Shown piece after piece: positions 1 to 39,798 of a DNA stretch of 39,798 nucleotides. Under the pieces are notes generated by a model. The model worked only from the letters and a program-made list of their open reading frames with translations, was not told the DNA's origin and did not search any database. How positions within the stretch are numbered: the first letter of the stretch is position 1; each line of letters starts with the position of its first letter. This stretch comes from Butyrivibrio sp. Lineage in GTDB: Bacteria; Bacillota; Clostridia; Lachnospirales; Lachnospiraceae. A program made the position numbers and the translations under genes. Location of the stretch: contig JAGAAO010000001.1 in assembly GCA_017615275.1 (NCBI GenBank), positions 1 to 39,798 of the forward strand, written 5' to 3'.

Positions 1-96
1 GAAGATGAGCGTAATTCAAATAAAGCAACTGTAGATTGGCAATTCAAAACATCTGATGCAAGAATCAAACTCAAATCGCTGTACCCTGTCCTTTAA
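1..96 (+). CDS. Transposase C-terminus (partial, probable IS630 family)
   Basis: The window opens inside a reading frame that ends at a TAA at 94-96 and encodes 31 residues. The C-terminal signature DWQFKTSDARIKLKSLYP resembles, from memory of the family, the tail of IS630/Tc1-mariner-type DDE transposases. The start and the catalytic DDE residues lie outside the window, so activity cannot be judged. The frame points towards the interrupted lipoprotein gene and stops about 40 bases before a TA dinucleotide at 134-135. This fits the TA target preference of IS630 elements. The family call is tentative; that it is the end of a transposase gene is more secure. Confidence 0.55.
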   Translation, partial: EDERNSNKATVDWQFKTSDARIKLKSLYPVL

Positions 97-135
97 GGCA
101 GGGAGCGACTTTGATTAATTGTCAACGTGTCAGTA
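1..135 (+). mobile_element. Right end of an insertion sequence
   Basis: Past the transposase stop there are about 40 bases before the lipoprotein coding sequence resumes. They include an inverted repeat at about 83-102 (CCCTG and TTTAAGGCAGGG arms) and the near-palindrome TTGATTAATTGTCAA at 111-125. The likely junction is the TA at 134-135, because the upstream lipoprotein frame loses family-like sequence exactly there. The other end of the element is outside the window, so terminal repeats and a target duplication cannot be confirmed. Confidence 0.5.
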
Positions 136-1846
136 CACTAGAATTGTATAATTCAGTCAAATATTCCAATACACGTTCGTCTTCGTTGCACTCTTTCTTA
201 AAGGCCTCTACAAGCCGTGAATAATCATTCACAATCTGTGATAGCTCAATTTCCTTGCCCGTCTCAAGATTAACGTTAAATATTCTCGAACCAAAGTTTG
301 GATGTGCTCCACCATCCGAATACTCATCCAGTACAATCGTAACAAAATGCTCATCAACTCTTGAAAAACTAGCAGATAAATATGAACTATCGTGCAGTCC
401 CAAACAGCGTCTTCCATCTTCATCTTTGTACCCACCCAAACAGCGCCTGTCACCTTCATCTTTTTTGCCATGATTCCCGAGATATTCATATGTCTCATCC
501 TTATATTTTGTATTGAAAGCCTCTATGTATTTCGCAAATTTAGGGTGTTTATTTTTTTCTTCATCGCATAAGATGATTTCAGGGTAACATCCCCGCTCCT
601 CGATATCTATCGGGCAATAGATATCATGATGCAATACCAGGATTGGCTTATCCCAAGTATATGCAGCAAGATCAAAATGCGTTACCGTCTTTATATTAAG
701 GCCTATATCAGTCAATACGGTATTTTCACCCTCTTTATCAATTCGGAACCATTTTTCTTGTTCTTCTGCGGCATCCTTAATGAAGATATGGTCTCCACAG
801 ACACGTAAATCCCCCACACTAATATCACATGCTAATTCAGGAGGCATATCTGTTTTTACATTTGTTTGGGTAAGAACAGATACAGTATTACTCTCTACAT
901 CATAAGCATAGTAAGTTTTCGTAAACCATATATCTGTGCTTTTTTCTTGCTCTGATATGCTACTCCAATACAATTTGCCGTTTTCCAAGGTATAAAAAGT
1001 ACTATTTTCTAATGTCGCCCCGGAAATCTCATTTTCCTCCATGGTACCAAGCTTTATACAATATACTTTTGAAGTGCTAAGATCATAGTAATCATAGCAC
1101 TCCTTATAAATTATTCCGTTTTTGTCATAACACATCAGACCATGCTGCTCACCATCAAGTTGTGGAAGCGCTGTGACCGTTCCATCTTTTTTTACCATCA
1201 CATAGCCGTTCTTTGATGAATCGGAATCGTACGCAATAACATATCCCACGTCATCCAAAATTTGCGTGATCGAAATGTTTTCTTTATAAAACTTCCCTAT
1301 TGTTTTGTCACTGATTTTATCAAAAAGGTCTCCTAAATCTGCCTTTTTTACATCATATTCAAGATTGTCTTTTATAGAACAAATCAGCTCCTTATCATCA
1401 TAAGTAAAATAAAAGTCTCCCTTGTAATAATCCACATCGAAATCGCAGACCTGACCGGGAATCTTTTTTAACTCTGTGCTTCTACCCGACCTTTCATTCA
1501 CGGCATATAAACTACATTCATCTAATTTTGAATTCCAATATCGACATATAGCAATCTTATCGGAGTAGGTAAGCACTCTTACATCGTCGTCTTTATCATC
1601 CAATCCGAGAATCTCTTTTATTTTGTCATCATGGAACTCTCCAACTTTTTCACCTTTCTCATTTATTGAATAAACTGTGTCACCGGCGTCAAGGGAATAA
1701 AATTCTACCATATCTGATTTTTCTTCAGCACCGGACTTATCGGTAATGCCAGACTTAGCATCTAAACTCTTACCCTGACTGCATCCTGCGATTATCAATA
1801 AAATCAGCAAAGTAATACAAATGGCTGTTATGTTTTTCTTTTTCAT
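122..1846 (-). pseudogene. Lipoprotein with C-terminal DUF3298-like domain, 3'-truncated by IS
   Basis: Starts at the ATG at 1846 (AGGAA five to eight bases upstream), giving 574 residues; an earlier in-frame start at 1861 has no better ribosome site. Residues 1-22 form a lipoprotein signal ending in the lipobox IAGC. The middle is a repetitive beta-rich region (YSIN, YAVN and similar strands) resembling a propeller. From about residue 500 a DUF3298/RsiV-like segment appears (HFVTIVLDEYSDGGAHPN, then LETGKEIELSQI). That domain normally continues for several tens of residues, but here the frame ends in SSVLTR and a stop. The last four or so codons are probably encoded by the insertion sequence. 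A 12-codon in-frame tandem repeat lies near 399-470. The protein may still be made as a truncated form; its substrate is unknown. Confidence 0.65.
399..470 (-). repeat. 36-bp in-frame tandem duplication inside lipoprotein gene
   Basis: CCCAAACAGCG occurs at 399 and again at 435, and the following bases of each unit are also similar (CATCTTCATCTTT versus CACCTTCATCTTT). In protein the two units read KKDEGDRRCLGG and YKDEDGRRCLGL. The repeat keeps frame and inserts two RRCLG motifs just before the DUF3298-like domain. Confidence 0.75.
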
Positions 1847-1939
1847 GCTATTTCCTGTCATATTTTATGTCTGTTTATCTATCCTCAGAGTAGAAGTTTC
1901 AAATGTTAAGATCAGTATCTAACTGTGTAAAGTAGATTC

Positions 1940-2725
1940 TTATTGCAACGCAGTCCTGTAATACACAGCTTCCATATCTTCGCTGTCTTTCTTAACCACT
2001 CTAATATATACATTTTTTAACAGATCCGTATTGCTTGTATCTTTTTCGTCTATCTTTCCTTCGGGATAGATTGCATACTCTAAATCATAATCATCATATT
2101 CACATAGATATGAACCATTTGCTGTTTCAGTGATTTTACTTGGCCATACTTGCGGAAAACCATCTCCGATAATCATTCCGCCTATATCAATCTTTATATC
2201 ACTAAGAGCCTTTCCCCCTCCATATACGGAATTTGACTCATCCGTAGCCTTATATGTGCCTGCAAACTCAGACAGATCGCCATTGAGCACAAGATCGAGA
2301 GCTCCTCCTGGTTTTTTTGTATATTCTTCCCAACTATCGCCTTCTTTAACCTTTAGAACATCGCCATCAAGTATATACTCATGTATCTGAATCTCTCCGC
2401 ACGGTTCCACATATAGTTTTCCATCTGCCCATCTAATTGGAAAACAAATATCATTTCTCACAAGCCCCGTTCCATCTCCACGGAAACAATAGATAAACTC
2501 TCGTTCTAACAAGTCATTACCCTCATAATTCTTCCTTCTGCAGATTCTGGAATATACACCATCGGGATCTTCATCCTGTACGCTGTCGCTCTCTATCATT
2601 TCCACACTTACTTCTGTGCTCACATTATCAACACTTTCTTCAGCCTCAGCCATAACACTATTGCCCTTAGCACATCCTGTCAGCATAAGCGCCATAGCCA
2701 TACAGCAAACAGTCCTTCTTTTCAT
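1940..2725 (-). CDS. Hypothetical lipoprotein
   Basis: The ATG at 2725 is preceded by GGAAGGAGAG at 8-base spacing and gives 261 residues; a start at 2755 would bury the signal peptide. Residues 1-19 are a compact lipoprotein signal with lipobox LTGC, followed by an acidic, Ser-rich linker to about residue 55. The mature part has two similar beta-rich segments: FIYCFRGDGTGLVRND near residue 80, and the region around GSYLCEYDDYDLEYAIYPEG near residue 210. It resembles small lipocalin-like or immunity-type lipoproteins, but I do not recognise a family. It lies between the alpha/beta hydrolase and the truncated lipoprotein on the same strand, with gaps of 79 and 93 bases, so co-transcription is plausible but not shown. 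Confidence 0.75.
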   Translation of the reverse strand: MKRRTVCCMAMALMLTGCAKGNSVMAEAEESVDNVSTEVSVEMIESDSVQDEDPDGVYSRICRRKNYEGNDLLEREFIYCFRGDGTGLVRNDICFPIRWADGKLYVEPCGEIQIHEYILDGDVLKVKEGDSWEEYTKKPGGALDLVLNGDLSEFAGTYKATDESNSVYGGGKALSDIKIDIGGMIIGDGFPQVWPSKITETANGSYLCEYDDYDLEYAIYPEGKIDEKDTSNTDLLKNVYIRVVKKDSEDMEAVYYRTALQ

Positions 2726-2804
2726 ACAAAATACTCTCCTTCCTATTATGCACAATACTCACTAATATCAGCCCCATATCCTACAATATCTTTTGATTCT
2801 CATA

Positions 2805-3734
2805 TTATAATGCCTTGAGAAACTCTCTAATTTCCTTTACTACCCTGTTCAGCTCGTCCATGTATACATAATGTCCACAGTCAAGTTTTATAAGCTTGCC
2901 GTCTACAGATGCATCAACCAGTGCCTGATGTCCGCCTATCCAGCCTTCAGGATCCATTTCCGCAAGCTCTTTGGATATGATTTGAATCGTAGGTGCAGTT
3001 GGAAGAGGCATGCTGTCAATCTCGTCGCAGACCTTTCCCGCACTCTTATTCTCACTGAGAACGTTTTTATTCATCTCTTTCTTTTCTATGAGGGCATAAA
3101 GCATTTTGTCCTCTTCGGTTTCAAGGTCCGCTCCTTCAAGTCTTGTAATTCCTAGCCCTCTGCACACTCTATAGATTGGATAAAATATGCAATTTGCATC
3201 TTCAACGTAGCTTTCTCTCCAACTGGTAACAGACATATCCATTCCAACAATACCTTCTACTTCTTCCGGATACTTCTGCGCCCAAAGAGTTGCTTCAAAC
3301 CCTGAATATGAATGAGGACAAAGTACAAAAGGTCCCTCTATCCCAAGCTTCCGAAGGGCTTCTCTGTCATTTTCGATAATAGTGTCAAAATCTCTCTTGC
3401 CGGGTACTACATCACTAAAACCATATCCGAATTTCTCTATGATAACGATCTTATTCTCATCTGATAAATCCTTTGCCATAGGTAGAAAGTTCGTGTAAGG
3501 GCTAATATCTGCCCACCCCGACATAAATACCAGAGTATGCTCACCCTGACCTTCTAAATATACGTGCATCTTGTGACCGTCAACTTCCACCATCTGTCCG
3601 GGAACATTCTTCAAATATACTTTCTCTTGGCTTATTTTAATCCTGTGATATACAAACACACCCGCCAATATAATAAGGATCATTACAAGTAATCCTAATA
3701 TAATATTTCTAAGTACTCTTAACACTTTTCTCAT
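2805..3734 (-). CDS. Membrane-anchored alpha/beta hydrolase
   Basis: 309 residues. Residues 8-29 are an uncleaved hydrophobic anchor (NIILGLLVMILIILAGVFVYH) that would place the hydrolase domain outside the membrane. The alpha/beta-hydrolase fold is shown by GWADISPYTNF (oxyanion loop region), the nucleophile elbow LCPHSYSGFEA (Ser in a G/H-x-S-x-G-type turn), the segment GMDMS after it, and the C-terminal CGHYVYMDE supplying the catalytic His. The substrate (ester, lipid or peptide) is not predictable. The start at 3734 has GGGAGAA upstream. A 335-base gap upstream, before the tRNA, separates it from the large minus-strand block. Confidence 0.85.
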   Translation of the reverse strand: MRKVLRVLRNIILGLLVMILIILAGVFVYHRIKISQEKVYLKNVPGQMVEVDGHKMHVYLEGQGEHTLVFMSGWADISPYTNFLPMAKDLSDENKIVIIEKFGYGFSDVVPGKRDFDTIIENDREALRKLGIEGPFVLCPHSYSGFEATLWAQKYPEEVEGIVGMDMSVTSWRESYVEDANCIFYPIYRVCRGLGITRLEGADLETEEDKMLYALIEKKEMNKNVLSENKSAGKVCDEIDSMPLPTAPTIQIISKELAEMDPEGWIGGHQALVDASVDGKLIKLDCGHYVYMDELNRVVKEIREFLKAL

Positions 3735-4021
3735 TTTATATTATTCTCCCTTTTCCGTTAGAATTTTGTAATCTGCTCATTATTTAGTTTTCGACAGTCA
3801 AAATTTATTCAACATGGTAGAAAGTTTCATTTTTAATCATAACTACCAACTATTAAAAAATCCTTAAACCATTAACACACTGTATGAATATATTTTAGGG
3901 TAATTTATTCGATTCAGCTAAAGTGTCATACTGATTTCAGATTTTTGATACAATAGATGCGTATCAATTCTTGTCCATCGCGGTATGGATGTTAAAAGCA
4001 TTCAGAAATGGTAGAACTGAG
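3735..4021. other. Non-coding, AT-rich stretch beside tRNA-Pro
   Basis: No intact gene is seen between the hydrolase start and the tRNA terminator. The stretch is AT-rich and contains only the possible integrase remnant described separately. I could not pick a convincing promoter for the hydrolase; a TTGACT hexamer lies on the minus strand near 3795 without a well-spaced -10. Confidence 0.6.
3952..4014 (+). pseudogene. Remnant of tyrosine recombinase (integrase) C-terminus
   Basis: In the plus-strand frame, codons 3964-4011 read SILVHRGMDVKSIQKW and then a TAG. This matches the helix that precedes the catalytic LGH motif in phage-type integrases (typically S-L-L-x-x-x-G-V/M-D-x-K-S/T-I-Q-x-W/L-L-G-H). 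The remnant stops exactly where LGH would start and has no coding frame before it. It lies about 55 bases from the 3' end of tRNA-Pro, a usual integration site. The match is short, so chance cannot be ruled out. Confidence 0.4.
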
Positions 4022-4057
4022 ATAAAAAAATAAGGGTTTGCAAATCTGCAAACCCTT
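4022..4057 (-). terminator. Intrinsic terminator of tRNA-Pro
   Basis: An 11-bp perfect stem (arms 4032-4042 and 4047-4057, loop of four) is followed, reading the minus strand, by a run of seven T at 4024-4030. It starts 13 bases after the tRNA 3' end. Confidence 0.9.
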
Positions 4058-4069
4058 GAAAATACTGAA

Positions 4070-4143
4070 TCGGGGCGACAGGATTCGAACCTGCGACCTC
4101 TGCGTCCCGAACGCAGCGCTCTACCAAACTGAGCCACGCCCCG
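4070..4143 (-). tRNA. tRNA-Pro (anticodon CGG)
   Basis: 74 bases without an encoded CCA. The acceptor stem is CGGGGCG with CGCCCCG and the discriminator base is A. The D-arm is GCTC...GAGC and the anticodon stem is CTGCG/CGCAG around loop TTCGGGA, so the anticodon is CGG (reads CCG), with G37 as usual for proline tRNAs. The T-arm contains GGTTCGAATCC. CCA must be added by the nucleotidyltransferase, whose gene is also in this window. A terminator follows immediately, so the tRNA ends a transcript. Confidence 0.96.
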
Positions 4144-4188
4144 ATATGCAGCTGTTACCTGTATAGAGTAACAGCAACGTTGATTATA

Positions 4189-5310
4189 TCATTCATGCTC
4201 TTTTTTTACAATATCTATTTGATCTACAGCAAGGTCCTCGAGCGTGATTTTCATCATATCTTCATTTGAAGGATTCTCAAGTTTCGAAACCCTTCCCGCC
4301 TGATTGGTTATGATCTCTTCAAAAAGATTTCTGACTTCTCTTGCATTGGCGAAATTGTCGTTGTTCTTGAGCTTCTTTGCTGTAATAAGCGCTCTCACCT
4401 GATGTTTTACGTCTTCGTCCACCTTGTAATCATACTTATCACAATTCATATAGAATATCTTCTCAAGCTCATCGATAGAATAGTCAGGGAATTCAATGTA
4501 CTTATTGAATCTCGACTTAAGACCGGGATTGCTTTCTATGAACTTCTTCATAGGCTCCGTGTAACCCGCAACAATAACGACAAAATCTTTTCTGTTATCT
4601 TCCATAGCCTTGAGTATAGTGTCTATGGCTTCCTGACCGAAGGCATCATCCTTCTGTGAAAGAGCATATGCTTCATCAATAAAGAGCACTCCGCCCATAG
4701 CCTTCTTGATCTGCTCTGTTGTCTTGATCGCGGTCTGTCCCACATATCCCGCAACAAGTCCTGATCTGTCCACCTCAACGAGCTGTCCCTTTGAAAGAAC
4801 TCCGATCTGCTTGTATATCTTGGCAATTATTCTCGCAACCGAAGTCTTACCTGTTCCGGGATTGCCCGTAAATACCAGGTGAAGGGAAACAGGTACAGAT
4901 TTAAGCCCCTGCTCTTCTCTTGCTTTCTGAACTTTTACAAAGGCAGTCAGTTCTTTGACATCATCCTTTATGGTATCGAGACCTATGAGCTTATCAAGCG
5001 CCTCCATAGGATCTTCTTCAGGCTCTTCCTCTTTGTTTTCTTCAGAAGAATTAAGATTACTGTCTGCGGCAAAAAGAGCTTTAGCTTCATCAAGCGCATT
5101 CTGTGCGTTCTTGACTGCATCTTCCTTTCCTTCCGCGGATTTTTCTTCCTCGTTCCCGATTACTTTCTTACTCTCCGAAGAAGTTTTTTCCACCGAAGGC
5201 TTAGACGGCTGTGAAGAAAAGAAATCTCCGTACAGACCTCCGAGAAGGTCTTTCTGCATGCTAGTAATCTTATTTAATGTCTCAAGTTGCTTGTCTCTTG
5301 ACTTATCCAT
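4189..5310 (-). CDS. AAA+ ATPase, SpoVK/CbbX-like
   Basis: 373 residues. Residues 1-105 are a low-complexity acidic, Ser/Glu-rich region (EEKSAEGKED, EEENKEEEPEEDP). The rest is one AAA+ module: LIGLDTIKDDVKEL at the start, Walker A GNPGTGKT, Walker B VLFIDEAYAL, and the sensor region with GYTEPMKKFIESNPGLKSRFNKYIEF, which is typical of the SpoVK/CbbX subgroup. Start ATG 5310 has AGGAG at 7-base spacing. Members act as hexameric remodellers; no RuBisCO or sporulation genes lie nearby, so the client is unknown. It follows the DUF5722 gene and its terminator-like hairpin, and is the last gene before tRNA-Pro. Confidence 0.85.
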   Translation of the reverse strand: MDKSRDKQLETLNKITSMQKDLLGGLYGDFFSSQPSKPSVEKTSSESKKVIGNEEEKSAEGKEDAVKNAQNALDEAKALFAADSNLNSSEENKEEEPEEDPMEALDKLIGLDTIKDDVKELTAFVKVQKAREEQGLKSVPVSLHLVFTGNPGTGKTSVARIIAKIYKQIGVLSKGQLVEVDRSGLVAGYVGQTAIKTTEQIKKAMGGVLFIDEAYALSQKDDAFGQEAIDTILKAMEDNRKDFVVIVAGYTEPMKKFIESNPGLKSRFNKYIEFPDYSIDELEKIFYMNCDKYDYKVDEDVKHQVRALITAKKLKNNDNFANAREVRNLFEEIITNQAGRVSKLENPSNEDMMKITLEDLAVDQIDIVKKEHE

Positions 5311-5372
5311 TCTTTAACTCCTGTTATCTAACTTAAATCAAAGAGCCGCATAAACTTACCTTATTATAGGAA

Positions 5373-5397
5373 ACGGCACATCCTTAGGATGTGCCGT
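5373..5397 (-). terminator. Stem-loop after the DUF5722 gene
   Basis: An 11-bp perfect GC-rich stem (ACGGCACATCC with GGATGTGCCGT, loop TTA) begins eight bases past the DUF5722 stop. On the minus strand it is followed by TTTCC only, so termination may be partial. A TATAAT lies just beyond it (about 5364-5369), without a good -35. Confidence 0.6.
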
Positions 5398-5404
5398 CTT
5401 ATCA

Positions 5405-7063
5405 TCAGTCGTTCAAAAACCAACCGTTTCTGCTCCTGAAAGTTCTGTTTGCTACCATTGCATCTACATCCTCTCCGATTATCTGGGATGCTTTTGCCTT
5501 ATAAGTTCCGGCTTCTTTTGTGTCCATGTATTTGTATGCATCATAGGACTGTTTCTTGCTTCCGTCAAGATTCTTAAGTCCCTGAGCTATATGGCTCTCC
5601 ATCTCATGTGCATCATCAGTCTCTCTAAAGAGAATGAAGCTTGTAATGTAAGGATTGCTCTTAGCCATTGTATACGCATACACGATCGATGCAAGCTGAG
5701 CGTCCTCTCCAAAACTGGAAGTATAACCAATCTCTGAAAGTGAGATCTGTCTTACCTTTCCTGCGGGATTAAGGAACTCTGCACTACACATATAATCTGT
5801 AAGAAGATATATGTTCTCAATCGTTATGTAAGGTGTGGCAAGCGATGTATTAACATACTGCGCCTGCTGTTTCCAAGCGTAAGGATCGAACAAAGGAGCA
5901 TTGTAAGGATGTACTGAAAGTGACCAGTCAACATTTCCTTCTCTTCTCATATAGTAGTTAAATCTGTCGAGATACTCCTTTGCAAGGAAGCATCCGGGAT
6001 TTGACTTTCTGTTCCACTCCTGATCGATAGAGTTATAAACTCTTGCGTTTGCATTTACGCTCTTGATTCCGTTATAGAATATTCTAAATGCCTTAACATA
6101 CTCGCTTACATTGAGTTCAAGGTTGGTTGAATCCATGTAATACCACTCTGTTCTGGCATTTACTTCGTTTCCGATTACCCAGTTATCAACAGTTCCGAAC
6201 TGTCCGCCTGAGTATCTCTGTGCAAGGAATGCTGCGATAGCCTTGAGATGCTGTGTTCCGCCATTCTCTTTGGTATTCATCGCATATCCGGGGCAAACAT
6301 GTGCATCTCTTGAAAGAGGATGTATAAGATCTGCTCCCGCTGCTGTCTTGTTGTTCAAAATAGTAAGTGTAAGCTGGAAATTATTGAGCGAACACCATCT
6401 TACAAAACCGTCATACTGCTGAAGTGCCGCAGTATTGAACTGATATGTCTTACCGTCATAGTTAAACTCTGTTGTAGGATAAGCTGCATTTGTTGAAGGT
6501 CCTACGATATCGCCCATGTAAAGGTTATAAACCATCTGAGCAACTCCGAGATCCTTGAATGTTGCAGCATCTGCATTATTCGGAAGGATTCCCTTCATAC
6601 CGTGATCGTTTCTTCCTACTGTATGGCTGGCCACTGCCTCAGGATTTATAATGTAATGCTCGTTACTTACCTGATACATTGATCCGCCGCTCTTAACTGC
6701 TACAAGGAACTTCTTTGAAAGATTTGAATCTTCTGTTCCAAGTCCGAGTTTAAATGTGAAAGTTGCGTCTTTTGCTCTTTCCGTTGTCGCAACAACTTTA
6801 CCTGTTACGCCATCCTGGTATACTTCATCTGCGTAAAGATAATATTTTCCATCATCTGAACCGGGTAAACTACTTGCAGAAACGTTTACTACTACGTTAT
6901 CTCCGGAAATAGTACATGAGTTGATATTTACAACTCTGTCGACAGCTTCTGCAACACTGCCCTTTCCATCATTGATCGCATCATACGATGAAACTGCGCA
7001 AAATACGGTAGCGGTTGTCATTACGATGCCAATAATCTTCTTAAAAGTATTACTTCTTATCAC
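5405..7063 (-). CDS. Secreted DUF5722-family protein, putative glycosidase
   Basis: I place the start at the GTG at 7063 because GGAGG lies six bases upstream; the GTG at 7078 would put that site inside the gene. This gives 552 residues. An N-terminal hydrophobic segment (IIGIVMTTATVFCAVSSY) acts as signal or anchor. A beta-sandwich-like domain covers about 35-145, then a TIM-barrel-like domain to the end. WVIGNEVNART (N-E motif, candidate acid/base) and ISLSEIGYTSS (candidate nucleophile Glu after a strand) are arranged as in clan GH-A glycosidases. DUF5722 proteins are common in Lachnospiraceae; their substrate has not been established to my knowledge. No transporter or CAZyme partner adjoins it. 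Confidence 0.75.
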   Translation of the reverse strand: MIRSNTFKKIIGIVMTTATVFCAVSSYDAINDGKGSVAEAVDRVVNINSCTISGDNVVVNVSASSLPGSDDGKYYLYADEVYQDGVTGKVVATTERAKDATFTFKLGLGTEDSNLSKKFLVAVKSGGSMYQVSNEHYIINPEAVASHTVGRNDHGMKGILPNNADAATFKDLGVAQMVYNLYMGDIVGPSTNAAYPTTEFNYDGKTYQFNTAALQQYDGFVRWCSLNNFQLTLTILNNKTAAGADLIHPLSRDAHVCPGYAMNTKENGGTQHLKAIAAFLAQRYSGGQFGTVDNWVIGNEVNARTEWYYMDSTNLELNVSEYVKAFRIFYNGIKSVNANARVYNSIDQEWNRKSNPGCFLAKEYLDRFNYYMRREGNVDWSLSVHPYNAPLFDPYAWKQQAQYVNTSLATPYITIENIYLLTDYMCSAEFLNPAGKVRQISLSEIGYTSSFGEDAQLASIVYAYTMAKSNPYITSFILFRETDDAHEMESHIAQGLKNLDGSKKQSYDAYKYMDTKEAGTYKAKASQIIGEDVDAMVANRTFRSRNGWFLND

Positions 7064-7117
7064 AACTTTCCTCCACACATTACGTTTCTATATTTAATTT
7101 ACTTTTTGAGTTTATAC

Positions 7118-8320
7118 TTAAAACCGTGAATTTGCAACAGCGTCGGCAAATTGCTCAACAGCCTCAGCATCGCCCGCTGACAAAGCACTCTTGATTGTAA
7201 GCTTCTGTTCAAGTATCTGAACATTTTTAAGTGTCTGAAGTTTATCTGTCATAAGCTTAACTGTAACAGGTGCCCATGTTCCGTTCTCTCCCAGAGCAAA
7301 TATCCTGTTCTGCACTCCCAAAGCGATCATATCGTTAATAAACGCTTCCATCGGAGGATAGAGTCCGCCATTGTATGTAGGGCAGATAAGTACAATCTTG
7401 GCACATCTCCACACTTCACCGATAAGGTAGGATACGTCTGTTCCGGATACATCATATACCTTCACATTTTTTCCTGTCTTTGCTCTCAAAGAAGCGGCAA
7501 CCGATTCTGCAGCGCTTGCGGTATGTCCGTAAAGACTTCCGTAAACAACCGCGATATCATCTGTCTCAGCGGTATATGTACTCCACTTCTGGTATTTATC
7601 AAGGATCCATGCTATGTTCTCTCTCCAGATCGGTCCGTGAAGAGGAAGGATCATATTGATCTCAAGTCCTGCCGCCTTCTTTAAAACAGTCTGAACCGGC
7701 ATTCCGTATTTTCCAACGATATTTGCATAATATCTTCTTGCTGAATCAAGAAAATCTCTCTCAAAATCGTACTCATCCGCAAAAAGTCCACCGTCGAGCG
7801 CACCGAATGTTCCGAATGCATCTGCGGCAAAAAGAGCCTTTGAAGTAACATCATAAGCCATCATTACCTCAGGCCAGTGCACCATGGGCGCCGCTACAAA
7901 CTTAAATGTGTGCTTACCTGTTGAAAGCTCATCGCCTTCCTTTATCTCAAGTTTATTGAAATTAGCTGCTTCGGGGAAAAACTGTTCCATGAATGCGAAA
8001 GTCTTATTCGCTCCTACTACTGTAACTTCGGGGAACATCTTAACCACTGTACCTATAAGTGCGCAGTGATCGGGCTCCATGTGAAGCACAACAAGATAAT
8101 CAAGCTTCTTTCCTGCCAGAACAGTCTTTAGATTCTCAAGATACTGATCTGATATTGTTATATCCGCAGTGTCGAATACTGCTTTCTTCTCATCATCGAT
8201 AAAATAGCTGTTGTATGAAACTCCTTCCGGAATCGGGAAAATATTCTCAAATAGCGCAAGTCTTCTGTCGCTTCCGCCGATCCAGAAGATATCATCGGTA
8301 ACTCTCTTTTCACCGTTCAT
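7118..8320 (-). CDS. fprA: Flavodiiron protein (FprA-type A flavoprotein)
   Basis: 400 residues, a normal length for two-domain flavodiiron proteins. The N-terminal metallo-beta-lactamase-like domain holds the diiron ligands H80-x-E82-x-D84-H85 (HMEPDH), H148 (MVHWPE), D167 (FAADAFG) and H228 (LPLHGP). The flavodoxin domain starts near 255 with the FMN phosphate loop YGSLYGHTASA. The enzyme takes electrons from rubredoxin or NADH-linked partners and reduces O2 to water, or NO to N2O, in the cytoplasm, protecting strict anaerobes. There is no C-terminal rubredoxin domain. The start has AAGGAGAGA at good spacing. The gene lies between the histidine kinase and DUF5722 genes, separated from the former by a strong stem-loop. 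Confidence 0.93.
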   Translation of the reverse strand: MNGEKRVTDDIFWIGGSDRRLALFENIFPIPEGVSYNSYFIDDEKKAVFDTADITISDQYLENLKTVLAGKKLDYLVVLHMEPDHCALIGTVVKMFPEVTVVGANKTFAFMEQFFPEAANFNKLEIKEGDELSTGKHTFKFVAAPMVHWPEVMMAYDVTSKALFAADAFGTFGALDGGLFADEYDFERDFLDSARRYYANIVGKYGMPVQTVLKKAAGLEINMILPLHGPIWRENIAWILDKYQKWSTYTAETDDIAVVYGSLYGHTASAAESVAASLRAKTGKNVKVYDVSGTDVSYLIGEVWRCAKIVLICPTYNGGLYPPMEAFINDMIALGVQNRIFALGENGTWAPVTVKLMTDKLQTLKNVQILEQKLTIKSALSAGDAEAVEQFADAVANSRF

Positions 8321-8343
8321 ATTTGTCTCTCCTTCTCATAGTT

Positions 8344-8369
8344 ATAGGGAATGCCCCTGCATTCCCTAT
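8344..8369. terminator. Stem-loop between histidine kinase and fprA
   Basis: Perfect 11-bp inverted repeat (ATAGGGAATGC with GCATTCCCTAT, loop of four) starting 12 bases past the kinase stop. On the minus strand no T-run follows; on the plus strand it is followed by TTTTCTC. It may act as a 3' end or processing site rather than a strong terminator. Confidence 0.5.
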
Positions 8370-8381
8370 TTTCTCATATTT

Positions 8382-11300
8382 TCAGGTCTTTTTAAACTCC
8401 ATTATTGTTTTTTCAACTACTCTTATATCAATAGGCTTTGATATATGAGCATTCATTCCCGCATCATAAGTTTTTTGTATATCGTCTGCGTATGCGTTTG
8501 CAGTCATAGCAAGGATAGGTATCTCCTGAGCCCACTTAGTCTTAAGACTTCTTATAAGTATCGCTGCTTCATATCCGTTCATTACAGGCATCTGGATATC
8601 CATCAGGATCATGTCAAAGTCGCCTTCTTCAGACTCCTTAAACTTCTCGACCACATCCTGACCGTTTACGCACCTTGTGACCGTCGCCCCTTCCATCTCC
8701 ATAAGTTCTATGAGAATATCAGCATTTATGTCATTGTCTTCCGCAGCAAGGAACTTCATTCCCTTAAGAGGATTCTCCTCAGCTTCGTGGCTACTCTCTG
8801 TTACTCTCTTTGCTATATCTTCAACCGACTGCTTTAAACTGGAAATGAACAGCGGCTTCTGCAAAAGATCGTTCGCCCCCGCTTCTTTTACAGGCTCTTC
8901 CATAACTTCAAATTCATCCGCCATAACGATGATAAGTGTCGTCAACGATTTGTCTTTTGCCCTGATATTTCTTACAATCTCAGGTGCCGTCATAGTCTGT
9001 ACCTTCTGATCAATAAGTATCAGATCTACAGGCTTATCTTCCGCACGGCATACATCGATAAGGTGCATGCCTCCGAATCCCGTAGGCGACTCCATTACAT
9101 CAACGCCGTCGATATTAAGCTTTTCGCTAAGCTGCTCGCATTCCTTGTGATCGCTGTTTATGAAAAGAATCCTTCGTATTCCGTGTTTCTTCCAGAAATC
9201 AACATCTGCGGCGTCCACAGCCTGAAGTCTTAATATAACAGTAAATGTACTGCCCTTTCCTTCCTCTGTGTCAACTCTGATTATTCCGCCCATAAGCTCA
9301 ACAAGGCTCTTGGTAATTGCCATTCCAAGTCCTGTTCCCTGTATTTCCTTATTGGCAAGCCGCTCCTCTCTTGAGAAAGCTTCAAATATCTTTTCCTTGT
9401 ACTCGGGCTTCATTCCTATACCGTTATCTTTAACGGCAAAAGTAAGATCACTGAATCCCTCCGAGGCTGACTTCGACTCTGTTATCGTAAACTCAATCCT
9501 GCCGCCCTCTTTCGTATACTTGATCGCATTACTAAGGATATTCAAAAGAATCTCACTTATCCTCTGCTTATCGCCCATGAATACATCGTGCTCAAGCCTC
9601 TCTGCTCTTACTATATATTCCTGATTCTTCGCCTTTGCCTGATATGCGATAACGGAATTGATCTCTTCAAGAAGTATTCCTATTGCCATCTCTTTTATGG
9701 CAAGTGTCGTTCTTCCGCTCTCGATCTTACTCATATCAAGAACTTCGTTAAGAAGTGAAAGCAGACTTCTTGATGCAAGGCTTATCTTACGCGTGTATTC
9801 TCTTACCTTATCAGGTTCTTCCGAATGCTTCTCAATAAGGAGGTTAAATCCGGTTATGGCGTTCATAGGTGTTCTGAAATCATGCGACATATTTGCAAGG
9901 AAGTTCGTCTTTGCCTTATTTGCCGCCTCCGCCGCATTAAACGCTTCCTGAAGCTGGTGATTTCTCTTTATTTCCTGTGTCCTGTCATAAAGAGCTATCG
10001 CAAGCCTTCTTCCGCTGTCATCAATCGTGCATACAACGGCTCCTCTGTAGTACAGATCGGTTCCCGTTGACAGATTTTGGAGCTTTATCTCCTCTACAAC
10101 TTCTATCTTTCCTGTCTGTGCACACCTCTCAAATACTGTGCTGAGTCTCTCTTCGCCGGCTTTCTGCGCAATGTCTATATTTCTTATGTCCTTGATCATC
10201 TCTTTAGCGGGAATACCAAGGATTTCCGTCGTATTTGCCGTGAGGAACTCAACCGCAAAGCTCTTTGCATTTACGATCGCGAGGATATCGTTGTTTTTTT
10301 CCACCACGAAATCAAACAACCAGTCTCTGTAATGGATGTCGTTCTCTTTGAGAATAAGCTCACGCTCATTTCTTCTTTTTATCTCATCAACCATGGTCTT
10401 TAGCTGAGATGCCATGTCGACCATAGAATTATAGAGGCGTCCGATCTCATCTTTGCCGTCATCGACTATCGCTACTTCAAAGTCACCTCTCTTGATATCT
10501 TCAGCAATGATATTAAGCCTCTCGATCCGGGTACAGAAACGGTTCGCCATCTGCGACGCGATAAGGAAGCCAAGCGCCAGTATTGTTATCGCAATTATCA
10601 GATCTCCCAAGAGGATCGTGATCTCATCCGCAAGCATCTCTCTACTGTCTACGTAATAGTAGAGCTGCCAGCCGTTGTTCATATCATTGGACTTAATGAT
10701 GAGATAGTCATCCGTCGATTTAAATCCATTCAGATCGGTATACTTGCCTTCGAGAATATCCTCTTTGACCTTCTCATCAAGGATATCGCTGTTTAGGTCT
10801 TTTTTGGCAACTATCATATTGGACGAATCAACTATTGCAAGTCCGTTGTCCAGATATCCCGAACTTGTGGTGGCAGAAAAGAACTCATCTTTATTGATCT
10901 TCAAGGTAGCCATACCGATCATCTTTGACGTGGTCGCCGCATCCAGCAAAGACTTGATGATATAAACTTCACCTTCCGCATTTATAACCCAGATACTGTC
11001 ATTTTCAGTCTTGCACTTCTCATACCACTCTTTTATCTCGTCATCCTGCGGTGCGCTTAAGAAATCTCCTATTCGCTCCTTTGACAGTCTGTCGGAATAT
11101 ATATGGATTTCTTCGATGTTGCTGTCATTGCCAATGTAGTACCATATCAAAGGCTCGATTGTGTTCGTCATCTCCTCGGAAAGCGTATACGGATCAGAAT
11201 CTGCGTGTTCAAGCGCTCTTCTGAAATTCTCTTCATGTGAAAAGAATTTGATGACATCGGTTTCTCTTTTAACACTCATATCGACACCGTATGATATGAC

Positions 11301-11471
11301 CTCAGCGCTTCCCATCATGGATGCTCTTGTAAGCTCGGTAACGTTGCTTTTTGATACTACAAACGCATATACACCGATGATAATGATAGGAAGAACCACA
11401 AGCATTGCAAAAATGGCTCTGAGCTGATGCTTTATGCTTTTCAATTTAAAATGATCCAGTAAGCTATCCAT
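8382..11471 (-). CDS. Hybrid sensor histidine kinase with extracellular Cache-like domain
   Basis: Start chosen at ATG 11471 (GAGG seven bases upstream; the TTG at 11492 lacks a site and overlaps the previous gene), giving 1029 residues. Order: TM1 about 20-39; extracellular Cache-like sensor 45-285; TM2 286-306; HAMP to about 360; PAS about 380-500; HisKA with H-box SHDFRTP (His530); HATPase with NILSNAIKYT, DNGIGM and GTGLGMA; two receiver domains. The first receiver keeps a candidate acceptor Asp (LILIDQKV) and Lys (LLQKPL) but has NSD in place of the acidic pair and lacks the usual Thr/Ser. The second is canonical (AEDND, LMDIQMPVMNG, MTAN, ISKPID). No output domain or DNA-binding regulator is adjacent. 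It lies 17 bases after the solute-binding lipoprotein gene, suggesting joint sensing. Confidence 0.93.
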   Translation of the reverse strand: MDSLLDHFKLKSIKHQLRAIFAMLVVLPIIIIGVYAFVVSKSNVTELTRASMMGSAEVISYGVDMSVKRETDVIKFFSHEENFRRALEHADSDPYTLSEEMTNTIEPLIWYYIGNDSNIEEIHIYSDRLSKERIGDFLSAPQDDEIKEWYEKCKTENDSIWVINAEGEVYIIKSLLDAATTSKMIGMATLKINKDEFFSATTSSGYLDNGLAIVDSSNMIVAKKDLNSDILDEKVKEDILEGKYTDLNGFKSTDDYLIIKSNDMNNGWQLYYYVDSREMLADEITILLGDLIIAITILALGFLIASQMANRFCTRIERLNIIAEDIKRGDFEVAIVDDGKDEIGRLYNSMVDMASQLKTMVDEIKRRNERELILKENDIHYRDWLFDFVVEKNNDILAIVNAKSFAVEFLTANTTEILGIPAKEMIKDIRNIDIAQKAGEERLSTVFERCAQTGKIEVVEEIKLQNLSTGTDLYYRGAVVCTIDDSGRRLAIALYDRTQEIKRNHQLQEAFNAAEAANKAKTNFLANMSHDFRTPMNAITGFNLLIEKHSEEPDKVREYTRKISLASRSLLSLLNEVLDMSKIESGRTTLAIKEMAIGILLEEINSVIAYQAKAKNQEYIVRAERLEHDVFMGDKQRISEILLNILSNAIKYTKEGGRIEFTITESKSASEGFSDLTFAVKDNGIGMKPEYKEKIFEAFSREERLANKEIQGTGLGMAITKSLVELMGGIIRVDTEEGKGSTFTVILRLQAVDAADVDFWKKHGIRRILFINSDHKECEQLSEKLNIDGVDVMESPTGFGGMHLIDVCRAEDKPVDLILIDQKVQTMTAPEIVRNIRAKDKSLTTLIIVMADEFEVMEEPVKEAGANDLLQKPLFISSLKQSVEDIAKRVTESSHEAEENPLKGMKFLAAEDNDINADILIELMEMEGATVTRCVNGQDVVEKFKESEEGDFDMILMDIQMPVMNGYEAAILIRSLKTKWAQEIPILAMTANAYADDIQKTYDAGMNAHISKPIDIRVVEKTIMEFKKT

Positions 11472-11488
11472 TCTTTTTCCTCGCGGCA

Positions 11489-12778
11489 TCAATTGCCTTC
11501 TACTATCGACTTAGCTTTACTATCCAACTTTATAAGCGCAGTATCCAAGGCTTCTCTTCCAAGAAGCACCTGTTGAAGCTCGTTTTCAAGCGCAAGAGAA
11601 ATCTCTCTGCTGTAATATCCCCATCCCCTGTAGAGAGTATATAAATTGTTTTCCAGTACATCTTGTAAATTATCGAATTCTTTTGGAGGTTCAAAGAAAA
11701 CATTATTAAGATACGTCTTACTTCCGGGAGAATCCTTCCAAATGGCTCTCTGTCCCATAAGCGTCGAAAGTGACCTCACGACTTCGAGAGCTTCTTTTAC
11801 ATTTACATCATTGTTTACTACGGCAAAACCATACTCGCATCCGCCGGTGATGAGCTGGGTTCCGTCATCTTTGCCTCCAAAGGCAATGGCCGTAAGCCTC
11901 ATTTCGGGATTGGCTTTTAAGATCTGATTATAATCCTCAGGTCCTCCGGATAAAAAAACCGTTTTCCCTGAAGCAAATTCTTCTATCGCCGCCTTCTTGT
12001 CCATAAGACACATATCCGGCGTAAAAATCCCTTTTTCAATAAACTGGTACCACAGCTGCATATAAGGATACAGTTCCTCGTAAAAAGAGGCTCTTCCATA
12101 CTCAAGTCTTGCTCCGAATGACCTTCCCTTCGGCGTCTGAAAGTATGATGACTGCATTACCGTCATCGCGCTGTTTGCAAGCCCCTCTTTATCCTTAAGT
12201 CCAGCGGATAAGGGCTTTACTCCGTGCTCCATCGCAGTCATACACATATCGGTAAAATCCGAATATATTGAAGGTGGCTCAAATCCAAACTCATCAAAAT
12301 AGTCCAAATTTACGTAGAAACACTCATATGTACTGACACTGGGCACCGCATAGTATTTGTTCAGAAACTTGAATCTATCAAGTGCATCGGTAGAAAAAGC
12401 TCCTACCATGCTGTTAAGCGGAACCAGATATTTACCTCTTGCGTATCTTTCCGCCATATTCTCCGTAACACAGATAATATCTGCCGTCGCAACATTTGAA
12501 ATCTGCGAATCAATTACAGACTCATAATTGGCTCGCTGAATATATACGTATTCAAAATCATATTCAGGAAATTCATTTGCCAGAAAGGCACTGATATTCG
12601 TAATGTAAGAATCTTCATACCACGCCGCAATTCGTATAACCTTGCGCGGTTCTTCTTCACTGGGCATAGAAATAACTTGCTGCATATCTTCCGATGCACA
12701 GCCGCTTAAAAAGGACATTATTATCGCACTGCAAGTTAATATACTAAAAAGGAACTTAGACCTTTTAAAGTTAAACAT
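11489..12778 (-). CDS. Extracellular solute-binding lipoprotein paired with histidine kinase
   Basis: 429 residues; ATG 12778 with GAGGAA at about six bases. The signal peptide ends in lipobox LSGC (Cys about 26). The mature protein starts with RKVIRIAAWYEDSYI and contains the family-1 solute-binding pattern: an N-lobe strand with an aromatic, VPLNSMVGAF near residue 120, and AFGGKDDGTQLITGGCEYGFAVV near 300. Such proteins bind sugars or oligosaccharides for ABC importers. Here no permease or ATPase adjoins; the next gene is a membrane histidine kinase 17 bases downstream. I infer that it delivers a ligand signal to the kinase's extracellular domain rather than feeding transport. The ligand is not predictable. 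Confidence 0.85.
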   Translation of the reverse strand: MFNFKRSKFLFSILTCSAIIMSFLSGCASEDMQQVISMPSEEEPRKVIRIAAWYEDSYITNISAFLANEFPEYDFEYVYIQRANYESVIDSQISNVATADIICVTENMAERYARGKYLVPLNSMVGAFSTDALDRFKFLNKYYAVPSVSTYECFYVNLDYFDEFGFEPPSIYSDFTDMCMTAMEHGVKPLSAGLKDKEGLANSAMTVMQSSYFQTPKGRSFGARLEYGRASFYEELYPYMQLWYQFIEKGIFTPDMCLMDKKAAIEEFASGKTVFLSGGPEDYNQILKANPEMRLTAIAFGGKDDGTQLITGGCEYGFAVVNNDVNVKEALEVVRSLSTLMGQRAIWKDSPGSKTYLNNVFFEPPKEFDNLQDVLENNLYTLYRGWGYYSREISLALENELQQVLLGREALDTALIKLDSKAKSIVEGN

Positions 12779-12805
12779 ATATTCCTCGTAAGATAGCCCG
12801 ACTTA

Positions 12806-13312
12806 TTATCTCAGCAAAATTTTTTTCACCTCACCAATGTACATGATGTGGTAATTCTCATCTTTATATATGTCTTCGATTATGCCCATATCAATAAAAC
12901 AGCTCTTGTCAAAAGGCTGCGAATATATCACTTTACACGTTATTACTTCTCCGGCTTCGTCTATAAAAGGGATTCCGTCATCATAATTGACGGTAAGTCT
13001 GGAACCGGCAATCTTATCTTCGTCTCGTCCCGATACCAGATCAAGATACTTGAGAGCCCCACGATAAGTCTCCTGATTCATAAAACTTATCGAATACTCA
13101 CCTGAATTATCTAGGCACTCTCTTGTATATCTGTTCGAACGAACAAATATCATAGTCACCCTTTTATCCCACACATATCCGACTCCGCCCCATTTTGCGG
13201 ATACTGCGTTTACTTTGTCGCCGTTTTTACAGGTAATTATTATTCTCTGTCCAACAAAACTATAAGCTCCATTCTCAATATCTTCCGGGTTTACCGGCTG
13301 AAATACGTGCAT
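12806..13312 (-). CDS. Flavin reductase-like (FMN-binding split-barrel) protein
   Basis: 168 residues; ATG 13312 with GGAGG four to five bases upstream. The sequence begins QPVNPEDIENGAYSFVGQRIIITCKNGDKVNAVSA, continues with WGGVGYVWDKRVTMIFVRSNRYT, and has SFMNQETYRGAL near residue 85. This is the pattern of the flavin-reductase-like/flavoredoxin family, which bind FMN in a split beta-barrel and pass electrons to other proteins in the cytoplasm. Length is typical. It lies 25 bases after the GreA-family gene and 27 before the solute-binding protein gene. Physiological partner unknown. Confidence 0.85.
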   Translation of the reverse strand: MHVFQPVNPEDIENGAYSFVGQRIIITCKNGDKVNAVSAKWGGVGYVWDKRVTMIFVRSNRYTRECLDNSGEYSISFMNQETYRGALKYLDLVSGRDEDKIAGSRLTVNYDDGIPFIDEAGEVITCKVIYSQPFDKSCFIDMGIIEDIYKDENYHIMYIGEVKKILLR

Positions 13313-13337
13313 AATACCTCCATTTCGGAAATACTAC

Positions 13338-13841
13338 TCAGAAATCCCTTATTTTATCGTTGTCAGTTAATCCTGTATTTTCTATTTTTGTTATCGTTAC
13401 ACCGTAACTATATTCTTCGCTTACTTTAATAGTAACATGGTCTCCTACTTTATGTCCAAGTAATTGTTTTCCAAGCGGAGACTCGATACTGATAAGTCCC
13501 TTTAAAGAATTCTGGCGCATTGTTGTAACTATTTTGTACGTTTCTTCAGTCTTATCTTCATCCAAAAGAACTGTAACAGATTTATTCATTCCAACCTGAT
13601 CTTCCTTGCTGTCATCGTCAATGACTTTTGCGGTCTTGATCATTCTCTCAAGGAACCTGATCCTGCTCTCATTCTGATTTTTAGCCTTCTTGGCAGCATA
13701 GTATTCAAAATTTTCGGAAAGATCGCCCTGTGCACGCGCTTCCTTTACATGCTCCAAGAGTTCCTTTCTCACTACAACTTTGCGGTGCTCAATCTCCGCT
13801 TCCATGTCTGCTATGTCTTTTCTTGTAAGTTCGTTATGCAT
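13338..13841 (-). CDS. greA: Transcription elongation factor, GreA/GreB family
   Basis: 167 residues, close to the usual 158. The N-terminal coiled-coil carries the family signature QGDLSENFEYYAAKKAKNQNESRI; its acidic tip residues (D and E of GDLSENFEY) insert into the RNA polymerase secondary channel and stimulate cleavage of backtracked RNA. The C-terminal FKBP-like domain includes SIESPLGKQLLGHKVGDHVTIKV. ATG 13841 has GAGG at six bases. It follows fba across a 76-base gap holding a stem-loop. A second Gre paralogue elsewhere in the genome cannot be excluded, so the gene symbol is provisional. Confidence 0.88.
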   Translation of the reverse strand: MHNELTRKDIADMEAEIEHRKVVVRKELLEHVKEARAQGDLSENFEYYAAKKAKNQNESRIRFLERMIKTAKVIDDDSKEDQVGMNKSVTVLLDEDKTEETYKIVTTMRQNSLKGLISIESPLGKQLLGHKVGDHVTIKVSEEYSYGVTITKIENTGLTDNDKIRDF

Positions 13842-13861
13842 AATTTACCTCGCAAAATGAA

Positions 13862-13890
13862 CGAGACGAAGCCGGTTTGACTTCGCCTCG
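13862..13890 (-). terminator. Stem-loop between fba and greA
   Basis: Inverted repeat CGAGACGAAG / CTTCGCCTCG with one mismatch and a nine-base loop. On the minus strand it is followed by TTCATTTTG, a weak T-rich tract, so it may reduce transcription of greA relative to fba rather than stop it. Confidence 0.5.
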
Positions 13891-13918
13891 CTGATTTTTA
13901 TAAATTGGAACAAGTCGA

Positions 13919-14782
13919 TCAAGCCTTTCCAACTGATCCGAAGAGCTCCATCTTCTCCTTAACTGTAGCCTTGATAGCATCACAGCCGGGAGCAAGAAGC
14001 TTACGGGGATCAAATCCCTTACCTTCAAGATCCTTACCTGCCTCAACATATTTACGTGTAGCGTCTGCGAATGAAAGCTGGCACTCTGTGTTTACGTTGA
14101 TCTTTGATACACCGAGTGTGATTGCCTTCTTGATCATGTCAGCAGGAATTCCTGTGCCGCCGTGAAGAACGAGAGGCATGATTCCTGTCTTCTGCTGAAT
14201 AGCATCAAGAACGTCGAATCTAAGTCCCGGCCATCCCTCAGGATATTTACCGTGGATGTTACCGATACCTGCTGCGAGCATATCTACACCGAGATCTGCA
14301 ATTCTCTTGCACTCATCGGGATCTGCACACTCACCCATTCCAACTACACCGTCTTCTTCTCCACCGATAGAACCAACTTCTGCCTCGATAGAAAGTCCCA
14401 ACTGATGAGATACGTTTACAAGCTCAGATGTCTTTGCAACGTTCTCTTCGATGCTGTAGTGTGAACCGTCAAACATGATTGAAGTAAATCCTGCCTGAAT
14501 ACACTTATAGCATCCGTCATAAGTACCATGGTCAAGATGAAGAGCTACGGGAACTGTAATTCCGAGGTTCTTATCCATCTCTCTAACCATTGCAGCTACT
14601 GTGCTGAATCCGGTCATATATTTTCCTGCGCCCTCAGATACACCAAGGATTACAGGGGACTTGAGTTCTTCTGCTGTTAAAAGAATCGACTTAGTCCACT
14701 CGAGGTTGTTAATATTAAACTGACCTACTGCATAATGACCTTCTTTTGCTTTTACAAGCATGTCTTTTGCTGATACTAACAT
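13919..14782 (-). CDS. fba: Fructose-1,6-bisphosphate aldolase, class II
   Basis: 287 residues, full length for the class II ketose-bisphosphate aldolases. The zinc/catalytic motif VALHLDHGTYDGC is near residue 80, FDGSHYSIEENV follows, then the acidic EAEVGSIGGEEDG and the phosphate-binding loops LHGGTGIP and INVNTECQLS. The enzyme cleaves fructose-1,6-bisphosphate to DHAP and GAP in glycolysis. The related tagatose-bisphosphate aldolases are similar, but the gene stands in a general metabolic setting, which favours fructose. The gene has its own consensus promoter; ATG 14782 is preceded by AAGGGAGAAA. Confidence 0.93.
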   Translation of the reverse strand: MLVSAKDMLVKAKEGHYAVGQFNINNLEWTKSILLTAEELKSPVILGVSEGAGKYMTGFSTVAAMVREMDKNLGITVPVALHLDHGTYDGCYKCIQAGFTSIMFDGSHYSIEENVAKTSELVNVSHQLGLSIEAEVGSIGGEEDGVVGMGECADPDECKRIADLGVDMLAAGIGNIHGKYPEGWPGLRFDVLDAIQQKTGIMPLVLHGGTGIPADMIKKAITLGVSKINVNTECQLSFADATRKYVEAGKDLEGKGFDPRKLLAPGCDAIKATVKEKMELFGSVGKA

Positions 14783-14856
14783 TTGCGTTTCTCCCTTACA
14801 TTATATTTTTTAGGCGCTCATCAATTGCACTACGCCTATAATTAACGACTAAAACT

Positions 14857-14885
14857 ATTATATACTTAAGTTAATCGTTTCACAA
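14857..14885 (-). promoter_or_regulatory. Sigma-A promoter of fba
   Basis: On the minus strand TTGTGA (14880-14885), a 17-base spacer, and TATAAT (14857-14862). The transcript would have a leader of about 70 bases. The -35 touches the last codons of the GH13 gene upstream. Confidence 0.75.
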
Positions 14886-16979
14886 TCATTCAAAGCTGAT
14901 AAAGTTATCGGCCCAGAATTTTTCTGTTCCCGAAACAGCGTTGCTGTCGTATCTCAGAACCACGCCCGATTTTCTCGAAAGCGTCACCGTAAGGATTCCG
15001 TTCTTGACTCTCAGACCTCCCGGAGTGTCGATAAATCCCGTTCCGTCCGTTAGAATAAGCTGATTGAGAAGCGCCTCTTTCGGTATACCTATTGGCATTA
15101 CATCGATCTCTTTTGTCACTTCATATTCATTATTGTTTATCGCTACAACAGATGCCGCAGTCCTGTTAAAGCGTCCGTATGCGATGAAATTGTAATCTGC
15201 GTACAGCTCACGGATCGAACCTTCGGTGAATTCCTTGTACCTCTTGTGAATTTTTATCATTTTCCTATGAAAATCAAACATATCAAAGTCTTCATGTCCC
15301 CAAGGGAAGGTTCTTCTGTTGTCCGGATCCGTAAATCCGCACAGTCCGACCTCATCGCCGTAGTAGATGGTAGGCGCACCGGGCCAGGTCATCTGTATCA
15401 TTACGGCTTCTCTCATGACAGGCTTGCTGATTCCGGTATTTGCAGATGAAGCCATAAGCGTACTGCTCCTTCCGACCTTCTGGCTCGTTCTTGTAAGGAA
15501 CCTTGAATGGTCATGATTGGATAGCTCATTCATTGATGTGTATAAAGAAGGCATGGTGAAATTCTCACCGCCTACATAAAGCATCGTGTCAAAAAACTCT
15601 CTTGCATTTCCGATACGCGTCGGCTTAAATTCATCGCTGTGTTTATCCATTCCCGTAAGGAACCAAGTGACGGGTTCCATGAACGCATCATAGTTCATGA
15701 CAGTATCCCATTCATCGCCCCTGAGCCAGCTCGCTGCGGGACCGTACTGCTCTGCAAGGATGATGGCTCCCGGATTTGCGTCCTTTACTTCTTCTCTGAA
15801 TCTCTTCCAGAAATAGTGATTGTATTCCTGCGAATGTCCCAGATCTGCCGCAACGTCAAGTCTCCAGCCATCCGCGTTGTACGGCGGCGAAACCCACTTT
15901 CTGCCGATCCTGAGTATATATTCCTCAAGCTCTTTTGATCCCTCGTAATTCAGCTTCGGGAGCGTATCATATCCCCACCAACCGTCATACTGCGGATTAT
16001 AAGGCCAATTTCCTCCGTTAAACGCAAAGAAATCATGATAAGGACTGCGTTCGGAAACATAAGCTCCCGGCTCATAGTCCTTGCTCTTTTCATAGAGCCT
16101 CTCCCTGTCCATCCACTTATTAAACGAACCACAGTGGTTGAAAACTCCGTCCAATATAACCTTTATTCCGCGCTTATGCGCTTCGCTTACGAGCTCCGCA
16201 AAAAACGCATCGCTTGCTTCGAGGTTCTTTAAATTGGTAACTCTCTTTATATATTTGGTTGCGCCCGAATTGTCGTGATCACCTTTTTTGAGCGGGCTTC
16301 CGCCATCCTCAACGATCTTGCCGAAATGAGGATCTATATGATCATAGTCCTGGGTATCATACTTGTGACATGATGGCGATACAAACAAGGGGTTAAAATA
16401 GATCGCATCTATCCCAAGCTCCTTGAGATAGTCCAGCTTATCCATTACTCCCTGCAGGTCGCCTCCGTAGAATTCTCCGAAGTCAAACTCCGGATCGGGA
16501 TATTGCTCCCACTTATCGACCTTTACTACGTGTCTTCCGTAGTAAGAATATTCTCCGGAGACCACATCATTGTCCTTGTCTCCGTTACAGAATCTCTCCA
16601 CGAATATCTGATATATCACCGCTCCCTTTGCCCACTTGGGTGTTGAGAGACCGGGATATATCTTGAAATTCATGCTTTCCATTATATTTGTTACAGTGCC
16701 TCTCTTATCATAGTAAAAGAAGCTTCCGTCCAAACCTTCTATTTCAAAATAATAACTTGCAGGCTCTTCTCCGGCATTTACCGCAGCGTCATAGTAGTCA
16801 AACTCTCCCGATGTCTCAACATGAGCCATTGGATGTCGCTCACCTTTCCACACGAGAATTATTTCAGATGCCTCTGCTCTCCTGCATCTGAATCTTATAT
16901 TGACCTTTCTGTTCTTGTCAGGTTCCGCCGGCCTTAGATAATCTAAGGTCATGTCGTGGAAAAAAGCTCTCTCGTTCAT
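14886..16979 (-). CDS. GH13 alpha-glucan hydrolase (neopullulanase/cyclomaltodextrinase-like)
   Basis: Start taken at ATG 16979 (GGGG six bases upstream); the GTG at 16991 has no site. This gives 697 residues without a signal peptide, so the enzyme is cytoplasmic. Residues 1-105 form a beta-sandwich resembling CBM34, then a GH13 barrel: conserved regions DGVFNHCG (near 277), GWRLDVAAD with nucleophile D375, ILAEQYGP with acid/base E410, and LSNHDHSR with D490. A C-terminal beta domain follows. CBM34 plus GH13 is typical of neopullulanases, cyclomaltodextrinases and maltogenic amylases acting on imported maltodextrins. The region QDYDHIDPHFG is also family-like. No maltodextrin transporter is nearby. 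Its leader contains a terminator-like hairpin. Confidence 0.9.
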   Translation of the reverse strand: MNERAFFHDMTLDYLRPAEPDKNRKVNIRFRCRRAEASEIILVWKGERHPMAHVETSGEFDYYDAAVNAGEEPASYYFEIEGLDGSFFYYDKRGTVTNIMESMNFKIYPGLSTPKWAKGAVIYQIFVERFCNGDKDNDVVSGEYSYYGRHVVKVDKWEQYPDPEFDFGEFYGGDLQGVMDKLDYLKELGIDAIYFNPLFVSPSCHKYDTQDYDHIDPHFGKIVEDGGSPLKKGDHDNSGATKYIKRVTNLKNLEASDAFFAELVSEAHKRGIKVILDGVFNHCGSFNKWMDRERLYEKSKDYEPGAYVSERSPYHDFFAFNGGNWPYNPQYDGWWGYDTLPKLNYEGSKELEEYILRIGRKWVSPPYNADGWRLDVAADLGHSQEYNHYFWKRFREEVKDANPGAIILAEQYGPAASWLRGDEWDTVMNYDAFMEPVTWFLTGMDKHSDEFKPTRIGNAREFFDTMLYVGGENFTMPSLYTSMNELSNHDHSRFLTRTSQKVGRSSTLMASSANTGISKPVMREAVMIQMTWPGAPTIYYGDEVGLCGFTDPDNRRTFPWGHEDFDMFDFHRKMIKIHKRYKEFTEGSIRELYADYNFIAYGRFNRTAASVVAINNNEYEVTKEIDVMPIGIPKEALLNQLILTDGTGFIDTPGGLRVKNGILTVTLSRKSGVVLRYDSNAVSGTEKFWADNFISFE

Positions 16980-17008
16980 AGTTATCCCCACTGTTTTCTA
17001 CACAATGC

Positions 17009-17034
17009 AAAAAAGACAGCCGCGCTGTCTTTTT
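17009..17034 (-). terminator. Intrinsic terminator in the leader of the GH13 gene
   Basis: AAAAGACAGC and GCTGTCTTTT pair around a CGC loop, and the minus-strand RNA ends in a run of six U. It lies 30 bases before the GH13 start and about 70 bases past the best promoter, so it is either an attenuator for that gene or the terminator of ftsH with the GH13 promoter misplaced. Confidence 0.7.
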
Positions 17035-17104
17035 CAGAGAAGGTATTTCTTTCTTATGGGGTATAGCAAAAAACTATATAATGTATTGGGGGGTTACGCA
17101 TATT

Positions 17105-17133
17105 ATACTAGCACCCACCCAAACCCGCGTAAA
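17105..17133 (-). promoter_or_regulatory. Candidate extended -10 promoter for the GH13 gene
   Basis: Minus strand TTTACG (17128-17133), 17-base spacer ending TGC, then TAGTAT (17105-17110); an overlapping TATAAT is at 17102-17107. It sits in the ftsH-GH13 gap and would give a leader of about 120 bases. Confidence 0.5.
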
Positions 17134-17191
17134 GACTAATACTTCACAAATTTGTCAAAAACAGCTTTTAGTTTTTGTGCAATTTTCACAA

Positions 17192-19051
17192 TCAAATATT
17201 CACTTCGAAATCGACTTCAACATTATGACCTTCAAATAATGCTTCAAATTCTTCTCTTCCGATTTTCTCCTTTTCTATGAGTAATTCCGAACTCTTGTGC
17301 AGAATATCCTCATAATTGAGAATGATTTCTTTTGCCTTTGCGTAGCACTTATCTATTATTGCCTTTACTTCTTTGTCTATTTCACCCGACATAAGCTCAC
17401 TGTGCTTCTTGGAGTGAGATATATCATAACCGATGAATACGTCTTCGCCGTTCTCATCGTAGTTTACAACACCGATATTTCCTGACATTCCGTACTTGGT
17501 AACCATGCTTCTGGCTTCCTGAGTAGCTTTTCTTATATCGCTTGAAGCTCCTGTCGTTATATCACCGAATATAACTTCCTCAGCAATCCTTCCACCCATT
17601 GATACCATGATATCCTGAAGCATTCTGCTCTTTGTAAGGAACATGTCATCATTCTCGGGAAGAGGCATTGTATAGCCCGCTGCTCCAAGTCCCGTAGGAA
17701 TAATTGAGATTGTATGTACAGGTCCGACATCGGGAAGAACATGGAACAAAATCGCATGTCCCGTCTCGTGATAAGCAGTTATCTTCTTTTCCTTATCGGA
17801 GATGATCTTGCTGTGTTTCTCTGTTCCGATTCCAACCTGAGTAAACGCTTTACTTATATCATCGGGAGTAATGAACTTTCTGCTGTCGATTGCTGCATTT
17901 ATGGCTGCTTCGTTCAAAAGGTTCTCAAGATCTGCTCCCGTAAATCCGGCAGTTGTCTGCGCAAGCTGCTTAAGATCAACATCGCTTCCAAGAGGCTTAT
18001 TGTGCGCGTGAACTTTGAGAATTGCCTCTCTTTCTCCGATATCAGGTCTTGTAACCGTGATCTTTCTGTCAAATCTTCCCGGTCTTAAGATCGCGGGATC
18101 AAGGATGTCTACTCTGTTTGTGGCAGCCATTACGATGATTCCCTCGTTTACGCCAAAGCCGTCCATCTCGACAAGCATCTGGTTGAGAGTCTGCTCTCTC
18201 TCGTCATGTCCGCCGCCCATTCCGGTACCGCGTCGTCTTGCGACCGCATCGATCTCATCAATAAATATTATACAAGGTGCGTTCTTTTTGGCCTCTGCGA
18301 AGAGGTCTCTTACTCTTGATGCACCTACACCTACGAACATTTCTACAAAATCCGAACCGGAAATACTAAAGAACGGTACTCCCGCTTCTCCTGCAACAGC
18401 TCTTGCAAGGAGTGTCTTACCTGTTCCGGGTGCGCCTTCAAGAAGAACGCCCTTGGGGATTCTTGCTCCTACAGCTGTGAACTTTCCGGGATCTTTGAGG
18501 AACTCGATTATCTCTGCGAGCTGCTCTTTTTCTTCCTTCAGTCCGGCAACATCATTAAGCTTAACTTTGTTGTCGTCTCCCGTTGAAAGCTTAGCTCTGC
18601 TCTTTCCGAAATTCATCATTCGAGTGTTTCCCGAATTTCCCGCCTGCATATTACTAAACAGCGAGAAAACAAATACCATGACTATCAGTCCGACAATTAC
18701 CGGGATAATTCCGTTAATGAGAATATTCTCGGACGGAATGTCTTTTACCTCGGTCGGTATGGATTTGGCTGTAACCAGGTCTTCTACTTTGGTCACATCC
18801 GTTGTATAGAAGATGATGTCGTCTTTGTCTGCATTAAAGGTGACTCTTACGGAGCCCGTCGGCATCTCGGCGTTCGGCATGATAACTACAAACCGGACCG
18901 CCCCTTCTTTTACGTCCTGCTCAAATTCATTCATCGAATAAGGACCTGACTGGCTTGAAATGAAATTCTTGCCATACTCCATAAACACAATGATAACAAG
19001 CAGTACTACTACGATTACAAAAATTGAATTATAACTTCTATTACGGTTCAA
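17192..19051 (-). CDS. ftsH: ATP-dependent zinc metalloprotease FtsH
   Basis: 619 residues. TM1 at about 10-27, an external domain, and TM2 at about 111-131 are followed by the AAA module: Walker A GAPGTGKT, Walker [11 protein letters not shown], pore motif FVGVGA, and second region of homology [18 protein letters not shown]. The M41 protease domain has HETGH as zinc site and AEEVIFGD for the third ligand. Membrane-bound hexamers degrade misfolded membrane proteins and short-lived regulators. The apparent start is TTG 19051, with AAGG unusually close and GGGGG eleven bases away; no better in-frame start exists before TM1. It follows hpt with 29 bases between stop and start. Confidence 0.96.
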
Positions 19052-19080
19052 GACCTTCTGTTCCCCCTTCGGAAGCTTTT

Positions 19081-19605
19081 TTAATTAAATTCTACTACGC
19101 CTATATACGGAAGATTACGATATCTCTGATCATAATCAAGGCCGTATCCCACAACAAACTCATCGGGAATCTCAAATCCCGTATAATCAACTTTTACATC
19201 CGTAACTCTGCGCTCGGGCTTATCAAGTAATGTACAAAGCTTGATGCTTGCAGGTTCTCTGTCTCCGAGCATCTTGATAAGATATGACAGTGTTCTTCCC
19301 GAATCCACGATATCCTCAACTATAAGCACATGTCTGTCTTTTAAGGGCTCATCAAGATCCTTGACTATCTTGACCACACCGCTTGATTTTGTGGAACTTC
19401 CGTAACTTGATGCGGACATAAAATCCATAGTAACAGGGATTGTGATACGCTTTGCAAGCTCACACATAAAGAATACTCCACCTTTTAACACGCATACAAG
19501 ATGTACAGTCTCTCCCTGATAATCTTTGCTGATTTTTTCTCCCAATTCTTTTATTCTCTTGTCTACTTCCTCTTCAGTCAGTAAAACGCGAACCGATTCA
19601 GCCAC
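19081..19605 (-). CDS. hpt: Hypoxanthine phosphoribosyltransferase
   Basis: Start chosen at GTG 19605, eight bases after GGAGG; this gives 174 residues and overlaps the tilS stop (GGTGGCTGA). A TTG at 19623 would be further into tilS with no site. The PRPP-binding motif is VLIVEDIVDSGRTLSYL near residue 95, and FMSASSYGSSTKSSG forms the flexible catalytic loop. The enzyme salvages hypoxanthine and guanine to IMP and GMP. The tilS-hpt-ftsH order is a conserved Firmicute arrangement. Confidence 0.95.
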   Translation of the reverse strand: MAESVRVLLTEEEVDKRIKELGEKISKDYQGETVHLVCVLKGGVFFMCELAKRITIPVTMDFMSASSYGSSTKSSGVVKIVKDLDEPLKDRHVLIVEDIVDSGRTLSYLIKMLGDREPASIKLCTLLDKPERRVTDVKVDYTGFEIPDEFVVGYGLDYDQRYRNLPYIGVVEFN

Positions 19606-21022
19606 CGTTCTGTCCTCCGTCAATAATATTTATAGCCAAAATACTCTTAGTATCTTCACTCACCTTAGTCCTTGCACTGATCCTGTATCCCGGGATCCAC
19701 AGAACATGGTCTCCGTCAGCCAGCACATATATCTTGTCTCTTTTTTCTATAGGAATCTTAGTATCTGTCATGTACTTTGAAAGTTTTTTCTTGTGAACAC
19801 CGCTTTCTGTCTCTATATAGATATAGTCATCCGATCTTCTGCATCTAAAAACGGCTGCTTGTATTCTATCACAATCAAACCATTTAGTATACGTGTCACT
19901 CGGAATGTTCTCGCCCGAACAATACTGTTTTACGGTAGCTTCCATCCTTCCCGTTCCCGGAATGTCTTCGCAGGCGCTGCCTTCTCTTTTTACCCGGTCA
20001 AAAAAATCTATAACACGCGTATTGTCAAAGGCTTCCGCTTCTTTCTTTGCAAGAGTCAGGACTCCGTACTCCCGCCTTGCGACAAGCCCGTACGGAAGAT
20101 CCACGGATGCGGTTCCGCTCTCCGACTCAGTGAGCTCTATTACGGAATCAACATGATTTGCCGTGATGTCTTTTCTGCTTGGTGTCAGCTTTTCAAAGCA
20201 CTTTAAAAGGACATTCTTTTGTATAAAGACATCTTCGCTCTTTAATTCATTTAACTCTATTCTGACACTTTTTTTGTCATACGTACACGCTTTATCAAAA
20301 AGCTTTTGCGAGATCTTGCCGATATAGTCGTCCGCAAGCGCAAAATCCGCCGCTGCTCTGCACAGATGCTTTACAGCCTCCGTGTTTATATTCTCAGTCA
20401 TATAAGGAATAAGCTCATTTCTCACCTTGTTCCTTGTATGTATGTTTTCATCATTGGTAGCATCATGGCAAAAAGATATCTCTTCTTCCGCCAGATATTC
20501 TTCAATTTCCTGCCTCGAAACGCACAAAAGAGGCCGTATAACGTTGTCTCTTACAGGTCTTATCGCTCCTGCTCCGTGAAGCCCGGTTCCTCGCAGGAGG
20601 TTCAAAAGAAGTGTCTCCGCAACATCATTTCTGTGATGCGCCACTGCTATCTTTGCGGCACCTTCTCTTTTTGCAATATCAAGAAACGCTTCATAGCGCA
20701 CATTTCGTCCCGCTTCTTCTTCAGTTAGCTTATTTTCTTTTGCAATCTTTGGAACATCTTCTTCGATAAGGAAAAAATCTATATCCCTCTCCTTACAGAA
20801 ATTGCTTGTAAAAGCGGCATCTTCTCCCGCTTCCTCTCTTATGCCGTGATTGACATGAACAGCTGCAAGCTTGATGCCAAGCAGCTTCTTTAACCTGTAA
20901 AGAACGGTAATAAGTGCGACAGAATCCGCACCTCCGGAAAATCCCACAAGAACTTTCTCTCCGGAAGTCAGCATTTTATTGACTCTGATATAGTTAAGTA
21001 CTGTGTTTTCAAATTTATTCAT
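19598..21022 (-). CDS. tilS: tRNA(Ile)-lysidine synthase
   Basis: 474 residues. The N-terminal PP-loop ATPase motif VGFSGGADSVAL (about 27-38) is followed by HVNHGIREEAGEDAAF, then AVAHHRNDVAETLLLNLLRGTGLHGAGAI, both diagnostic for TilS. A TilS substrate-binding/C-terminal domain follows, ending in WIPGYRISARTKVSEDTKSIL. It converts C34 of tRNA-Ile2 to lysidine so that AUA is read as Ile. The ATG at 21022 has only a weak AAGCAG upstream, and a terminator-like hairpin ends about a dozen bases before it. The 3' end overlaps hpt. Confidence 0.95.
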   Translation of the reverse strand: MNKFENTVLNYIRVNKMLTSGEKVLVGFSGGADSVALITVLYRLKKLLGIKLAAVHVNHGIREEAGEDAAFTSNFCKERDIDFFLIEEDVPKIAKENKLTEEEAGRNVRYEAFLDIAKREGAAKIAVAHHRNDVAETLLLNLLRGTGLHGAGAIRPVRDNVIRPLLCVSRQEIEEYLAEEEISFCHDATNDENIHTRNKVRNELIPYMTENINTEAVKHLCRAAADFALADDYIGKISQKLFDKACTYDKKSVRIELNELKSEDVFIQKNVLLKCFEKLTPSRKDITANHVDSVIELTESESGTASVDLPYGLVARREYGVLTLAKKEAEAFDNTRVIDFFDRVKREGSACEDIPGTGRMEATVKQYCSGENIPSDTYTKWFDCDRIQAAVFRCRRSDDYIYIETESGVHKKKLSKYMTDTKIPIEKRDKIYVLADGDHVLWIPGYRISARTKVSEDTKSILAINIIDGGQNGG

Positions 21023-21028
21023 CTGCTT

Positions 21029-21073
21029 AAAAAAAGCGCAGACCTCATACGTACCCGTATCGCTGTCTGCGCT
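21029..21073 (-). terminator. Intrinsic terminator immediately upstream of tilS
   Basis: Arms AGCGCAGAC / GTCTGCGCT (21065-21073 and 21035-21043 on the minus strand) with an inner ATACG/CGTAT stem, followed by seven T. The T-run ends within ten bases of the tilS start codon. No promoter fits between, so tilS-hpt-ftsH must be read through or use a promoter inside divIC. Confidence 0.8.
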
Positions 21074-21088
21074 ATACTCCGCAAAGTA

Positions 21089-21400
21089 TTACTTTTCCTC
21101 TTTCTTAAAAATAGTCTCTCCGGGATAAACCAAACCAAGTTTCTCCGTTGCTATCTTTTCTCTATATTTGCGTGTTTGCGTTTCTTTCTCAAATTCAGCT
21201 ATTTCTTGACCTCTTGCCTCTTCCATATCGATCTGAGACTGAAGCGCTGCTTCTTTTGCTTCATATTCTCTGACTTTGCTCATCAAACTGACGCTCTTTA
21301 TCGATATAACGGCAAATAGGATCAAAACAACGACACCGACCAATGCGATGCCTTCTGTGTTTTGGAAACGACGCCTTTTGTAGCGTGCTCTTGTTGCCAT
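21089..21400 (-). CDS. divIC: Septum formation initiator, DivIC/FtsB family
   Basis: 103 residues. A basic cytoplasmic start (MATRARYKRRRF), one transmembrane helix at about 19-37 (ALVGVVVLILFAVISIK) and a coiled coil (LMSKVREYEAKEAALQSQIDMEEARGQEI) are followed by the family tail EKLGLVYPGETIF. DivIC forms a complex with FtsL and DivIB at the division septum. Start ATG 21400 has GGGG upstream. It is preceded by its own promoter and follows rqcP, as in many Firmicutes. Confidence 0.92.
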   Translation of the reverse strand: MATRARYKRRRFQNTEGIALVGVVVLILFAVISIKSVSLMSKVREYEAKEAALQSQIDMEEARGQEIAEFEKETQTRKYREKIATEKLGLVYPGETIFKKEEK

Positions 21401-21433
21401 AATATACCCCGCTCATAACTTCTTTATAATTCT

Positions 21434-21463
21434 ATTCTAATACATGCCGCAAAACACTGTCAA
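21434..21463 (-). promoter_or_regulatory. Sigma-A promoter of divIC
   Basis: Minus strand TTGACA (21458-21463), 18-base spacer, TAGAAT (21434-21439). The -35 overlaps the end of rqcP, so divIC has an internal promoter within the cca-PEGA-rqcP-divIC run. Confidence 0.65.
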
Positions 21464-21699
21464 ATGTAGCGATACAACTCTGTCACGTCTTCTTTGTGTA
21501 TTGTTTCCCGAACATCCAGGACTTCAACATTTACATCTTTGTTTCCAAAGCCGATGGTTATCTTATCTCCGACCTTTACATCAGCCGAAGCCTTGGCAGG
21601 CTTGCCGTTTATCTGCACTCTGCCTGCATCACACGCTTCGTTTGCAACAGTGCGTCTCTTTATCAGTCTGGTTACTTTTAAATACTTATCAAGTCTCAT
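21460..21699 (-). CDS. rqcP: S4-domain RNA-binding protein RqcP
   Basis: 79 residues, nearly all one S4 RNA-binding domain: MRLDKYLKVTRLIKRRTVANEACDAGRVQINGK, then VKVGDKITIGFGNKD. This is the small RqcP (YabO, Hsp15-like) form, which binds stalled 50S-peptidyl-tRNA complexes and helps RqcH add alanine tails in ribosome rescue. Placement just upstream of divIC matches other Firmicutes. The start ATG overlaps the stop of the PEGA gene (GATGAGACTTGA), indicating translational coupling. Confidence 0.9.
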   Translation of the reverse strand: MRLDKYLKVTRLIKRRTVANEACDAGRVQINGKPAKASADVKVGDKITIGFGNKDVNVEVLDVRETIHKEDVTELYRYI

Positions 21700-23425
21700 C
21701 TAAATCCTCTCCTGATGCGGTGCTCGCCGCAGATTCTTTTTCTTTTGGCGGGTTAGCCTCCGGCGGGGTAGTGTCATTCTTGGGCTTTCCCTTACCTGAA
21801 GTTGATGCACCCGCGCTTGTTTCTTTATTGTCTTCATCGGATGTTCCGGCTGTGCTTCCTTCTTCACCTTCCTTGGTAACGGTTGACGCCGATGCTGCAA
21901 AAGGCGCTTCCGAAGCTTCCTCGGTGGTTACAGACGATGAAGAATTATTTACAGATTTGTCCTTAGCTGCATCCGAAGGCTTTTCGTCCTTATCCTCCTC
22001 GGACTCATGCTTCTCTTTTATCATCTCAGGGAACTCATAATTTACATCAACCTCGTCGGAATCTATGTTGACGCGATAGCTCTTCGTTCTGTAGTCATCC
22101 TTCTTGAGTATGATCTCATGCGATCCCGAGATCTTTGTAAAGCTCGTCGGTATCACGCCTATATAATTGCCGTCGAAGTAAAGCTCTGCACCGGAAGGCT
22201 CATTTACATAGACCTTATAGCCCTCTATTACTTTATTCTTGCGTACTGCGTCTTTATTCTTATCTGCCGCAGTAGAAGCCGATGCCGCCGAAGCGCTCTT
22301 TTCAGGAAGCGTTGCCACAGATACCGCACTTGATGACTTATTTGTCTTTCCAAGTGAAGCATCATAATTCGAACTGTATGAAGAACTGCTTGCAGAGCTG
22401 TCTGCGTCTGTATCCTTTTCAAGTTCGATCTTTACCACAGAATCCGGTGTTCCCACTTTAAGATACTTATTCTGTGTAATATAGCCTTCAGCCATTATCT
22501 TAAGGTTATGATAGCCGTAGCGTATAGACTGCGGCGTATCCGTCAGAACCTTTTCGTCATCAACGAATACTTCTGCTGTATCCGGCGTTATCTCAAAGGT
22601 GACAAGTCCCTCTTTGGGCTTGGTTATCTTTACATTCGTGGTATCTACAACAGTCTCTTTGTTCCTGCTGATATTGACCTTAGAACTGTAATTTGCACCG
22701 TTTCCAATAATCTGAAGATTGTAATCGCCCTCAGGTGCACTCAGAAGCATATTGGGAGATATCTTGTAGATCACGTCATTATCAAGCTCAATCCACGCTC
22801 CTACAAGGCTCTGATCGTCGACCGTATCGGATGACAGGCTCACATAGCCGTGTCCGCTTGTAACTACAATACTGTATATCTCTCTGTCTATTCCATATGC
22901 TTTAATATTGTCTGTTGTAAGAATATCCTCTGCAATAGCCGGAGCTCCGTCTGCCATTATAAGCGTTCTGGCATCAAGCTTATACAGGTCGCCCTTAATC
23001 TTGGCGGTTCCGTCGCCCCTTACAAGCTCATGATTTCTGGTCTCTTCTATTGTCCACGCTTTATCCGACACCTTCAGCGACGTCACGTGCTTGGTACTCT
23101 TAAGGAAATTAACGTCCACGATCTGTCCGACTTCGAGAAGCCTCGGGGACATCGGTACTCCCATAAGATCGTACATAAGGCTTGTGTTGTCATACGTAAG
23201 AGTATAATTCTTTCCCGTGGAATGATTTCTGAATCTTATTATCTTATTGTCCGTGTCGATCTCGCGTATAGCTGCCGTGTCCGACGAATCGTATTTTCCC
23301 AAAAGAGATACTGTCACTTTTCCTTCCGAATTCGTCGCACCGACATTCAAACTGTAGGAACTTACAGTTACAGCCGCCATAAATACAGCTGTAAATACCT
23401 TGATCGGTTTTACAAATCTTCCCAT
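21689..23425 (-). CDS. Exported PEGA-domain protein
   Basis: 578 residues. N-terminal signal sequence (VFTAVFMAAVTVSSYSLNVGAT). Residues about 30-260 are beta-rich and not assigned. PEGA-type repeats lie near 270-335 (TPDTAEVFVDDEKVL...YGYHNLKIMAEGY) and 405-470 (PSGAELYFDGNYIG...ISGSHEIILKKDDY), with Ser/Ala-rich linkers between. The last 100 residues are low-complexity Glu/Lys/Ser/Ala/Pro. PEGA domains resemble surface-layer or polysaccharide-binding modules. The protein probably sits outside the membrane or in the wall, though no LPXTG or anchoring helix is seen at the C-terminus. It is 23 bases after cca and overlaps rqcP. Function unknown. Confidence 0.82.
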   Translation of the reverse strand: MGRFVKPIKVFTAVFMAAVTVSSYSLNVGATNSEGKVTVSLLGKYDSSDTAAIREIDTDNKIIRFRNHSTGKNYTLTYDNTSLMYDLMGVPMSPRLLEVGQIVDVNFLKSTKHVTSLKVSDKAWTIEETRNHELVRGDGTAKIKGDLYKLDARTLIMADGAPAIAEDILTTDNIKAYGIDREIYSIVVTSGHGYVSLSSDTVDDQSLVGAWIELDNDVIYKISPNMLLSAPEGDYNLQIIGNGANYSSKVNISRNKETVVDTTNVKITKPKEGLVTFEITPDTAEVFVDDEKVLTDTPQSIRYGYHNLKIMAEGYITQNKYLKVGTPDSVVKIELEKDTDADSSASSSSYSSNYDASLGKTNKSSSAVSVATLPEKSASAASASTAADKNKDAVRKNKVIEGYKVYVNEPSGAELYFDGNYIGVIPTSFTKISGSHEIILKKDDYRTKSYRVNIDSDEVDVNYEFPEMIKEKHESEEDKDEKPSDAAKDKSVNNSSSSVTTEEASEAPFAASASTVTKEGEEGSTAGTSDEDNKETSAGASTSGKGKPKNDTTPPEANPPKEKESAASTASGEDLDET

Positions 23426-23448
23426 GTCATCCCCTCATATATGTAAAA

Positions 23449-24789
23449 CTATTCAGTGGTAAAACGCTCTAATTGCTCCTTACCCAGCAGATATTCTTTA
23501 TTATTGTGCGAAGGCTCGTCTATGACGTCTTCAAGCATTGCACCCAGTATCGCTCCGATCTGCTTTCCGGGACTTATCCCGAGAGCGATAAGGTCCTTGC
23601 CGTTGACTGCAAGCGTTTTCAGGCTTACGCACTCGCCTTCTTTTTTTATTTCTTCATAAAGAGCTCTTGAGTCCTCTATGTTTTCTAGCTTCTCTTTTCG
23701 GTAATAGTCGCTCTGCGCCATGGTGTCTGCATATTTCACATCAAGAAGATTAAGAAATTCGTCCTCTCCGACTCTGTTCATATATCTTCGAACGTGCCTG
23801 GCATCTGCAGGGAATCTGTCGTCATGATATTTTATAAGATTGCAGACCCTGTCCATGGTATTTCTGTCAAATTTAAGCCTTCTGAAAATGTCATACGCCA
23901 TTTTCTCACCGCGCTGCGCGTGTCCGTGAAAATGATTAAGGCCATCTTCGTCCACTGTGATCGTAACAGGCTTGGCTATATCATGCAGCAACATGGTAAG
24001 TCGCAGAACCTTGTCATTCTTCACATATCCGAGCGACTTTATTATATGCTCGCCGACACCGTACATATGGTGCGGATTGTTCTGCGCTGTTTCCATACAT
24101 GCGTCAAATTCGGGAAGTATGACCTTAGTGATGCCAAGTTCATACATAAGTCCCGTCTTTTCCGGATGATCGGAAACAAGGAGCTTCACAAGTTCTGTCT
24201 GTATTCTCTCGGCACTTATCTTGGAAAGAGTAGGCGCAAGCTCTATTATAGCCTCTTTTGTCTTCTCTTCTATATCATAGTCAAGCTGCGCGGAAAATCT
24301 TACTGCCCTCATGATCCTGAGCGCATCTTCCGAGAACCTCTCCGACGGCTCTCCCACGCATCTTATAAGCTTGTTTTCAAGATCCTGAACTCCGCCAAAC
24401 CTGTCTATAAGCCCTTCTTCCTCGTTGTAAGCCATAGCATTTATAGTAAAGTCGCGGCGTTTCATATCCTCTGTAAGGCTCTTTGTAAAAGTCACCTCGC
24501 TTGGATGCCTTCCATCCTCGTACTTTCCGTCTATTCTGTAGGTTGTGACCTCATAACCTTCTTTATCCATCAGAACGGTGACTGTTCCGTGCTCTATTCC
24601 AGTGTCTATCGTTCTTCTAAAAAGCTTTTTTATATCAGCGGGTAATGCATTTGTAGTTATGTCCCAGTCTCCCGGCTCCCTTGAAAGAAGCGCATCTCTT
24701 ACGCAACCTCCGACCACATACGCCTCAAACCCGGCTTCATGCATGGTATCCAATATCTTCTTTGCATTTTGCGGTAATCTAATAATCAT
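23449..24789 (-). CDS. cca: CCA tRNA nucleotidyltransferase
   Basis: 446 residues from the ATG at 24789; a TTG at 24807 is possible, and neither has a strong ribosome site. The class II nucleotidyltransferase head has AYVVGGCVRDALLSREPGDWDITTNA, with the metal-binding D-x-D in DWDI. The ERhxxExxLRR-like and RRDFTINAMAYN motifs follow, then an HD domain (LLHDIAKP...HGHAQRGEKMAY...KYHDDR) in the C-terminal half. The enzyme adds CCA to tRNA 3' ends; the tRNA-Pro in this window indeed lacks an encoded CCA. It heads the minus-strand cluster and is divergent from the first diguanylate cyclase. Confidence 0.94.
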   Translation of the reverse strand: MIIRLPQNAKKILDTMHEAGFEAYVVGGCVRDALLSREPGDWDITTNALPADIKKLFRRTIDTGIEHGTVTVLMDKEGYEVTTYRIDGKYEDGRHPSEVTFTKSLTEDMKRRDFTINAMAYNEEEGLIDRFGGVQDLENKLIRCVGEPSERFSEDALRIMRAVRFSAQLDYDIEEKTKEAIIELAPTLSKISAERIQTELVKLLVSDHPEKTGLMYELGITKVILPEFDACMETAQNNPHHMYGVGEHIIKSLGYVKNDKVLRLTMLLHDIAKPVTITVDEDGLNHFHGHAQRGEKMAYDIFRRLKFDRNTMDRVCNLIKYHDDRFPADARHVRRYMNRVGEDEFLNLLDVKYADTMAQSDYYRKEKLENIEDSRALYEEIKKEGECVSLKTLAVNGKDLIALGISPGKQIGAILGAMLEDVIDEPSHNNKEYLLGKEQLERFTTE

Positions 24790-24889
24790 ACCTTCATAAT
24801 ATCCCAAAGACTATCAAAAGTGAATAATTGTCTAGGAATTTTCTCCTTATAGATATATACTTAATATAGGATTTTATGAGGATGAGAGA

Positions 24890-26731
24890 ATGAAACTTAG
24901 AATCAACAGTAACTTGATAGCAGTAGCTTCCCTACTGCTGATCTTGGTGGGAATTTACTTTCTGCTGGACAGAATAAATTCTCCGTATCAATATACGGAT
25001 TTATTTACGCTGGATGACGGATGGACCGTTTCATTAAACGGTAAGAAAATCGCTGAAACCCAGAGCCTTAAATCTGTTCAGATACCTGTTTTGAATAAAC
25101 ACGATCAATTAGTCTTAACAAGAGTTCTTCCCAACTTAGATACATATAATGCTCCCTGCCTATATTTTTACTCAAGGCACAGCATCGTTGATGTTTACCT
25201 GGAAACAGAAAAAGAAACCGAAATACCCAAAGGAAACAATCAGGTAGATATCAAAACCGAATCAAGTACTATTCTTATATATACATATGGGCGCGATCTT
25301 GAAGGCAAGACTTCCGAAGCCCCCAACAAATACAACAACGTTTCTTTGGAAGGATCCAGAGATAAGATAAATAAGCTTTCTTTTGCAAAAAACGGAAACA
25401 AAGAAAAAGTAATCAAAAAAACCCAGACTCTTAAGGTTGTACTAACCGCCACAGGCGATGCAGCCTTTTCTTCGGTGTCGCCATATATTATCGGCAGCCG
25501 TGTTACTGTTCTTTCATATCATCTCATCAACAATGCAATACATCTTTTCGCCGGAGTATTTCTCGTTATTTTGGGATTTGTTCTTATAATCATCTCGCCT
25601 TACATGTTCTTATACCACAACAAAGAGGCAAGACTTTTCTTCAGCGGATTTATTTCTCTCTTACTGGGCATCTTCATTCTGGCTCAGTTCGATCTCATTG
25701 ATATGCTCATAAATAACCCGCTGGTTGATTCATTCTGCGAATATGCTTCACTTACATGTATACCTATTGCGATCCTTGGCTATTTCGCTTCGATATTCAG
25801 AGGCAGAATAAAATCATTCCTGAATTTCCTTATGCTTTTGGACATTCTTCTTTTCTCGGGAATGACATTGCTCCATGTCCTGTCGATAATGCGATTCTCA
25901 AGAATGACGTCGTTTATTCAGGTATACATAATATCTGAAACTTTATTGGTCTTTGGTATCTTGATCGTAAACAGAAAGCAGTTCAAGGAAAGCGAGAACA
26001 GGAACCTCAATTCCGACCTGTTCTTCCTTATCGGTGCAATTACTTTCCTTATATTCTCTATAACCGATATCATAGCTTACGACGTCCACAAATATTCAAG
26101 CAACCGCGGTTACTTCAAGGGATACGGCAACGGATTTACTTTCGGTTCCGTTATATTTGTTTCATGCATGCTTATCAGTTATATGTTCTACAGTATTTAC
26201 AGTAGCAACATCACTTCTTTGCAGGAGCGAATGGCTGACCTTGCATACACCGATCCTCTGACAGGTCTTTCAAACAGAGCCCGTTGCGAGCAGATCATGG
26301 GTATTATTTCTCATGAGAGAAGCATCTACTCTATCATCAGTATCGACCTTAACAAGCTGAAAAAGGTCAACGATACTTACGGACATCACGAAGGAGACCG
26401 CTTGATCACAGGATTTGCAACAATTTTGACCGAATGTTTCTGGGATGCAAACCTTATCGGACGTATGGGCGGAGACGAATTTATTGTTATCCTGCTCGGC
26501 GATCACGCTAATAGCTGTACCAAGAGGCTTCACGAGCTCTATTCCATTCTTTCCGATTGGAACCGCAAGGAGCAGGTATTCCAGTACAGTGCTTCCTACG
26601 GCTATGCTTACAGCTACGAAGTACCCAACAGTTCAGCAAGTGAAGTATACATGCTTGCCGACTCACGTATGTACGAAATGAAGAAAGAACATCACGGACG
26701 TAAAGAAATGGAGGAAAAGGCCAATGCGTAA
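24890..26731 (+). CDS. Membrane diguanylate cyclase with 7TM-DISM-like sensor
   Basis: 613 residues. TM1 about 8-27, an extracellular beta-rich domain to about 200, then about seven hydrophobic helices from 205 to 440 in a 7TMR-DISM-like layout, and a GGDEF domain from about 455. Catalytic features are present: DPLTGLSNRARCE, DLNKLKKVNDTYGHHEGD and RMGGDEFIVIL. The RxxD inhibitory site that normally lies five residues before GGDEF is absent (WDAN there), so product feedback is probably lacking. It would make c-di-GMP from GTP at the membrane in response to an external signal. AGG lies eight bases before ATG 24890. The stop overlaps the next cyclase gene. Confidence 0.9.
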   Translation: MKLRINSNLIAVASLLLILVGIYFLLDRINSPYQYTDLFTLDDGWTVSLNGKKIAETQSLKSVQIPVLNKHDQLVLTRVLPNLDTYNAPCLYFYSRHSIVDVYLETEKETEIPKGNNQVDIKTESSTILIYTYGRDLEGKTSEAPNKYNNVSLEGSRDKINKLSFAKNGNKEKVIKKTQTLKVVLTATGDAAFSSVSPYIIGSRVTVLSYHLINNAIHLFAGVFLVILGFVLIIISPYMFLYHNKEARLFFSGFISLLLGIFILAQFDLIDMLINNPLVDSFCEYASLTCIPIAILGYFASIFRGRIKSFLNFLMLLDILLFSGMTLLHVLSIMRFSRMTSFIQVYIISETLLVFGILIVNRKQFKESENRNLNSDLFFLIGAITFLIFSITDIIAYDVHKYSSNRGYFKGYGNGFTFGSVIFVSCMLISYMFYSIYSSNITSLQERMADLAYTDPLTGLSNRARCEQIMGIISHERSIYSIISIDLNKLKKVNDTYGHHEGDRLITGFATILTECFWDANLIGRMGGDEFIVILLGDHANSCTKRLHELYSILSDWNRKEQVFQYSASYGYAYSYEVPNSSASEVYMLADSRMYEMKKEHHGRKEMEEKANA

Positions 26732-28412
26732 ATTCTTATCCTTCATTTCCATATCATTTATATTTATTGCGATCACAGCCTTTATCTTCCACTTCACCTT
26801 CGGACAGACGGAGCGTAAATTTCCTCTGTTCAAATTGGAAAAAGGCTGGGTCATCACCTACAGAAACCAGCAGTATAGAAATACGAACGTAACCCGCTTG
26901 AGCGAACAGCTTGGCATTACTTTTTCAAGAGGCGACAAAATAACGCTGAGTCTGCCGCGTCAGCTTCAGGGTAATAGTCTGCCGTTCCCTTATCTTGTAT
27001 TTAAGACCAAGAACTGCGCTTACGAAGTATTACTTGACGGTTATCCTATAAAGGAAGAAAACAAATCATATATTAAGAACGGAATTTTTATAGGAAGCGG
27101 TTACAACATTGTTCCCCTGGGAAAAGATTATGCCGGCAAGAAGTTATCAATTGTCCTCTACGTATCTGAAAATGATACTAAGGTCAACCTCATAACTCCG
27201 CTACTCGGCGACTTTGACGACATTTACAGAAGCCTGTTAAGGAGTGCTGCTTTCCCGCTTCTGACCGGAATGTTCCTTATCGTATTCGGATGTATATTCC
27301 TGTTAATCTCACTCGTACTGTATATGAAATCATCCGGAGTATTTACCCAGGTAGTTTGCTCGATCATAGTAATTCTTCTTGGAATATGGCTTATCACAAC
27401 ATTTGACTGCACTGCTTTCCTATTTGATAAACCAACGACCACATTTTTAAATTATGTTTCGCTGTACCTGTTTGTGCCATTTAGTTATATCCTCGTATTT
27501 AACCTGCACAAACACACCAATATATCCGTTATCGCAGTACTTGGTATATCTTCTATAATATTCAGCATATTGTTCATGACCATGCATGTATTGAACAAAG
27601 TGCATATACACCACTTCCTGATGCCGTACTATCTGCTTTCACTGCTTGCGTTCTTTACACTTATCATGTACGACATTAAGGACCTTAGGAGCAAGACCAA
27701 GAACCCGTCCACACAAATACTTATGTTTGGACTTACACTTGTCTGCATAACCCTTATTTTGACGGCATTTATTGATGTATTACAAAGAAATGTCGATTGC
27801 AGAGACAGCTTTCTTATGTCGGTATGTGTTCCGTCCGCATCATTGTTCTTTGTAATAACGCAGCTGCTTAACCACTTCGTATTCATGACGAAGTTCTACG
27901 CTCAGAGAAAAGAGTATGCATCCCTTACTCAGATAGCTTTCGAGGATTCGCTTACTCATCTTCCCAACAGAGCAAGCTGCGATCAGAAGTTGTCAGAGCT
28001 TGATAAGTCTAAAAAAGACTTCTGTATCGTCAGTCTCGACCTTAACGGTCTAAAAGAAGTTAACGATAACGACGGACATCCCGCCGGTGATAAGCTTATT
28101 CAGGGCTTTGCCGATGCGCTGTATGATGTGGTTGAGGATAAAGGAACCTGTTACAGAATAGGTGGTGACGAATTCCTTGCCATATTCGACAAGATTGAAG
28201 CATCCGCTCTGGATGACCTGTTAAAACAACTTGATGATAAGCTTCTTGAGCTTGATGCAAAAGATCCTGACGTAAACCACAGTGTATCTTACGGCTATGC
28301 ATTCCGCTCCGAAACAACCGAACAAGATGTTCACTCGGTAGTTATGCTTGCGGATAAGAAGATGTACGAAAGTAAGCGTAAACACTACGCAGCGATCAAC
28401 AAGCACAGATAA
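26724..28412 (+). CDS. Second membrane diguanylate cyclase, overlapping paralogue
   Basis: 562 residues with the same architecture as its upstream neighbour: TM1, extracellular domain to about 160, a bundle of hydrophobic helices to about 395, then GGDEF. Active-site motifs are EDSLTHLPNRASCD, DLNGLKEVNDNDGHPAGD and RIGGDEFLAIF; no RxxD inhibitory site is present (EDKG at that position). The ATG at 26724 overlaps the previous stop by eight bases (AATGCGTAA), with GGAGG nine bases upstream, so the two are translated together. The extracellular domains differ strongly, while both start with a similar W-V/T-I/V-x-Y/L pattern (GWTVSLNGK versus GWVITYRNQ). Confidence 0.9.
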   Translation: MRKFLSFISISFIFIAITAFIFHFTFGQTERKFPLFKLEKGWVITYRNQQYRNTNVTRLSEQLGITFSRGDKITLSLPRQLQGNSLPFPYLVFKTKNCAYEVLLDGYPIKEENKSYIKNGIFIGSGYNIVPLGKDYAGKKLSIVLYVSENDTKVNLITPLLGDFDDIYRSLLRSAAFPLLTGMFLIVFGCIFLLISLVLYMKSSGVFTQVVCSIIVILLGIWLITTFDCTAFLFDKPTTTFLNYVSLYLFVPFSYILVFNLHKHTNISVIAVLGISSIIFSILFMTMHVLNKVHIHHFLMPYYLLSLLAFFTLIMYDIKDLRSKTKNPSTQILMFGLTLVCITLILTAFIDVLQRNVDCRDSFLMSVCVPSASLFFVITQLLNHFVFMTKFYAQRKEYASLTQIAFEDSLTHLPNRASCDQKLSELDKSKKDFCIVSLDLNGLKEVNDNDGHPAGDKLIQGFADALYDVVEDKGTCYRIGGDEFLAIFDKIEASALDDLLKQLDDKLLELDAKDPDVNHSVSYGYAFRSETTEQDVHSVVMLADKKMYESKRKHYAAINKHR

Positions 28413-28426
28413 TGACCACGTATATG

Positions 28427-28460
28427 AAGTGGCTTTGAGATTTGATTCTCGGAGCCACTT
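28427..28460 (+). terminator. Stem-loop after the diguanylate cyclase pair
   Basis: AAGTGGCT (28427-28434) pairs with AGCCACTT (28453-28460) with further partial pairing inside (TTGAGA/TTCTCGG). It begins 14 bases after the stop. No T-run follows, so termination strength is uncertain. Confidence 0.5.
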
Positions 28461-28619
28461 TACAACACAGAAATTCATATCTCTATAATCACATATTTCA
28501 CACTCTGCCCGGGCGCAAAGCGAGTATTTAGAAATGCTTGTTCTGCGCCCAAGCTGTCTGAAAATACTCAATACAGTATATAAATTTCCTTTTTTTTCTT
28601 TAATACTTTAGTTGAATGA

Positions 28620-28648
28620 TTGACAGATGTATCTTACCATGTTATAAC
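28620..28648 (+). promoter_or_regulatory. Sigma-A promoter of the lipoprotein cassette
   Basis: TTGACA (28620-28625), exactly 17 bases, TATAAC (28643-28648). A leader of about 60 bases leads to the first lipoprotein ATG at 28716. No comparable promoter was seen in the short gaps between the six genes, so they are likely one transcript. Confidence 0.8.
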
Positions 28649-28715
28649 TGTATTAATTCAACTAGTACAGATAGTGCTGTGCCATTATCTTTGTGTTAAT
28701 AGGGAGGATTAGACT

Positions 28716-29333
28716 ATGAAGAAAAGAACTACGACAGCAATTTTATTAGCAACAACAATGATGTTCGCACTTGTGGGATGCGGAAAGAGTTACGAAATAT
28801 CTTCCGATGACTCGACGCCCGCAGCAGAAGACAGCAAGGATAAAGGCAATGCTGAAAATGAACCAAAAGCCCCTGTTGATCCCACTACTATTGCGGAATC
28901 TTCGATTGAATATAAAGGCGAGACGTTCTCTCCCTTTGAAGATCTCCAAGATTCACTTGATAAGGCAGCCTCAGTTGGTGAACTTTCCTCTGATTCTCCT
29001 GTACAGATCGGTGAAGGTAGCTGCAACTACACATATTATTACGATGTAATAGATGCAGAAAACAGCGAAAGTGGTCTTTCTATCCACACGACAGATGATA
29101 ATAATGACAAACAGATCATTATGCAGGTGTCAAGTTTTGATCCCAACGCAAAAACCACTAAAGGCATTCATCCCGGAAGCACAAAAGATGAGCTTTTTGC
29201 AGCATACGGCGAACAGAAGCCTGATGAATACGGCTTTTGTTCCTATGATTTCGATACTTACGGTCTCGTATTCAAAATATCGGATGACAAAGTGACAATG
29301 ATTGCTTCAGAAACGATGAATTACCTTAACTAA
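28716..29333 (+). CDS. Small lipoprotein 1 of cassette (BamE/BLIP-like repeat family)
   Basis: 205 residues. GGGAGG lies eight bases before the ATG. The signal peptide MKKRTTTAILLATTMMFALVGC ends in a lipobox with Cys22. A polar, acidic linker follows to about residue 65, then a globular domain starting EYKGETFSPFEDLQDSLDKA and containing GIHPGSTKDELFAAYGEQ near residue 160. The G-x-x-x-G-S-T/S-x-x-E-L-x-x-A-Y-G-E pattern recalls the BamE/SmpA and BLIP fold, whose members bind other proteins; this is a motif-level resemblance only. Same family as the genes at 29352, 30048 and 33013, and the most diverged in the linker. Confidence 0.85.
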   Translation: MKKRTTTAILLATTMMFALVGCGKSYEISSDDSTPAAEDSKDKGNAENEPKAPVDPTTIAESSIEYKGETFSPFEDLQDSLDKAASVGELSSDSPVQIGEGSCNYTYYYDVIDAENSESGLSIHTTDDNNDKQIIMQVSSFDPNAKTTKGIHPGSTKDELFAAYGEQKPDEYGFCSYDFDTYGLVFKISDDKVTMIASETMNYLN

Positions 29334-29351
29334 TAAAAGGAGGGAATGACT

Positions 29352-30014
29352 ATGAAGAAAAGAACAACGACAGCAATTTTACTCGCAACTACAATGATGT
29401 TCGCACTTATGGGATGTGGTGCGGCTTCTACAGATACAGATTCTTCATCGGATGCTGCTTCCGTAGCGGAAGTTGATACTGATACAGAATCAAATACATC
29501 AGAAGAGACAGCTGACACAGGCTCAGACAGCGCTTCTGCAGACTCTTCAGATGCAGCCGACACTGCTACTGCCTCTGCTGACGATTCATTTACATATAAG
29601 GGTGAAACATTCTCTGTTCTGGATGATTTCCAAACTACTCTGGATAAGATAAACGCTGTGGGAACTCCTGCCCCAAAGACACCTGTAGAATATGATGATG
29701 GCTCGAAATTATACGATTATGATGTGACCGAAGATTCTTGTAACTTTTATATGGAAACAGCTATTAATAACGGGACAGAAACTGTTGGTCATATCGGCAT
29801 TATGGATCCTGACTCAAAAACAGCTAAAGGAATAAGTGTCGGAAGTACAGTAGAAGAACTTACTTCTGCCTACGGTGAACCAACCGAAAAAAAAGGCAAT
29901 GGCTCTATCTATGCGTATAAGTTTGATAAATCCAGCATTTATTTTGTCACAGACAACGGAAAAGTTATCGGAATTGATTACTTTACCTCAGATTTTGTTA
30001 ATGCCAGAAGTTGA
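29352..30014 (+). CDS. Small lipoprotein 2 of cassette
   Basis: 220 residues from ATG 29352, eight bases after GGAGG; the ATG at 29346 is too close to that site. Lipobox LMGC. The linker (residues 25-80) is almost purely Ser, Asp, Ala and Thr, typical of a surface spacer. The domain begins FTYKGETFSVLDDFQTTLDKINAVG and has GISVGSTVEELTSAYGEPTEKK near residue 175. It is 18 bases after its neighbour and nearly identical to the next gene in the signal and linker, so the two arose by recent duplication. Confidence 0.85.
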   Translation: MKKRTTTAILLATTMMFALMGCGAASTDTDSSSDAASVAEVDTDTESNTSEETADTGSDSASADSSDAADTATASADDSFTYKGETFSVLDDFQTTLDKINAVGTPAPKTPVEYDDGSKLYDYDVTEDSCNFYMETAINNGTETVGHIGIMDPDSKTAKGISVGSTVEELTSAYGEPTEKKGNGSIYAYKFDKSSIYFVTDNGKVIGIDYFTSDFVNARS

Positions 30015-30047
30015 TACTTATTTGAATAAATTAAGGAGGAAATGACT

Positions 30048-30713
30048 ATGAAAAAGAAAACAACGACAGCAATCATACTCGCAACTACAATGATGTTCGC
30101 ACTTATGGGATGTGGTGCGGCTTCTACAGATACAGATTCTTCATCGGATGCTGCTTCCGTAGCGGAAGTTGATACAGATACAAACTCAGATACAGAAAGC
30201 ACCGAAACAACGGACGACACAAGCTCAGACAGTGCTTCTGCAGACTCTTCAGACGCAGCCGACACTGCTACTGCTTCTGCTGACGATTCATTTACATATA
30301 AGGGTGAAACATTTTCAATTCTTGATGATCTGCAAACTACGGTGAATAAGATTGATGCCGTAGGAAAGCCTTCTCCCAACTCCCCTATAGAATGTGAGGG
30401 CGGCACAAAAATATACAGCTATGATGAAACAAAATGCGATTCCGACTTTTTTATGGACACATTTATTAATAACGGAACGTTAACTGTATCGCAGATCTCC
30501 CTTATGGGCTCAAATGTAAAAACATCCAAAGGAATCGGCATTGGAAGCACAGTGGAAGAACTTACTTCTGCCTACGGTGAACCAACTGTCAAAGCAGACT
30601 CATTCTATAATTATGAGTTTGATAATTGTGCCCTCAGTTTCGACACCAAAGACGGCAAAGTATTTGTAATCTATTACTTTAACTTGGATTTTTACAATGC
30701 CCGAGTTAAATAA
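30048..30713 (+). CDS. Small lipoprotein 3 of cassette
   Basis: 221 residues from ATG 30048 (AAGGAGG eight bases upstream). Lipobox LMGC, Ser/Asp/Thr/Ala spacer, and domain FTYKGETFSILDDLQTTVNKIDAVG with GIGIGSTVEELTSAYGEPTVK near residue 178. It shares a 99-base identical run with the preceding gene (30077-30175 versus 29381-29479), but its central domain is clearly different. Ligand or partner unknown. Confidence 0.85.
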   Translation: MKKKTTTAIILATTMMFALMGCGAASTDTDSSSDAASVAEVDTDTNSDTESTETTDDTSSDSASADSSDAADTATASADDSFTYKGETFSILDDLQTTVNKIDAVGKPSPNSPIECEGGTKIYSYDETKCDSDFFMDTFINNGTLTVSQISLMGSNVKTSKGIGIGSTVEELTSAYGEPTVKADSFYNYEFDNCALSFDTKDGKVFVIYYFNLDFYNARVK

Positions 30714-30761
30714 TACAAGTTCCCCTGAAATTCTCGCCTCACAATTATGGAGGAACATTGC

Positions 30762-32984
30762 ATGATAAAAAACATTTTACTTAATAAAAAAACTATCTGC
30801 TCCATACTTACCTTTACCCTTCTTGCCACTGCTATTACAGGCTGTGGCAAGAGTAAAGATACTTCAAAGAAAATCGACGATCCTCTAAATCCTGACGTAT
30901 CCACTATGCTAAGTAACTCTAAGACTATGTCTAAGGACTATATCTTTAAACAGACCGATTATGAAGGCATTCTCAAAAAAGGTGACTATGTTCAGTCCCT
31001 TGAATATATCGGAGGCAAAGCAAGAGCCATAGTTTTGGGCAAAGACAACATATACAGATGTATCTCTGTTAACACAGATGGTTCCGATGCACAGTCTTTT
31101 GATCTTCCGATCGACGGAAAAGAAATTTCGCAAATCTTGTGCAATTCGGATACAGACGGAAATATTTACGCATTTTACTACACGGATACTTCTTGTTTTA
31201 AAAAGTTTGATAATACAGGCAATGAAGTTCTTAGTAAGACACTCGATTTTGATATCTACGATATGACTTGGAGCGAAAAATACGGACTTGTCCTTAATAC
31301 TTCAAGAGGAATCGAAACATATAACGATCAGAGCGGATCTTCAGTTGTAATAGATATAAAAAAGATTCAGAGTACATTTGATTCGGATTACTTTATGCTC
31401 CATAAAAGCTCAGATGATCAGTTTTTTATAGATGTGACAAATTCTGATGGAGTACCTGTGTTAGCTTCGGTTGATCTTGATAATAAATCGTTTGGTAAAA
31501 CAAGTAAGACCTGCTCGGAAAGAGGCTACAGCTTTCAAAGCGGTGAAGGATATGATCTTTATGCAGGGGACTATGACGGAATATGCGGCTATGACTATGA
31601 ATCGGACAAAATGACCAAACTGCTTGATCTTGATGATTCGTGTATAGACAGATACTGCTTTTTGGACTGGGTTGCAATAAGCGATAAGGAATTATTTGCT
31701 GTAACCAGTGATTTTGATTCCAACCTGTTTTTTTCCTCTTTTACAAAAGTAGATCCCGCAGATGTTCCGGACAGAACAATGCTTACGCTTGGCGGCGCAT
31801 GTTTCACTGTAGATGTAACGCAGGCTGCAAACATTTTTAATAAATCAAATGATAAGTACAAGATAAAAGTAATTGATTATGCAGATTCTTACCCTGACAG
31901 TGACATCGATGAGATTTTACAGGCATTTAACCAGGATATTCTTACAGGAAACACTCCGGATATCCTATGTTTCTCAAATTATTTTGCACCGAACCTTGAA
32001 AGTTATGCAAACAAAGGGGTATTGTTGGATCTTTCATCTTCGTTTGAAAAAGGCGGTGCGCTTGGCGATGTAGAAATCCTTCCAAATATTTACGAGATGA
32101 TGAAAACAGGTGACAAAGTATATTCTGTTATTCCTTCATTTGTATACAGTACTCTTCTGATGAAGGAAAGCGTTGCCGGCGGCAAAACATCTCTTACATT
32201 ACAAGATTATGAAGACCTGAAACTCAAAGAGACAATGGATGCAAATACATTTATTGACAACAGTATTCAAGCCGCAGGTGATAAATTCATTGATTGGAAA
32301 AATAAGAAATGTAATCTTAATTGTCCTGAATTTGTGGAAATTCTTGAGTTTGCCAAAAGGTTAAACGGGGACAAAAAGCCATCCGACAAATCGGAAAATG
32401 AAGGCGTTGAAGTCGCGGATGAACTTCCGGAAATTAATAGTAACGGTATAGTCTGCGATCAGGATATATATGGATTTATCTCTTTTGCAGATATTGAACA
32501 AAGTGAGTTTAAGGATAAAGCTGCTATAATGGGCTTCCCTAATAATTACGGCGAAACCACTACAATAATCACACCTTACAACCAGTTGTGTGTAAGCAGT
32601 ACGTCCAAAGCACCCGAAGGGGCACTTGAATTTTTAAAGTGCTATTGCACGAATACATCCATAAATAGTGGCTCAACTTTCCCTTCAGATAAGAATCTTT
32701 TTGAATCATATATGAAGAAAATAACAGAGCCTCCGGCTTCGGAAGATGATGCTACCGTTTATACCAATTTCCACGAGGTAAGATTGGATCCTCTTCCTGC
32801 GGATGAAGCTCAGAAGCTCTACGACAGCATTCTTTCATGCAAAGCAATGCATAGGCTGGATTCACAGCTTAACGTTTTCATTGAGGAAGAAACCGCCGCT
32901 CTCTTCTCAGGCCAGAAGTCAGCCGAAGAAATTGCGGAGATACTTGATAACAGAATACGCACATATCTTAATGAACAGAACTAG
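30762..32984 (+). CDS. Large lipoprotein A: propeller-like domain fused to solute-binding domain
   Basis: 740 residues from ATG 30762, eight bases after GGAGG. Lipobox ITGC near residue 28. After a short linker, residues about 45-345 are repeated beta-strand segments (YRCISVNTDGSDAQSFDLP, NIYAFYYTDTSCFKKFDNTGN, YDLYAGDYDGICGYDYESDKM) that look like a beta-propeller. From about 350 a family-1 solute-binding protein follows: ANIFNKSNDKYKIKVIDY, FNQDILTGNTPDILCFSN, GVLLDLSSSFEKGG and MKTGDKVYSVIPSF. No permease or ATPase adjoins. Paralogue of the gene at 33693. It may sense or capture a solute rather than import it. Confidence 0.82.
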   Translation: MIKNILLNKKTICSILTFTLLATAITGCGKSKDTSKKIDDPLNPDVSTMLSNSKTMSKDYIFKQTDYEGILKKGDYVQSLEYIGGKARAIVLGKDNIYRCISVNTDGSDAQSFDLPIDGKEISQILCNSDTDGNIYAFYYTDTSCFKKFDNTGNEVLSKTLDFDIYDMTWSEKYGLVLNTSRGIETYNDQSGSSVVIDIKKIQSTFDSDYFMLHKSSDDQFFIDVTNSDGVPVLASVDLDNKSFGKTSKTCSERGYSFQSGEGYDLYAGDYDGICGYDYESDKMTKLLDLDDSCIDRYCFLDWVAISDKELFAVTSDFDSNLFFSSFTKVDPADVPDRTMLTLGGACFTVDVTQAANIFNKSNDKYKIKVIDYADSYPDSDIDEILQAFNQDILTGNTPDILCFSNYFAPNLESYANKGVLLDLSSSFEKGGALGDVEILPNIYEMMKTGDKVYSVIPSFVYSTLLMKESVAGGKTSLTLQDYEDLKLKETMDANTFIDNSIQAAGDKFIDWKNKKCNLNCPEFVEILEFAKRLNGDKKPSDKSENEGVEVADELPEINSNGIVCDQDIYGFISFADIEQSEFKDKAAIMGFPNNYGETTTIITPYNQLCVSSTSKAPEGALEFLKCYCTNTSINSGSTFPSDKNLFESYMKKITEPPASEDDATVYTNFHEVRLDPLPADEAQKLYDSILSCKAMHRLDSQLNVFIEEETAALFSGQKSAEEIAEILDNRIRTYLNEQN

Positions 32985-33012
32985 ACAATATTTAAACAAC
33001 AAGGAGATGCCT

Positions 33013-33657
33013 ATGAAAAAGAAAACAACAGCAGCAATTTTACTCGCAACTGCTTTGATGTTCGCACTTGTGGGATGCGGCGCAGCATCAGATGAATCCG
33101 CAAATGAAACGGTCGAAATTACAACAAAAGAATCCGATAAGGACACAAATGCAGAAAATGAAACTACAGATGCAGACACTGATGCCGATTCTAAGGACAC
33201 GCAGGAATCATCCGATACTCCCGCTTCTGTAAGCGATGCGGAAATTACATATAAGGGAGCATCATATTCTCCTCTTGAGGATCTTCAAACCGCCCTTGAT
33301 AAGATAAATTCCGTAACTAAGCCCGACCCGGATTCTCCGCTTGAAATGGACGAAAAAAACTGTGCATACTATTATGATTCCCAAAAATTCTGTATTTTCA
33401 CTTTTAATTATAATGACACAGAAACAATTTCAACAATTTATTCTGAGGATCCCGAAACAAAAACCTCCAAAGGAATCGGTCCCGGAAGTTCAAAGGATGA
33501 ACTCATCGCTGCATACGGCGAACCGACCAAAGTGATTGATGACAGTTATCTTTATAAATTTGATGGTTACTATCTGAATTTCATGTTAGAAGGCGATAAA
33601 ATACGCGGTCTATCTACAAACCATGCTGCCTTTGATACTTGTGAACTGTATGAATAA
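33013..33657 (+). CDS. Small lipoprotein 4 of cassette
   Basis: 214 residues from ATG 33013 (AAGGAGAT upstream); the same frame is open for 70 codons before this, but that part overlaps the previous gene. Lipobox LVGC, then an acidic Thr/Asp/Glu spacer. The domain begins ITYKGASYSPLEDLQTALDKINSVT and has GIGPGSSKDELIAAYGEPTKV near residue 165. It lies between the two large lipoproteins, so each large gene is preceded by at least one small one. Confidence 0.85.
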   Translation: MKKKTTAAILLATALMFALVGCGAASDESANETVEITTKESDKDTNAENETTDADTDADSKDTQESSDTPASVSDAEITYKGASYSPLEDLQTALDKINSVTKPDPDSPLEMDEKNCAYYYDSQKFCIFTFNYNDTETISTIYSEDPETKTSKGIGPGSSKDELIAAYGEPTKVIDDSYLYKFDGYYLNFMLEGDKIRGLSTNHAAFDTCELYE

Positions 33658-33692
33658 CTTCTAATCGGTATTTATATAATGGAGATCTGACT

Positions 33693-35885
33693 ATGCTAAA
33701 GAAAAAGTTTTTTACCAAAAAAGCTGTAAGCACCGTACTTTCATTTTCAATCCTTGCCACAACTGTAACAGGTTGTGGTAAAGGCAATGCGGGCAAAACC
33801 GGTAATATAGCACAGGACAATAATTCTACCGATGCCAATGTTCTTTTGGATAATGCACAGAAAATGTCCAAAGACTACGTTTTTAAACAGACCGTTTACG
33901 ACGGAGTCTTTGAAAAGGGTGATTATCTGAAATTTCTTAACTACATCGGAGACAAAGGAACAGCCGTTGCCATTTCTGAAGAAGGAAAGCTAAAATGTAT
34001 ATCATTTAATAAAGACGGCTCGGATATAAAGTCTTTTGATATTCCGCTTGATGAAAACGCTGTAGCAGGAGCTTCTTTTGCAATGGACAAAGACGGAAAC
34101 CTCTATGTATCTGATGCTACTCACTTAAGCAAATATGATGCCGAAGGAAAAGAGCTTCTAAGCAAAGATACAGGCGCTATTATCAACAATATGACATGGT
34201 CCGAGAAATATGGTCTTGTACTCAATACTGCCGATGGAATCGGAACCTATGACGAGCAGAACGGTTTCAACAAGATCATCGACAGCAAAAGTGTTCAGGA
34301 TAAGCTTGGTAATGATACGATCTGTATTTGCAAAGGATCAGGCGATCAGTTTTTCCTTTATACAGACTCCTATGACAATCCGACGAATCTGGTAAAGATT
34401 GATCTTGATAATAAATCGGTTGGCGAACTGAGTGGAGCAATTAAAGATCTTCAATTTGATTTCTTCGGCGGCGAAGGCTACGATCTTTACGCAAGAGACG
34501 GCTACGCACTTTACGGATATGACAGCGCATCAGATAAATTTACTATGCTGCTTGATTACCAGGATTCCGATCTGAATCCTTTTGATGTAAGAAACCCTGT
34601 AGCAGTAAGCGATAAGGAATTTTTTGCAATATCTATGGATAACGATCTTAACTGCAGCCTTACTTCTCTTGCGAAAGTAAATCCCGAAGATGTTCCTGAC
34701 AAAACACTTATAACCATGGGTGGTGCTCAGTTTACTATAGACGTATTTATTAACACTGCAAATTTCAATAAATCAAATGATAAGTACAAAATAAAGATTG
34801 TTGATTTCACAAGTACTTATCCTGATGCCAAAACCATGCCGGATATGATACAGGCATTTAATCTTGATATTGTATCCGGAAAAGTGCCGGATATTCTGTG
34901 CCTTTCAAGTTGGTTCAATCCGAACATTGAAAATTACGCAAATAAGGGAATCCTGCTTGATCTTTCTCCTCAATTTGAAAAAGGCGGAGCTTTTGAAAAT
35001 CTGGACATCCTTCCGAATGTATACGAGATGATGAAGACAGGCGACAAAGTTTATTCCGTTGTCCCGTCATTTGTAATCGATACCGTTGTAATGCGAGAAA
35101 GCATCGCCAAAGGTAACACATCTCTTACAATAAAGGATTGTGATGAACTGATAAAAAGTAAGAATGTCGATTACAATGATGCTTTTGGATTGCTCGATAG
35201 AACGCTATTTATTGAAAAAGCAATTACATACAACGGTAACAAGTTTATAGACAGGCAAAATAAAAAATGTGACTTAAACAATCCCGAATTCATTGAAATA
35301 TTAAACTTTGCAAAGAATCTTCCCGAGGAAAAAGAGTATTCCGACGATTTTGAAACATTATACGTCGATAACAAATCTCTCTTTTATGATATCGGTATCG
35401 GAAATTTTAATGAATTCAAACGCCTAAAAAATGTTGTGTTTAATGAAAACCTTGCACTGTTAGGATTTCCTAATAACAATGGCGACAATAAAGGATTCTT
35501 ATGTCCCGAAACTCAATTTTGTGTAAGTAGTAAGATTGCTGCTCCCGAAGGCGCGTATGAATTCATAAATTACATGTTCAAACTGGGATCAGAAAATAGT
35601 AAATATACTTTTCCTTCAGAAAAAACAGCATTTGAAAGTGTTGTAAAGAAAGCTTCCGAGCCACCTGCATCAGATGATCCGTTGGCAAAACTGGATCCTC
35701 TTTCACCTGAGGAAATTAAGACATTTTCTGATTACATTCTTTCATGTACAGTGACGAGTGCATCCGATCCGACACTTAATAACATTCTGTCTGAGGAAAC
35801 TTCGGCATTTTTTGCAGGTCAGAAATCTGCAGAAGAAGTCGCCGATGTGCTAAATAACAGAATAACCACGTATTTGAATGAATAA
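33693..35885 (+). CDS. Large lipoprotein B: propeller-like domain fused to solute-binding domain
   Basis: 730 residues; GGAGA upstream of ATG 33693. Lipobox VTGC near residue 28. Same plan as its paralogue at 30762: MSKDYVFKQTVYDGVFEKGDYLKF then a propeller-like half, followed by a solute-binding half with FNKSNDKYKIKIVDF, FNLDIVSGKVPDILCLSSWF, GILLDLSPQFEKGG and MKTGDKVYSVVPSF. The C-termini also match (SGQKSAEEIAEILDNRI versus AGQKSAEEVADVLNNRI). Divergence is spread over the whole length, unlike the recent copying seen for small lipoproteins 2 and 3. It ends the cassette at a strong terminator. Confidence 0.82.
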   Translation: MLKKKFFTKKAVSTVLSFSILATTVTGCGKGNAGKTGNIAQDNNSTDANVLLDNAQKMSKDYVFKQTVYDGVFEKGDYLKFLNYIGDKGTAVAISEEGKLKCISFNKDGSDIKSFDIPLDENAVAGASFAMDKDGNLYVSDATHLSKYDAEGKELLSKDTGAIINNMTWSEKYGLVLNTADGIGTYDEQNGFNKIIDSKSVQDKLGNDTICICKGSGDQFFLYTDSYDNPTNLVKIDLDNKSVGELSGAIKDLQFDFFGGEGYDLYARDGYALYGYDSASDKFTMLLDYQDSDLNPFDVRNPVAVSDKEFFAISMDNDLNCSLTSLAKVNPEDVPDKTLITMGGAQFTIDVFINTANFNKSNDKYKIKIVDFTSTYPDAKTMPDMIQAFNLDIVSGKVPDILCLSSWFNPNIENYANKGILLDLSPQFEKGGAFENLDILPNVYEMMKTGDKVYSVVPSFVIDTVVMRESIAKGNTSLTIKDCDELIKSKNVDYNDAFGLLDRTLFIEKAITYNGNKFIDRQNKKCDLNNPEFIEILNFAKNLPEEKEYSDDFETLYVDNKSLFYDIGIGNFNEFKRLKNVVFNENLALLGFPNNNGDNKGFLCPETQFCVSSKIAAPEGAYEFINYMFKLGSENSKYTFPSEKTAFESVVKKASEPPASDDPLAKLDPLSPEEIKTFSDYILSCTVTSASDPTLNNILSEETSAFFAGQKSAEEVADVLNNRITTYLNE

Positions 35886-35905
35886 AAAATATGCTTTTGC
35901 CATAA

Positions 35906-35942
35906 AATACGGGCGTGAGAAATGTTTTCTCACGCCCGTATT
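35906..35942. terminator. Bidirectional terminator between cassette and proS
   Basis: A 16-bp stem (ATACGGGCGTGAGA... with ...TCTCACGCCCGTAT) with a three-base loop, A-rich on the left flank and T-rich on the right. It separates the convergent lipoprotein cassette and proS. Confidence 0.9.
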
Positions 35943-35955
35943 GTCATCTTTTATA

Positions 35956-37389
35956 TCAATATGCTCTTCCCCAGTAAACCATCTTCTTGGCGGGTTTGCC
36001 GCAGATAGGGCAAACATCTGAGATGTTCTCCTGCTCGAAAGGCATACAACGGCTTGTTACGTTGAACTCTTCTTTTATCTTGTCTTCGCACTCGCGATCT
36101 CCGCACCACATAGCCTTTACGAAGCCCTTTGTTTCCTTGAAGTTCTCAGCAAACTCTTCTTTGTTGTGAGCAACAAAAGTATGCTCTTCAAGGTGCTTCT
36201 TAGCTCTGGCGTACATATCTTTCTGGATCTGCTCAAGGAGCTCTCCTACTTTAGCAGAAACATCTGCGATAGCGCACTCGATCTTTTCTCTTGTATCTCT
36301 TCTTACAAGAACACACTTACCAGCCTCGAGGTCCTTAGGTCCGATCTCGACACGTACAGGGATTCCTCTCATCTCCTGTTCCGCGAACTTGAATCCGGGT
36401 GTTCTGTCTGTATCGTCTGTCTTTACTCTGTAATCTGAAAGGCTATTTGCAATGCCGTAAGCAGCATCAAGAACGCCTTCTTTCTTCTGCTGGATAGGAA
36501 TAACAACAACCTGGATAGGAGCGATCTTAGGAGGAACAACGAGTCCTGAATTGTCTCCGTGAACCATAATCATAGCTCCGATAGTACGTGTTGTAAGTCC
36601 CCATGAAGTCTGATTTACATAGTGAAGTTTGTTGTCTTTTCCCGCATACTGAATCTCGAATGCCTTGGCAAAACCATCACCGAAGTTGTGGCTGGTTGCG
36701 CTCTGAAGAGCTCTTCCGTCATGCATAAGAGCTTCTACTGTGTATGTAGCTTCTGCCCCTGCAAATTTTTCTTTATCAGTCTTCTGTCCCTTTATAACGG
36801 GAATAGCCATATCATTCTCAAGGAAGTCAGCGTATACGTTGAGCATCTGCTGTGTACGCTCCTCAGCCTCTTCAAATGTAGCATGTGCTGTATGTCCTTC
36901 CTGCCACAAGAACTCTCTGCTTCTAAGGAAAGGTCTTGTCTCTTTTTCCCAGCGAACAACGCTGCACCACTGGTTGAGAACCTGAGGAAGGTCTTTGTAT
37001 GAGTGAATCTCTCCCTTGTAGTAATCACAGAAAAGTGTCTCCGATGTAGGACGAACACAATATCTCTCTGTAAGTGGCTCAAGTCCGCCGTGTGTTACCC
37101 ACGCTACTTCCGGTGCAAATCCCTCTACGTGATCCTTTTCCTTCTGAAGAAGTGACTCAGGAATAAACATAGGAAGGTATGCATTCTGAACGCCTGTTGC
37201 CTTGAATCTTGCGTCAAGGTGCTTCTGAATAAGCTCCCAGATTGCGTATCCTGCAGGCTTTATTACCATGCATCCCTTGATGTTGGAATAGCTTACGAGG
37301 TCAGCCTTGATACATACGTCTGTGTACCATTGTGTGAAATCTTCATCCATGGATGTGATCTCTGAAACGAGTTTCTTGTTGTCAGCCAT
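35956..37389 (-). CDS. proS: Prolyl-tRNA synthetase (archaeal/eukaryotic-like type)
   Basis: 477 residues from ATG 37389 (AGGAG eight bases upstream); the frame stays open a further 27 codons upstream, but that part lies in the T-box leader. Class II motifs are present: [47 protein letters not shown] and the motif 3 region [18 protein letters not shown]. The anticodon-binding domain and a C-terminal zinc-like region ([20 protein letters not shown]) end in the terminal Tyr (VYWGRAY). This is the short form without the bacterial INS editing domain. It charges tRNA-Pro and is controlled by a T-box leader. Confidence 0.95.
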
Positions 37390-37442
37390 TTTTTGTTCTC
37401 CTTTTTTGCAATTAAGTGTTTCCGGGAACTTTGAGAAACTAT

Positions 37443-37693
37443 TTTTCTTCAAAAAGAAAAGAATCCTCAAATCCCCTAACAGGGACCGAAGATTCTCGGC
37501 GGTACCACCCTATTTAAACCACGCAGACTCTGCTGTGGTCTCACTCAATTTAACCCTTAACGCGGGGGACGTCGTATTTTCATACGAAGCTCCAAGGTAG
37601 GTTCGCTGTTTATACGTAAAAGCCTCGCACCAACGGCTCTCTCTCTGAAACGCTTACGCAGTTACTGATCCTCTTCATCGCCTTATTATTTTA
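37443..37693 (-). promoter_or_regulatory. T-box leader of proS
   Basis: Reading the minus strand: GATGAAGAGGATCAGTAA (stem I base), AGAGAG then CCGTTGGTGCGAGGC (stem I distal motifs), the specifier region GCGAACCTACC with CCU (37599-37601) flanked by GAA and ACC as is usual, and the T-box AGGGTGGTACCGCC (37498-37511). The T-box UGGU bulge matches a tRNA ending ACCA, the discriminator seen in tRNA-Pro here. The final GAATCTTCGGTCCC...GAGGATTC stem (37461-37497) followed by TTTTCTTTTT is the terminator. Uncharged tRNA-Pro should stabilise the antiterminator and switch proS on. Confidence 0.93.
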
Positions 37694-37699
37694 AAAATG

Positions 37700-37728
37700 A
37701 TTTTATTAACATTTGCGCGCCTTGTCAA
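37700..37728 (-). promoter_or_regulatory. Sigma-A promoter of the proS T-box transcript
   Basis: Minus strand TTGACA (37723-37728), 17 bases, TAAAAT (37700-37705). It begins ten bases after the stop of the upstream coiled-coil gene. Confidence 0.8.
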
Positions 37729-37738
37729 GGGCAGCTTC

Positions 37739-38797
37739 TTACAATGAGACGTCAAAGCCGCCTGCCGGCGCTTCGGGCATGGGCACTACAGGTGCAATGC
37801 CGGGATCATCCGCCTTAAAGACTATGGTTTCGCCGGATGTTCTGCCTATACTCGCGGTCTCGTCTGCCTTTGCTTTCTCGTGCTCAAATACCCCTTTGAG
37901 ATATTCTTTATCCGCTTCGGCAATTTCCTTCATCTCTTTGGTTCGGTGTTTGATCTTAAGTATTTTAAATTCACTTTCCGACATATGCGGGTTTGGTGCA
38001 CACATGGTTTCCGCAAGATCTGTAAGGTCAAGCTCCTCAATCATGCTCATCATCTCTTGTGTAAGTTCCTCCATCATATCTGTCATGGAGTCATCATTGG
38101 CTTCCATCAAGCTTGCATACTGATACGCAGACATACTTTCGTATGCTGCATCTTCTATATACATTTCATCTTCATATTCTTCTTCCGACAGAGCCTCGTC
38201 TTCCTGCTCCGAGCCTTCCGTAAGTTCTTCCTCCGGCTCTTCCTCTTCGTTCAGTTCACTCTTGTCATCAGGTTCCTCAATCTCATATTCTAAGGTTCCC
38301 GAACCTCTCTCTATCATTTCTTCCTGTTCTAAGTGATGAACCTTCTTCTTGGCAACTTTTTCCATGGACTTGGCATGGTCTATCGCAAGCTGAAGCTCCT
38401 CCGCATCATACTTGTCGCTTCCTTTTAGGCGATTAAGACGCAAGACTTCGTGCCTTGCAGCCTGAACTGCTTTTCTGGCACTCATGGAATTTTTACTTCT
38501 TATGATGAGGGAGGATATCTTTTTAAAATTGTATTGAACTCTTTTTTTATCAAGGGATGTTGCTTTGGATTTATTTCTGGACGCACAAAGTTTCTCAGCA
38601 TAGCGCATACTCTGTTCCACCACGCTCTGTTCTCTCTCTGCTTTTCGCATCTCGTATTCCATTTTTTCCAGGGATTCTTCGGACTTAGGCACGGGATCAC
38701 ATTTTCTGTTATCCCGCATACTGCTAGAATATTCTGCAAGCATTTTTTCATATTTCTCGTATGAAAAATATTCTCTTCTCATGATTTCGATAGGCAT
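37739..38797 (-). CDS. Hypothetical acidic coiled-coil protein
   Basis: 352 residues from ATG 38797, which has AAGGAGG six bases upstream; the ATG at 38803 touches that site. No signal peptide or membrane helix. Residues about 1-160 are basic and helical with coiled-coil character (YEMRKAEREQSVVEQSMRYAEKL, VQAARHEVLRLNRLKG, LAIDHAKSMEKVAKKKVHHLEQEE). Residues 160-260 are strongly acidic (DDKSELNEEEEPEEELTEGSEQEDE). A helical Met/Leu-rich part follows (MMEELTQEMMSMIEELDLTDLAETM). The gene is followed directly by the proS promoter. I do not recognise a family. Confidence 0.8.
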   Translation of the reverse strand: MPIEIMRREYFSYEKYEKMLAEYSSSMRDNRKCDPVPKSEESLEKMEYEMRKAEREQSVVEQSMRYAEKLCASRNKSKATSLDKKRVQYNFKKISSLIIRSKNSMSARKAVQAARHEVLRLNRLKGSDKYDAEELQLAIDHAKSMEKVAKKKVHHLEQEEMIERGSGTLEYEIEEPDDKSELNEEEEPEEELTEGSEQEDEALSEEEYEDEMYIEDAAYESMSAYQYASLMEANDDSMTDMMEELTQEMMSMIEELDLTDLAETMCAPNPHMSESEFKILKIKHRTKEMKEIAEADKEYLKGVFEHEKAKADETASIGRTSGETIVFKADDPGIAPVVPMPEAPAGGFDVSL

Positions 38798-38889
38798 ACG
38801 CATCCTCCTTGACGCTCTTTGGCAAATCCGTTTGTCAAAACTATCTCATATCATATATCGGCATTTTATTTATAAAATTTATAGTTTTT

Positions 38890-39561
38890 TTATCTTAATG
38901 TCTTAAGATATTCTTTGTGCTCATCTGTAACTCTGAAGCTCTCAACAGCCTTCTGAATGGCCTTTTTATGAACCCATTTATCAAGCTTTCGCTCTTCAAT
39001 GTATTTAACGCTCGCATCGTACTGTTTTGCAAGCGCTGTCGCAAAATACCACGCGACCATCATTTTAAGGTAATAGTCCTCTCCTCTTTTGGACGCAACG
39101 AGATCAAGATATTCTTCCTTGAAATCTTCTCCAAGGTATTCGTTCATAAGCATACGCATGCCAAAACGCGCAGTATAGACGTGGTCTGACGCAATCCACT
39201 TTTTAATATATGGAAGGAGTTTATCATGATTTTTCTTAAAGCATTTGGGCGAAGCCTGGTCTGAAACCGGCCAGCAATCCACATACGGAAGGAACTTATC
39301 CACAGCTGCAACGCACTCATCAAAATCCTTGATAAGCGCGATCACAAAGAAGTGAACAAGATTCTCCTCATAGTATTTATGAGGAATCTCATTTAGGAAT
39401 TCATCCCTTATGTCACTCTTAAAGACTTTCCCTGCAACTTCGCGCATCTTGGGCGTTCTGACCCCGATAATATTTTCGGGCGGTATATTGGGAACAAGCT
39501 TTGCCTGGAATTCTTTGTATTTATCATCTTTTACTTTTAAAAGCATCTCATATACAGTCAT
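38890..39561 (-). CDS. DNA alkylation repair protein, AlkD-like
   Basis: 223 residues from ATG 39561 (GAGAG five to six bases upstream). All-helical HEAT-like repeats with family motifs: IIGVRTPKMREVAGKV, FVIALIKDFDECVAAVDKFLPYVDCWPVSDQASPKCFKK, HVYTARFGMRMLMNEYL, and KAIQKAVESFRVTDEHKEYLKTL at the C-terminus. AlkD-type glycosylases remove N3- and N7-alkylpurines by trapping distorted DNA. The WPVSD segment, around the catalytic Asp region, is conserved in this subgroup. It stands alone, with an element end beginning about 90 bases upstream of its start. Confidence 0.88.
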   Translation of the reverse strand: MTVYEMLLKVKDDKYKEFQAKLVPNIPPENIIGVRTPKMREVAGKVFKSDIRDEFLNEIPHKYYEENLVHFFVIALIKDFDECVAAVDKFLPYVDCWPVSDQASPKCFKKNHDKLLPYIKKWIASDHVYTARFGMRMLMNEYLGEDFKEEYLDLVASKRGEDYYLKMMVAWYFATALAKQYDASVKYIEERKLDKWVHKKAIQKAVESFRVTDEHKEYLKTLR

Positions 39562-39653
39562 AGGCACTCTCTTTTCGCGTATTTGGATTTATACCCATTA
39601 TACCTCGTTATGTGCACCGTTCACATCCTCTACTACACAAAAAAAAGACCGGT

Positions 39654-39798
39654 GGGCCCAATGTCATTTAGTTAAGGCGGCAAAAATCAAATCAATAGGG
39701 AAGTAATGATTATAATTCTACAATTATCATTACTTCCTTTTTGTTTTGATATTTTTGAGTATGCTAAAAAGACAGATTGTTTATCTGCCTTAATAAAC
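39654..39798 (+). mobile_element. Probable left end of an insertion element
   Basis: No gene is seen from 39562 to the end. At 39654 GGGCCCAATGTCATTTAG begins a GC-to-AT shift that looks like a terminal repeat of an IS4-like element; this is from memory of similar ends, not a match I could check. It is followed by the strong hairpin at 39699-39737, which such elements often carry to block incoming transcription. A transposase start, if present, is beyond the window. Confidence 0.35.
39699..39744 (+). terminator. Strong stem-loop with T-run near window end
   Basis: GGAAGTAATGAT (39699-39710) pairs perfectly with ATCATTACTTCC (39726-39737), with further AATT/AATT pairing inside, and is followed by TTTTTG. 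It is an intrinsic terminator in form on the plus strand, although no plus-strand gene precedes it. Confidence 0.7.

What the first reader, a model, noticed from the sequence alone, without database searches (positions are those of the whole stretch)
28716..35885. Six-gene lipoprotein cassette with alternating small and large paralogues and no transporter
A single strong promoter leads into six genes in one direction with gaps of 18-48 bases, all encoding lipoproteins. Four are small paralogues with a shared AYGE(P) domain; two are large propeller-plus-solute-binding paralogues. The order is small, small, small, large, small, large. No permease, ATPase, kinase or enzyme is included, which is odd for solute-binding proteins. 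I infer a surface array in which the small proteins may bind or modulate the large ones. Two diguanylate cyclases lie just upstream on the same strand.
Basis: partly seen in the sequence, partly recalled or inferred. Interest (0 to 1): 0.72.

Follow-up and report, generated by a model that had tools for sequence, protein, structure and literature searches.

The report
Surface lipoproteins sharing a transporter's switch
Six neighbouring genes in a rumen Butyrivibrio make surface-anchored proteins with no transporter beside them, but they carry the same DNA switch as an unusual transporter operon elsewhere in the genome, which suggests that both belong to one cell-envelope response.

Summary
In detail: six + strand lipoprotein genes, ordered small, small, small, large, small, large, gaps 18-48 bases, one promoter, a terminator-like hairpin. 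The reading is only partly right. The large proteins (propeller plus MalE-type domain) are dispersed paralogues of a protein usually encoded beside MalF-, MalG-, HlyD- and MacB-like genes: in 28 of 29 genus genomes whose neighbourhoods I labelled and 14 of 20 loci of other genera. Only 8 of 59 small-gene matches adjoin a large gene, so a fixed small-large complex is not supported. The new link is regulatory: TGTAYTA-N7-TARTACA abuts the cassette's -10 box and occurs exactly 6 times in the genome (reversed control 0): here, before the GntR gene heading the transporter operon, before three other small loci and before an LprI-type lipoprotein operon. Ten species with small genes carry 5-7 exact sites each; 52 of 53 sites read precede genes I could assign, mostly envelope-type. 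I infer a YtrA-type GntR envelope regulon; inducer and small-protein task remain inferred.

The parts
28620..28648 (+). Promoter: TTGACA, 17-base spacer with TG before the -10, TATAAC
   Evidence: 11 of 12 consensus bases; a like promoter before the first small gene in 6 of 6 genomes aligned
28649..28669 (+). Operator TGTATTA-N7-TAGTACA, directly after the -10, over the expected transcription start
   Evidence: 1 of 6 exact sites in the genome, control 0; only site in the window; same layout before the GntR gene of the transporter operon
28716..29333 (+). S1, small lipoprotein, 205 aa
   Evidence: one family with S2-S4
29352..30014 (+). S2, small lipoprotein, 220 aa
   Evidence: first 92 codons 90% identical to S3 in protein (dS 0.24 against 0.93 in the rest)
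30048..30713 (+). S3, small lipoprotein, 221 aa
30762..32984 (+). L1, large lipoprotein, 740 aa: propeller plus solute-binding domain
   Evidence: Pfam SBP_bac_1 3.7e-9; in one clade (SH-aLRT 100, quick tree) with L2 and the larges beside small genes in G069, G036 and G004
33013..33657 (+). S4, small lipoprotein, 214 aa
   Evidence: model with mean pLDDT 85 or more in every block of ten from 81 to 200; best fold match YjgB/DUF4309
33693..35885 (+). L2, large lipoprotein, 730 aa: propeller plus solute-binding domain
   Evidence: model pLDDT 85.6; best solved match CbpC, E 1.6e-16; profile match 9.7e-17
35906..35942 (+). Terminator-like hairpin after L2
   Evidence: 17-pair stem
24890..26731 (+). 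Diguanylate cyclase 1, syntenic neighbour
   Evidence: GGDEF 4.6e-29; also upstream of the small genes in G069, G004, G005 and G023
26724..28412 (+). Diguanylate cyclase 2, syntenic neighbour
   Evidence: GGDEF 4.7e-27

Best explanation
The cassette is an outlying operon of a regulon run by the small YtrA-type GntR repressor that heads the hybrid ABC operon on contig C16 of the same genome (GntR, ATPase, ABC-2-type membrane protein, MalF- and MalG-type permeases, HlyD-type adaptor, MacB-like surface domain, then 7 tandem large genes, one of them propeller only). A GntR dimer sits on TGTAYTA-N7-TARTACA next to the -10 box and blocks transcription; an envelope signal releases it (inferred). The transporter and a set of surface lipoproteins are then made together (co-regulation inferred from shared operators; no expression data). 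Large proteins most likely bind a ligand at the surface, as extra or alternative binding proteins for the transporter encoded in trans, its MalF-MalG pair perhaps driven by the one MalK-type ATPase found in the genome (inferred). Small proteins are single-domain, DUF4309-like surface proteins that multiply and diversify in arrays; their most likely role is to bind or shield something at the wall (inferred, weakest step).
For: Operator: 6 exact sites in G000, control 0; the window, C16 GntR, C3, C4, C10 and C66 sites stand before the genes named. With spacers of 4-10 allowed in G000, G004 and G028, exact matches have spacers of 7 (6, 6, 5) or 6 (4, 2, 2) only; reversed control 1, 2, 2. Ten small-bearing genomes: 58 exact sites, control 4; 14 other genus members: 14 sites, control 2. 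Of 53 of the 58 sites read: small family 23, a 103-110 aa lipoprotein 5, transporter GntR 5, amidase 9, LprI-lipoprotein operon 3, ATPase plus FtsX/MacB permease 3, a protein of about 1000 aa 4, unassigned 1. Two other YtrA-like GntR genes of G000 (C2, C25) have 6-base spacers, a third (C16:127837) has TGTATAT-N7-ATATACA; no exact site with spacer 4-10 lies within the loci of the remaining four. Of 19 core operon heads with a GntR gene, 16 have the N7 site within 220 bases of the called start, 2 inside an over-long called ORF and 1 (G024) with one mismatch. In G030, outside the small-bearing set, an orphan large gene starts 87 bases after a site. Larges are under purifying selection (dN/dS 0.15-0.28 in comparisons with dS below 1). 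One MalK-type ATPase without a recognised permease pair beside it; MalG keeps an EAA-type loop, MalF a degenerate one (by eye).
Against: No DNA-binding, expression or ligand data. The operator was found at this locus, then tested on other sites. It has one mismatch at the orthologous locus in G004, G005 and G069 (by eye). With one mismatch allowed genome-wide, signal equals control (9 and 9). In G030 one of 3 sites precedes none of the families searched. Three of the 53 sites (L241, L245, L258) also have an MCP-like gene diverging 134-199 bases away, which fits a sensory reading as well. The protein of about 1000 aa is called surface-type only on a SpaA match under the cut-off. Larges have few Trp (2-4 in five proteins), unlike typical sugar binders (recalled). 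The small fold match is of low coverage (TM 0.40 and 0.54).
Confidence: 0.62

Rival explanations
1. Surface array: the small lipoproteins bind or modulate the large ones, and the six proteins work as a stand-alone complex without transport.
For: Adjacent, one promoter, both families with lipobox signals; small-large pairs also in G004, G036 and G069.
Against: Large genes are absent at the same site in G005 and G023; arrays of 5-9 small genes without a large gene in the stretches fetched from four genomes; permeases sit with the large family elsewhere.
Confidence: 0.12
2. Sensory module: the lipoproteins present ligands to receptors, feeding chemotaxis and the two neighbouring diguanylate cyclases.
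For: In G069, G004 and G023 a solute-binding protein and an MCP stand between the cyclases and the small genes (MCPsignal 2e-25 and 6.7e-26 for the first two); the cyclases keep the site in five genomes; three amidase sites (L241, L245, L258) have an MCP-like gene on the other side.
Against: The solute-binding protein and MCP pair is missing at the site in G000 and G005; the window has one operator only, downstream of both cyclases; the other 5 sites of G000 have no gene labelled cyclase or MCP downstream.
Confidence: 0.12
3. The large genes are plain orphan sugar-binding proteins that feed an unrelated sugar importer, and the shared operator reflects a regulator other than the C16 GntR.
For: Best solved match is a sugar-binding protein, CbpC; several YtrA-like GntR genes exist in G000.
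Against: Three other GntR genes have a different spacing or half-site and none of the loci of the others holds the N7 site; 10 of the 14 genus members outside the small-bearing set carry exactly... one exact site or, in G003 and G030, two and three, and three carry none.
Confidence: 0.12

Closest known systems
YtrA-subfamily GntR regulators with an ABC transporter operon (B. subtilis ytrGABCDEF; S. aureus PmtR)
   Same: A short GntR protein (134 aa, PF00392 5.8e-13) heads an operon with an ATPase and a membrane protein, with a palindromic site at its promoter; ytr is induced by lipid II cycle inhibitors (PMC12772383, abstract and passages seen).
   Different: Such regulons mostly consist of one ABC operon (PMC4494728, passages seen); here 5-7 exact sites per small-bearing genome, most before lipoprotein genes. 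Subfamily assigned by length and look of the protein, not by a tree.
MalE-type (CUT1) solute-binding proteins
   Same: C-terminal domain by fold and profile (CbpC, Lmo0181); MalF- and MalG-type permeases in the core operon.
   Different: An N-terminal propeller of about 24 strands, HlyD- and MacB-like partners, and many copies without permeases.
DUF4309 (YjgB) and CAP-associated N-terminal domains
   Same: Two-repeat alpha-beta fold; 4ygt is the only match with E under 0.001; CAP_assoc_N under the cut-off (1.2e-4 on S4).
   Different: About 15% identity; arrays of up to 9 genes; function of DUF4309 not known to me (one paper holds the word, listing seen).
Tandem lipoprotein clusters (lpl) of Staphylococcus aureus
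   Same: Tandem paralogous lipoproteins (PMC4470592, listing and start of abstract seen).
   Different: No sequence comparison made; here tied to a GntR-type operator.

Membership tests
YtrA-type GntR regulon | Short GntR protein with HTH and small C-terminal part | tested here: met
   134 aa, PF00392 5.8e-13 at residues 19-81
YtrA-type GntR regulon | Regulator gene heads an ABC operon with a palindromic site at its promoter | tested here: met
   exact N7 site in 18 of 19 core heads, one mismatch in the other
YtrA-type GntR regulon | Same site at the cassette promoter | tested here: met
   28649-28669, exact
YtrA-type GntR regulon | Regulator binds the site and represses | not testable with these tools
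   needs EMSA and a gntR mutant
CUT1 ABC importer binding protein (large) | Two-lobed MalE-type domain and lipobox | tested here: met
CUT1 ABC importer binding protein (large) | Encoded with MalF and MalG permeases | tested here: not met
   not in the window; met by the core relatives
CUT1 ABC importer binding protein (large) | Binds a sugar | not testable with these tools
   no ligand data
DUF4309/CAP_assoc_N (small) | Pfam match above the curated cut-off | tested here: not met
   best CAP_assoc_N 22.3 bits against 29.3; no DUF4309 match listed
DUF4309/CAP_assoc_N (small) | Same fold | tested here: inconclusive
   4ygt E 9.7e-4, TM 0.40 and 0.54

The most novel reading that the evidence does not exclude
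The large proteins, MalF-MalG, the HlyD-type adaptor and the MacB-like surface domain form one new kind of envelope machine of Lachnospiraceae, an importer-type permease pair with a secretion-type adaptor and propeller-bearing receptors, and in the Butyrivibrio hungatei group its GntR has become a master switch that also deploys diversifying small lipoproteins, a wall amidase and an LprI-type lipoprotein as a wall-defence or wall-recycling response.
Probability: 0.3. Interest if true: 0.78.

Novelty: new variant of a known kind. Interest (0 to 1): 0.6.

Why it matters
YtrA-type regulators are described as mostly controlling one ABC operon (PMC4494728, passages). Here one looks like a multi-operon envelope switch that has spread to arrays of surface lipoproteins in one clade of Butyrivibrio. 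The operator gives a ready, testable handle on lipoproteins of unknown function, and the core operon joins importer-type and secretion-type parts in a way that I found no paper about in the open-access library searched.

Tried and rejected
Small-large partnership by gene order: rejected as the general rule. The promoter block TGTTATAANTGTATTAATTCA as a repeated regulon motif: in G000 2 hits with up to 3 mismatches against 1 in the control, one of them this locus; in 14 other genomes 5 hits, at the sites of small genes in G004, G005, G023, G036 and G069. The palindrome inside it was the informative part. Operator with one mismatch allowed: 9 sites against 9 in the control, so only exact matches were counted. 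Rfam on the window at gathering scores: a T-box and a tRNA, nothing at the cassette. PDB profile search with the small family: best E 0.32. The pdb_via library was not available. Complexes of small and large proteins were not modelled: the structure tool takes single proteins. Paper searches; no listed title or abstract described this cassette or regulon; passages were read in PMC5080381, PMC4494728, PMC12772383 and PMC6344614 only.
Full report
What is there. Six genes lie on the + strand between 28716 and 35885 in the order small, small, small, large, small, large, with gaps of 18, 33, 48, 28 and 35 bases. All six proteins have a signal peptide and a lipobox cysteine (by eye). A promoter, TTGACA-17-TATAAC, lies at 28620-28648, and a terminator-like hairpin follows L2. 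A like promoter stands before the first small gene in the six genomes aligned (G000, G069, G023, G005, G004, G036), also in G036, where the genes lie at another chromosomal site.

The proteins. L2 was modelled from 25 sequences at mean pLDDT 85.6: about 24 strands at residues 64-328, then a two-lobed binding domain. The best solved match is the sugar-binding protein CbpC, by fold (E 1.6e-16, TM 0.73 by target length) and by profile (9.7e-17). S4 was modelled from 8 sequences; after a low-confidence linker it has a well-predicted domain of two helix-plus-sheet repeats. Its only fold match under E 0.001 is the DUF4309 protein YjgB. In comparisons with dS below 1, larges have dN/dS 0.15-0.28 and smalls 0.22-0.49; S2 and S3 share a nearly equal 5' part (dS 0.24 against 0.93), which looks like conversion.

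Where the large family belongs. The genome holds 11 full-length large genes: 2 in the window, 6 on C16, 2 on C2 and 1 on C26, plus a propeller-only copy on C16 and a distant relative on C93. At E 1e-40 the genus search found the family in 74 of 79 genomes. I labelled large-gene neighbourhoods of 6-20 kb in 29 of these genomes, G000 included; short flanks of other genomes that came were not used. In 28 of the 29 a large gene adjoins MalF-, MalG-, HlyD- and MacB-like genes (in G069 MalF lies beyond the stretch). The exception is G066, where I fetched 1 of 6 copies. By locus, 23 of the 40 loci have this setting and 17 do not. Nineteen heads of the operon show GntR, ATPase, ABC-2-type protein in that order; G001, G002, G017 and G018 have other genes there. 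In the family search 25 of 199 genera, own genus included, have a homologue at E 1e-35 (200 genomes). Of 20 such loci fetched, 14 have all four partners, 4 some of them (L189, L196 and L199 lie at or near the end of the stretch; L201 has weak matches), 2 none. So the lack of a permease is a trait of this outlying locus, not of the family. In the tree, the five larges that neighbour small genes form one clade (SH-aLRT 100, quick search) inside a branch that mixes operon and orphan copies.

Where the small family belongs. At E 1e-12 small genes occur in 11 of 79 genus genomes, 59 matches in all; G077 has one weak match, the other ten are G000, G004, G005, G023, G028, G036, G047, G050, G069 and G070. 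By position 8 of the 59 adjoin a large gene listed, in four genomes; a ninth, in G028 on C9, lies about 7 kb from one. Between the second diguanylate cyclase and the ProS gene, G069 has SBP, MCP, S, S, L; G004 has SBP, MCP, S, L; G023 has SBP, MCP, S, S and no large (a gene on the other strand lies between the cyclase and the SBP); G005 has S alone. G028, G047, G036 and G070 have arrays of 9, 6, 5 and 5 small genes with no large in the stretch.

The switch. Directly after the -10 box of the window promoter lies TGTATTA-N7-TAGTACA (28649-28669), the only such site in the window. The same layout stands before the GntR gene of the transporter operon on C16 and in relatives: of 19 core heads, 16 have it within 220 bases of the called start, 2 (G003, G068) inside an over-long called ORF, and 1 (G024) with one mismatch. 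Exact matches to TGTAYTA-N7-TARTACA number 6 in G000 with 0 in the reversed control, 58 in the ten small-bearing genomes with 4 in controls, and 14 in 14 other genus members with 2 in controls. With spacers of 4-10 allowed in three genomes, the 25 exact matches have spacers of 7 (17) or 6 (8) and no other length; reversed controls 1, 2 and 2. With one mismatch allowed in G000 the control equals the signal. I read 53 of the 58 sites; the 5 left out lie beyond the outer edge of stretches holding the core operons of G023, G047, G050, G069 and G070. By nearest labelled gene, 52 of the 53 precede: the small family 23, a 103-110 aa lipoprotein 5, the transporter's GntR 5, a protein with an N-acetylmuramoyl-L-alanine amidase domain 9, an operon with an LprI-type lipoprotein 3, an ATPase with an FtsX/MacB permease 3, a protein of about 1000 aa with a SpaA match under the cut-off 4. 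One (L255) has a 256-aa lipoprotein that passes as small at E 1e-3 but not at 1e-4. Pfam was run on one or two members of each of the amidase, LprI, FtsX and 1000-aa classes; the rest were assigned by phmmer. Three amidase sites (L241, L245, L258) also have an MCP-like gene diverging on the other side. Over the 67 sites scanned, taking the better strand, 40 have a promoter of at least 10 of 12 bases with a 17-base spacer whose -10 ends within a base of the operator. Outside the small-bearing set, G003's second site precedes a 214-aa protein matching the small profile (103 bits), and of G030's three sites one is the core head, one precedes a large gene by 87 bases, one precedes nothing I could label.

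Which regulator. G000 has seven other GntR-like matches to the C16 protein. Those on C2 and C25 have a 6-base spacer and the one at C16:127837 has other half-sites. The other four were not examined in detail; their loci hold no exact site with spacer 4-10. The C16 transporter GntR is the one with the 7-base type, so it is the best candidate. This is inference from sequence.

How it most likely works. The GntR dimer blocks the promoters by covering the start site; an envelope signal frees them. B. [quoted passage not shown] aureus answers to phenol-soluble modulins (PMC5080381, passages seen); amidase and LprI members fit an envelope role. Larges would bind a ligand for the transporter in trans. 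One gene with a MalK OB-fold was found in the genome, beside a DUF624 protein and no recognised permease pair; it could drive MalF-MalG. The task of the small proteins is the weakest step.

Limits. No expression, binding or ligand data; the genome is 85% complete; five core sites were not read; the operator definition came from this locus before being tested elsewhere.

Noticed in passing
L044:1317-5888 and relatives: Operon joining MalF- and MalG-type permeases with an HlyD-type adaptor and a MacB-like protein (342-557 aa), kept across genera of the family (14 of 20 loci complete).
   Followed up: partly
L047, L084, L085, L088: Orphan large genes stand next to genes for an XRE-type regulator with a hydrophobic C-terminal part.
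   Followed up: no
L081, L083, L123: In relatives a solute-binding protein and a chemotaxis receptor are encoded between the diguanylate cyclases and the small genes; absent from the window.
   Followed up: partly
L241, L245, L258: An MCP-like gene diverges from the amidase gene across the operator, 134-199 bases away.
   Followed up: no
window 37478-37687, minus strand: T-box leader before the ProS gene (Rfam RF00230, 116.5 bits).
   Followed up: no
window 29352-30713: S2 and S3 share a nearly equal first 92 codons but divergent domains (dS 0.24 against 0.93), a sign of conversion.
   Followed up: partly
L270, L271, L095, L096, L100: A second operator type with a 6-base spacer before other YtrA-like GntR genes; in L095, L096 and L100 an ATPase, a further gene and an orphan large gene follow.
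   Followed up: partly
L260: In G070 the ATPase and FtsX genes after the operator are read as several short pieces, so they look broken there.
   Followed up: no
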